A stretch of DNA of 43,970 bases from NCBI GenBank assembly GCA_023249475.1, contig JAHFCO010000018.1, forward strand, positions 1 to 43,970, written 5' to 3'. A model generated the notes under the pieces. That model saw nothing but the letters and a program-made list of their open reading frames with translations, searched no databases and was not told the DNA's origin. Source of the stretch: Bacillota bacterium (GTDB lineage: Bacteria; Bacillota_I; Bacilli_A; Erysipelotrichales; Erysipelotrichaceae). The number at the start of each line of letters is the position of its first letter. Within the stretch, counting starts at the first letter, position 1. Below, in pieces: positions 1-43,970 of this stretch. The position numbers and the translations under genes were made by a program.

Positions 1-411
1 AATTATAGCGGATGGATTTACGGCGATGAGTTCCAAAAGAACTGGACGGCAACCCTAAACAGAAATACAAAGAATCAATTCTATAATCCGATTCGTCAGA
101 ACTACGGGCATATCGAATCGCTCAAGACGTTCATCAAGAATACGAATGAAGACACTTTCCATTCCTATATCGTGTTTAGTGTTCGATGCAAGATTCAAAA
201 ACTAAAGAAAAAATCTTCAGACGATATTATCTGCTTAACGAAACAGGAATTTCTAGCTACAACTGTAAAAAAGCACCTTTCAACAAGAAAAGAAGTATTG
301 ATGGAACAAGAAATCTACGACATTGAAAGAATTATTGAGGCACAATGTCGACAATCGGCAGAATTTAAAAGAAACCATGTTGAGAACTTAAAGAGGAAGT
401 TTGATAAATGA
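1..411 (+). CDS. NERD-domain protein, 3' part (5' end outside window)
   Basis: The frame is open from base 1 to the TGA at 409-411, so the gene starts outside the window; an internal GTG at 172 is not the true start. The visible 136 residues begin with NYSGWIYGDEFQKNW and continue with FYNPIRQNYGHIESLK, which is the conserved C-terminal half of the NERD (nuclease-related) domain. A short charged tail without a further recognised domain follows. NERD proteins are predicted to process nucleic acids and often occur near mobile or defence genes. The first catalytic residues would lie upstream and are not visible. Base composition is AT-rich like the next three genes. The family call is good; the biological role is unknown. 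Confidence 0.8.
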   Translation, partial: NYSGWIYGDEFQKNWTATLNRNTKNQFYNPIRQNYGHIESLKTFIKNTNEDTFHSYIVFSVRCKIQKLKKKSSDDIICLTKQEFLATTVKKHLSTRKEVLMEQEIYDIERIIEAQCRQSAEFKRNHVENLKRKFDK

Positions 412-468
412 TCTTTCATGATTTGATTTTCCATTGTAGAATTCATTCATTGAGTAGGAGTGAACCTT

Positions 469-858
469 ATGAAACATATTGAAGTAGTCGCTGCTTTAAC
501 AATTAGGGAAGACTCCGTCCTTGTTGCTCAACGACAAAAAGGTGAATTTGCCGGTATGTGGGAGTTCCCGGGTGGCAAAATCGAATCAGGCGAAACTCAT
601 GAACAAGCACTTCAACGTGAAATTCTTGAGGAACTTAGTTTGCCGATCTCTGTTGATCAATTCTTTATGACGATTAATTATCAGTATCCCAGCTTTCACT
701 TAACCATGCATTGTTACATTTGCACTGCACTTCAACCTAAATTTGAGAATCTCGAACATAGTGAAGTTCGCTTTGTTCAATTTAGGGACTTACCTAATAT
801 GAATTGGATTCCGGCAGACGTTGAGGTTGTAGAGAAACTACTAAAGAAAAAGGGCTAA
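469..858 (+). CDS. NUDIX hydrolase, MutT-like (8-oxo-dGTP diphosphatase family)
   Basis: A 129-residue protein with a Nudix box: G36, E42, R50-E51 and E54-E55 match Gx5Ex7REUxEE, although the usual Gly after EE is Ser. The N-terminal KHIEVVAALTIREDSVLVAQR and the MWEFPGGKIE segment resemble MutT-type (deoxy)nucleoside triphosphate pyrophosphohydrolases. The start is ATG 469, because AGGAG at 456-460 lies 8 nt upstream; an in-frame GTG at 460 would overlap this site. It follows the NERD gene on the same strand after a 57-nt gap and converges on the helicase gene, sharing a terminator with it. The substrate (oxidised dNTP, other NTP or a signalling nucleotide) cannot be decided from sequence. 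Confidence 0.88.
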   Translation: MKHIEVVAALTIREDSVLVAQRQKGEFAGMWEFPGGKIESGETHEQALQREILEELSLPISVDQFFMTINYQYPSFHLTMHCYICTALQPKFENLEHSEVRFVQFRDLPNMNWIPADVEVVEKLLKKKG

Positions 859-868
859 TACCCTTTTT
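847..868. terminator. Bidirectional Rho-independent terminator between NUDIX and helicase genes
   Basis: AAAAAGGG at 847-854 and CCCTTTTT at 861-868 form a perfect 8-bp stem with a 6-nt loop. The arms carry T-runs in both directions, and the hairpin overlaps the NUDIX stop codon. It sits exactly between the two convergent genes. Confidence 0.75.
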
Positions 869-871
869 CAT

Positions 872-3700
872 TTAGATAACAATCTTTGTTGTTAACTCAT
901 CAAATAATGCTTTTGGTAATTGATTTATTAGTTTCATCTGAACCGTGATTGGTTTATTACCTACAGCACTAACTGATTCCGCCTCACCTAGATAGATATA
1001 TGGTTGTGAGATTCCATCAACTTTTTTGAACTTTCTGATAAATAAATGTAGATGTATGCCTCTCTCTACATTAAGTATAATATTCTTACCTCTTTCAGAG
1101 TCTTGACTTGTGCTATTTGGTGTTTGCCATTGAAAATGAGAGTCATCAATAAGCTTGTCTTTATAGAAAATAGCAGCTGGTGTATTATCCTCTTTATGCA
1201 AGTCAATGAACAGAAAATAATGGTTTCCATTCGTCAGCAAACCAGAACCACGGTAAGATGAATGTGATTTCTCATAGTTTGACAGCAATGCGATATCCAC
1301 CATTTGATATGGATAATAGAGTTTAAAGAATGGTGTACCATAATCAATAGAACCAAATTCTCGATAATACCTTAGCAATCCGTACTGGATCACATCGTTC
1401 AGAATTGCTTTTTTAGCTACATCATTCAGAAGAATCGTTAAAGCGTTTGAAGCTCCAATTGTGGTATCGTTTTTCTCTATCATCTTTATAGTCCTCGATC
1501 GTTGAGCATCATCTTTATACTCAAGATCAAGATTGCTGATGGCGTGTGCGCACATTTCAACATTAACTACTTCGATTACGCTACTTAATCTAGAATAGAA
1601 TTCATTCATTTCTATCTGCCCTTCGAAAATTGATTTCAACAGCACAAATTCATGTGGTCTTTTTAACGGAAGAAAGTCAGATATTTGACGTAAAATCTTA
1701 ACGAAATCTAGATTCTGCAAATGGGTTTTGTATGAATCATCATTGCCAATCATTCCACAAACAAACTCATAGTATGATCCCTTTTTGTTTATAAATCTTA
1801 ATGGGTCAGGCGCTCCATCATATGCTTCATAATCAGAAAGATAGATGGGATCTCTCCCAATTTGAATCTTGAATGAGTTATACTCGTTTTTAAGATGCTC
1901 CATCGCATTAAAGTTTTCTGCCTCGAGTTGCCTTAATATTCGATCCTTTGCAATTGCATCCATTTGGATAAATGTCGGGCCAGGAATATCATTGAAATCG
2001 TTTTTAACAGCAATCATAAGTCCATCTTTGTCATAGTATCTACTTCCATTAAGAGCGATCGCAACTAGAAACGCTCGACTATAATTACCAATGAAATCAA
2101 GTACTGTTAAATATTCCTTGTTTTTGTGCTTTCTCATCCCACGGCCAAGTTGTTGTATAAAAACGATTGCCGAATTCGTCGGGCGCAACATAAGAACGTT
2201 ATTTACTGATGGAATATCTATACCTTCATTGAATACATCCACAGTGAAGATAACTTCTAAAGGATTATTATCATCCTCAAGATCTCTTATCGCGTATTCT
2301 CTTTCAAGAATGGGATTTTCACCTGTTATACTTATACTTTGAATGTTTCGAAGATTAAACTGCTCTTCCATGAATCTCGCATGTCGAACATTTTGACAAA
2401 AACCAAGTGTCTTACGCTTTTTTCCATCATGACCATAGTATTTCATTTTCTCTATAATATAGTCCACTCTCTCGTTTATACATAGACGATTAACAAGATC
2501 ATTCTCATCCTTTGGATCTAAATCACTTAAATCCACTTCATCAATTTCCGTAATACCAAAATAGTGAAAAGGTACAACCAGATCAGACTCCATTGCTTCG
2601 CGTAAACGAATTTCAAGTGCAATATTATTGTCGAAAACATCAAACAAATTTACCCCATCCATTCTCTCTGGAGTGGCAGTCATTCCCAACAGAAACTTTG
2701 GTTTGAAATATTCCATGACATTCTCGTATGTAGGTGCACAAACATGGTGTGCTTCATCTACAATGATATAGTCAAAATCTTCCCTGCCAAACTCTTGATA
2801 GTGGTTATTTAGTGTTTGAATCGTAGCAAAAACATATTTTGCATTTCTCTCATCTCTATTACCTGTTAGAAACCCTGTATTTATCTTGGCTCCTAGAACT
2901 CTCTTGAAGGATTCTTCGGCTTTTATCAAGATATTCTCTCTGTGCACAATAAACAAAACTCTATTGGGTTGATATTGTTTGACATCGAATGCCGACATAT
3001 AGGTTTTCCCAGTCGCGGTCGCAGCAATTACGAGTGCCTTGGTTTCCCCACGTTCCCTTAGCCAGTTAAGGTTATACATTGCTTTATTCTGCATTGTATT
3101 CGCGATTACCGTATGATCTTGATAGAAAATCTCTGTCTCTTTCTCATTAGCTTCTCTTAACATCTCTATAAACTTTTCATACTCTTCAAGGAACCGATCA
3201 TCAATTACTTGTGTCTTACCCCAAAGTTCCTCAAATTCATGGATTACTTTCACTGTGAATGGATGATTTCTTTTGGTGACTATCTTTACATTCCACTCAA
3301 TATTCGTCTTTAGTGCACTTTGTGTTATATTTGTCGATCCGATAATGATTTTGTAATGCTTCTCATATTCGAAGATGTATGCCTTTGAGTGAAATCCCTT
3401 ATCTTGCTTCGCAATAAAAATCTTGGTTTCAATTGTGTTGAATTCCTTAAGCTTTCTCAGAGATTTTGTATCCGTAAAGTTAAGATAGTCTGAAGTAATT
3501 ATTCTCCCGGTAGCATTTCTAAGTTCACATTGAGATAATGCACGGAGTAGAAGTTGAAGTCCGCTGTAACTTATGAATGCAACATTGAATAAAAAGGATT
3601 TACATCCTGATAATGAACTCGTCAGCTCGTCATACATAGTATTTGAGCTATCGTTTGTTATTAACTCATGCTTAAGTCTGTATAGTAATAGATTTTCCAT
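872..3700 (-). CDS. PLD-like nuclease/DEAH-box helicase (DUF3427-type)
   Basis: A 942-residue protein. The N-terminus (about 1-165) is a phospholipase-D-like nuclease module with an HxK pair at H104/K106 followed by GSTN at 121-124 (HKD signature). A superfamily 2 helicase core follows: Walker A AATATGKT at about 226-233, DEAH at 315-318, TATPER at 341-346, and a C-terminal RecA-like domain with QQLGRGMRK. The remaining ~350 residues resemble the DUF3427 extension of this family; this part is recalled, not searched. The start is ATG 3698-3700 with a GGGGGGAG ribosome site about 5 nt upstream. Such proteins are predicted to unwind and cut DNA in repair or defence. Codon use is AT-rich, unlike the genes after 4263, which suggests acquisition. 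Confidence 0.85.
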   Translation of the reverse strand: MENLLLYRLKHELITNDSSNTMYDELTSSLSGCKSFLFNVAFISYSGLQLLLRALSQCELRNATGRIITSDYLNFTDTKSLRKLKEFNTIETKIFIAKQDKGFHSKAYIFEYEKHYKIIIGSTNITQSALKTNIEWNVKIVTKRNHPFTVKVIHEFEELWGKTQVIDDRFLEEYEKFIEMLREANEKETEIFYQDHTVIANTMQNKAMYNLNWLRERGETKALVIAATATGKTYMSAFDVKQYQPNRVLFIVHRENILIKAEESFKRVLGAKINTGFLTGNRDERNAKYVFATIQTLNNHYQEFGREDFDYIIVDEAHHVCAPTYENVMEYFKPKFLLGMTATPERMDGVNLFDVFDNNIALEIRLREAMESDLVVPFHYFGITEIDEVDLSDLDPKDENDLVNRLCINERVDYIIEKMKYYGHDGKKRKTLGFCQNVRHARFMEEQFNLRNIQSISITGENPILEREYAIRDLEDDNNPLEVIFTVDVFNEGIDIPSVNNVLMLRPTNSAIVFIQQLGRGMRKHKNKEYLTVLDFIGNYSRAFLVAIALNGSRYYDKDGLMIAVKNDFNDIPGPTFIQMDAIAKDRILRQLEAENFNAMEHLKNEYNSFKIQIGRDPIYLSDYEAYDGAPDPLRFINKKGSYYEFVCGMIGNDDSYKTHLQNLDFVKILRQISDFLPLKRPHEFVLLKSIFEGQIEMNEFYSRLSSVIEVVNVEMCAHAISNLDLEYKDDAQRSRTIKMIEKNDTTIGASNALTILLNDVAKKAILNDVIQYGLLRYYREFGSIDYGTPFFKLYYPYQMVDIALLSNYEKSHSSYRGSGLLTNGNHYFLFIDLHKEDNTPAAIFYKDKLIDDSHFQWQTPNSTSQDSERGKNIILNVERGIHLHLFIRKFKKVDGISQPYIYLGEAESVSAVGNKPITVQMKLINQLPKALFDELTTKIVI

Positions 3701-3734
3701 TCATACTCCCCCCAATATGCTTAGTGTAGAACAA

Positions 3735-3763
3735 TAAAAACCATGAAGCAAGATCTCCATGGT
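3735..3763 (-). terminator. Rho-independent terminator after the small membrane protein gene
   Basis: On the minus strand ACCATGGAG and CTTCATGGT form a 9-bp stem (one G-T pair) around a 6-nt loop, followed by TTTTA. It lies between the membrane protein gene (upstream) and the helicase start (downstream). Confidence 0.6.
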
Positions 3764-3798
3764 AATTGACTAAAAAATTTATGGGAGTGATTATGAAC

Positions 3799-4155
3799 TC
3801 AAGCGATTTCTGCAGCTAGTGCTTTCTTTATATAACTATAAGCAATGAATCCAAGAATAATCATAGGGATTAGGAATGGTGCGAATGGGAAAAATAGTCC
3901 TGCTGCAACACAGTAGAGAATCGCTGATGCCAAAGCAAATCCAGATCTTCTCAAGAAGTACCCGAGCCATCCGAAGAGTACTGCCAAGAATACAATGAAG
4001 ATATGCGGGATTAAAAAAAGTGAAACAACTGCAGCTCCAAATCGTGCAGACCCTTCAAAATCTAAAGTCTTTAGCATATTCTGAAATACTAGAATTATAA
4101 GAATATACAATGATCCTAAAATACTGTTGATAAGTAGAGTTCTAGATTTTCTCAT
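3799..4155 (-). CDS. Small hydrophobic membrane protein, unknown function
   Basis: A 118-residue protein with a short basic N-terminus (MRKSRTLL) and three to four hydrophobic segments: about 8-27, 43-69, 74-88 and 91-108. It is therefore an integral membrane protein with little outside the bilayer. I recognise no family. The start is ATG 4153-4155, preceded by GAGGGG at a 6-nt spacing. It has its own terminator and lies in the AT-rich island upstream of the helicase in the same direction. Whether it functions with the helicase (for example as a membrane effector) is unproven; the terminator between them argues for mostly separate expression. Confidence 0.6.
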   Translation of the reverse strand: MRKSRTLLINSILGSLYILIILVFQNMLKTLDFEGSARFGAAVVSLFLIPHIFIVFLAVLFGWLGYFLRRSGFALASAILYCVAAGLFFPFAPFLIPMIILGFIAYSYIKKALAAEIA

Positions 4156-4234
4156 ATTTTCCCCTCAGTGTCTCTATGTTAACAAATCCTTCCAATGTAA
4201 AACAAGAGGATATTCGCAAATGGCAATTTTATGA

Positions 4235-4262
4235 AATAAAAAGCGATTTCTCGCCTTTTATT
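4235..4262 (-). terminator. Rho-independent terminator of the diguanylate cyclase operon
   Basis: On the minus strand, directly after the stop codon at 4263-4265, a GGCGA/TCGC-type stem closed by a GAAA tetraloop runs into TTTTTATTT. The flanking AATAAAA/TTTTATT arms extend the helix to about 11 bp with one mismatch. Confidence 0.75.
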
Positions 4263-4718
4263 CTAGCTTTTCTGTGATTTATGTAAGAAGTTGTTTATGT
4301 TCCCCGGTATCTGATACGTACTCTTCTTCTCTTTGTTCATGGATCCGTTGATCGCCTTCAGGATCCCTTCCTTCAGTAAGCCATAGGGAGGTTCATTGTA
4401 GAAGTTGCCTTCATACTCGAATACCCGACAGAGTGTTTCCGTACCGCAGATCTCTCCGCAGGATTCGCAGATGTTTTCTTTCACTTCGCCCAGGATGTCG
4501 ATGCCGTTGACACGGATGGTCGGAGAGCTGACGAAATGATATTGGAACGCGACTTCGACGGAGTCGATTTTCGTTTTCTTGAGTGAGATCGAATAGTTCT
4601 TCTCTTTGAGTTCAGGGGTGATGTCCGCGATGACGGTTTCAAGGACGTGTTCGGTCCCCATGCATCTCTCGCAAGTGTTCAGGTCGAGATAAAGGAAATC
4701 AATAACGATCGTTTTCAT
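4263..4718 (-). CDS. DUF2703-like Cys-rich protein
   Basis: A 151-residue protein with the N-terminal pattern FLYLDLNTCERCMGTE (C16, C19), followed by a thioredoxin-like alternation ending in SSPTIRVNGIDI. A second Cys group, ICESCGEICG, and a further Cys (TLCRVF) follow. This matches my memory of DUF2703 proteins, small thiol-rich proteins related in layout to thioredoxin/MerB-like folds. The start is ATG 4716-4718 rather than an upstream ATG at 4847, because the earlier stretch overlaps the preceding gene out of frame. AAGGTG precedes the chosen start, which overlaps the previous gene by 20 nt. It is the last gene of the operon. A role in metal or thiol chemistry is inference from the Cys pairs. 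Confidence 0.72.
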   Translation of the reverse strand: MKTIVIDFLYLDLNTCERCMGTEHVLETVIADITPELKEKNYSISLKKTKIDSVEVAFQYHFVSSPTIRVNGIDILGEVKENICESCGEICGTETLCRVFEYEGNFYNEPPYGLLKEGILKAINGSMNKEKKSTYQIPGNINNFLHKSQKS

Positions 4719-5697
4719 AGTGCACCTTAGGCGTTTTGAGAGCCATGATCCGTTGTGGGATCGTAATCGCGAATCGGCAGAGGGTGGACCCGGAGAGAGG
4801 GGTCTCAAGGACTTCGACTTCGAGTTCTTCTTCGAAGAGCACTTCATAAAGGAACTTGCCGAAGCCTGCGCTGCAGTAGCACCAATCCTTATCCACTTTG
4901 GGATGTTGGGTGAGAAGCGAGGTTCGCACGAAAGGACAGTGGCAGGCGTAGAAACGTTTGGTATCCAGGTCGGTGGCGTTGAGGAAGTTGACGGTATCGA
5001 AGGGGATCTTGGCGGTGTAGAGTTTGTTTCCGACCCGTGTCGCCGATAGTATTTCAGGATTGGTTTTCACGTAGTCCACCACTTCCTGGGTGATGATTTG
5101 TTCAAACCAGACGAGGCCGGTGTCCGCGTGTTTCTGCAGGGTTGCGATGCCACGTTGATTCAATCCGACGAGATATTCATCCAGGGAATCGGTTTGGTCG
5201 AAGATTTCCTTTTCTTTTGAGAAGGCTTCTCTTGGTATCTCATGGTTGTTTCCGGCCAACGCTTTGCGCAATCGGGTACGATCCATCGTCGTACTCAGTT
5301 GGTTCATGAAACGTGCCGTGGCTTGAGGCATCTCCGAAATATCGCTGCCCAAGGGCGGGAAGTCAACATCGATTTTGGTTTGAGGGTCGAGCCGTTGGAC
5401 GATCTGGTCGATGACGCCCGGGGAGTTCACCAGCGAGGTGAAAAAGATGTACAGGTCATATTGGCGGGTCGCGGCGAAATAGCGCATCAGATGGATAAGA
5501 CGGTCCATGGTGTTGCGTTCTTCTTGGATGAGTTTCGCGATGAAGGTACGAAGAAGAGGGACGGTTAGATTCTCAAGTTCGACGTTGTGTCCATGGATGA
5601 AGTCTTCCAGTTCCTTCACATCGTGTAGGATCGCCGTTATTTCTTCGTCGCTTCTGCCTCTGGACTTGAAATGCTCGATCAAGGCGTGCGTTTCCAT
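4699..5697 (-). CDS. Conserved hypothetical protein with Cys-rich C-terminal module (DUF6144-like)
   Basis: A 332-residue soluble protein. The N-terminal two thirds is helical with no recognised motif. The C-terminal third carries YACHCPFVR, then DWCYCSAGFGKFLYEVLF and a VEVLETPLSGSTLCRFAI block. This last block resembles the ligand-binding module of V4R/DUF6144-type proteins, in which a Cys-rich CxC...CxCSAGF pattern precedes a 'G..C.F.I' strand. The start is ATG 5695-5697, 3 nt after the stop of the upstream gene. Its end overlaps the DUF2703-like gene. Five clustered Cys suggest metal or cofactor binding, but no function is known. The family call is from memory of the motif only. Confidence 0.6.
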   Translation of the reverse strand: METHALIEHFKSRGRSDEEITAILHDVKELEDFIHGHNVELENLTVPLLRTFIAKLIQEERNTMDRLIHLMRYFAATRQYDLYIFFTSLVNSPGVIDQIVQRLDPQTKIDVDFPPLGSDISEMPQATARFMNQLSTTMDRTRLRKALAGNNHEIPREAFSKEKEIFDQTDSLDEYLVGLNQRGIATLQKHADTGLVWFEQIITQEVVDYVKTNPEILSATRVGNKLYTAKIPFDTVNFLNATDLDTKRFYACHCPFVRTSLLTQHPKVDKDWCYCSAGFGKFLYEVLFEEELEVEVLETPLSGSTLCRFAITIPQRIMALKTPKVHYENDRY

Positions 5698-5700
5698 TGC

Positions 5701-6894
5701 CTACTCCTTATGGATGGTGTCTTCGTTAAAGTCCAAGGAATCCATGGCGTTGAAGCGCTGGAAGCGGACCAAGGCCGTGGTCAGGTCTTTACGAAGTTTC
5801 TTGGTATCCTTGACTCCATTTTCCAACCAAACATTCTTGACCACAAGTGTTTTCTTCTTTTTATCGTTGAGGACTTCGATCCGTCCGATGATGGCCTGGT
5901 CATGGAGGATGGGGAGGACGTAGTAGCCATAGACCCGTTTAACTTCCGGAGTGTAGATTTCCCAGGTGTATTTGAAGTCGAAGAGGAAGGCGATCAACTT
6001 GCGATCCCATAACATGTTGTCTAAAGGCGCGAGAAATTCAGTACGGGGACTGAATTTCTCCTCGGTGAGGGCGAGTTCAAGAATCTCATGGTCCATGGTG
6101 AGATAGTAAAACAATTCCTTGCGCCCTTCGATGTGGAAGGTGCGCAAGAATCCTTCGTGGGCGAGTTGATGGAAGGCTTGGGTGCGTGTCGCGGAAGTAA
6201 GATGCATGTAGATGAACGCATCGGAGGAAGCGTTCCACAGGAACCCGACGGATGAGATGCGGCGCAGGATGCGCCACTTCGTGAAGGTGAGATCCGAATC
6301 GAAGGGATCGGGGGCTACGATCAACTCTTGGGGGAAATGACGTTCGATCAAGTCGTAGTATTTCATCGTGTTCTTGCGATGATGGATGACCAGGTCGCCA
6401 TCGAAGTACATTGATTCCAGGACGGCTCTACCTAAGTTCGTATCCGACCAGTACCAATCCACTTTCTGCGTCTTGTCCAAATCGCGTGAACAGACCGGAC
6501 CGTTGGATCGGATGACGTTCAGGATGTCTTCTTTGTGTTCATGTACGATTTCACGGCTTCTGCCATATTCTTGATGACGGGCGCGGATGCGGGTAAACGC
6601 CGGCCAATCTTCAAGCGGAAAAATCGACATCACTTTATCGAAGTGGTCGACCAATTTACGATCATGATAAAGTAGCTCGTCCAGGTCGGATTTCTTGAAT
6701 CCTTCCACACGGGATTGAAGGACGAGTTCGGCGTTTTTCCCGCAGACATCGATGGGGTCGTATTGGATGCATCCCGCCTGCCGGATATACGCCAACGCCC
6801 CTTCTTTATTCGTAAACCTCTTCTTTCCAAGCAAGCCTTGTTTCAACAGGATGAAGCGTCTTGCCTGTTCTTTGGTGATCTGAAGTGGATCCAT
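5701..6894 (-). CDS. Winged-helix DNA glycosylase relative (YcaQ/AlkX, HTH_42 family)
   Basis: A 397-residue protein. It begins with ITKEQARRFILLKQGL and continues with YIRQAGCIQYDPIDV, the conserved start of the HTH_42 winged-helix family. Q44-Y45-D46 forms a Q-hydrophobic/aromatic-D motif, the catalytic pattern reported for YcaQ/AlkX interstrand-crosslink glycosylases (AlkZ enzymes have QxQ). Later blocks such as FDKVMSIFPLEDWPAF and FLAPLDNMLWDRKLI also fit. Usual family length is about 390-410. The start is taken as ATG 6892-6894, with GAAAG about 8 nt upstream; a TTG at 6903 would overlap the previous gene by 4 nt. It lies between a diguanylate cyclase and a Cys-rich protein in one operon. 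Activity on crosslinked or alkylated DNA is inferred. Confidence 0.8.
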   Translation of the reverse strand: MDPLQITKEQARRFILLKQGLLGKKRFTNKEGALAYIRQAGCIQYDPIDVCGKNAELVLQSRVEGFKKSDLDELLYHDRKLVDHFDKVMSIFPLEDWPAFTRIRARHQEYGRSREIVHEHKEDILNVIRSNGPVCSRDLDKTQKVDWYWSDTNLGRAVLESMYFDGDLVIHHRKNTMKYYDLIERHFPQELIVAPDPFDSDLTFTKWRILRRISSVGFLWNASSDAFIYMHLTSATRTQAFHQLAHEGFLRTFHIEGRKELFYYLTMDHEILELALTEEKFSPRTEFLAPLDNMLWDRKLIAFLFDFKYTWEIYTPEVKRVYGYYVLPILHDQAIIGRIEVLNDKKKKTLVVKNVWLENGVKDTKKLRKDLTTALVRFQRFNAMDSLDFNEDTIHKE

Positions 6895-6899
6895 GGAAC

Positions 6900-8219
6900 T
6901 CAACTTTCTTTGGTTTCAAGATACGGGAAGAATTTCGTATCCTCCATGGACATATGATACACGAAAATCTCCCGTACGATATAGTCGACCACGGAAAAAT
7001 AATCCGCCAATCCGCTATCCAACTTGGTTTTCATCAACGCCAGGTCATGTTTGATGCGTTGGTGCTCCGTTTCGTGGAACTCATGGTAGGGGTAGGAGAT
7101 TTCCTTGAAGCGTCTTTCTTCATACTGCGTATGGTCGCGATAGAACGCGATGAACGCCTCGATCCTCGCAATCCGTTGCGGATCTTCCTGCAGCGGGATC
7201 AGGGTTTGCAGAAGTTCGTTGATCCGATGGAGCAGTTCTTTGTGTTGATGGTTGAGTTCCTTGTCCGGGGAATCCAAGAGCTTGATCCAAGGGATCTTCC
7301 CCTGGTGCCAGGAATCGCTGACGAACCCTTCCCAATCGACGATCCGGTTCCGCCCGTCGTGTTTGGCTTTGGAAAGGCAGAAGTCCGTTCGATGGAACCA
7401 CTTCTCAAAGGTCTCCCCGGGTCGGGATTGCGCGATCCCGAAACTGGCCGTGATGTGACCGACGATCGGAAATTTGGTTTTCTCCACGAGTTTCCTTAGT
7501 CTCTCGGCGATCTGCGACGCCGTGGCGCTATCGGTGTTGCGGGCGAAAATCAAGAATTCCTCCCCGCCCCACCTGAACACGATGTCGACCTTCCGCATCG
7601 ATTCTTTCAACACGAAACCGAACTCGCGCAACACTTCATCGCCGGCCTGATGCCCGAAGCGATCGTTGACGTTCTTGAACAAGTCGAGGTCCGCCATGAT
7701 CAACGAATGGCCTTGCGGGTGCATCGGGTCATCCATCTTTAAATCCTCGATGATCTTCTCCAGACTCGCCCGGTTGGGCAAACCCGTCAGCGTATCGGTG
7801 CCGTAGAGCGTTTCCAATTCGGACTCCCGCTCCTTTTGCGCCTGGATGTCGGTGAAACTCTCCAGAACATACGGTCTTCCTTCGATTTCGATCCGCGTGA
7901 CACGCTTAAGGATCGGGATGTTCTTCCCGTTCTTCCCGAGGATCATCCGTTCGTCCAAATCGATCGAGCGGGCATGATCCAAGAAAGGACAATGGTCCGC
8001 TTCGGCCGGGCAGATGAAATCATGACAGCGCGCGCCAAGGATTTCCCCCTCTTCCCACTGCGTCATTGTCAGTGCGACGCGGTTGGCATAGGAAATCCGA
8101 CGCGTCGAGGCGTCGATCAACACCACCCCGCACACCAGATGGTCGAAAACATCCTTCCAGGGTTTGAACGGATCATTGATCGTTTGATTGATGAGTTGAG
8201 GATACAGCGATTCTTCCAA
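6900..8219 (-). CDS. PAS-GGDEF-hemerythrin diguanylate cyclase
   Basis: A 439-residue cytoplasmic protein with no membrane segment. A PAS domain (about 20-128) carries three Cys (C65, C70, C77) in CHDFICPAEADHCPF. A GGDEF domain (about 138-297) has an intact GGEEF active site at 218-222 and an RKVD inhibitory site at 209-212, five residues upstream. It should make c-di-GMP from two GTP with product inhibition. A hemerythrin domain (about 310-435) has H324/H326, H363-x3-E367, H382/H386 and H422-x4-D427, consistent with a di-iron O2 or NO site. The start is TTG 8217-8219, because AGGGGGCGG precedes it and no ATG lies closer. It is the first gene of the four-gene operon, behind a clear promoter. 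O2/redox control is inference from domain content. Confidence 0.93.
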   Translation of the reverse strand: MEESLYPQLINQTINDPFKPWKDVFDHLVCGVVLIDASTRRISYANRVALTMTQWEEGEILGARCHDFICPAEADHCPFLDHARSIDLDERMILGKNGKNIPILKRVTRIEIEGRPYVLESFTDIQAQKERESELETLYGTDTLTGLPNRASLEKIIEDLKMDDPMHPQGHSLIMADLDLFKNVNDRFGHQAGDEVLREFGFVLKESMRKVDIVFRWGGEEFLIFARNTDSATASQIAERLRKLVEKTKFPIVGHITASFGIAQSRPGETFEKWFHRTDFCLSKAKHDGRNRIVDWEGFVSDSWHQGKIPWIKLLDSPDKELNHQHKELLHRINELLQTLIPLQEDPQRIARIEAFIAFYRDHTQYEERRFKEISYPYHEFHETEHQRIKHDLALMKTKLDSGLADYFSVVDYIVREIFVYHMSMEDTKFFPYLETKES

Positions 8220-8264
8220 GACACCGCCCCCTGCCTTGATCTTTGGTAAAATTGAGTTATCTTC

Positions 8265-8292
8265 ATCATACTGCTTTATTTTTTCTTGTCAA
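8265..8292 (-). promoter_or_regulatory. Sigma-A-type promoter of the diguanylate cyclase operon
   Basis: Minus-strand TTGACA at 8287-8292 and TATGAT at 8265-8270 are separated by 16 nt. This places transcription about 40 nt upstream of the TTG start of the cyclase. No operator-like repeat is obvious next to it. Confidence 0.7.
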
Positions 8293-8334
8293 ACCTACTT
8301 TACGTTGGATTTTTGTCAATTTTACGGACAAGAA

Positions 8335-8355
8335 AACCACCGCGGTACGGTGGTT
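8335..8355 (-). terminator. Rho-independent terminator of the M23 endopeptidase gene
   Basis: AACCACCG and CGGTGGTT form a perfect 8-bp stem with a 5-nt loop. On the minus strand it is followed by TTCTTGT. It lies 14 nt after the stop of the M23 gene and before the cyclase promoter. Confidence 0.75.
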
Positions 8356-8369
8356 GAAGAATGCAAGAT

Positions 8370-9536
8370 TTAGAAGTAGTTCCAGGGGCTGACAAGCGTC
8401 CCGTTTTTGGTTACGGTGAAATGCAGGTGGTTGCCCGTGGCGGATCCGGTCGATCCGACTTTCCCGATCAACTGCCGGCTCGACACGACATCCCCGACCT
8501 TCACCAAGCGCGAGGAGAGATGGAGGTAGGAGGTTTGAATCCCGTTCCCGTGGTCGATCGTGACATAGTTCCCACGGACGGAATTGCTGGTGGAGACGAC
8601 GACCTTCCCGCCCGCATAGGCATAGACCGGGGTTCCGTAAGGCGCCGAAATGTCGATCCCGGTATGGAAGGTCCTCAGTCCGGTGAAGGGGTCGTTGCGA
8701 TACCCGTAGTCGCTGGAGAGCCTTCCGGTCACGATGCCGTAGTTGCGTACCGTGCGGCTGGCGGATGTGGCCGTCTTCTGCACGACGGCGACTTTCGTCC
8801 CGACCTTGACCACCGCGTTCACGGGGGCGGCCACTTGTTCTTCTTTGACGATCTCCTTCGATTCCACATACCCGTTGACCAGTTGAAGTCCGAACGTGAT
8901 TTTCTTGCTTCCAGGTACGCCTTTTCGTGCGACGACTTGCTTCCCTTTCATCAAGGTCGGATCCTTGACGTATTCCGTCTTGTATTGGATCGGCTCGACG
9001 ATGGTGCTTTGCACGGTCGCGACGACGTCGATCACGGGGTCTTTCGTTTGAAAGACGATCTGTTGCCCGGCATGGATGTTTTCCGCATCCACCCCAGGAT
9101 TCAGTTCAAGGATCGTCGCGACGGGGATCTTGTTTTTCTGAGCGATCGCCCAGAGACTGTCGCCGCTTTTCACCGTATATGCGACTTCGGCGATTTCGTC
9201 CGATTGGATCTTCTCCCGGATCGCTTCGATCGTCGTGAAGTCGTCGCCTTCGAATTCGATTTCGACGATTTCGATCAACTGCGTGGTCGCGGTGCTCTCG
9301 ATCGTCACTTCGCCTTCCACATCCGTCAACGTGCTTTTCTTGTAGTCTTCGATGACTTGCTGGAGCTCGCCTTTATCTTCCGCGACCCCCCAGCTCGTCC
9401 CGTCGATCATCAAGCGGAAGCCCACGTTCATTTTACTCTCCGCCTGTGCGCTTGCCGGCGACTGCGACGTGATCAGCAGAAACGCCCCGACGATGCATGC
9501 GGATAATATCCCAAAAACTTTTAGTTTATTCTTCAT
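8370..9536 (-). CDS. Secreted LysM-G5-M23 peptidoglycan endopeptidase
   Basis: A 388-residue exported protein. The N-terminus MKNKLKVFGILSACIVGAFL is a signal peptide with a likely cleavage after SAQA (about residue 32). A LysM domain at about 119-163 (YTVKSGDSLWAIAQKNKIP...) binds glycan. A G5-like beta domain spans about 175-250. An M23 lysostaphin-like metallopeptidase spans about 275-380, with zinc ligands H291, D295 (HTGID) and H372 (HLH); H370 is the usual catalytic partner. It should cut peptide crosslinks in the wall during growth or division. The start is ATG 9534-9536, with GCGAGGT upstream; an ATG 30 codons earlier would precede the signal peptide and overlaps the promoter. It is monocistronic, with its own promoter and terminator. 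The organism therefore has a peptidoglycan wall. Confidence 0.92.
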   Translation of the reverse strand: MKNKLKVFGILSACIVGAFLLITSQSPASAQAESKMNVGFRLMIDGTSWGVAEDKGELQQVIEDYKKSTLTDVEGEVTIESTATTQLIEIVEIEFEGDDFTTIEAIREKIQSDEIAEVAYTVKSGDSLWAIAQKNKIPVATILELNPGVDAENIHAGQQIVFQTKDPVIDVVATVQSTIVEPIQYKTEYVKDPTLMKGKQVVARKGVPGSKKITFGLQLVNGYVESKEIVKEEQVAAPVNAVVKVGTKVAVVQKTATSASRTVRNYGIVTGRLSSDYGYRNDPFTGLRTFHTGIDISAPYGTPVYAYAGGKVVVSTSNSVRGNYVTIDHGNGIQTSYLHLSSRLVKVGDVVSSRQLIGKVGSTGSATGNHLHFTVTKNGTLVSPWNYF

Positions 9537-9605
9537 GTTTACCTCGCTTGGTCTGTGGATTCTTGCCAAGAATCCCCATTCCTTCTTTTTAACATCAACG
9601 GGGGG

Positions 9606-9660
9606 ATTGTACCATCCCCTCCCCAATCTGACAACCCCATTTAGATGAAAGTTGTCAGAT
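9606..9660 (-). promoter_or_regulatory. Promoter with overlapping inverted-repeat operator candidate
   Basis: Minus-strand TTGTCA (9629-9634) and TACAAT (9606-9611) are separated by exactly 17 nt, a strong sigma-A-like promoter about 65 nt before the M23 start. The -35 box lies inside one arm of a perfect 10-bp inverted repeat: ATCTGACAAC at 9626-9635 and GTTGTCAGAT at 9651-9660, with a 15-nt spacer. An activator or repressor dimer site over the -35 region is the natural reading; a hairpin above the transcript start would have no RNA role. Confidence 0.65.
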
Positions 9661-9725
9661 AAGGGGTGATATCAAGAAATTTTCATCTTCAAGCCACGTT
9701 ATCCCGGGGTCCAAGCCGTAAAAAA

Positions 9726-9750
9726 AGAAGAATGTCCAGGACATTCTTCT
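9726..9750 (-). terminator. Strong Rho-independent terminator downstream of metQ
   Basis: AGAAGAATGTCC and GGACATTCTTCT form a 12-bp near-perfect palindrome. On the minus strand a run of seven T follows. It lies about 135 nt beyond the metQ stop, so the met operon transcript would carry a long structured 3' region. Confidence 0.8.
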
Positions 9751-9753
9751 CAG

Positions 9754-9857
9754 GATTCGATTCGCGCCGCCCCCACGACGGCGCACCCACCCGTGTGCAC
9801 AAGACTACAGTAAAGGACAACGGGGTGCTTGTAAAGGGGACGGTGCGAATTCGAATC
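9754..9857. repeat. Long imperfect inverted repeat (about 104-nt stem-loop)
   Basis: GATTCGATTCGCGCCG (9754-9769) pairs with CGGTGCGAATTCGAATC (9841-9857) with one bulge and one G-T pair. The helix continues after a mismatch with CCCC/GGGG. Inner arms GCACCC (9783-9788) and GGGTGC (9823-9828) can pair within the loop. No ORF with a plausible start and ribosome site fills it. It could be a structured 3'UTR, a small RNA or a short mobile repeat (MITE-like). I checked for a tRNA and saw none. Confidence 0.5.
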
Positions 9858-9883
9858 GATTTGTCCGTAAATTCGGACAAATC
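9858..9883. repeat. Perfect 10-bp hairpin immediately after metQ
   Basis: GATTTGTCCG (9858-9867) and CGGACAAATC (9874-9883) are perfect complements around a 6-nt loop. The hairpin abuts the metQ stop codon. It lacks a T-run on the minus strand, so it may protect the mRNA 3' end or be a protein site rather than terminate transcription. Confidence 0.5.
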
Positions 9884-10684
9884 TTACCAAACCGGGATCT
9901 GGGACCCGTTATAGTCATCCAGGATGATCTGTTTGACTTCGTCGGTCTGGAAAAGTTCGACGATGCGAAGCAGGACTTCATCGTCCTTGTCTTCCGTACG
10001 CGCGACGATCACGTTGATGTAGGGGTTGTCGGAGGTCAGGTTGACTTGTTCCAGGACGAAGGCGTCTTCGGTCGGGATGAACCCGGCGTCTTCCGCCACG
10101 CCCGAATTGATCGCCGCGAAGGCGACGTCGGGTAGCAGTTGGGGGATGTTGGTGGCGGCGACTTCCTTGATGTCGAGGTTCTTGGGATTGGACGTGATGT
10201 CCTTCAGTCCCGGGATCAATCCGGCCGCATCGTCCACTTCGATCAAGCCTTGCGCTTCAAGCAAGAGGATCGCGCGTCCTCCGTTGGTGACATCGTCCGG
10301 GATGACGACGATGTCGCCGTCCTTGACTTCGGCGATCGTCGAGATTTTGTCCGAATACAAACCCATCGGCGCGATGATCGTCTTGCCGATCGGGGTGAGG
10401 TCGTAGTTCTGGGCCGCGATTTCCTTATTCAGGTAGATCACGTGTTGGAACGCATTCAAATCGAGTTCGCCGGCATTCAATGCGGCGTTGGGTTGGGGGT
10501 AGTCCGTGAAGGCGACGATTTCGATCGTGATGTTCTCTTTGGCGGCTTGTTCCTTGACGTAGGTCCAGGCTCTGGATTCGCCGATGATCCCGACTTTGAC
10601 GACGACGGCTTCTTTCTTGGCGGAACATGCTCCAAGCGTTAAGACAAGGGCCAGGAGGACGAGGACGGTTTTGATGTGTTTCAT
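9884..10684 (-). CDS. metQ: Methionine ABC transporter substrate-binding lipoprotein MetQ
   Basis: A 266-residue lipoprotein of the NlpA/MetQ family. The signal sequence ends in a lipobox, LTLGAC, with the acylated Cys at residue 20. Conserved family blocks follow: KVGIIGESRAWTYVKEQA, DYPQPNAALNAGELDLNAFQH and GKTIIAPMGLYSDKI. It captures methionine (L and possibly D or oxidised forms) at the outer face of the membrane and delivers it to MetI. The start is ATG 10682-10684 with an AAAGAGAG stretch upstream, 27 nt after the metI stop. It is the last gene of the operon and is followed by the hairpin cluster. Length and motifs are typical; substrate is supported by the methionine T-box upstream. 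Confidence 0.93.
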   Translation of the reverse strand: MKHIKTVLVLLALVLTLGACSAKKEAVVVKVGIIGESRAWTYVKEQAAKENITIEIVAFTDYPQPNAALNAGELDLNAFQHVIYLNKEIAAQNYDLTPIGKTIIAPMGLYSDKISTIAEVKDGDIVVIPDDVTNGGRAILLLEAQGLIEVDDAAGLIPGLKDITSNPKNLDIKEVAATNIPQLLPDVAFAAINSGVAEDAGFIPTEDAFVLEQVNLTSDNPYINVIVARTEDKDDEVLLRIVELFQTDEVKQIILDDYNGSQIPVW

Positions 10685-10711
10685 GGTTGTTCTCTCTTTC
10701 TTTCTATAGAA

Positions 10712-11392
10712 TCAATGGGTGGTCTTTTTGACCACGTAGTTCCCGATCCCTTGGACGAGGCTGACAAGGATCAGGATGACGAGGACCGAGACATAGGTGA
10801 TGTCGCTCATGAATCGGTTGTGTCCGTAGCGGATGACGAAGGCACCCAATCCTCCCCCGCCCACCGCCCCACCCATGGCCGTCAGACCGATGAGACTGAT
10901 CAGGGTGATGGTCGTGCCGCGGGCAAGCGACGGGATGCTTTCACGCAAGAGGACGCGGGTGATGATTTCGAAGGGGGTGGCTCCCATCGATTGGGCCGCT
11001 TCGATCAGACCGTGGTCGACATTGGACAGCGCCATGTCGACTTGACGGACGAAGAAGGGGGTGGCGCCGAAGACCAAGGGAACGATCGCGCCTTTGACCC
11101 CCAATCCCGTGCCCATGATGATCCGTGTGAGCGGGATCAGTGCGGTCAACAGGATGATGAAGGGGATGGAGCGGAAGAAGTTCACGATGCGGTCCAGGAC
11201 TTCGTGTACGATCGGATGGGGCAGGATGCCTTTGGGTCGGGTGACCACCAGGACGACCCCGAAGGTCAGACCGAACACGAAGGAGAAGAAACCGGAAACC
11301 CCAAGCATGATGAGGGTTTCTTGGATACTGATCAAGAACTCGTCGAAGTATTCGATCAGGTTCGGGATGTATTTCAGTACGCCATCAACCAT
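10712..11392 (-). CDS. metI: Methionine ABC transporter permease MetI
   Basis: A 226-residue integral membrane protein with five predicted helices. It contains the permease EAA loop that contacts the ATPase, visible as GLIEAAQSMGATPFEII, and the family segment SIPFIILLTALIPLTRIIMGTGLG. It forms the methionine channel with MetN and MetQ. The start is ATG 11390-11392, with GGTGAT upstream, and it overlaps the metN stop by 8 nt, implying translational coupling. Length is normal for MetI (about 217-230). Confidence 0.94.
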   Translation of the reverse strand: MVDGVLKYIPNLIEYFDEFLISIQETLIMLGVSGFFSFVFGLTFGVVLVVTRPKGILPHPIVHEVLDRIVNFFRSIPFIILLTALIPLTRIIMGTGLGVKGAIVPLVFGATPFFVRQVDMALSNVDHGLIEAAQSMGATPFEIITRVLLRESIPSLARGTTITLISLIGLTAMGGAVGGGGLGAFVIRYGHNRFMSDITYVSVLVILILVSLVQGIGNYVVKKTTH

Positions 11393-12410
11393 GGGATATC
11401 ACCTCCACTTTCACACTGTTTCTGAGCGCTTCGATCGCGGAACGTCTTCCTTCGACCGAGCCGCTCAATATCACGACCAGGGTTCCCAGCGGGACATCCT
11501 GGATGATATCGATGTTGGCATAGACGATGTTGGTGTCGACCTGATATCGTCGCGAGATGTGCGAGATCAGGGGATCGGCGGTTTGGGAACCCACGAAGTC
11601 GATCCGCAGGATGTCGTCCTCGGGGGAAATCTTGAAGGTCCCTTGCGGGTTTCGTAACAGTTCGATGAAGCGCTCCGCTTGGTGCGTGCTCTTCACGAAC
11701 GATTTGGTCGTGGGGTGTTTGGGTTCGGAGAAGACCTCGACCACCTTGCCGGTCTCCACCAAATTCCCACCGTCCATGACGGCGACATGCGTGCAGATCG
11801 CTTTGATGACGGCCATTTCATGGGTGATCAGGATGATCGTGATGCCGAGCTTGCGGTTGAGATCGTTCAATAGGGACAGGATTTGTTGGGTGGTCTGCGG
11901 ATCCAGCGCGCTGGTCGCCTCGTCGCAAAGCAGGACGTCGGGGTCGTTCGCCAAAGCCCGGGCGATCGCCACCCGCTGTTTCTGCCCTCCGCTGAGTTGG
12001 GAGGGATAGGCGTTGATTTTCTCCTCGATCCCGACCAAGGTCAATAATTCGACGACTTTCTTGCGGACGTCTTCCGTCTTCATCCCTTTGAGCGGAAACG
12101 CGACGTTCTCATAGACCGTCCGCGAGGTAAAGAGGTTGAATTGCTGGAAGATCATCCCGATCTTCTTTCTCACCTTCAAAAGTTCGTCGGGTTTCAATCG
12201 CATAAAGTCGACATCGTGATGTACGACTTCCCCGTTGGATGGACGTTCGAGGAGGTTGATGCATCGCACCAAGGTGCTCTTGCCGGCTCCGCTCTCGCCG
12301 ATCACCCCGAAGATCGATCCTTCCGGGATCGTCAAGGTAAGGTTGTTGACGGCGTGGATCGATTTGTTTTCCAGGTTGAATGTTTTCGTGATGTTGCGTA
12401 GTTCGATCAT
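11385..12410 (-). CDS. metN: Methionine ABC transporter ATP-binding protein MetN
   Basis: A 341-residue ABC ATPase. Walker A is GESGAGKST (about 38-46), followed by the Q-loop IFQQFNLF, the signature LSGGQ, Walker B VLLCDEATSALD and the switch His in ILITHEM. The C-terminal ~80 residues (DDILRIDFVGSQTADPLI onward) form the NIL domain, which in MetN binds methionine and inhibits transport when methionine is plentiful. The start is ATG 12408-12410, preceded by GGAGAG and 10 nt after the M20 stop. Second gene of the T-box operon. The order M20-metN-metI-metQ implies joint control of transport and amidohydrolase. Confidence 0.95.
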   Translation of the reverse strand: MIELRNITKTFNLENKSIHAVNNLTLTIPEGSIFGVIGESGAGKSTLVRCINLLERPSNGEVVHHDVDFMRLKPDELLKVRKKIGMIFQQFNLFTSRTVYENVAFPLKGMKTEDVRKKVVELLTLVGIEEKINAYPSQLSGGQKQRVAIARALANDPDVLLCDEATSALDPQTTQQILSLLNDLNRKLGITIILITHEMAVIKAICTHVAVMDGGNLVETGKVVEVFSEPKHPTTKSFVKSTHQAERFIELLRNPQGTFKISPEDDILRIDFVGSQTADPLISHISRRYQVDTNIVYANIDIIQDVPLGTLVVILSGSVEGRRSAIEALRNSVKVEVISHG

Positions 12411-12420
12411 GGTCTCTCCT

Positions 12421-13608
12421 TTACGTTGTCTGCTTGGCGACTTCTTGCGCGTGTTGGGTTTTGATCTCTTGAAGCAATCGCGGATCCAAGAGGAGATCCA
12501 GGGCGCTCAGGGCAAGGAGTTTCGCACCCAAGGCGATGGAATCCAAACCAAGTTGGCCAATGGATGCCTCTTTGAACGCTTGGCTATGGGCCGCGATCGG
12601 CGTCTCGCTGATTCGGATGTGGGGATGGATGGTCGGCACAACCTGGCTGACGTTTCCCACATCAGTCGAGCCGATCCCTTGATGGTTGGTGAACTTCTGT
12701 CCGAAGGATTCAAGATGTTTTCGATAGACTTCATCGAACAACGGGGTCGGGACGACGTTGTCGACGCTGTTCTGGAAGAGACCGAATTCGTAGGTGCAGC
12801 CGGTTTGAAGGGCTGCCCCTTGCACGATGTTTTCCACTTTCTTGTAGACCGTGTCCAGTGTCGCACGGGTCGCCGCACGGAGATAGAAACGCGCTTTGGC
12901 AAGGTCGGGGACGATGTTGGCGGCGGTCCCCCCATGGGTGATGACCCCGTGGATGCGTACATCGGAAGGAAGATGCTGACGCAGGGCGTTGATGCCGTTG
13001 TAGACTTGGATCAAGGCGTCCAGGGCGTTGACCCCTTGTTCCGGGGCACTGGCCGCATGCGACGATTTCCCGTGGAAGACGATATCCACCGGATCGTTGG
13101 CCAAGGAAGCGACGGTGGGACTATGCCGATCGCCGGGATGGACGCATAGAGCCGCATCCACATCCTTGAAGAACCCTTCGCGGACGAAACTGCCTTTCGC
13201 GCTGCCGTTCTCCCCGCCTTCTTCACCGGGCGTGCCGTAGACCCGCACTTCCCCGCCGACTTCGTCGATGACTTGTTTCAACGCCGCCCCCGCAAGCGAA
13301 GAGGTCGCCCCGAAGAGGTTGTGTCCGCATCCGTGTCCCAAGCCTTCCAAGGCGTCGTATTCCGCCAGGAAGACGATCACCGGTCCTTCTTTCGTCGTGT
13401 ACCGCGCATCGAAGCCGGTCGGATGCCCCGCCACATCGATCGTGGTGATGAACCCTTCCTCGATCAACTGATTCGATAAACGCCCGCATGCATAATACTC
13501 GTGATTGCTGGTCTCGGGACGGGCGTGGATATCTTTCGCGATGTCCTGATAGACCGCGAGCTGTCGGTCGACATAGTCGACGATTCTTTTCTGAAGTTCC
13601 GTTTTCAT
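12421..13608 (-). CDS. M20D-family metallopeptidase/amidohydrolase (AbgB-like)
   Basis: A 395-residue cytosolic enzyme. Metal-binding motifs are HGCGHN (about 100-105) and GTPGEEGG (EE pair), followed by GKSSHAA in the lid/dimerisation domain and a late His in SETPIAAHSQAF. The sequence is closest in feel to aminobenzoyl-glutamate hydrolase AbgB and related N-acyl-amino-acid or dipeptide hydrolases of M20D. The start is ATG 13606-13608 with GGAGGG at a 5-nt spacing. It is the first gene behind the T-box, so its substrate is plausibly an N-acyl- or peptide-bound methionine, but that is inference from context. AbgB-type enzymes cannot be separated from acylases by eye. Confidence 0.85.
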   Translation of the reverse strand: MKTELQKRIVDYVDRQLAVYQDIAKDIHARPETSNHEYYACGRLSNQLIEEGFITTIDVAGHPTGFDARYTTKEGPVIVFLAEYDALEGLGHGCGHNLFGATSSLAGAALKQVIDEVGGEVRVYGTPGEEGGENGSAKGSFVREGFFKDVDAALCVHPGDRHSPTVASLANDPVDIVFHGKSSHAASAPEQGVNALDALIQVYNGINALRQHLPSDVRIHGVITHGGTAANIVPDLAKARFYLRAATRATLDTVYKKVENIVQGAALQTGCTYEFGLFQNSVDNVVPTPLFDEVYRKHLESFGQKFTNHQGIGSTDVGNVSQVVPTIHPHIRISETPIAAHSQAFKEASIGQLGLDSIALGAKLLALSALDLLLDPRLLQEIKTQHAQEVAKQTT

Positions 13609-13620
13609 GTTCCCTCCGGT

Positions 13621-13656
13621 AAAATATAAAAGCCCTCATCCTAAGGACGAGGGCTT
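13621..13656 (-). terminator. T-box expression-platform terminator
   Basis: On the minus strand AAGCCCTCGTCC and GGATGAGGGCTT form a 12-bp stem with one G-T pair and a 3-nt loop, followed by a T-rich run. Its 5' arm adjoins the T-box sequence, so antitermination and termination compete. Confidence 0.88.
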
Positions 13657-13887
13657 ACCCGTGTTACCACCTTTGTTTGTTGTTTCCTCAAAGAAACAAC
13701 CTCATCAAGTACGACCGGAATCCGGTTTATACTCTATCGCGTTAACGGGCGCTTCCGTCATAGCCTAAGGTTTCCCCTCGGTATGCAACTCCAAGACCAT
13801 GTTCATTCGATCGGATCTACCCCTTCCAGCACTTCAGGGCTCTCTATGAAATCCTCAGGAACTACTTTTCTCTTCACAGTTTTTCTG
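13621..13887 (-). promoter_or_regulatory. T-box leader, methionine-specific
   Basis: The minus-strand leader carries the T-box core AGGTGGTAACACGGG at 13658-13673, followed at once by the terminator hairpin. The 5' part contains the stem I AG-bulge region AGAGAGCCCTGAAGTGCTGG. In the specifier position GAAC is followed by ATG (13798-13800) and a purine, so the codon is methionine. The bulge TGGT would pair with the ACCA end of an uncharged tRNA, in agreement with discriminator A of tRNA-Met. When methionyl-tRNA is scarce the antiterminator forms and the M20-metNIQ operon is transcribed. Exact 5' and 3' ends are estimates. Confidence 0.9.
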
Positions 13888-13893
13888 AGTTTC

Positions 13894-13922
13894 ATTTTAT
13901 TCAGTTTCATGGGCAATGTCAA
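13894..13922 (-). promoter_or_regulatory. Sigma-A-type promoter of the T-box/M20-metNIQ operon
   Basis: Minus-strand TTGACA (13917-13922) and TAAAAT (13894-13899) have a 17-nt spacer. An A/T-rich palindromic tract just upstream could act as an UP element. Transcription would begin near 13887, right at the 5' edge of the T-box leader. Confidence 0.8.
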
Positions 13923-13943
13923 CTGAAAGCGTTGAAAATTTTT

Positions 13944-14021
13944 TCAATATTTTCGCGAGTCGATTCCTTCGACCGGTACTTCCAGTTTATCCGCAAGCTT
14001 CTTCGTACAGTAGATGATCAT
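13944..14021 (-). pseudogene. Short 25-codon ORF, possible truncated gene start
   Basis: Starting at ATG 14019-14021, 1 nt after the stop of the 102-residue gene and with AGGGG about 9 nt upstream, the frame reads MIIYCTKKLADKLEV and stops at TGA 13944-13946 after 25 residues. The opening 'MII.CTKKL' resembles the N-terminus of DUF6933-type proteins, which are much longer. This suggests a gene cut off by deletion next to the T-box promoter. It could equally be a real micro-ORF. Recognition rests on about 14 residues only. Confidence 0.35.
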
Positions 14022-14022
14022 G

Positions 14023-14331
14023 TTACTGTTCCCCTTTGACCCGTACGTCTTTCATATCCTTGCTTGTGATCATCAAGCGTCCGGTCACCAAAAGCATGAT
14101 CGGATTGACCACGTACATGAAAACGATCAGGGGCAGTTTATAGGGGAAGGAATTCGGGATGAAGATGATCATCGGAAGGGGGGCATAGATCAGGGTCATG
14201 AAGATGTTGGTCTTGAGTTGACGCACCTTGTGTTTGAGGTCGCCGGTCGCCACATAAGTGATGCCGGTTCGTTTGTCGGTGACTTCCGCGAATCCATATC
14301 TGAAAAGATTGAAAACCGCTTTTGGGATCAT
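14023..14331 (-). CDS. Two-TM membrane protein, paralogue B
   Basis: A 102-residue protein. The N-terminal soluble part reads FRYGFAEVTDKRTG, then TYVATGDLKHKVRQL, followed by two hydrophobic segments (about 43-60 and 66-86) and a charged C-terminus. It is clearly a paralogue of the next gene upstream: both share F..GF..V.DK.TG..Y.ATG.L..K...L. No family is recognised. The start is ATG 14329-14331 with a GGAG-type site upstream, 17 nt after the stop of the paralogue. It belongs to the PfkB kinase operon. No clear terminator follows. Confidence 0.65.
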   Translation of the reverse strand: MIPKAVFNLFRYGFAEVTDKRTGITYVATGDLKHKVRQLKTNIFMTLIYAPLPMIIFIPNSFPYKLPLIVFMYVVNPIMLLVTGRLMITSKDMKDVRVKGEQ

Positions 14332-14348
14332 GGTTTCTCCTTTTTGGA

Positions 14349-14648
14349 TTACTTCTCCACAATGTCTTTCAGATCGTCAAGAACGATGATGCGTTTCCCC
14401 AACCAGAAGAATAGCGCGGTCATGGCGAAGAAGTAGCCGATCACGACCACGAATTTCAAGGCGGGGTTGTTTAGGGTCGTATTGATCAAGAGGACGGAAT
14501 TCACCCCGACCATGATCAATCCATAATAATTCAAACGCGAGATCTTCTTCGCAAGCGTCCCGGTGGCGTAGTACACCTTCCCGGTTTTCTTGTCTTTGAC
14601 CGATTTGAATCCAAGTCTGAATTGCTTCAACAGGAATTGTTTATCCAT
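14349..14648 (-). CDS. Two-TM membrane protein, paralogue A
   Basis: A 99-residue protein with the soluble N-terminal motif FRLGFKSVKDKKTGKVYYATGT, followed by two membrane helices (about 39-58 and 64-84) and a short tail. It shares its whole layout with the downstream 102-residue protein, so the pair arose by tandem duplication. The start is ATG 14646-14648, preceded by AAGG at 8 nt, and it overlaps the PfkB kinase stop by 8 nt (translational coupling). The function is unknown; both N- and C-termini are probably cytosolic given the charge distribution. Confidence 0.68.
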   Translation of the reverse strand: MDKQFLLKQFRLGFKSVKDKKTGKVYYATGTLAKKISRLNYYGLIMVGVNSVLLINTTLNNPALKFVVVIGYFFAMTALFFWLGKRIIVLDDLKDIVEK

Positions 14649-15537
14649 TGACTTGTCCTTTCAAGGCGTCGAGCACTTCGGCATACTCCGGGATCGAGAG
14701 ACTTCCGCCACGCCGCGTGACTGAAATCGATGAGGTCATGGAAGCCAGGGTGAGGATGTCCTTCAAGCGTAGTCCATGGGCCATTCCCCAGACAAAGGCC
14801 CCGTGGAAGATGTCGCCGGCGCCGTTGGTATCGACGGCGAGCGCGGGGAACGAAGGAAGATGATGCACCTGTCCGTTTTCTTCATAAAGGCACCCTCTTT
14901 CCCCCAAGGTGACGACGGGGTGGGGGTTGAGTTCATGGAGCTTGCTGAAGAGATCGTACCACGTTTGCGGGTCGTGCAGGTCGATCGTGATTCCGCTGTA
15001 CCCTTTCGCGAAGGTTTCGGAGGAGACCAGCCACGTCACCCGTTTCGCCATTTCGACCGTGGGGGATCTGAATCCGCCCGCATCCAGGATCGAAACCGTT
15101 TCGGGATGTTGGTCGAGAAAGCGGTGGGCGATCTCAGGTTCATGGGCGTCCGTCAGCATGAACCCGACCTTTTCTTTGACTTCAAGGTCGCTAGGGAGGA
15201 TATTCCCCGGGCAATTGAAGATGGTTCGATTCCCGTTTTGCTTGTTGGTGAGGATGACGCTGATCGGGGTCGAGAACCCGTCACAGGGGATATCCCGGTG
15301 CTTTACGTTGGAAGCTTTCAATTGGTCGGCGATGTTTTGGCCGTACATATCCTTGCCAAGGCGGGAGATCAACGTGATGTCTTCCCCCCATTTGCCAAGC
15401 AAAATCGCCGCGGTCGTGGCCGGTCCCCCGGCGGATTCGAGTTTATCGAAGACCCGGAACTTCTCGTTCTCCTTGATTTCCTTGTCGAGAGGCAGACTGA
15501 TGTCCAATGTCGATTGTCCGATACAGAGGTTTTTCAT
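14641..15537 (-). CDS. PfkB-family sugar/nucleoside kinase
   Basis: A 298-residue ribokinase-like kinase. It has the N-terminal GGPATTAAILLGKWG glycine-rich block, and the C-terminal PfkB signature DTNGAGDIFHGAFVWG, with the catalytic Asp in GAGD. It phosphorylates a sugar or nucleoside hydroxyl with ATP; the substrate (ribose, fructose-type sugar, adenosine or other) cannot be read from sequence. The start is ATG 15535-15537, with AGGG about 8 nt upstream. It is the first gene of a small operon with two paralogous membrane proteins. Length is typical of the family. Confidence 0.88.
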   Translation of the reverse strand: MKNLCIGQSTLDISLPLDKEIKENEKFRVFDKLESAGGPATTAAILLGKWGEDITLISRLGKDMYGQNIADQLKASNVKHRDIPCDGFSTPISVILTNKQNGNRTIFNCPGNILPSDLEVKEKVGFMLTDAHEPEIAHRFLDQHPETVSILDAGGFRSPTVEMAKRVTWLVSSETFAKGYSGITIDLHDPQTWYDLFSKLHELNPHPVVTLGERGCLYEENGQVHHLPSFPALAVDTNGAGDIFHGAFVWGMAHGLRLKDILTLASMTSSISVTRRGGSLSIPEYAEVLDALKGQVNG

Positions 15538-15650
15538 GATGATTTCCCTTTCAATCCGTGGAATAGACCGCTGATAATGTATTTTATTAGAAAGATTTTG
15601 ATGATTACTAAATTAAATAATCGGGGGTTTTCGAGGGGTTCCCCTACGGT

Positions 15651-15680
15651 ATTATATAACGTAAACGGGTCGGCAAGTAA
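15651..15680 (-). promoter_or_regulatory. Putative promoter of the PfkB operon
   Basis: A perfect minus-strand TATAAT lies at 15651-15656, about 115 nt before the kinase start. The -35 is weak (TACTTG at a 17-nt spacing or TTACTT at 18). A small AGGGG/CCCCT palindrome (15634-15645) follows at about the start of the transcript. Confidence 0.45.
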
Positions 15681-15694
15681 AGGGATTCATGGAA

Positions 15695-15720
15695 AGAAAA
15701 AAGTCCGGAGGGTTCCGGAC
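15695..15720 (-). terminator. Rho-independent terminator of the purine operon
   Basis: GTCCGGA and TCCGGAC (15703-15720) form a 7-bp GC-rich stem with a 4-nt loop. On the minus strand six T follow. It lies 8 nt after the purB stop. Confidence 0.85.
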
Positions 15721-15728
15721 GATTCGAT

Positions 15729-17030
15729 TTACTTTTCGATGCCGACGCGCAGGAGAATCGCATCGACATAGCGTAGATGGTAAGTAAGCGAGAACGCTTC
15801 ATCCAGCTCTTCGGAAGATAAGGAACTCAGGATGGTTTTGTTTTCAAGGAGAAGTTCGCGGAAACCCGTGCGCTTCGTCCAGGCTTCCATGGCGATCGGT
15901 TGGACAAGGTCATAGGCGACTTCGCGGGTCATGCCTTTGCGTTCGATCAAGAGGGTCATGACGCGTTGGGCGAAGATGACGCCGTGGGTCGCATCGATGT
16001 TCTCCAACATGCGGTCTTCGAAGACGGTCAAGTTGGAAAGGATGCGGTTCATGCGGTCCAGCATGTAATCCAAGAGGATGGTCGCATCGGGGAGGATGAT
16101 GCGTTCGGCGCTGGAATGGGAGATGTCGCGCTCATGCCAGAGCGGGATGTCTTCATAGGCGCTCACCATGTATCCCCGCAGGACACGTGCGCAGCCTGCA
16201 ATGTTTTCCGAGGAAATGGGGTTGAGTTTATGGGGCATGGCGGACGAACCCTTTTGACCCTGCTTGAAGCCTTCTTCCACTTCACGCACTTCGGTGCGTT
16301 GAAGGTGGCGGAGTTCGACGCCGATCTTTTCCAGGGTCGAACCGATCAAGGCCAAAACACTCAGATAATGGGCATGGCGGTCGCGTTGCAAGGTTTGGGT
16401 CGAGATGTTGGAGGAATGGATGCCGAGTTCCTTGCAGACGAAATCCTGCAGGTCGGGGGAGGTGTTGGCGAAGGTGCCGACCGCTCCGGAGATCTTTCCG
16501 GTTTCCACATCGTTCGCCGCGGATTCGAAACGCTTGAGTTGACGGTTGAGTTCGTCATACCACAGAGCGAATTTCAAACCGAAGCAGGAGATGTCCGCAT
16601 GGACGCCGTGGGTCCGGCCGATGCAGGGGGTGTGTTTGTATTGGATCGCGCGTTTCTTCAATGTCTCCATCAGCGACTTGATGTCCTGACGCAGAATCGC
16701 ATTCACTTTCTTAAAGACCACCGCGTAGGCTGTATCGACCACGTCGGTCGACGTCATCCCGTAGTGGATCCAGCGGCTTTCATCGCCCAAGGTTTCACTG
16801 ACGGCGCGGGTGAACGCGACGACGTCGTGCCGGGTCTGTTCTTCGATTTCCAGAATCCGGTCGATCTTAAAGGAAGCGTCGCGATGAAGTTTATCCCATT
16901 CGACGTCGCTGACCAATCCCTTCGTGTGATAATAATCCACGACCGCCAGCTCGACGGCCAACCAGGATTGGAAACGTTCTTCATCGTTCCATAGTTTTGC
17001 CATCTGGGGTCTTGAATATCGTTGTATCAT
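15729..17030 (-). CDS. purB: Adenylosuccinate lyase PurB
   Basis: A 433-residue enzyme of the fumarase/aspartase superfamily. The signature GSSAMPHKLNPISSENI is present (flexible catalytic loop with the Ser), as are TSTDVVDTA and RTHGVHA (catalytic His). It cleaves SAICAR to AICAR plus fumarate in IMP synthesis and adenylosuccinate to AMP. The start is ATG 17028-17030, preceded by AAGGAG and overlapping the purD stop by 4 nt (ATGA); a farther upstream ATG would lie within purD. It is the last gene of the operon, whereas in Bacillus subtilis purB is third. Confidence 0.96.
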   Translation of the reverse strand: MIQRYSRPQMAKLWNDEERFQSWLAVELAVVDYYHTKGLVSDVEWDKLHRDASFKIDRILEIEEQTRHDVVAFTRAVSETLGDESRWIHYGMTSTDVVDTAYAVVFKKVNAILRQDIKSLMETLKKRAIQYKHTPCIGRTHGVHADISCFGLKFALWYDELNRQLKRFESAANDVETGKISGAVGTFANTSPDLQDFVCKELGIHSSNISTQTLQRDRHAHYLSVLALIGSTLEKIGVELRHLQRTEVREVEEGFKQGQKGSSAMPHKLNPISSENIAGCARVLRGYMVSAYEDIPLWHERDISHSSAERIILPDATILLDYMLDRMNRILSNLTVFEDRMLENIDATHGVIFAQRVMTLLIERKGMTREVAYDLVQPIAMEAWTKRTGFRELLLENKTILSSLSSEELDEAFSLTYHLRYVDAILLRVGIEK

Positions 17031-18277
17031 TGAGGATCTCCTTGCGTCTTTCCGATGTCCGTCCGATAGAAACACTGGGGGGCATGGATCGAGGTAATTT
17101 CTTTATATACGCTTTCGCGCGCTTTTTCAAGGGTTACCCCGTAATTCATCACAAAGAGGACCCGTCCGCCCGTATTTCGGTAGACGGTGTCGTAACTTGT
17201 GCCCATGTGGAAGAGATTGGCATCGACCTTATCCAAGCCTTCGATCGGTAAACCCTTCTCATAGGCATGGGGATATCCTTTCGAAGCGAGGACGACGCCC
17301 AGGGCGAAACGAGGGTCGAATTCAAGGGTGACGTGCTTGTGGTCAAGGACATCCAAGACGACTTGGTCCAGCGGTGTAAGCAAACGGGGGAGCAGGACCT
17401 CGGTCTCGGGGTCGCCGAACCGGACGTTGAACTCGATGGTCTTGATCCCGTCGGATGTCGCCATCAACCCGCCGTACAAAATCCCGGTGAACGGGTTCCC
17501 TTCCTTCACCATGGCGTTGGCGATGGGGCGCATGACCTTGTCCATCGCTTCTTCCACCATTTCCCGGGAAATGGAAGGGACCGGGGAATACGCCCCCATC
17601 CCTCCGGTGTTGGGTCCTTCATCGTTGTCATAGGCGCGTTTATGATCCTTGGCGATGTCCAAGGGGAAGACATTCTCCCCGTCCACGAATGCCATGAGAC
17701 TGAATTCCTCGCCGATGAGGCACTCTTCGATGACCAGGGGGCAACGCAGGTCATGATCGGGGTAGATGTCGTGGACGGCTTGTCTGGCCGTCTCATCGTC
17801 CATGGCGACCGTGACGCCCTTGCCCGCCATCAAGCCGTCGGCTTTGATGACGATCGGGGCGGGATGATGGGTAAGATACGCCAACGCTTCATCGAGCGAA
17901 TGGACGGTACAGTGTTTCGCGGTCGGGATATCGTATTTGTTCATGATGGTTTTCGCATAGGATTTACTGGATTCAAGCCGGGCGGCGGCTTGGGTCGGTC
18001 CGAAGATCCGGATGCCTTCTTTCGATAGGACATCCACGATCCCTTGGGATAGAGGGGCTTCCGGTCCGACGAAAACCAAATCGATTCGATTCGACTTGAT
18101 GAATGCGATGAGGGATTGAAAATCCATCGCATCGATGACGACGATTTCGGCCACGTCTTTCATTCCGTGGCTGCCGGGTGCGACATAGACTTTTTCGACG
18201 GTCGGGCTCTTGGCGAAACAGGCGGCCAAGGCATGTTCCCTTCCACCCGAACCGATCACAAGGACTCTGTTTCCCAT
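17027..18277 (-). CDS. purD: Phosphoribosylamine-glycine ligase PurD
   Basis: A 416-residue ATP-grasp ligase joining phosphoribosylamine and glycine to GAR, the second step of purine synthesis. Visible blocks are GSGGREHALA at the N-terminus, VIKADGLMAGKGV (ATP-grasp lysine), GPNTGGMGAYSP and EFNVRFGDPETEV (metal-binding Glu/Asn). The start is ATG 18275-18277. It shares one base with the purH stop (TAATG). Length is typical (about 420). Confidence 0.97.
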   Translation of the reverse strand: MGNRVLVIGSGGREHALAACFAKSPTVEKVYVAPGSHGMKDVAEIVVIDAMDFQSLIAFIKSNRIDLVFVGPEAPLSQGIVDVLSKEGIRIFGPTQAAARLESSKSYAKTIMNKYDIPTAKHCTVHSLDEALAYLTHHPAPIVIKADGLMAGKGVTVAMDDETARQAVHDIYPDHDLRCPLVIEECLIGEEFSLMAFVDGENVFPLDIAKDHKRAYDNDEGPNTGGMGAYSPVPSISREMVEEAMDKVMRPIANAMVKEGNPFTGILYGGLMATSDGIKTIEFNVRFGDPETEVLLPRLLTPLDQVVLDVLDHKHVTLEFDPRFALGVVLASKGYPHAYEKGLPIEGLDKVDANLFHMGTSYDTVYRNTGGRVLFVMNYGVTLEKARESVYKEITSIHAPQCFYRTDIGKTQGDPQ

Positions 18278-19812
18278 TAGTGTTTAAAGTGCCTTTCGCC
18301 GGTGAAAATCATCGCGATGCCATGTTGGTCGCAGACATCGATCGATTCTTGGTCTTTGATCGACCCGCCCGGTTGGATGATGCATGCGATGCCGTACTTC
18401 ACGGCCAGCTCGACGGTGTCCGACATCGGAAAGAAAGCATCGCTGGCCAGGATGGCGCCTTGCGCTTTCGAACCGGCTTGTTTCAAGGCGATTTCGGCGG
18501 CTCCGACACGGTTCATCTGTCCGGCACCGACGCCGAGGGTTTGTCCGTCTTTCACGATGACGATCGCATTCGATTTCACGTGCTTGCATACCTTCTCCCC
18601 GAACAAGGCATCGATGAACTGGGGATTGGTCGGTTTAGTTTTCGTCACGACGGTGCAGTGCGAAGGATGGGCGCTGACACGGTCGGTATCCTGCACCAAC
18701 AAGCCTCCGGCGACACGCACGGACGTCTTGAGATAACGCTTGGCGGTTTTCTCGGGCAAGGTCAAGAGACGGATGTTTTTCTTCTTGGTCAGGATTTCCA
18801 AAGCTTCGGTGGTGAAGGAGGGGGCAAGGATGATTTCAAGGAAGATCTCTGATAATTCGACTGCGATTTTCGCGTCGACTTCCTGGTTGAACGCCACGAT
18901 CCCGCCGAAGATACTGACGGGGTCCGCTTCGAAGGCTTTACGCCAGGCGGAATACAGGTCGGTGCTTACACCGACCCCGCAGGGGTTCATATGCTTCAGG
19001 GCGACGACGGAAGCGTCGCCGAATTCTTTGAGGATCTGAAGGGCGGCGGAAGCATCCTGGATATTATTGTAGGAGAGTTCCTTGCCATGAAGTTGGACGC
19101 AATCCGCCAGGGAATATTCTTCGCTGAACGGTGTCGCATAGAACGCCGCCTTCTGATGGGGGTTTTCCCCATAGCGCAAGGTTTGTTTGAGGACATAGGT
19201 TTCCGTCAGTTTCTCTGGATTCTCGACTCCGCACAGGTCGCTCATGTATTTTGCGATCAAGGCGTCGTATGCGGCGGTCGTACGGTAGACTTTCGCCGCG
19301 AGTTCACGTCTGAACGTGAAGTCCGTCGAATCGTCTTTCTCGAACACTTCGATGAATTTCGCATAGTCGCTCGGATCGCACAACACCGTGACATCCTGAT
19401 GGTTCTTGGCGGCGCTACGCAACATGGACGGTCCGCCGATATCGATGTTTTCGATCGCTTCCTCGACCGTGCACTCCGGTTTCGAAATCGTCGCCTGGAA
19501 CGGATAGAGATTGACGATCACGAAGTCGATCGGATGGATCCTGGCTTCTTCGACCTGCCGGACATGTTCGGGAAGGTCGCGTCTGAAAAGCAGTCCGCCG
19601 TGGACCAAGGGATGAAGGGTCTTGACCCTTCCATCCAGCATTTCAGGAAACCCGGTGACGTCTTCGATCCCCATCACCGGTAAGCCGGCATCGCTCAACG
19701 TCTTCTTGGTGCCGCCGGTCGAAATCAACTCGACATCGTGTTTCACCAAGACTTTCGCCAATTCGATCAATCCGGTCTTATCGCTGACACTCAATAGCGC
19801 TCTTCGTTTCAT
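18277..19812 (-). CDS. purH: Bifunctional AICAR transformylase/IMP cyclohydrolase PurH
   Basis: A 511-residue two-domain enzyme that performs the last two steps to IMP. The N-terminal MGS-like IMP cyclohydrolase domain (about 1-200) starts with [18 protein letters not shown] and includes [10 protein letters not shown]. The C-terminal transformylase domain includes [24 protein letters not shown] and KHMNPCGVG. The start is ATG 19810-19812, overlapping the purN stop by 4 nt. Formyl donor is 10-formyl-THF. Normal family length. Confidence 0.97.
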
Positions 19813-20381
19813 AGTGTTTCCTCCAGAAGTTGTTTCAATACCTTGGGATATGCGATGTGCTCCAATGCATGGAGTTTGGTTTCGATTTCAGATCGTGCTT
19901 CGTTTTCCATTACGTCGAAGGGGAATTGGGCGATGATTTCCCCGGTATCCATCCCTTCGTCCACATAGTGGATCGTCACGCCCATGGTTCTCTCACCGGC
20001 CGCGATGGCTTGTCCGATCGCGTCCTTGCCTCTGTATTTCGGGAGTAAGGAAGGATGGATGTTGACGATTCTGTGGGGGTAGCGGCTGAGGATGGGGGTG
20101 GAGACCAAGCGCATGTATCCCGCCAGTACCAACCAATCCGCACCCCAGGCGTCGCATTGGTCGGCGATCGCCGTGTCCATTTCCGCTTTGGTCGCAAAGT
20201 TTTTCTTCAGGTAGATGGCGTAGGGAACCGCATGGTTCTTCGCCCGTGTCAGGCAATACGCCCCTTCATGGTCGCATATGAGTCCCGCGACTTCCACGTT
20301 CAATTCCTTGTGTGCGACGGCTTGAAGGATGGCTTCGAAGTTGGATCCGTTCCCCGAGGCGAAGAGTACGACCCGCTTCAT
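19809..20381 (-). CDS. purN: GAR formyltransferase PurN
   Basis: A 190-residue folate-dependent enzyme that formylates GAR. The N-terminal [13 protein letters not shown] binds the phosphate. The catalytic triad region is visible as [14 protein letters not shown] (Asn and His) and [12 protein letters not shown] (Asp). The start is ATG 20379-20381, overlapping the purM stop by 4 nt. The 10-formyl-THF route makes the formate-dependent PurT unnecessary here. Confidence 0.96.
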
Positions 20382-21397
20382 GCCCAGACGATGCCCGGCG
20401 TATCGGTGACTTCACCGATGACGCTTGCGGTTTCATTGTGGCTTCTAAGAATCTCGAGTGTCTTTTCCACATCCGCCTGATCCACCACAAGGATCATCCC
20501 GATGCCCATGTTGAAGACGTTATACATTTCCTTTTCGGGAATGTTCCCTAAGGTTTGGATGTATCGGAAAATCGAGGGGATTTCCCACGTGCCTTTCGTG
20601 ATCTTCAAGCCTTGGGTTTCTTGAAGGCATCTCGGCATGTTTTCATAGAAGCCCCCGCCCGTGATGTGGGCGATGCCGGCGACTTTGATTTCTTTCAGAA
20701 CGGCCATGACCGGTTTGACATAGATCTTCGTCGGCGTCAGGATCGTTTCCCCTAGCGTCGAACCGTTGAATTCCATCTTGGGATCCAATTGGTTGTCTTT
20801 GAAGAGCACCTTGCGTACGAGCGAGAATCCGTTGGAATGGATGCCGCTGGACGCCAATCCGATCACCGCTTGCCCCGCTTTGACGTTGAGCGGTGAAATC
20901 AGACGTGATTTCTCCGCGACCCCGACCGCGAAACCGGCGATGTCGTATTCGCCCTCGGTATACATGTCAGGCATTTCCGCCGTTTCCCCGCCGATCAAGG
21001 CGCAATCGGATTGGACACATCCGTCCGCGACACCCTTCACCAAGGCTTCGATGACTTCGGGTTTGTTTTTCCCGATCGCGATATAATCGAGGAAATAGAT
21101 CGGCTGCGCCCCTTGGGCGAGGATATCGTTGACGCACATGGCCACCGCATCGATCCCGACGGTGTCATGACGGTCCAACATGAACGCGACTTTCAGTTTC
21201 GTACCGACACCGTCGGTACCGCTAACCAATACCGGTTCTTTGATGTTGAGAAGGGAAAGGTCGAACAATCCTCCGAACGATCCGATGTTGTCGACCATGC
21301 CCAAACGGCGGGTACGGTCGATATGCGATTTGATCCGTCGTACGGATTCATAGCCGGCTTCAAGGTTCACGCCGGCGTTGGAATAATGGTCACTCAT
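20378..21397 (-). CDS. purM: AIR synthetase PurM
   Basis: A 339-residue ATP-dependent cyclo-ligase that converts FGAM to AIR. Characteristic blocks are [15 protein letters not shown] at the N-terminus, [13 protein letters not shown] and [12 protein letters not shown]. The fold is related to PurL's synthetase domain. The start is ATG 21395-21397, 10 nt after the purF stop with GGAGG upstream, so it is one of the few genes in this operon not joined by a direct overlap. Confidence 0.97.
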
Positions 21398-21407
21398 GGG
21401 GTTCCTC

Positions 21408-22820
21408 CTAGAACTTGCCGTCTTTATTGGCGTTTTCGATCAAATCGTACAAATGGGTCGGATAGTGTTTCGTAAAGCAGGCATGGCAGAAGTCGCGGTT
21501 TCCCAAGGCTTCCTTCAGTCCGTCCATCGAGAGGAAGGCCAGGCTATCGGCTCCGATCAACTGCCGTACTTCTTCGACCGAATGGAAGGCGCTGATCAAT
21601 TCTTCGTAGGTCGACGTATCGACCCCGTAGAAACAGGGGGAGATGATCTGCGGGGAGGCGATGCGCATGTGGATCTCGGCCGCACCCATTTGGCGAAGCA
21701 TTTCCACGATCTTCTTCGATGTCGTCCCGCGGACGATGGAGTCGTCGATGAGGATGACGCGTTTCCCTGCGATGACCGAACGGACGGGGGAGAGTTTCAT
21801 CTTGACGCCTTTTTCACGCAAGGCTTGGGAAGGTTCGATGAAGGTACGTCCGATGTATCGGTTTTTGATGAGTCCCATTTCATAAGGAATCTTGGAGGCT
21901 TCCGCATAGCCGGAGGCGGCGGAGAGCGATGAATCCGGCACCCCGATGACGATATCCGCCTCGACCGCCGCTTCTTTCGCCAGGATCCTTCCGCATTCTT
22001 TGCGCGAACGATGGACGTTCAGGCCCAACAGGTCGCTATCCGGACGCGAGAAGTAGATGTATTCCATCGCACAGATCTTGTCCTCGGTATCCCGGGAATA
22101 GAAATCGCTATAGATCCCGTTGCTGTCGATGATGACGATTTCACCGGGTTCGATGTCCCTCACAAACGTCGCACCGACCGCATCCAAGGCACAGGTTTCG
22201 CTGGTCACCACGTAACCGTTGTCCAATTTCCCGATGGAAAGCGGACGAAGTCCGTGACGGTCGCGCATAGCGTAGAGCTTATCTTTGGTCAGCACCAAAA
22301 ACGCAAACGCGCCTTCCAGATAAATCAGCGCTTCTTTCAGCGCATCCAGCCGCGTACTGCGATAGTCTTTCTTGATTAAATGCGCCAGGATTTCGCTATC
22401 CGATGAACTCTGGAAGATGCTTCCTTTCATTTCAAGGTTTCTTCTGAGTTCCTTCGAATTCACGATGTTCCCGTTGTGGCAAAGGGCGAAATCGCCTTCG
22501 CCGTGGCGGAAGAGGAAGGGTTGGACATTCAGGATGCCCCCGCCTCCGGTCGTCGAGTATCGTACATGGCCGATCGCCATGTTGCCTTGGAGTTTCTTTA
22601 ACACCGACTCAGGGAAAACAAAACGCACGCTGCCTTCGTTTTTCACACTGTTCAGTTTTTCACCGTCGGAGACGACGATCCCGGCGCCTTCCTGTCCCCG
22701 GTGTTGGAGGGCATGAAGACCGTAGTAGGTCAGTTCCGACGCATTCGCTAGGTTGAACACTCCGAAGACACCGCATTCTTCGTGGAGTTCACGGTCGTAA
22801 AGCATACTGATTTCCGACAT
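21408..22820 (-). CDS. purF: Amidophosphoribosyltransferase PurF (Fe-S, Bacillus type)
   Basis: A 470-residue enzyme that makes phosphoribosylamine from PRPP and glutamine. The N-terminal propeptide of 15 residues ends before C16 (EECGVFG), the nucleophile of the Ntn glutaminase. The PRPP loop is [14 protein letters not shown]. Four Cys match the [4Fe-4S] ligands of the Bacillus subtilis enzyme: ICAMEY, SPCFYG and the pair in FCHACF, so the cluster form, sensitive to oxygen, is expected. The start is ATG 22818-22820, 2 nt after the purC stop. Confidence 0.96.
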
Positions 22821-22822
22821 GT

Positions 22823-23539
22823 TTATTTCAATGTGGACAGACGGTTCAGGATTTCCTGATACGCGTCTTCCACGTTCCCTAAATCGCGGCGGAAACGATC
22901 TTTATCGAGTTTCTTGCGTGTTTCTTTATCCCAGAAACGGCAGGTGTCCGGCGAGATTTCATCGGCCAGGACGATCCGTCCATCCAAGGTGCGGCCGAAC
23001 TCGATCTTGAAGTCGACCAGGATGATGCCGATCTTGTCGAAGAGGTCGATCAATACGCGATTGATTTCCAAGGTGAGTTTCTTGATCGTCGCCAAGTCTT
23101 CTTCGCTGGCGGCACCCAGAGCGAACGCATGGTCTTCGTTGATCAAAGGGTCGCCCAGATCGTCGTTCTTGTAGCAGAGTTCGTAGATCGGACGCGGCGC
23201 CGGCGTGCCTTCTTTGATGTCCAAGCGCTTCGCCATCGACCCCGCGATCAGATTGCGGACGATGACTTCCAACGGGATGATCTTGACTTTATGACACAGT
23301 TGGTCGCGATCGTTGAGCGTTTCGATGTAATGGGTCGGGATGTCGTGTTTGTGCAATTCGTTGAAGATGATCGTCGAAATGGCGTTGTTGAGTTCGCCCT
23401 TGTGTTCGATCTGCGCTTTCTTCACCCCGTTGAACGCCGTCGCATCATCCTTGTAATGGATGATCAAGGCATCTTCCCTCTCACAGGTATACAACTGCTT
23501 GGCTTTCCCCTCATAAATCATTTGAAGCTTTTCCATCAT
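22823..23539 (-). CDS. purC: SAICAR synthetase PurC
   Basis: A 238-residue ligase joining CAIR and aspartate. Typical blocks are [10 protein letters not shown] (ATP loop), KLVEVIVRN-like [15 protein letters not shown] and [10 protein letters not shown], then [14 protein letters not shown]. Two adjacent ATGs (23537-23539 and 23534-23536) follow AGGAGG; the first is chosen because it gives the 5-nt spacing and the ATGA overlap with the purL stop seen elsewhere in the operon. Confidence 0.97.
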
Positions 23540-26500
23540 TGTTTCCTCCTGGTTTTTCTGAAGTAATCGACCCCGTTTTGAAAGATTGGCAGATCCGTCA
23601 TCCCGGGTATGTTCTTATACAGGTTTTCTTGAACGCGTTCGGTGTGTCCCATCTTGCCAAGGATCCGTCCATCGGGTGAAATCAATCCTTCGATCGCATA
23701 ATCCGAACCGTTCAGGTTGTATCGGGGTTCGATCGTCGCGATTCCACTTGGATCGGCATATTGGAAAACCACTTGTCCGTTTCGTGTCCATTCATCGAAT
23801 CGCTCTTCACTGACGCTCAGTCGTCCTTCCCCATGGCTGAGGGGGACCTGGACGCACGTTCCGGGTCGAATCGATGTCAGCCATGGCGACTTGTTGGAAG
23901 TGATCCGTGTCGTGACGATCGCGGAGATATGCCGGTGGATCGCATTGTGCGCCAACGTGGCGTCCGTCGCATCAAGTTCGCGGTATTCCCCATAGGGAAT
24001 CAGACCCGTTTTGATCAAGGCTTGGAATCCGTTGCAGATCCCGAGGATCAACCCGTCCCGTTTCAGTAACCCCTCGACCGACTTCTTCACCTTGTCGTTA
24101 CGCAATACGTTCACGATGAACTTCGCGCTTCCGTCCGGTTCGTCACCGGCGGAGAACCCTCCGGGAAGCGCCAAGATTTGGGATGAATCCAGCAGTGTAC
24201 AGAAGGTATCGATCGACTCCGTCAAATCTTGGGGTGTGAGATTGCGTATGCCATGAACATTCACTTTCGCCCCTACTTTTTCAAATGCCCGTTTCGTATC
24301 GATTTCGCAGTTGGTCCCCGGAAAGAACGGAATCACCACCCTGACTTCATCCACCTCGGGACCACGATATCCCATCGCTTCTTCATCCGTATCCGGGATC
24401 GCTTTGAATTTCGCTTCACTCTCTTGATAAACGGGATAGAGGAAATCCAATCCATGGGTATAGGCTTCGACGGCCTTTTCGTAATCGATACGTACTTGGT
24501 TGAAACTGAATTCGTCGTCGGTGATCGTACCGATCTTGACCCAAGATGCGGGTACGTTCTCCATGGACGATTCGATCAGGAAACTCGCGGGATGGAGTGC
24601 ATAGAGGTCAATCTTCGTATCGATCTTCGCTTTCAACCGATTCCCGAACACCATCGCACACAAGCTGGCAAAGAGCCCGTTTTCCACAACCCGTACCGCG
24701 GCGACGTCTTTGTTTTGAACGGCGCGTTGGACATCAATATACGCATTGAGGATGGCATCGAGGTCGAAGAGTCCGTTGTCTTTTCGTTTCGCTTCGACGA
24801 AGTACAATGCATTCCCTGCTTTCTTCGCTTCTTGGGATACGATGGCATCGACGTCCGCACTCGTGCAGGCGAAGGAAACCAAGGTTTCCAATACATCCAT
24901 GTCCTTAAAGGATCCCGACATGCTGTCTTTCCCGCCGATGGCCGGACGCTTGAATTTGTCTTGGACGCTGAGCGCCCCAAGCAAGGCTTGGACGACCGAA
25001 CCCCATTTCTTAGAATCCTTCCCTAATTTGGGGAAGTACTCCTGAAACGAGAAGAAGAGATCTTCGATCTTGCCCCCAAGCGCGATCGTTTTCGCAATCG
25101 ACTCAAGTACCGCGCCTTGGGCGCTTAGATACATGTTTTCTTCACTGAGCTCGGGAATGAACCCATGGGTTAGGATTGAAACGGTATCGCTCTCTCCGTT
25201 CTCCATGCAGATCTTCTGTACCCCACCTTGGGTCGGACTGAGTTGTGTCTTACCACCTAAGGGGAAGAGTACGGTCGTCGCCCCGATGGAAGCATCGAAC
25301 TGTTCAATTAATCCTTTTTGGGATGCGATATTCAATGAAGCTAGTTTTTTAAGTGCGGATTCTTCCGTGAATGTTTCTTTATTGATCGTTCTTGGTCTTG
25401 TGGGGATCAATCGTGCGCTTGCGCATTGACGAACCCCGTTGGTATCGATCAGAGCCCGATCCAAGTCGACCACGGTTTGACCTTTATGCTTCATCACCAA
25501 ACGGTTTTCTTTGGTTACCTTGGCGACGATCGTCGCTTCAAGGTTTTCAAGCCGTGCCGCTTCCATGAACGATTCGACGTTCTTGGGATCGAGTACGACC
25601 GCCATCCGTTCCTGACTTTCGCTGATCGCCAGTTCCGTGGCGTTGAGTCCTTCATATTTTGTCGGGATGACATCCAGGTCGATGGTCAATCCATCGGCAA
25701 GTTCGCCGATCGCGACACAGACCCCGCCGGCGCCGAAGTCATTGCACTTCTTGATCCATTTGGATACCGTTTCATTTCGGAAGAGGCGTTGGATCTTGCG
25801 TTCTTCCGGTGCGTTCCCTTTTTGGACTTCACTGGCACAGGTGCTTAGGCTTTGGGAAGTATGGGCTTGGGATGAACCCGTCGCCCCCCCGATTCCGTCG
25901 CGTCCCGTCCTTCCCCCCAAGAGGACGATGATGTCGCCTTCCTGCGGTGTTTCGCGTGTCACCGAACTTGCTTTGACCGCTCCCACCACGGCACCCAATT
26001 CGAGATGCTTGGCGGTGTAGCGAGGATGATAGATTTCTTTCACATGGGTCGTCGCGACGCCGATCTGGTTCCCGTAGGAGGAATTCCCTTTGGTCGCCTT
26101 GCTTGCGATCACGCGCTGAGGGAGTTTGTCCGGCAAGGTTTCATCCAATTCTTCCAGTACGTTCCCACACCCGCTGATCCGCATCGCTTGATAGACGTAG
26201 GCTCTTCCGCTCAATGGATCACGGATCGCTCCGCCGATACAGGTCGACGCCCCGCCGAAGGGTTCGATCTCCGTGGGATGGTTATGGGTCTCGTTTTTGA
26301 ATTGGACCAACCAATCCTCCACGCCTTCTTTTGTTTTAACCGGTATCCTTACCGAACAGGCATTCACTTCCGTCGAAATCTCCACCCTCGGGTCTTTCAT
26401 GACCCTCCCTGCGATCGTCGCCATTTCCATCAACGTCACCGGTTTGTCTTCCCGATGGATCTGACGCCGATAGGCGTGGAAACACTCTAGCGCATCGTTC

Positions 26501-27222
26501 AATTCTTGGGCATACGGTCCGTCTTCCACGATGATTTCATTGAAATGGGTCTCGAAGGTCGTGTGACGGCAATGGTCGCTCCAATAGGTATCCAACACTT
26601 TGAATTCGGTATGGGTCGGATTGCGTTTCTCGACATCCCTGAAAAACCGCTGGATCAATTCAAGATCCAATTCGCTCATCGCCGCTTTTTCTTGCTTGAG
26701 GAAATCAAGGATCTGATCCTTATTCATCGTCGTAAATCCGATGCATTCCCCTTCATCCGATTCTTCTTCGTCGATCGGCAGGTCATGATCGAGGTCTTTC
26801 AAGCGCATTTCGATCGGGTTGATCCAATAATGGATGAAGCGTTTCTTTTCCTCATCACTTAATGTCTCATCGAACTGTGCAACTTCAAACGTCTTCACCT
26901 TGGCCTGGCATTCCCCGTCCAATAGTTTCAGGCATTGCATCGCCGCATCCGAGCGTTGGTCGTACTGACCGGGCAAGGGTTCACGAACGATCAGACTCCC
27001 CTTGGTTTTAGGCAGCCCGGATAACACTTCATCGACCATGGCTTCGGAAAAGATCCGGGAGACCGCATCGTCCACCAAGGAAGTTTGTAAACCCTCCACA
27101 TCATATCCATTGATCAAACAGACGTTCGCCTGGATCTTCAGTTGGGTTTGGATGGTTTTGGATAAGGCGTGGGAGTCATGGTCGAATCCCTTCCTCTTTT
27201 GAATCAGACAGCGCAACGTCAT
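23536..27222 (-). CDS. purL: FGAM synthase PurL, large single-chain form (clade II type)
   Basis: A 1228-residue enzyme that turns FGAR, glutamine and ATP into FGAM. The order is an N-terminal PurS-like part, two synthetase halves ([48 protein letters not shown], and later [10 protein letters not shown]) and a C-terminal class I glutaminase with its Cys in [11 protein letters not shown] and the [12 protein letters not shown] block. Thus no separate purS or purQ is needed, unlike in Bacillus. The start is ATG 27220-27222, preceded by GGAGG and overlapping the purK stop by 4 nt; the more upstream GTG is within purK. Confidence 0.95.
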
Positions 27223-28319
27223 TCCTTCGTCCTCCACGGTTTTGCGATCTCTTCCAATTCTTCATTGGATCGGGCGATCACGGTGATATGTCCCATCTTT
27301 CGGTTAACGCGGATTTCCGGTTTTCCATACAGATGCATGAATACATTCTGTTTATCGAGTCGATTCCATTTCATCTGAGCTTCTTCCACATCCTGCCCCA
27401 ACAGATTGATCATTTTCGAATTGAATCGAATCTTGGGTTGAATCATCGCTTGACCGGTGATCGCCGCGATATGGAGGTCGAACTGGCTGTAATCACACCC
27501 TTCGATCGTCCCGTGGGCGGAATTGTGGGGACGCGGCGCCATCTCGTTAAAGAGGATCCCGTCGTCGGTCACAAAGTATTCCACCGCAAGCACACCGATG
27601 TAATCCAATTTTTCCACGATCTTCTTCGTCGCTTCGATGGCTTGGGTTTTGATTCCGCTGGGAACCGACGCCGGATGGGTCGCTTCCCGTAGGATGCCCT
27701 GGGCATGACGATTCTCGAAGGGTTCATAGACCGCGATCCCATCCTTGAAACGGCAACACACGACCGAGATTTCTTTCGTGAAACCCACGAAGGATTCCGC
27801 GATATAGTCGTTGGGGAACGAAATCCGATGTTTCGCTAGATCTTCTTTGGATCGAATCAACCATTGCCCCTTCCCGTCATACCCGAATCGGCATGTTTTC
27901 AACACGATCGGGAAAGCATTCAAGGCATGGAGTTCAATCTCGCTATGAATCGAAACGTAGTTCGGACACGGAATACCTAAAGATCTTGCGAAGTCTTTTT
28001 CGACTAGGCGATGTTGGGAATACCGTAAGGCTTGATGCCCTTGGGGGATTTTCATCTCATATTTCCGGATCAAGTCCGCATCCGCGTTCTCGAATTCATA
28101 GGTGACGACATCGCTCATCTTTACCAACCGGTCCAACGCGCTCTCATCGTCGTATCTCGCACAAATGAACACGTCGGCAAGAGAAGCACATGGGCAATTC
28201 TTATCCGGATCCACCACGGCGATCCGATAACCCGACTTCTTCGCCGATATCGCCATCATCTGTCCGAGTTGCCCACCCCCGATGATTCCGATCATCGCCG
28301 GCGGATTCAATCGACTCAT
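27219..28319 (-). CDS. purK: N5-CAIR synthetase PurK
   Basis: A 366-residue ATP-grasp enzyme that carboxylates AIR with bicarbonate to N5-CAIR. The N-terminus [17 protein letters not shown] is typical, as are [23 protein letters not shown] (ATP-grasp lysine region), and [12 protein letters not shown]. The start is ATG 28317-28319, overlapping the purE stop by 4 nt. It works with PurE. Confidence 0.97.
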
Positions 28320-28801
28320 GGAAGGATGGCGGAGCGAACCTGCTGTGCGGATTCCGCTTGATAGTGACGAAGTTTTTCTTGAAGAAGCGGATCCTGAAGA
28401 CCGACGATACGCAGCGCAGCCAAGGCCGCGTTCTTCGCGCCGGCGACACCGATCGCCATCGTCATGACGGGAACCCCGGCAGGCATCTGCACGATCGACA
28501 ATAAACTATCCATCCCGTTGAGCGCTTGGCTCTTGATCGGAATCCCGATGACTGGCAATTCCGTCAACGATGCGATCATTCCAGGCAGATGCGCCGCCCC
28601 GCCGGCCGCCGCGATGATGACCTGGATTCCCTTCTCTTTGGCGCTTTTCGCATACAGCACCATATCCTCGGGGGTGCGATGCGCACTCACCACTTTCTTT
28701 TCAAAAGATACGTTGAAGTCTTCCAGGATCTTGACCGTTTCCTTGACGGTTTCGTAATCACTGACGGATCCCATGACAATCGACACTTGGATGTTTTCCA
28801 T
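28316..28801 (-). CDS. purE: N5-CAIR mutase PurE
   Basis: A 161-residue class I PurE. The N-terminus has [19 protein letters not shown], then [11 protein letters not shown] (SAHR active-site loop) and [12 protein letters not shown]. It moves the carboxyl group from N5-CAIR to CAIR. The start is ATG 28799-28801, preceded by AAAGGAG at a 6-nt spacing. First gene of the operon, directly downstream of the riboswitch terminator. Confidence 0.97.
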
Positions 28802-28819
28802 CGCTTGCTCCTTTCAAAC

Positions 28820-28844
28820 AAAAAGACACCTTGGTCCGGTGTCT
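28820..28844 (-). terminator. Purine riboswitch expression-platform terminator
   Basis: AGACACC and GGTGTCT (28824-28844) form a 7-bp stem with a 7-nt loop, followed on the minus strand by TTTTTGTTTG. Between it and the aptamer, the 3' strand of P1 (TACAAAA) can instead pair with a downstream TTTTGTA, giving a competing hairpin. Confidence 0.8.
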
Positions 28845-28879
28845 CGTACAATACAAAAAACGCTAAAAAGCACTTTTTG

Positions 28880-28948
28880 TTTTGTAGTCCCGTCGTTTGA
28901 GGTGACAGGGTAGAGACTTGCGGACCGTATTTCCGCAGTTATACAAAA
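28880..28948 (-). promoter_or_regulatory. Guanine-type purine riboswitch aptamer
   Basis: The minus strand shows the complete purine aptamer. P1 is TTTTGTA/TACAAAA. The J1/2 segment is TATAA. P2 is closed by an AATACGG-like L2 loop. J2/3 contains TCTCTACC. L3 is in the CACCTCAAA region, and J3/1 reads GACTAC. The discriminating J3/1 base (position 74 of xpt) is C, which selects guanine/hypoxanthine over adenine. The core U at position 51 is kept. P3 carries a bulged U. Binding would favour the downstream terminator, so guanine represses the whole pur operon. Confidence 0.92.
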
Positions 28949-29094
28949 CGGATTGGATTGTTAAAAAACAAAAAACACAGGCGGCAATACCCCTATGTTA
29001 TGTTTTTTACTGTTACTTCGTGTGATTTAAGAGCAATTTTTGATCGCATCCGACTGACCCTCCGTAACATGCACATAGTTTACCACAAGTCCTT

Positions 29095-29100
29095 TATAAT
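29095..29100 (+). promoter_or_regulatory. Possible -10 box for yigZ
   Basis: TATAAT lies 52 nt before the yigZ start; no good -35 is visible 17 nt upstream. A second TATAAT at 29131-29136 would begin transcription inside the ribosome site and is less likely. The 29050-29094 stretch holds nothing else I can identify, and no clear purine operon promoter was found on the other strand. Confidence 0.35.
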
Positions 29101-29151
29101 GAAAAGGGAGCATAAAAATTTCATTCTGGGTATAATGAAGAGGGTGATTTT

Positions 29152-29763
29152 ATGTATCGACTTTCCAAAACCGCATCCTATTCCTTAGTCGTCAAGAAAT
29201 CCGAATTCATCGCGATTCTTTTCAGCGTGACCAGCGAAGACGAAGTACGTGAAAGAATCAAGCAAGTCAGAAAAGAGCACCCCAAAGCCCGGCATGTCTG
29301 CCATGGCGTCATCCTCCATGGAACCCAGACCGTCGAGCGAAGCAACGACGATGGCGAACCCTCGGGTACGGCGGGACTTCCGATCCTTGAGGTCCTGCGT
29401 AAGCGAAACATGGAAAACATCCTTGCGGTGGTCGTGCGTTATTTCGGTGGAACATTGTTGGGGAGCGGCGGCTTGATCCGTGCCTATTCCCAAAGCGTAT
29501 CCCTCTGTCTTGACCAAGCCGAACTGACCGAAGTCAGAAAAGTACTCAAAAGCGTCGTTTCCTTTCCGATCAATTTCACCGACCCTCTTCTTAACCTCTT
29601 GAAGAACACGACGATCCTGAAGAAGGAATTCGAAGAACGTGTCGTGTTGACCCTGGTGAGTGAAGACGACGCGTGGTTGGAACCCTGTCAAACCCTTTGT
29701 TCGGGGCAATTCGAAGTACTATCGCAGACAATCATCGACATCGAAGTCCCCATCAAGAAATAA
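29152..29763 (+). CDS. yigZ: YigZ/IMPACT family protein
   Basis: A 203-residue protein of the UPF0029/IMPACT family. The first domain (about 1-125) contains ARHVCHGVIL and the signature GEPSGTAGLPIL, followed by VVRYFGGTLLGSGGLIRAYS. The C-terminal ~70 residues are an EF-G domain V-like fold (DUF1949). Bacterial members are linked to translation or nucleic-acid binding, and their exact role is not settled. The start is ATG 29152-29154, with AGGGTG at a 5-nt spacing. It stands alone, divergent from the pur operon and convergent with the XRE gene. Confidence 0.93.
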   Translation: MYRLSKTASYSLVVKKSEFIAILFSVTSEDEVRERIKQVRKEHPKARHVCHGVILHGTQTVERSNDDGEPSGTAGLPILEVLRKRNMENILAVVVRYFGGTLLGSGGLIRAYSQSVSLCLDQAELTEVRKVLKSVVSFPINFTDPLLNLLKNTTILKKEFEERVVLTLVSEDDAWLEPCQTLCSGQFEVLSQTIIDIEVPIKK

Positions 29764-29790
29764 GACTCCGCAATCATCGCGGAGTCTGTT
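29764..29790. terminator. Hairpin terminator between yigZ and the XRE gene
   Basis: GACTCCGC (29764-29771) and GCGGAGTC (29779-29786) form an 8-bp GC-rich stem with a 7-nt loop just after the yigZ stop. TGTTT follows on the plus strand and TTATTT on the minus strand, so it can serve both convergent genes, weakly in U-run terms. Confidence 0.65.
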
Positions 29791-31004
29791 TATTCAGTGT
29801 ATTCGACTCGCTCGTCCTTGACCTCGTTCTGACTGACACGCGTCAGCGTGTAGACCGTTCTCTCATCGGTCAGGATATTCCCATCCGCTTTACTCAGTGT
29901 GAACGTAATGACATCACCGACATTGAAGTCCAAGTTGAAATCGTCAAATTCGACCAAACGGCCGACGTCGCTGTAACAGATGTCTAGCTCTTGTTCATTT
30001 ATACACTCTTGGTCTTTGAAGTCGAACATCAAGGTGAGTGCGGGGGTTGTCTTCCCTTCTTCATAAATCCGTAATGCATACTTCAATCGATCAAGGTTCT
30101 GCCCTTGTGGATAATAGCCGCTGAACCCGACCCACATCCCGTTCATCAAGGTCAATTGATCCTTCTTTTCATTTCCCGCCGAGTTGTATGAGTAACTCGT
30201 CGGATCCGCAGACAACGTTCGATGGAGAAGATATCCATACCCACTATACGAACCGAGGCTCTGCGTTTCGACGACCCCCTCTTTTTCGAGGTTCACATTC
30301 ACCTTGAAATCGGTTTGGGTCATCGGATAGTCGAACTCCGCCTTGAAGTAGCCGCCGGCATCTTTCTTCAGTTCGACGATTTGATTGTATCCTTCACTGT
30401 TTGAGATCGTGATCCCCACGTCATACAGTTGATCCGTCTTTTTGAGTAGGAACGATAAAGCATAGGTGACTTTCTCTTCCTCGAGATCGATCGCAGTTTT
30501 TTTGACCGAATACTCCGCGATGATTCCGTTTTGATAAACCAGCTCATCACGCAGCTGTTGGATCAAGCCGCTCACCGACAATTGGATATCCGACTGGATC
30601 CGTCCGATATTCATATTCAGACTGTTGATTTGGTTTTCCAAGTAACTTAATCGGGCTTCATACCCTCCGACGATATAGAAAAGGAGAAGCGCGAACACGA
30701 TGAGCCCTGAAAGCATCATCCAGGATTTCCCTTTCCGTGATTTCGCAACGACCGGCTCCGTCTTGACTTCGATTCTCTCCTGAACCGGTGGTACCGCTCT
30801 CGGTTCGAAGTTTTCGTTGACCAATTCATCCACGCTGATCCCGAAAAGCTGCGCCATCGCGACGATCTTGTCGATGTCAGGATTCGCCTGGTCGGACTCC
30901 CATTTGGAAACCGCTTGGCGGGAAACATTCAGTTTCTCACTCAGTTCTTCCTGGGATAAATTCAATCGTTTACGGTTCGCCAATATCTTTTCCGATCGTT
31001 TCAT
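29790..31004 (-). CDS. Membrane-anchored XRE regulator with extracytoplasmic domain
   Basis: A 404-residue protein. Residues 5-60 are a Cro/C1 helix-turn-helix (LNLSQEELSEKLNVSRQAVS, then KWESDQANPDIDKI). A linker leads to one transmembrane helix at about 95-113, then a short coiled coil (about 116-160) and about 240 residues outside the membrane, rich in beta-type segments and with paired Cys (ECINEQELDIC). This is a one-component design in which the sensor is outside and the DNA-binding domain inside. The start is ATG 31002-31004 with GGAGGT at 6 nt. The ligand and targets are unknown; autoregulation is plausible. Confidence 0.82.
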   Translation of the reverse strand: MKRSEKILANRKRLNLSQEELSEKLNVSRQAVSKWESDQANPDIDKIVAMAQLFGISVDELVNENFEPRAVPPVQERIEVKTEPVVAKSRKGKSWMMLSGLIVFALLLFYIVGGYEARLSYLENQINSLNMNIGRIQSDIQLSVSGLIQQLRDELVYQNGIIAEYSVKKTAIDLEEEKVTYALSFLLKKTDQLYDVGITISNSEGYNQIVELKKDAGGYFKAEFDYPMTQTDFKVNVNLEKEGVVETQSLGSYSGYGYLLHRTLSADPTSYSYNSAGNEKKDQLTLMNGMWVGFSGYYPQGQNLDRLKYALRIYEEGKTTPALTLMFDFKDQECINEQELDICYSDVGRLVEFDDFNLDFNVGDVITFTLSKADGNILTDERTVYTLTRVSQNEVKDERVEYTE

Positions 31005-31059
31005 ACTTCCACCTCCCCCATAGTGTACAGAATCATCGTTTCATTTCACTACCATCGAT

Positions 31060-31109
31060 ACCACCCACTTTGTCAACCGGTGGTTGCATTTCGCATTTCT
31101 TCCATTATA
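31060..31109 (-). promoter_or_regulatory. Promoter/operator region of the XRE gene
   Basis: A minus-strand TATAAT with an extended TGG context lies at 31104-31109, about 100 nt before the start codon. Downstream, an inverted repeat ACCACC (31060-31065)/GGTGGT (31079-31084) brackets a perfect TTGACA at 31071-31076, whose -10 partner is poor. The repeat is a candidate autoregulatory site. Confidence 0.45.
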
Positions 31110-31153
31110 CCATCTCGAAATGAACTAATTTCGTCCATCTTTTCATCCTTGGC

Positions 31154-31183
31154 AATAGAAAAAAGCTTCCTCTCGGAAGCTTT
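31154..31183 (-). terminator. Rho-independent terminator after the 267-residue protein gene
   Basis: AAAGCTTCC and GGAAGCTTT (31162-31183) form a 9-bp stem closed, on the minus strand, by a GAGA tetraloop and followed by a T-run. It lies 15 nt after the stop codon at 31199. Confidence 0.85.
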
Positions 31184-31198
31184 GGTCGAATGATTCGT

Positions 31199-32002
31199 TT
31201 ATACGCGCCAGAGTTCGCTGAACGCCATGAACGGAACCTGGTCCGCATGAAGTTTCGCATTGTGGCGTTGTTTCTTGATGTTGCCTTCGTTGTCTTTCTC
31301 AAGCAAATCCTTGTTGGTCATGTATTGGACATACACGGTCTTCTTCAGCAAGTACCACTTCGAAATGGCTCCGTAAATCAGATCCGAGCGTTCTTGGGTT
31401 TCTTTGCAGGATTCGATCGTGCTGTTCTTCAGGTCTTCGGCTTTCGCTAAGACAAGTTCGTTCAATGCATTGAACGAGTTGTAATAGTGGCGGTCGACTT
31501 CGCGTTGCAATGCGCCGACGCGTTGGGTCTGAGCCAAAAGTTTCTTCCCGATGGAAGCGACGACTTCCGGTTGGTCGGTGTTGACCGCGACCAATTCGTT
31601 GCGTGCGTTTTCCAGCATGCCGGTTTGTTCCGTCAAGCAGTAATACAAGCCCTTCGCTAAAGGATAATCGGATTTGTCGCCGTCGATGAGCAGAATCCCC
31701 ATTTCCGCATCTCCCGCGGCTTTTCCGTAAACGATGTACGGCGCCTTCAAGAATCCCTTCGGCAACTTCGATGCATCTTTATAGCGGATGATTTGGTTCG
31801 AGATCACGTCTTTGTTGACATCGAACGAAAGGTCGACGATGATACGCAGGTTCGGTTCAGCCTCGAACAGATGAGCCAGGCTCGTCTTGAGGTTCCCGTC
31901 TTCCAGCGTTTCCAGATAATCTTCCAGATAACCGTTGAATTGGCATTGGTCGCCGCCTTTGCGACGATCGCTGATGTTGGATAATACGTCTACGATTGAC
32001 AT
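31199..32002 (-). CDS. Hypothetical protein, 267 residues
   Basis: A soluble protein without signal peptide or membrane helix; I do not recognise the family. The N-terminal third (MSIVDVLSNISDRRKGGDQC...) is followed by an alpha/beta segment with LRIIVDLSFDVNKDVISN and IVYGKAAGDAEMGILLIDGD. The C-terminal half is helical and heptad-like, with many charged residues (VGALQREVDRHYYNSFNALN). The start is ATG 32000-32002, since AGGGGG precedes it; an ATG 21 codons earlier lies inside the transporter gene. It follows the EamA transporter by 13 nt and is probably cotranscribed with it. Confidence 0.6.
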   Translation of the reverse strand: MSIVDVLSNISDRRKGGDQCQFNGYLEDYLETLEDGNLKTSLAHLFEAEPNLRIIVDLSFDVNKDVISNQIIRYKDASKLPKGFLKAPYIVYGKAAGDAEMGILLIDGDKSDYPLAKGLYYCLTEQTGMLENARNELVAVNTDQPEVVASIGKKLLAQTQRVGALQREVDRHYYNSFNALNELVLAKAEDLKNSTIESCKETQERSDLIYGAISKWYLLKKTVYVQYMTNKDLLEKDNEGNIKKQRHNAKLHADQVPFMAFSELWRV

Positions 32003-32015
32003 TGGTGTGTCCCCC

Positions 32016-32924
32016 TTAAGGTTCTTTTTCAACTTCCCTTTTAGCGATAAGGAATGCTTTAGCATACTGCTGATACAGGATGGGACCTGTTTCCAACAAG
32101 ACGATGGCGCCCATCATCAGGATCCCCCCAAGGATCGACGTCGGTCCGAAGGGTTCTTTGAGGATCAGGATGGCGCCGATCGCGCCAAACAACGCCTCCA
32201 TGGTCAGCAGGATCGCGGCGATCGCCGAATCCACGTGTTTCTGACCATAGGTCTGAAGGAAGAAAGCCAATCCACTACTCACGATGCCGCAATAAGCGAC
32301 ATAACCCCATCCTTGCGTTGGTACCGATGTCTTGAAAAAGATTGAAAAGAGAAAGGACCAAGCACTCATCGTCAGGCACTGAAGCACGGTCAGTGAGAGC
32401 GCATCGTCGTGGAACGCCGTCTTCTCCAGCATAAGGATATGCAGGGCGAAGGCGATGGCACAGCCGATCAATAACGCATCACCGAAGGACAAGGTGAAGG
32501 ATCCGCGCAACGTCAGTAACGCCGTGGCAATCAACGAAAGGGTTCCGGCTATCAAAGTCGACACGCCGACTTTCTTCCCCGTGAAGAGAAAGAGAAGCAA
32601 GGGTGTAAACATGACATATAAGGTAGTCAGAAAGGATGCGTTGGTTGCGGAAGACGCCTGTTGACCGAAGGTTTGTAGAGCGAAGGCCAGAAACATCAAG
32701 CTTCCGGCGAGGATCCCGTCGCGTATCAGCGGCGGTTTCGTCCACCATTTCCGATTGAAGGAAAAGACCCCCAGGCTCACTCCGGCGATTAAACCGCGGA
32801 AACCGAGTAATAAATAAGGATGCCAACCGCTATCCAAGGCTCCTTGGACGGCGATGAATCCGATGCCCCAGAGAAATGACGCAACCAATAAGGCCGTTTT
32901 CCCGTACTTCTTGTTTTTCGTCAT
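32016..32924 (-). CDS. EamA/DMT-family transporter
   Basis: A 302-residue protein with ten hydrophobic helices arranged as two EamA repeats. The first repeat carries ASFLWGIGFIAVQGAL and ATNASFLTTLYVMFTPLLLF. The second ends with ALFGAIGAILILKEPFGPTSILGG, the conserved 'E..' loop of the family. Such proteins export or import metabolites such as amino acids or nucleobases; the substrate is unknown. The start is ATG 32922-32924 with AGAGGTG upstream; a longer ORF start at 33044 overlaps addB on the other strand. It is divergent from addB with a 46-nt gap. Confidence 0.88.
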   Translation of the reverse strand: MTKNKKYGKTALLVASFLWGIGFIAVQGALDSGWHPYLLLGFRGLIAGVSLGVFSFNRKWWTKPPLIRDGILAGSLMFLAFALQTFGQQASSATNASFLTTLYVMFTPLLLFLFTGKKVGVSTLIAGTLSLIATALLTLRGSFTLSFGDALLIGCAIAFALHILMLEKTAFHDDALSLTVLQCLTMSAWSFLFSIFFKTSVPTQGWGYVAYCGIVSSGLAFFLQTYGQKHVDSAIAAILLTMEALFGAIGAILILKEPFGPTSILGGILMMGAIVLLETGPILYQQYAKAFLIAKREVEKEP

Positions 32925-32945
32925 ACGCACCTCTGAAATATCATT

Positions 32946-32978
32946 TATAATTATAACTGAGGTACAGGCGATGAACAA
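32946..32978 (-). promoter_or_regulatory. Promoter of the EamA gene sharing a palindromic -10 with addB
   Basis: Minus-strand TTGTTC (32973-32978, inside the first codons of addB) and TATAAT (32950-32955) are 17 nt apart. The -10 is part of the palindrome TTATAATTATAA, so a plus-strand TATAAT (32946-32951) for addB overlaps it. No good plus-strand -35 was found. Confidence 0.5.
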
Positions 32979-35649
32979 CCATTCTTTTGAAAATGGAACG
33001 ATAATTTTCAGCGAACCCCATGCGCAACCCGCTTTGATTCGCAAGATTTTGGAAAAGACGCCGGTAATGGCCGGGGTGCAAACGATTTCACTCGCAAACT
33101 ACCTCCGCGGCTTGGAAAGTTCTGCCAAAGATCCGACCGTCTTTTTTTGTGAGGTCGCACGGATTTGCGATGAAATGAAGGATGGGTTGGAGGTTTTAGG
33201 CAGTATGTTGGCGTTTCCGCAGACGATCAAGGAGATCGCCGACTTCATGTTGGAACTGGATGCCTACGATGTGGATGTCGACGGACTACCTGAAAGCACG
33301 CCCAAGGAAAGGGATGTCAAGAAATGTCTTCGACGACTTTGCGAGTGCGACCTTCCGGGGAAAACGATCCGTAGCGCCTTCGACCGACTTCTCGCCCAAA
33401 CCAATCATCGCCCGGTCTATCTGTCCAGTTCGGATGAGGATCTGCTTACCGCGAAGTATTATCATCGTTTAATATCCAACGGGGCGAAACCATTGGGATT
33501 CGCTTCCCATTCACCTACCCCCATTCTACACCATGCTGTCAACTCCCGTGCCGAGGCCTTGGGGATCGCGCAGAAGATCGCAAGCGATCCGATGGATTTC
33601 CACCGACAGATGGTGGTTTGTCTTGATCCCACCGCCGACCTTCCCGTTCTCAAAGCGAATTTCACGCGGTTGAATCTCCCCTTCACCGTACTTTTTGAGT
33701 CCTTTGTCTTACCCGAAGCCGAGCTGTTCAACCGGCTTTTGAACCATAGCGAAAACCCATGCATCGAGAACTGGGTCCGTGTGCTTTCCCTCTCTAGCTT
33801 CAGCGATGCCTATCCCTTGATCAACTACATCGAGGATTTCGGCATCCCACTGAGTGCGTTACTGTCCCCGCTCCATCATGTGAGCGATGCCATGGCGGAT
33901 TCGACCTTGTGGGATGGCACCCAGAAAAAGACCTACCTGCAGATGGAGGAGAGGGCGGAAGAACTCCGCCGATCGACGGAGAATCTCCTCAAAAAAGCGA
34001 CCTTGGCCTGTGATATGGCTTGGAAGGAAAAGGTCGAAGTTCTCTATTCGATCTGTGTCGAACAAGCGAAAGATACCGAAGATGGCCGACTCGCCCTTTT
34101 ACAAGTGAAACGGGTGCTTGAGAAAGCCGTCCCGTCGCTCATCACTCATCCCCAGGCTTCCGATCTATTGGGTTTCTTGGTCGGCGCATTGCGCGCCCGA
34201 CCCAAAACGAAAGCCTCGGGGGTTTTGATCACGGACTTGGGGCATTTCCACATCCCGGGGATCCAACGGATCTTCGTCATGTCCGCAAGCCAGAAGAATT
34301 ATCCGCAGTTGGCGACCTACAGCGGGTTGTTCGACGATGTCTATCGTGAAAAGACCGGACTGCCTTCCTTAAAGGAGAGGTATGAAGCCCACATGAAGCG
34401 GGTCGATGATCTTTTCACCTGGTCGCCGGAACTGGTGTTCTCCTATGCGACCGGGAATTACGAGGGGAAAAGCAACGAGCTTTCCTTTGAGATCGAGAGT
34501 TTCTGCGAAAAACATCATGTGAAGGCGAAACCATGGCCCTTGGTCGAAGCAACGGGAAGATTCAAAGGCGAGCCGAAATTAAGTAAGGAAAACATGAAAG
34601 CGTTGCTTTATCCGAACGGGGAAGTCAAAGGATCGATTTCCGCGATCGAACGATTCTTCGAATGTCCCTACAAATACTTCCTGGCGACGACGTTGCGGCT
34701 TCGCACCAAACCCGAGGCGAAAATCGAAACCAACATCATCGGTACCCTGATGCATGCGATCTTTGAGCACGCCATCGAACAACGCCACAAAGACTATCCC
34801 AAGATGGAGGACTCGGCGATCGCCGAATTGGCCCGACCGTACTTCACGGACTTGCATCGCCTCTATCCCCATCGAAGCGACTACATCGAAACCTTGAAGA
34901 CCCGTTTGTTGACTCAAGTGCGCAAAGTGTTCGACCGGCTTGTCCACGTCGAAGCCGAAACTTTGTTCGTCCCGAGCCATACCGAAATGAAATTCGAACG
35001 AGATCTGCCGATCCATCCGACGATCACACTGAAGCTCGGGGGCTTCATCGACCGGGTCGATACGACCGCGGATCAGCTTCGCATCATGGACTACAAGAGC
35101 AGCGGGAAGAAACTCAATGAGAAGAAAGTCCTGACCGGCCAACAACTCCAACTGATGACCTATCTTTGGATCGCCAGCGAAGAATTGGGAAAAGAGGCGG
35201 CCGGTGCCTACTATATCTCGCTCAAGCAAGAGAACACCCCCATTCAAGCGGGTAAAGTCTCCCTTCGACCGGTGAACGTGGAGGAATACGACGAGGAGTT
35301 CTGGCAGGAACAAGCGTGGAAAATCCATAAACTCAAAGGGTGGACGTTCGCGGATCCGAGGAATTTGGATTTCAAGGCGCGAAACATCGATAAACTGAAA
35401 CTAAACAAGGACGGGAATGTCGTGACCGTAGGTAAACCGTACTCGATCGAACTGGTGAAACAAGCCTTGAATGAACTCTACACCGATTTCGGGACACGGA
35501 TCGCCAACGCAGACATCAGTCGCGCCTGTACGCCGGATGCCTGTACCTATTGCGATTTCGTGCGCCTGTGTCAATTCAGAGGGGAACCGCTGAACGTCAA
35601 GAATCGAACCACCTTGAAGAAACTCCAGAAAGGGGATGGCGACCAATGA
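32971..35649 (+). CDS. addB: AddB, subunit of the AddAB helicase-nuclease
   Basis: An 892-residue subunit with a helicase-like, probably inactive, N-terminal part and a C-terminal RecB-type nuclease. The nuclease motif is IMDYKSSGKK (D707, K709). The iron-sulfur staple is visible as C565 (FFECPYKYFL) and C858, C861, C867 (CTYCDFVRLC), as in B. subtilis AddB. It processes double-strand ends with AddA for recombination. No Walker A is seen in the first 60 residues and the protein is shorter than B. subtilis AddB (about 1166), so it resembles compact AddB/RexB forms. The start is ATG 32971-32973 with GAGG about 8 nt upstream; the reading frame is open upstream but inside the EamA gene. Confidence 0.93.
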   Translation: MNNHSFENGTIIFSEPHAQPALIRKILEKTPVMAGVQTISLANYLRGLESSAKDPTVFFCEVARICDEMKDGLEVLGSMLAFPQTIKEIADFMLELDAYDVDVDGLPESTPKERDVKKCLRRLCECDLPGKTIRSAFDRLLAQTNHRPVYLSSSDEDLLTAKYYHRLISNGAKPLGFASHSPTPILHHAVNSRAEALGIAQKIASDPMDFHRQMVVCLDPTADLPVLKANFTRLNLPFTVLFESFVLPEAELFNRLLNHSENPCIENWVRVLSLSSFSDAYPLINYIEDFGIPLSALLSPLHHVSDAMADSTLWDGTQKKTYLQMEERAEELRRSTENLLKKATLACDMAWKEKVEVLYSICVEQAKDTEDGRLALLQVKRVLEKAVPSLITHPQASDLLGFLVGALRARPKTKASGVLITDLGHFHIPGIQRIFVMSASQKNYPQLATYSGLFDDVYREKTGLPSLKERYEAHMKRVDDLFTWSPELVFSYATGNYEGKSNELSFEIESFCEKHHVKAKPWPLVEATGRFKGEPKLSKENMKALLYPNGEVKGSISAIERFFECPYKYFLATTLRLRTKPEAKIETNIIGTLMHAIFEHAIEQRHKDYPKMEDSAIAELARPYFTDLHRLYPHRSDYIETLKTRLLTQVRKVFDRLVHVEAETLFVPSHTEMKFERDLPIHPTITLKLGGFIDRVDTTADQLRIMDYKSSGKKLNEKKVLTGQQLQLMTYLWIASEELGKEAAGAYYISLKQENTPIQAGKVSLRPVNVEEYDEEFWQEQAWKIHKLKGWTFADPRNLDFKARNIDKLKLNKDGNVVTVGKPYSIELVKQALNELYTDFGTRIANADISRACTPDACTYCDFVRLCQFRGEPLNVKNRTTLKKLQKGDGDQ

Positions 35650-38600
35650 AACCCAGCAAAGAACAAGAACTCGCCATCCGTACCGTCGACAAGAACATCC
35701 TTGTCTGCGCCTCGGCCGGTGCCGGTAAAACCACCGTCTTGATCGAACGTTTGATGAAGCGCATCGAAGAAGACCGGGTTTCGGTCAATGAAATCCTGGC
35801 GATGACCTTCACGGAGGCTGCCGCGGGGGAAATGAAACGTAGATTGTCGAAGAAACTCAATGAAAAGTACGAGAAAACGAAGGATCCTTTTCTTTATACC
35901 CAGATCACGTTGTTGGCCAATGCGAACATTTCGACGATCCACTCCTTCTGTCTCTCCGTCATCCGCAACTACTCCTACGTACTGAACCTCGATCCGAAAC
36001 GGGCTTCCAACATCCTGGATGAAGCCACCGCCTCCCTCTATAAGAAAGACGCCTTGGATCGTGTCTTGAACCGTGCCTATGCGACCCACCCCGATGCTTT
36101 CGACGAGCTCTTGGAACATTTCTCTTCCCGTCCCGAAGCGGATCAGGGGGTACGCGACGCCATCGCGGGTCTGGCGACGATCTTGGGGTCGAAGCCCGAT
36201 CCGGAAGAATGGTTGAAATCCTCGGTCTCAAGTTATTCCGTCGAACACTCCCTTTCCACCTTAAGCGAACCCTTGCGTTCCTACTTTTTCATGCATTGGC
36301 AGCTCGCGATCGAAGAGTTTGAAGAGAGGTTTAGCGAACTGAAGGGGGCTGCCCTCAACGATCCGCTGACCGACGACGCCTTCATGCTATGCCTTCAGAT
36401 CCTGAGCACCCAGATCAAGGTCGCAAAATCGGCGATCGAAGCCCATGACTATTCGAAGATACGGAAAGCGTTCTTCACGATGGCGGAGAATCTGCCGGCC
36501 ACCAAAAACAAAGCGTTGGATGAAGTGAAAGAGGCGCGCAAGAGCGTCGCGAAATTCATCCAGGATACCCTACCCAAACTTTTCGATGAAGCGTTATGGA
36601 TCGACGATTTGAACACGATGCGTCGCCGACTCTTTCGCTTGGGTGAATTGACCCGGGACTTCAGACACGAGTATGCCTCCATCAAAGAAGATCAGAATTG
36701 CATCGACTTCGACGACATGGAACATTTCGCCCTTGCGATCCTTCGCGATGAGAAATTCAAGATAAGAGAGGTCTATAAGGAACAGTTCAAGGAAATCCTG
36801 GTCGATGAATTCCAGGACTCCAACGACGTACAGGACCTCCTGGTGGAACTGATCAGTCGCGGTAACAACGTTTTCCGTGTCGGCGACATCAAGCAATCGA
36901 TCTATCGCTTCCGTAACGCGAAACCTCAGATCATGCAAGGACTGATCCAACGCAATCATGCGAATGATCTGTTGATCTACTTGAAGCAGAATTTCCGTTC
37001 GGACCAGACCATCGTCGAGTTCAACAATCTTGTGTTCGACCATGCGATGAACGTCGAGGGGATGCGCAGCGCCTACTTGGCGGAGGATGCGGTATCGATC
37101 GGATCCGATCGCCAAAACGGAGGTTTCCCGGTGGAAATCCACTGGGTCGTCGATGAGGAAGAAGCGGATGAAATAAGCGATGAGCCCGGCGATGATGAAA
37201 ACAACGATGACCAAGACCCCGCTCCCTCCCTTGAGGTCGATGAGAAACCGGGGGTGGCGCTAAAGAAGGCACGGCATATCGCGGACGATATCCTGCAAAA
37301 AATACAGGGCACTCCGTATACGAAATGGAGCGACTATGTGATCCTTGTACGCTCCCATCAACTCAAGACCTATTTGAAAAGAGCGTTCGACGAGGTCGGT
37401 ATCCCCTATTTCATCGATGTCCAATCCGGTTTCTACCAAGCCGACAGCGTTCAAGACTGCCTACAGTTCCTTCACCTCTGCCTTCACCCTGAGAACGACC
37501 CGTTGCTTGTCGGAACATTGCTTTCACCGTTCTTCGGATTCACCCAGGACGACATCGCAACCCTTTATCGATCCAAAGGCAAAGCCGGGTTGCGCGAGAC
37601 GCTGAGAACCCTTCACCCCGAGGTCGACGCCCGGATCCGCGAGCTCTCGGAATATGCGACGACGTTTCCGATGCGTCGCTTGCTTCCCCTTCTCTTCGAC
37701 TTCAACCATTACTACACGGACATCTGTACCCACTCCCAACGGACTAATCTCGACCTCTTCCTTCAAAAAGCATTGAGTTTCGAGGAGAACCATGGAAGTC
37801 TTCCGAAATTCCTCGACCTGATCGAAGAGATCAAGGATGAGAAAAGTTCGGAAGCCATCCCCATTTCATTGGAAGACAATGTGGTCCGCGTCATGACCAT
37901 CCATCAATCCAAGGGGCTTCAGTTCCCGGTCGTCTACTTCTGGTCATCGCTACGACAGGATGTACTGGACCTTAAGAATGAAATCATCAGCGACAGCGAG
38001 CTTGGGATCGGCATCCGATCGATCTTGCTTCCCCAACGCTATGTCCGAAACAACCCGATCCGGATCGCCATCGAAACCAAGGCGGTCCAAGAAGAAATGG
38101 AAGAACAGATGCGGGTTTTGTATGTCGCACTGACCCGCCCCCAACATCTGTTGGTGATCGTCGATGCGAAATCCAATAAGGCCTACGCTTCGGCGCTGAC
38201 ACGCAGTGCGGTCTTCCGCCGGATCGGCTATTCCGGTTGGTTGGCGACCATCCTTTCCAACAAGACCTCCGATCTATACAACGAAACGGAAGTGTTCGGG
38301 AACGTCAGCGAACGCTTTGCCCCGTCGGTTCCACAAAAAACCAGTGAATTCACCCCAATTCCGCGTATAGAAGAAACGTTTGACTTCCAAACCCCTTCCA
38401 GCCAGGAACAAGTCTTCTTCCCCGACTTTACCTTGCATTACCGGGATGTCTTGGATGGAAAAGAACGCGGAACCCGTTTGCATCGCTTGATCGAACGATT
38501 ACCGATGACCACCTGGGATTCTGAACTGATCCATTCGATCGACCCGGCGTGTACGCAGGATGAAATCGAAGCGCTGATCGCTTTCCATGACACGGACTAC

Positions 38601-38900
38601 TATCAAAACGCGAAATCCGCGATCGTCGAACGTGAATTCCCCTTCGCCATCCTTGAGCGGAATCGCTTGATCAACGGGGTCGTCGACATGCTTGCGATCT
38701 ATCCGGACCGGGTCGAACTGGTCGACTTCAAGACCGATCGTTTTGGCACCGCAACCCAGTTGATCGAGCGCTATCAAGGACAACTTCGCGCCTACTTCGA
38801 GGCATTGCGGATCGTCTATCCCGATAAAGAAGTGAAGACCTTCCTTTATAGTTTCAATTTGAAGGAAATCCTGGAGGTGCACCATGAAAATCATCCGTAA
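35646..38900 (+). CDS. addA: AddA, ATP-dependent helicase-nuclease subunit
   Basis: A 1084-residue UvrD-like superfamily 1 helicase fused to a RecB nuclease domain. Walker A ASAGAGKTT is at 22-30, followed by MTFTEAAAGEMKRR (Ia), LVDEFQDSNDVQ (II), QSIYRFRNAKP (III), VMTIHQSKGLQFPVV (V) and RVLYVALTRP (VI). The C-terminal nuclease motif is LVDFKTDRF with a GTRLHRLIERL block before it. An acidic insert (DEEEADEISDEPGDDENNDD) lies within the helicase core. The start is ATG 35646-35648, overlapping the addB stop by 4 nt. Usual AddA is about 1200 residues. Confidence 0.96.
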   Translation: MKPSKEQELAIRTVDKNILVCASAGAGKTTVLIERLMKRIEEDRVSVNEILAMTFTEAAAGEMKRRLSKKLNEKYEKTKDPFLYTQITLLANANISTIHSFCLSVIRNYSYVLNLDPKRASNILDEATASLYKKDALDRVLNRAYATHPDAFDELLEHFSSRPEADQGVRDAIAGLATILGSKPDPEEWLKSSVSSYSVEHSLSTLSEPLRSYFFMHWQLAIEEFEERFSELKGAALNDPLTDDAFMLCLQILSTQIKVAKSAIEAHDYSKIRKAFFTMAENLPATKNKALDEVKEARKSVAKFIQDTLPKLFDEALWIDDLNTMRRRLFRLGELTRDFRHEYASIKEDQNCIDFDDMEHFALAILRDEKFKIREVYKEQFKEILVDEFQDSNDVQDLLVELISRGNNVFRVGDIKQSIYRFRNAKPQIMQGLIQRNHANDLLIYLKQNFRSDQTIVEFNNLVFDHAMNVEGMRSAYLAEDAVSIGSDRQNGGFPVEIHWVVDEEEADEISDEPGDDENNDDQDPAPSLEVDEKPGVALKKARHIADDILQKIQGTPYTKWSDYVILVRSHQLKTYLKRAFDEVGIPYFIDVQSGFYQADSVQDCLQFLHLCLHPENDPLLVGTLLSPFFGFTQDDIATLYRSKGKAGLRETLRTLHPEVDARIRELSEYATTFPMRRLLPLLFDFNHYYTDICTHSQRTNLDLFLQKALSFEENHGSLPKFLDLIEEIKDEKSSEAIPISLEDNVVRVMTIHQSKGLQFPVVYFWSSLRQDVLDLKNEIISDSELGIGIRSILLPQRYVRNNPIRIAIETKAVQEEMEEQMRVLYVALTRPQHLLVIVDAKSNKAYASALTRSAVFRRIGYSGWLATILSNKTSDLYNETEVFGNVSERFAPSVPQKTSEFTPIPRIEETFDFQTPSSQEQVFFPDFTLHYRDVLDGKERGTRLHRLIERLPMTTWDSELIHSIDPACTQDEIEALIAFHDTDYYQNAKSAIVEREFPFAILERNRLINGVVDMLAIYPDRVELVDFKTDRFGTATQLIERYQGQLRAYFEALRIVYPDKEVKTFLYSFNLKEILEVHHENHP

Positions 38901-39510
38901 CGTCGTCTTCGACCTAGGAAATGTTTTATTGAAATACGACCCCAAGGGTTTCCTCGAATCCCTGGGATACGACCCAATCAAGGTGCAGGATCTGACCCAA
39001 CTCATCTTCCGTAGTCCGGAATGGCGGGCTGCCGACCAGGGCTTGCTTGGCAAGGAAGAACATACGAAAATCTATCTCGCGAAAGCACCGCACTATGCCC
39101 GGGAGATCGAATATGTCATGGACCATTGGGTCGAAATGCCGACCCTCCTGGAAGACTCGTCGAAAATCTTCCTCGACATCGTCGAGCAAGGCTATCGCGT
39201 CTATCTGCTCTCCAATTATCCCGAACAAGGGTTCATGGAGATGTGGGAAAAGACCCCTTTGCTTCACCTTGCCCATGGATCCGTGATTTCCTATCAACTC
39301 AAACTCATCAAGCCGATGCCAGAAATCTACCGGCATCTTCTCGACAAATACGGATTGAATCCGGACGAGACCTTGTTTCTCGATGACTTGGCGGAAAACA
39401 TCGAAGGGGCGAAGGCCCTGGGGATCCATGGCATCGTCTTCAAGAACACGCACCAGGTCATCCAAGAATTACACGACTATGGCATCCACATCAAAAAAGA
39501 AGGCAACTAA
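38884..39510 (+). CDS. HAD-superfamily (subfamily IA) hydrolase, YihX-like
   Basis: A 208-residue protein. Motif I is NVVFDLGNVLL, with the nucleophile D10 but Gly in place of the second Asp, as in YihX and other 'DxGNV' HADs. Motif II is LLSNYPE, motif III has a Lys in QLKLIKPMPEIY, and motif IV is LFLDDLAENIEGAKALGI. A small-molecule phosphatase (sugar phosphate) is likely. The start is ATG 38884-38886, 17 nt inside the end of addA, with GGAGGT at a 4-5 nt spacing; it is thus coupled to addA. Its stop overlaps the stop of the convergent racemase gene. Confidence 0.88.
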   Translation: MKIIRNVVFDLGNVLLKYDPKGFLESLGYDPIKVQDLTQLIFRSPEWRAADQGLLGKEEHTKIYLAKAPHYAREIEYVMDHWVEMPTLLEDSSKIFLDIVEQGYRVYLLSNYPEQGFMEMWEKTPLLHLAHGSVISYQLKLIKPMPEIYRHLLDKYGLNPDETLFLDDLAENIEGAKALGIHGIVFKNTHQVIQELHDYGIHIKKEGN

Positions 39511-39520
39511 GCCTTCTTTT
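39495..39520. terminator. Bidirectional terminator spanning two convergent stop codons
   Basis: AAAAGAAGGC (39495-39504) and GCCTTCTTTT (39511-39520) form a perfect 10-bp stem around AACTAA. The loop holds the plus-strand TAA (39508-39510) of the HAD gene and the minus-strand TAG (39507-39509) of the racemase gene. Both directions carry T-runs. Confidence 0.85.
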
Positions 39521-40211
39521 CGTTTTCAAGCATGAATCGCGCCGCTTTCTTCGCATGTAGTTCGACCGTATCGAACAAGACCACATCCGTATCTTCGGGT
39601 TTCACCAACAAGCCGATCTCGGTACATCCCAGGATCATGCCCTGCGCCCCGTCTTTCGCAAGCCGGTCGATGATGGCGACGAGTTTTTTTCGTGATTCAT
39701 CGCGCAGGATGCCATGGACCAACTCATCGAAGATGATGGCGTGGATTATGGATCGTTCTTCCGATGACGGGATGTCCACATCCAAGCCTTGGGAGATCAA
39801 CCGGTCGCGATAGAAGTTCTCGCTCATCGTATAGATCGTCCCCAGAAGGGCGACGCGTTTCAACCCTTTCTCCTGGATCGCCTCGGCGGTTGCGTCCGCG
39901 ATATGAAGGAAGGGGACGCTGATCTTGGATTCGATCCGCGGCGCGACCTTATGCATCGTATTGGTACAGAGCACGATTGCATCCGCTCCGGCATCCTGCA
40001 GGGTTTTCGCGATGTCCCCCAAGGTCTCTCCCATATGGTCCCAATTCCCTGCGACCTGGTCTCTTTCGATCTCGTCGAAATCGACGCTATAGAGTAGAAT
40101 CTTCGCACTATGATAACCGCCTAATGCTTTCTTTACCTCTTCATTCAGGATCGTGTAATAGGGAACCGTGCTTTCCCAACTCATTCCGCCGATCAATCCG
40201 ATGGTTCTCAT
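39507..40211 (-). CDS. Aspartate/glutamate racemase family protein
   Basis: A 234-residue PLP-independent racemase. The N-terminus MRTIGLIGGMSWEST is typical. The two catalytic Cys are C82 (IVLCTNTMHK) and C196 (LGCTEIG), so the two-base mechanism is intact. It resembles YgeA-type broad amino-acid racemases and aspartate racemase; the substrate is not decided. The start is ATG 40209-40211 with GGGGAAGAG upstream; an ATG 8 codons before lacks a ribosome site. Its end overlaps the HAD gene by 4 nt. Confidence 0.9.
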   Translation of the reverse strand: MRTIGLIGGMSWESTVPYYTILNEEVKKALGGYHSAKILLYSVDFDEIERDQVAGNWDHMGETLGDIAKTLQDAGADAIVLCTNTMHKVAPRIESKISVPFLHIADATAEAIQEKGLKRVALLGTIYTMSENFYRDRLISQGLDVDIPSSEERSIIHAIIFDELVHGILRDESRKKLVAIIDRLAKDGAQGMILGCTEIGLLVKPEDTDVVLFDTVELHAKKAARFMLENEKKA

Positions 40212-40249
40212 GTCTCTTCCCCTTTTTTCTTCCATTATACCTCAATCCA

Positions 40250-40282
40250 TAAAAAAACCGATGTCCCTACAGGGTCACCGGT
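40250..40282 (-). terminator. Terminator after the DUF4440-like gene
   Basis: On the minus strand an interrupted stem (ACCG/CGGT, TG/CA, CCC/GGG) ends in a run of seven T. The stop codon of the upstream gene (40267-40269) lies in its loop. Confidence 0.75.
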
Positions 40283-40614
40283 GTTCCTTGATGAAATTTA
40301 AGTTTCCATTGATCGTCGATCCGAATCCAGATGGACGTGCGCAGGGCATGTTTCCCATCGTTCTCGCAACGATAATGCGCGATACAACAACTCTTGCATA
40401 ACTTTTCAAGATGGAAATCTTTGATTTCCGCATAGCGGTCGCCCGCGTTGCGCAGAAACTCCAAGATTTCATGGCGGTGGTAGATCTTCCCGGATTGACC
40501 GAACTCCAGGAAATCGGTATCTAAACGCTGTGATACGGCTTGATCATCTTCGCAGAAGGATTTCTTGAAGAAATCTTTCTCATACTCCAGAATCATGTTG
40601 TGCAAGTTTTCCAT
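40267..40614 (-). CDS. DUF4440/NTF2-like small protein
   Basis: A 115-residue soluble protein. MENLHNMILEYEKDFFKK is the usual first helix of NTF2-like DUF4440 proteins. LDTDFLEFGQSGKIYHRHEILEFL is the conserved 'DF.E.G.sG....r..i...L' block, and the C-terminus ends with IDDQWKLKFHQGTPV, a pattern typical of the family. It contains a CKSCC cluster (KLCKSCCIAH). Members often have enzymatic or binding roles that are unknown. The start is ATG 40612-40614, 2 nt after the SemiSWEET stop. Confidence 0.8.
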   Translation of the reverse strand: MENLHNMILEYEKDFFKKSFCEDDQAVSQRLDTDFLEFGQSGKIYHRHEILEFLRNAGDRYAEIKDFHLEKLCKSCCIAHYRCENDGKHALRTSIWIRIDDQWKLKFHQGTPVTL

Positions 40615-40616
40615 GG

Positions 40617-40862
40617 TTATCGATATCTCCACTTGTATCCCAGCACGACGCTGGAGAAAAGCAAGGTCACCGCGTTGGCCAGGATGATTGCGACATCCTT
40701 GAGGTAGACTCCATAAATCGTCCAACAGAAGACGCCGACCACGAACATGACGTACATGGTGAGGTTGATGCCTCGGGTGTCCTTTGTCTTGATCACTTGC
40801 AACGCCTGCGGAAGGAACGAGAAGGTCGTCAATACCGCGGCGAGGTATCCGATAATGTTCAT
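40617..40862 (-). CDS. SemiSWEET/PQ-loop sugar transporter
   Basis: An 81-residue membrane protein with three helices (about 4-21, 36-54, 56-75) and the PQ-loop FSFLPQALQVIKTKDTRGI. This is the length and layout of bacterial SemiSWEETs, which dimerise to carry mono- or disaccharides through the membrane. The start is ATG 40860-40862 with GGAG about 10 nt upstream; an ORF start at 41159 lies inside prs and is not used. It forms an operon with the DUF4440-like gene. Confidence 0.9.
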   Translation of the reverse strand: MNIIGYLAAVLTTFSFLPQALQVIKTKDTRGINLTMYVMFVVGVFCWTIYGVYLKDVAIILANAVTLLFSSVVLGYKWRYR

Positions 40863-40893
40863 AGGGGGCAGCTCCTTTGAATATAATGGACTA

Positions 40894-40924
40894 ATAATAA
40901 CAGGATTCACATGAAATGTCATGT
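40894..40924 (-). promoter_or_regulatory. Promoter of the SemiSWEET operon with palindrome
   Basis: Minus-strand ATGACA (40917-40922) and TATTAT (40894-40899) are 17 nt apart, with an extended TGT before the -10. A perfect 6-bp inverted repeat ACATGA-N4-TCATGT (40909-40924) overlaps the -35, a candidate operator. Confidence 0.6.
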
Positions 40925-40954
40925 CAAAGTAATGAAAAGAAGTGAAAAAGAATG

Positions 40955-40982
40955 CCAAAGAAAACGATCCTTGCGGATCGTT
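40955..40982 (-). terminator. Rho-independent terminator after prs
   Basis: AACGATCC and GGATCGTT (40963-40982) form an 8-bp stem, closed on the minus strand by a GCAA tetraloop and followed by TTCTTT. It lies 4 nt after the prs stop. Confidence 0.85.
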
Positions 40983-40986
40983 ACGT

Positions 40987-41946
40987 CTAGTCGATGAATA
41001 AATTGTACAGTTCGCTGACCGGGGTGTGGTTTTGGATCGCTTCGATCGTCTTCGCCAGCATGTAGCCGATGGAAATCTGTTTGATCTTGGGTTCTTTGCG
41101 TTTTTCCGGACTGAGGGGGATGGAATTGGTGATGACCAGTTCCTTGATCCTGGAGTCATGGATGCGTGTCAGCGCATCTCCGGAAAGGATGCCGTGGGAA
41201 CAGGCGCAATAGACTTCGGTCGCCCCTTTTTCATAAAGCATGTTGACGCCGCCCAAAAGGGAGCCGCCGGTATCGACGATGTCGTCGACGATGATGGCGA
41301 TTTTCCCGTTCACATCCCCGATGAGGTTGACGGCTTCGGCGACGTTGGGTTTGGTTCTGCGTTTATCGATGATCGCGATCGTGGTTCCGGGCATCGCGTC
41401 GGCGAGCCTTCTGGCACGCGTCGCCCCGCCGTGGTCGGGGGAGACGATGACGACTTCATCCGCGAAGTGTTTCGCGCGGAAGTATTGACCGATCATGGAA
41501 ACGGCGGTCAGATCGTCGATCGGGATGTTGAAGAATCCTTGGATCTGCGGGGCATGGAGGTCAAGCGTCACGACACGGTCGGCACCGGCGACTTGCAGAA
41601 GGTCGGCGACCAGTTTCGCGGTGATGGGTTGACGGGCCCTGGCTTTGCGGTCTTGACGCGCATAGCCGAAGTAAGGGATGACGACCGTGACTTCCCCTGC
41701 GGAAGCACGTTTGAAGGCATCGAGGGCGACCAGGATTTCCATCAAGGTCTCCGATACGGGCGTACAGGTGGATTGAACCAGGAAAACGTTCTTCCCACGG
41801 ACGGACTGTTCGGGTTCGACGATGATTTCGCCGTCGGCGAAGTGCTTGACCGAGATTTTCCCGCGAGGTATGCCCAGATGACCGCAAATTTCATCCGTCA
41901 GATCGGTGCTGGAGGAAAGCGCGAATACGATAATGTCCTTAACCAT
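40987..41946 (-). CDS. prs: Ribose-phosphate pyrophosphokinase Prs
   Basis: A 319-residue PRPP synthetase. Visible blocks are FADGEIIVEPEQSVRGKNVFLVQST, then PYFGYARQDRKARARQPI (flexible loop) and the PRPP-binding IIVDDIVDTGGSL. It makes PRPP from ribose-5-phosphate and ATP, the precursor for the pur operon in this window, as well as for pyrimidines, His, Trp and NAD. The start is ATG 41944-41946, overlapping glmU by 8 nt (coupling). The glmU-prs pair is common in Bacillota. Confidence 0.97.
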   Translation of the reverse strand: MVKDIIVFALSSSTDLTDEICGHLGIPRGKISVKHFADGEIIVEPEQSVRGKNVFLVQSTCTPVSETLMEILVALDAFKRASAGEVTVVIPYFGYARQDRKARARQPITAKLVADLLQVAGADRVVTLDLHAPQIQGFFNIPIDDLTAVSMIGQYFRAKHFADEVVIVSPDHGGATRARRLADAMPGTTIAIIDKRRTKPNVAEAVNLIGDVNGKIAIIVDDIVDTGGSLLGGVNMLYEKGATEVYCACSHGILSGDALTRIHDSRIKELVITNSIPLSPEKRKEPKIKQISIGYMLAKTIEAIQNHTPVSELYNLFID

Positions 41947-43318
41947 GGTGTTCTCCCTCTTTCTTCTTGTTTTTGTATTTCAGGCCGTAACCCGGTTTGT
42001 TTTCTTGGCGTGTCCGTGCGATCGCCATCTCCCCGTCGCCCACATCCTTGTTGGCGGTGGTTCCCGCGGCGACGACCGCATTCTCCCCGACGGTGATCGG
42101 GGCGATCAGATTGACGTTGGATCCGATGAAGGCCCCGTCCTTGATGATCGTCTTGTGTTTGTTTTTCCCGTCGTAGTTCACGGTAACGACCCCGCAGCCG
42201 AAGTTCACCTTGGCTCCGACCTCCGCATCCCCGACATAGGTCAGATGGGCGCACCGGGAATCGAATCCGATCGTCGCGTTCTTCATCTCGACGAAGTTCC
42301 CGATCCGGTTGTTGTCCTCGACCACGCAATTCATGCGCAGATGCGCGAAGGGTCCCAAATTCACGTTGTCCTTGACGATGCTGTCCGTGATGCGGCAGGC
42401 ATCGATCTTGGTGTTGTTTCCGATGGTCGCATTGACCAGGAATGTTTGAGGCAGGATCGTACATCCCGTCCCGATCGTCGTCTTCCCTTCCAAATAGACG
42501 TTGGGATAGAGGATCGTATCTTCGCCGATTTCGCTGTCCGCCGAGATGAAGGTCAGATCCGGATCGATGAAGGTGACGCCGTTGTTGAGCCAATACCGGT
42601 TGATGCGCTTCTGCATCCACCGTTGCGCCGCCAAGAGATCGATCCGATCATTGACGCCCGCGACTTCGTCGACATCCTGGACAGGAAGGGCTTGGACGCT
42701 TAATCCATGCGAATTGAAGATCTCGATCAGATCGGTCAGGTAATATTCGTTCTGGGCGTTCTCGTTGGTGATTTCGTCCAGATGCTTGAAGAGCAGATCC
42801 GTCTTCACGCAATAAATCCCGGTGTTGATCTCTTTGATCGCCAATTGGCGCGGTGTACAATCTTTGAATTCCACGATTTTCTCGATGTTCCCGTCTTCGT
42901 CGCGAACCACCCGTCCGTATTTCTGCGGGTCGTCCAACTCGGCGGTCAAGACCGTCATCGCACAATCGCTGTTGTGGATGAAGATCTTCTCCATCGTCTG
43001 TTCGCTGATGCACGGGCAATCCCCGTAAAGAATCAGGGTTTCCCCTTCTTTGCCTCGAAGGCTCTGGACCTGCATGACCGCATGTCCCGTCCCGAGTTGG
43101 GGCATTTGCGTCGCATATTGAACCGAATCTTTCAGATAGGCCTGCACCTGATCCGCCTGGTGACCCACGACGACGACGATGTCTTCCACATCGATCTTCT
43201 TCAGGTTGGTGACCACATGTCCGATCATCGGTTTGCTTAAGACCGGATGCATGACTTTGGACAAGGAACTCTTCATTCTCGTCCCTTTTCCGGCGGCCAA
43301 AACAATCGCGTTTCTCAT
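41939..43318 (-). CDS. glmU: Bifunctional UDP-GlcNAc pyrophosphorylase GlmU
   Basis: A 459-residue enzyme that acetylates GlcN-1-P and transfers UMP to make UDP-GlcNAc for the cell wall. The N-terminal pyrophosphorylase domain starts with NAIVLAAGKGTRMKSSLSKV and has LILYGDCPCIS. The C-terminal part is a left-handed beta-helix with hexapeptide repeats and acetyltransferase features (FGCGVVTVNYDGKNKHKT). The start is ATG 43316-43318, preceded by AGGAGG at 8 nt; an ATG 12 codons earlier has no such site. Confidence 0.97.
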   Translation of the reverse strand: MRNAIVLAAGKGTRMKSSLSKVMHPVLSKPMIGHVVTNLKKIDVEDIVVVVGHQADQVQAYLKDSVQYATQMPQLGTGHAVMQVQSLRGKEGETLILYGDCPCISEQTMEKIFIHNSDCAMTVLTAELDDPQKYGRVVRDEDGNIEKIVEFKDCTPRQLAIKEINTGIYCVKTDLLFKHLDEITNENAQNEYYLTDLIEIFNSHGLSVQALPVQDVDEVAGVNDRIDLLAAQRWMQKRINRYWLNNGVTFIDPDLTFISADSEIGEDTILYPNVYLEGKTTIGTGCTILPQTFLVNATIGNNTKIDACRITDSIVKDNVNLGPFAHLRMNCVVEDNNRIGNFVEMKNATIGFDSRCAHLTYVGDAEVGAKVNFGCGVVTVNYDGKNKHKTIIKDGAFIGSNVNLIAPITVGENAVVAAGTTANKDVGDGEMAIARTRQENKPGYGLKYKNKKKEGEHHG

Positions 43319-43366
43319 GTTTTTATCCTCCTCTCCTATTTTACCAAAAAACACCGTGGTTTGGTC

Positions 43367-43970
43367 CTACTTTGGGAGTAATTTCGTTTTTATCACGAAA
43401 CGGTAGGCGGATTTCAGACTCCGTACCGCTTTGTCGGCGATTTCTTCGTGTTGGGTGAAACCCATGACGACCGATCCGCTCCCCGTCATCATCGCTTTAT
43501 CGCATCCCATCCGCACAAGACGCTGCTTGAGTTGCTGGATATCGGGAACCATCTTGATCGCACTGGCCTCCAAGCTGTTGCCGATGGAAACGAGGAACAA
43601 CGGATAGTTGTTGGTATGAAGCGCTTCTTCCACCAACGACGTCTCGGGATGCAGGAGGTTGTCGAATTGCAGACTGCCGAAGGCTTGGCGTGTACTCACG
43701 CCCCGTTTCGGTTGGACAAGGACGATCCACATCGGGAGATCGACGTCGAAGAAGCGAAGCTTCTCCCCGATCCCCTGTACCCTCGCCGGTTTCCTGAACA
43801 GGCAGAAAGGAACGTCCGCCCCGATTTTCACCCCGATGTCGATTTTCTCTTGATCGCTTAGGTTCCAACCATAGGTGACATCGAACCAGTTGATGACGGC
43901 CGCCGCATCGCTGCTTCCTCCGCCCAGACCCGCCTGCGAAGGGATCCTTTTGGTGAGATGGACATGGAAA
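43367..43970 (-). CDS. ispE: 4-diphosphocytidyl-2-C-methyl-D-erythritol kinase IspE (5' part outside window)
   Basis: The frame is open to the window edge, giving the C-terminal 200 residues of a protein usually about 285-290 long. It contains the GHMP-kinase glycine loop PSQAGLGGGSSDAAA, then IGADVPFCLF and MTGSGSVVMG, matching IspE of the methylerythritol phosphate pathway to isoprenoids. The internal GTG at 43831 is not the start, because the glycine loop lies upstream in the same frame. It stops 48 nt before glmU, and only a weak ACCAAA-type stem lies between them. Confidence 0.94.
   Translation of the reverse strand, partial: FHVHLTKRIPSQAGLGGGSSDAAAVINWFDVTYGWNLSDQEKIDIGVKIGADVPFCLFRKPARVQGIGEKLRFFDVDLPMWIVLVQPKRGVSTRQAFGSLQFDNLLHPETSLVEEALHTNNYPLFLVSIGNSLEASAIKMVPDIQQLKQRLVRMGCDKAMMTGSGSVVMGFTQHEEIADKAVRSLKSAYRFVIKTKLLPK

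Follow-up and report, generated by a model that had tools for sequence, protein, structure and literature searches.

A predicted methionine-salvage operon joining an HmrA-type M20D hydrolase to metNIQ behind a methionine T-box in a Bacillota bacterium

Organization of the locus

The window is the whole stretch of DNA that was analysed, 43,970 nucleotides of contig JAHFCO010000018.1 from a gut-type Bacillota bacterium of the Erysipelotrichaceae (assembly GCA_023249475.1). Its minus strand carries a T-box leader followed by an M20D metallopeptidase gene, metN, metI and metQ (Table 1). The T-box covered the RF00230 model from end to end (1-219), with 98.0 bits against the gathering score of 93. 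An intrinsic terminator, whose stem segment was calculated at -20.6 kcal/mol, competes with the antiterminator upstream of the M20D gene. These features, together with the gene order, confirmed the original prediction of a T-box ahead of the M20 gene and metNIQ. The promoter-like site next to the T-box is of a quality found once in the stretch against 1.4 expected by chance; the hairpin 3' of metQ belongs to a class found three times against 3.2 expected by chance.

The M20D open reading frame is preceded by a GGAGGG ribosome site, and the genes are closely spaced, with a gap of 10 nt between the M20D gene and metN, an overlap of 8 nt between metN and metI, and a gap of 27 nt between metI and metQ. 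The transporter was assigned as MetNIQ by a MetN with the NIL domain, a MetI permease and an NlpA-type lipoprotein, the NCBIfam scores lying below the strict cut-offs. The best solved relative of MetQ is 1p99 (189 bits), which we take to be PG110/GmpC of S. aureus. GmpC is described as binding Gly-Met in the title of a paper; however, 1p99 was barely ahead of the E. coli-type MetQ 4yah (176 bits), and nothing follows for MetQ as a dipeptide binder.

Three methionine synthesis families (PF01717, PF02965 and PF04204) had no match in the genome, which is 96% complete, whereas PF02574 had one match and PF01053 weak matches only. The search of these five Pfam families in the 96% complete genome suggests dependence on methionine uptake.

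Table 1. Positions of the features in the window and of Arg-type T-boxes in three other loci
Feature	Position	Strand	Remarks
Promoter-like TTGACA-17-TAAAAT	13922-13894	(-)	11/12 matches; abuts T-box start
T-box leader (Stem I to antiterminator)	13886-13640	(-)	RF00230, 98.0 bits, E 1.7e-20
Specifier codon AUG	13800-13798	(-)	Placed by Rfam alignment; purine G next at 13797
Antiterminator bulge UGGU	13669-13666	(-)	Complementary to ACCA end of tRNA
Intrinsic terminator	13656-13630	(-)	12 pairs and T tail; mutually exclusive with antiterminator
M20D metallopeptidase, HmrA type, probable Met-X dipeptidase	13608-12421	(-)	395-aa ORF; TIGR01891 above cut-off
E129-E130-G131-G132, catalytic glutamates and GG insert	13224-13213	(-)	Clade mark in 107-row alignment
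metN, methionine ABC transporter ATPase	12410-11385	(-)	ABC_tran and NIL; TIGR02314 405 bits, below equivalog cut-off 499.7
metI, permease	11392-10712	(-)	PRK10782.1, 211.3 bits against cut-off 212
metQ, lipoprotein	10684-9884	(-)	Lipoprotein_9; TIGR00363 194 bits against cut-off 228.85
Terminator-like hairpin 3' of metQ, putative operon end	9751-9725	(-)	12 pairs and T tail
Arg-type T-box, L182	1195-1480		Reads GAA-CGC-R, bulge UGGC
Arg-type T-box, L184	1179-1470		Reads GAA-CGC-R, bulge UGGC
Arg-type T-box, L183	2650-2940		Reads GAA-CGC-R, bulge UGGC

Other parts of the minus strand were also annotated. Two small ORFs of 102 and 99 aa (14023-14331 and 14349-14648) separate a PfkB-type kinase gene from the T-box; they have no Pfam or NCBIfam match and are adjacent also in the sister genome G136. 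A purine riboswitch (28966-28865, 77.6 bits) lies ahead of a run of minus-strand genes, presumably an ordinary purine operon by its resemblance. A protein with PAS, GGDEF and C-terminal hemerythrin domains (6900-8219) is possibly an oxygen- or iron-linked diguanylate cyclase.

Amino acid specificity of the T-box

The codon position in the Rfam structure alignment agreed with the ATG specifier that had been proposed. The sequence ATGG was unvarying in all 16 aligned T-boxes of the window and its relatives; the alignment leaves out L021 (regarded as a duplicate of L020), L062, L066 and L094, and ATGG was also read in L066 and L094. The genome of the window has 13 T-boxes in all, and the same register gave the right codon in six of seven amino-acid-named genes: tyrS (UAC), serS (UCC), ileS (AUC), metG (AUG), asnB (AAC) and pheS (UUC, read from the sequence and not from the printed alignment). 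By these sequence comparisons, the conserved AUG is firm support for a predicted methionine T-box. With the register that is right for the other six genes, the codon of the hisS T-box of this genome (L008) is GAC (Asp); hisS is perhaps upstream of aspS.

A register one base upstream would give CAU and a T-box that senses tRNA-His. GAA-CAU-G can be read in the window alone, and one-base register shifts were seen in other T-boxes examined. However, the base that makes CAU is A in 14 of the 16 aligned rows and C only in the window and its sister, whereas the AUGG next to it never varies. The metG T-box of the same genome reads GAAC-AUG-A, and the genes downstream of the window T-box are methionine genes. 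The His reading is ruled out by this conservation and has next to no probability.

The TGGT bulge had also been taken as a match to tRNA-Met. It does fit all three tRNA genes with a CAT anticodon in the genome, each of which has A73 and ends in A-CCA. As evidence for methionine it was discarded, because 10 of the 11 T-boxes in which the bulge could be read have it, making it the default of this genome, and its U can also face G73 by wobble. Initiator and elongator tRNA-Met are not separable by A73, since all three tRNAs carry it. Moreover, the codon by itself is no proof of the tRNA, because in S. aureus an altered specifier did not abolish initiator tRNA binding, according to an excerpt of PMC3771891.

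Sequence relationships of the M20D hydrolase

The hydrolase had been described as an otherwise generic AbgB-like protein for which the T-box could assign a substrate. Among its solved relatives, HmrA scored highest (3RAM; 390 bits, E 1e-115, residues 7-388), followed by the Xaa-Arg dipeptidase (188 bits), whereas the AbgB-type 3io1 reached 64 bits; the AbgB label was accordingly dropped. The DapE label also failed, as the three DapE models scored far below their cut-offs (65.7/289, 26.1/304.2 and 20.8/284 bits). The enzyme is full-length similar to 3RAM and falls in the same clade as the staphylococcal copies (SH-aLRT 100), with HmrA itself in the staphylococcal branch. The nearest named relative is from the Erysipelotrichaceae MAG UBA12416 (93% identity, among the best 80 of 583 candidates). 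Residues C94, H96, E129, E130, H157 and H341, which we take to be the metal ligand or catalytic positions of the family, were identical in all 107 rows of the tree alignment. The title of Jamdar 2015 calls HmrA a Met-X dipeptidase, and that of Botelho 2011 an endopeptidase. The idea of giving a substrate to a generic protein has thus been overtaken: the enzyme is of HmrA type, and most of the assignment is already published.

Conservation of gene order and control

A search at the order level found a match at E 1e-30 in 47 of 148 genomes, and 14 matches had at least 54% identity. Ten of these 14 have the order T-box-M20-metN-metI-metQ, with the T-box within the fetched flank, and an eleventh has a T-box ahead of metN-metI-metQ-M20. 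The other three lie beside MetI and MetQ, beside a MetN-like ATPase only, and beside neither. A wider set of named loci comprised the best 80 of 583 confirmed candidates. Among these best 80, MetN, MetI or MetQ was encoded within 1.5 kb in 43, and a SAM riboswitch or T-box was found in 39 (33 SAM, 6 T-box). R1 and R2 are riboswitch/T-box models built in this analysis; Rfam models, applied to 33 of these 80 loci, agreed except for L094, where the T-box was found by R2 only.

The proposed search for the same gene order under Met T-boxes or SAM riboswitches was successful for both kinds of RNA. In Enterococcus, all four loci have T-box-metNIQ-M20, with two tandem T-boxes in three of them by Rfam, and both Sedimentibacter loci have SAM-M20-metNIQ. 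SAM-metNIQ-M20 occurs in many Bacillaceae and in Planococcus. In two Clostridium loci and Fonticella, the M20 gene has its own SAM riboswitch, with another on a divergent metNIQ. In Staphylococcus rostri, Macrococcus brunensis and Macrococcoides caseolyticum, the M20 gene is behind a SAM riboswitch and the locus has no metNIQ; across five Staphylococcus loci, metNIQ adjoined the M20 gene in none and a SAM riboswitch was present in one.

Two further observations were made in these loci. Three Enterococcus loci have a further T-box-like end (R2) just 3' of the M20 gene (L065:7456-7537, L067:7425-7512 and L069:7376-7458), which probably controls the next gene. In the sister genome G136 (L044:4199-5602), metN and metI each gave two partial matches in different reading frames, perhaps through assembly errors, perhaps through genuine frameshifts.

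A quick tree was reconstructed from 107 M20D rows, picked by similarity to the clade of the window and not as a random sample (L024 was dropped from alignment A1 for a stop codon, and L021, L030 and L035 from the tree). One branch with SH-aLRT 100 has 67 of the 107 rows on one side. A metNIQ neighbour, SAM riboswitch or T-box was found for 59 of these 67 clade rows, whereas only 3 of the 40 outside rows had one; the riboswitch label was scored in named loci only, and R2 matches in L127 (two, E about 0.001) and L118 (one, E 0.044) were left unlabelled. The eight clade rows without either link are four staphylococci (of the five Staphylococcus loci), L070, L077, L096 and L023. All three labelled outside rows have a MetN-like ATPase alone, which in L060, the one inspected, is part of a polar amino-acid transporter. 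The label 'none' changed 8 times on the tree against a shuffled mean of 34.7, and none of 500 shuffles was as low. The clade also includes L070 (a Succinivibrio MAG, Pseudomonadota) and L074 (Bifidobacterium saguini, Actinomycetota) among Firmicutes rows, for which transfer or misbinning is possible.

The clade is marked by a GG insert directly after E129-E130, which all 67 clade rows carry and which is replaced by a gap in 39 of the 40 rows outside; the two groups are also told apart by S136 and Q279-N280. A second set of 19 loci was collected from 392 genomes of the phylum, with possible overlap with the 80 named records. Six of these have the insert. In three of the six, MetI or MetQ is encoded within 1.5 kb, and one of the three also has tandem SAM riboswitches in a wider view; in the other three, no metNIQ was found within this distance. 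Among the 13 loci without the insert, metNIQ was found in none. As a predictor of metNIQ linkage the insert was thus only half successful (3/6). The GG signature marks the clade, and metNIQ linkage is common there but not a rule.

Arg-type T-boxes upstream of M20D genes without the insert

In three of the 13 second-set loci without the insert (L182-L184, all of one genus), the M20D gene directly follows a T-box, in each case of Arg type (Table 1). In the genome of L182, the one checked, all four tRNA-Arg found carry G73, an exact fit to the UGGC bulge; tRNA-Ala was not found in that genome and has A73 in the genome of the window. In the two of these three loci that were scanned (L182 and L183), the gene 3' of the M20D gene encodes an SBP_3-permease protein with matches to Lys/Arg/Orn and Arg models. 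Moreover, in L060 a T-box read as CGC stands ahead of M20D and the genes of a polar amino-acid ABC system, and in L127 YfcC and M20D follow a T-box whose codon is AGA (Arg) or, with a shift of one base, AAG (Lys); the codon register is uncertain in both. In C. difficile, yfcC and an M20D gene were reported under a lysine riboswitch (PMC11477304, in excerpt).

These few lineages suggest two kinds of M20D enzymes, for methionine and for basic amino acids. A broader and tentative idea, to which we give somewhat less than even odds, is that each kind of M20D dipeptidase serves a particular amino acid and is wired to a sensor and a transporter of the same amino acid, with the GG enzymes, HmrA and its Met-X activity included, as the methionine kind and the insert-less enzymes as the basic kind, to which the Xaa-Arg dipeptidase among the solved relatives would belong. 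If this wider pattern holds, the specificity of the sensing RNA or riboswitch could serve to predict the substrates of M20D enzymes, an otherwise generic family. The new elements here are the GG insert as a clade mark, and the insert-less M20D genes behind Arg-type T-boxes with basic-amino-acid transporters.

Possible function of the operon

The locus probably (about 0.7) serves methionine salvage, as an operon whose T-box senses tRNA-Met and whose M20D acts as a Met-X dipeptidase. The T-box, its specifier, the terminator, the gene order and the conserved catalytic residues are observed, as is the recurrence under two independent methionine-sensing RNAs. The methionine role is strongly supported by this recurrence under Met T-boxes and SAM riboswitches. 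The two unrelated sensors and the reported Met-X activity of HmrA point to one role, the release of peptide-bound methionine during shortage.

In the proposed mechanism, the CAU anticodon of uncharged tRNA-Met would pair with the AUG specifier when methionine is short, and the ACCA end of this putative ligand would pair with the UGGU bulge. The antiterminator would then form in place of the terminator, and a single predicted transcript would carry M20D-metN-metI-metQ. MetNIQ would import methionine, and perhaps small methionine compounds too. The cytosolic HmrA-type M20D would cut methionine off its putative substrates, Met-X dipeptides derived from peptide uptake or protein turnover.

Dipeptides were among the substrates originally proposed and are the best fit, whereas N-acyl- and N-formyl-methionine are less favoured. 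An amidohydrolase for the latter two would unblock N-blocked methionine that is made by the cell or imported by MetNIQ or another carrier. TIGR01891 is an amidohydrolase family, and HmrA is listed among peptidases with aminoacylase activity in the consulted part of a review (PMC11511702). However, both the title assignment of HmrA (Jamdar 2015) and the second-best solved relative, the Xaa-Arg dipeptidase, point to dipeptides, and such an amidohydrolase is rather unlikely. An enzyme of DapE or cell-wall peptidase type, co-transcribed by chance, would agree with the name dapE given to the M20 gene of the S. suis met operon (PMC12063423, in excerpt), with the name 'resistance factor HmrA' and with the endopeptidase of the Botelho 2011 title. 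This is highly improbable, as the DapE scores are far below the cut-offs and chance co-transcription leaves the repeated control by Met T-boxes and SAM riboswitches unexplained.

The gene's place in metNIQ operons might also reflect an import of metal ions by MetNIQ for the metalloenzyme, which is the reading given for amhX/COG1473 in an excerpt of PMC12452182. MetNIQ belongs to the methionine transporter family by its models, and the SAM riboswitch is kept on M20 genes without metNIQ (L091, L101 and L113) or divergent from it (L089, L100 and L111). Metal supply is very unlikely. Published explanations of this kind of gene extend from drug resistance to lysine synthesis and metal supply; it bears several names in papers and models (hmrA, hmrB, dapE, amhX/amidohydrolase) and is usually mislabelled.

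Comparison with known systems

The association of M20 genes with metNIQ is already in print. Modestly surprising are how widely the linkage occurs, the M20 copies that stand alone under SAM control, the GG insert and the parallel with Arg-type T-boxes. Rodionov et al. (2004) reportedly compared methionine regulation across Gram-positive bacteria. No paper joining Met-X activity to methionine riboswitches was recognised in the literature search, most subscription journals being outside its reach.

The metQ-hmrB-metNP operon of S. pneumoniae also has an M20 hydrolase gene in a methionine ABC transporter operon, and this gene was up 2.9-fold without added methionine; it differs from the window in its protein regulator CmhR, the lack of a T-box and the gene order (likened by description in an excerpt of PMC5359408). 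For metQ-dapE-metN-metI of S. suis, release of methionine residues from degraded polypeptides was considered possible (PMC12063423, same excerpt). The amhX/COG1473 operons of Bacillota have the same gene set as the window under T-box or SAM riboswitches, and nearly a third of the metNIQ operons controlled by tandem SAM or T-box elements were reported to contain amhX. That account, as excerpted (PMC12452182), covers tandem riboswitches only and favours metal supply, whereas the window has a single T-box and is read here in terms of methionine peptides. The C. difficile yfcC-M20D pair, likened by its description in the excerpt of PMC11477304, also ties M20D to an amino-acid-sensing RNA and a transporter, but for lysine and not methionine.

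The Xaa-Arg dipeptidase (7yh4, 8xzc) shares the M20 family with the window enzyme; however, it has no GG after the glutamates in the alignment, and it is named for Arg dipeptides. We take this enzyme to be PM20D4. S. aureus HmrA (3RAM) shares with the window M20D the clade, the catalytic residues and the EEGG motif, whereas the staphylococcal copies differ in that none of the five Staphylococcus loci has an adjoining metNIQ and four of them have no SAM riboswitch.
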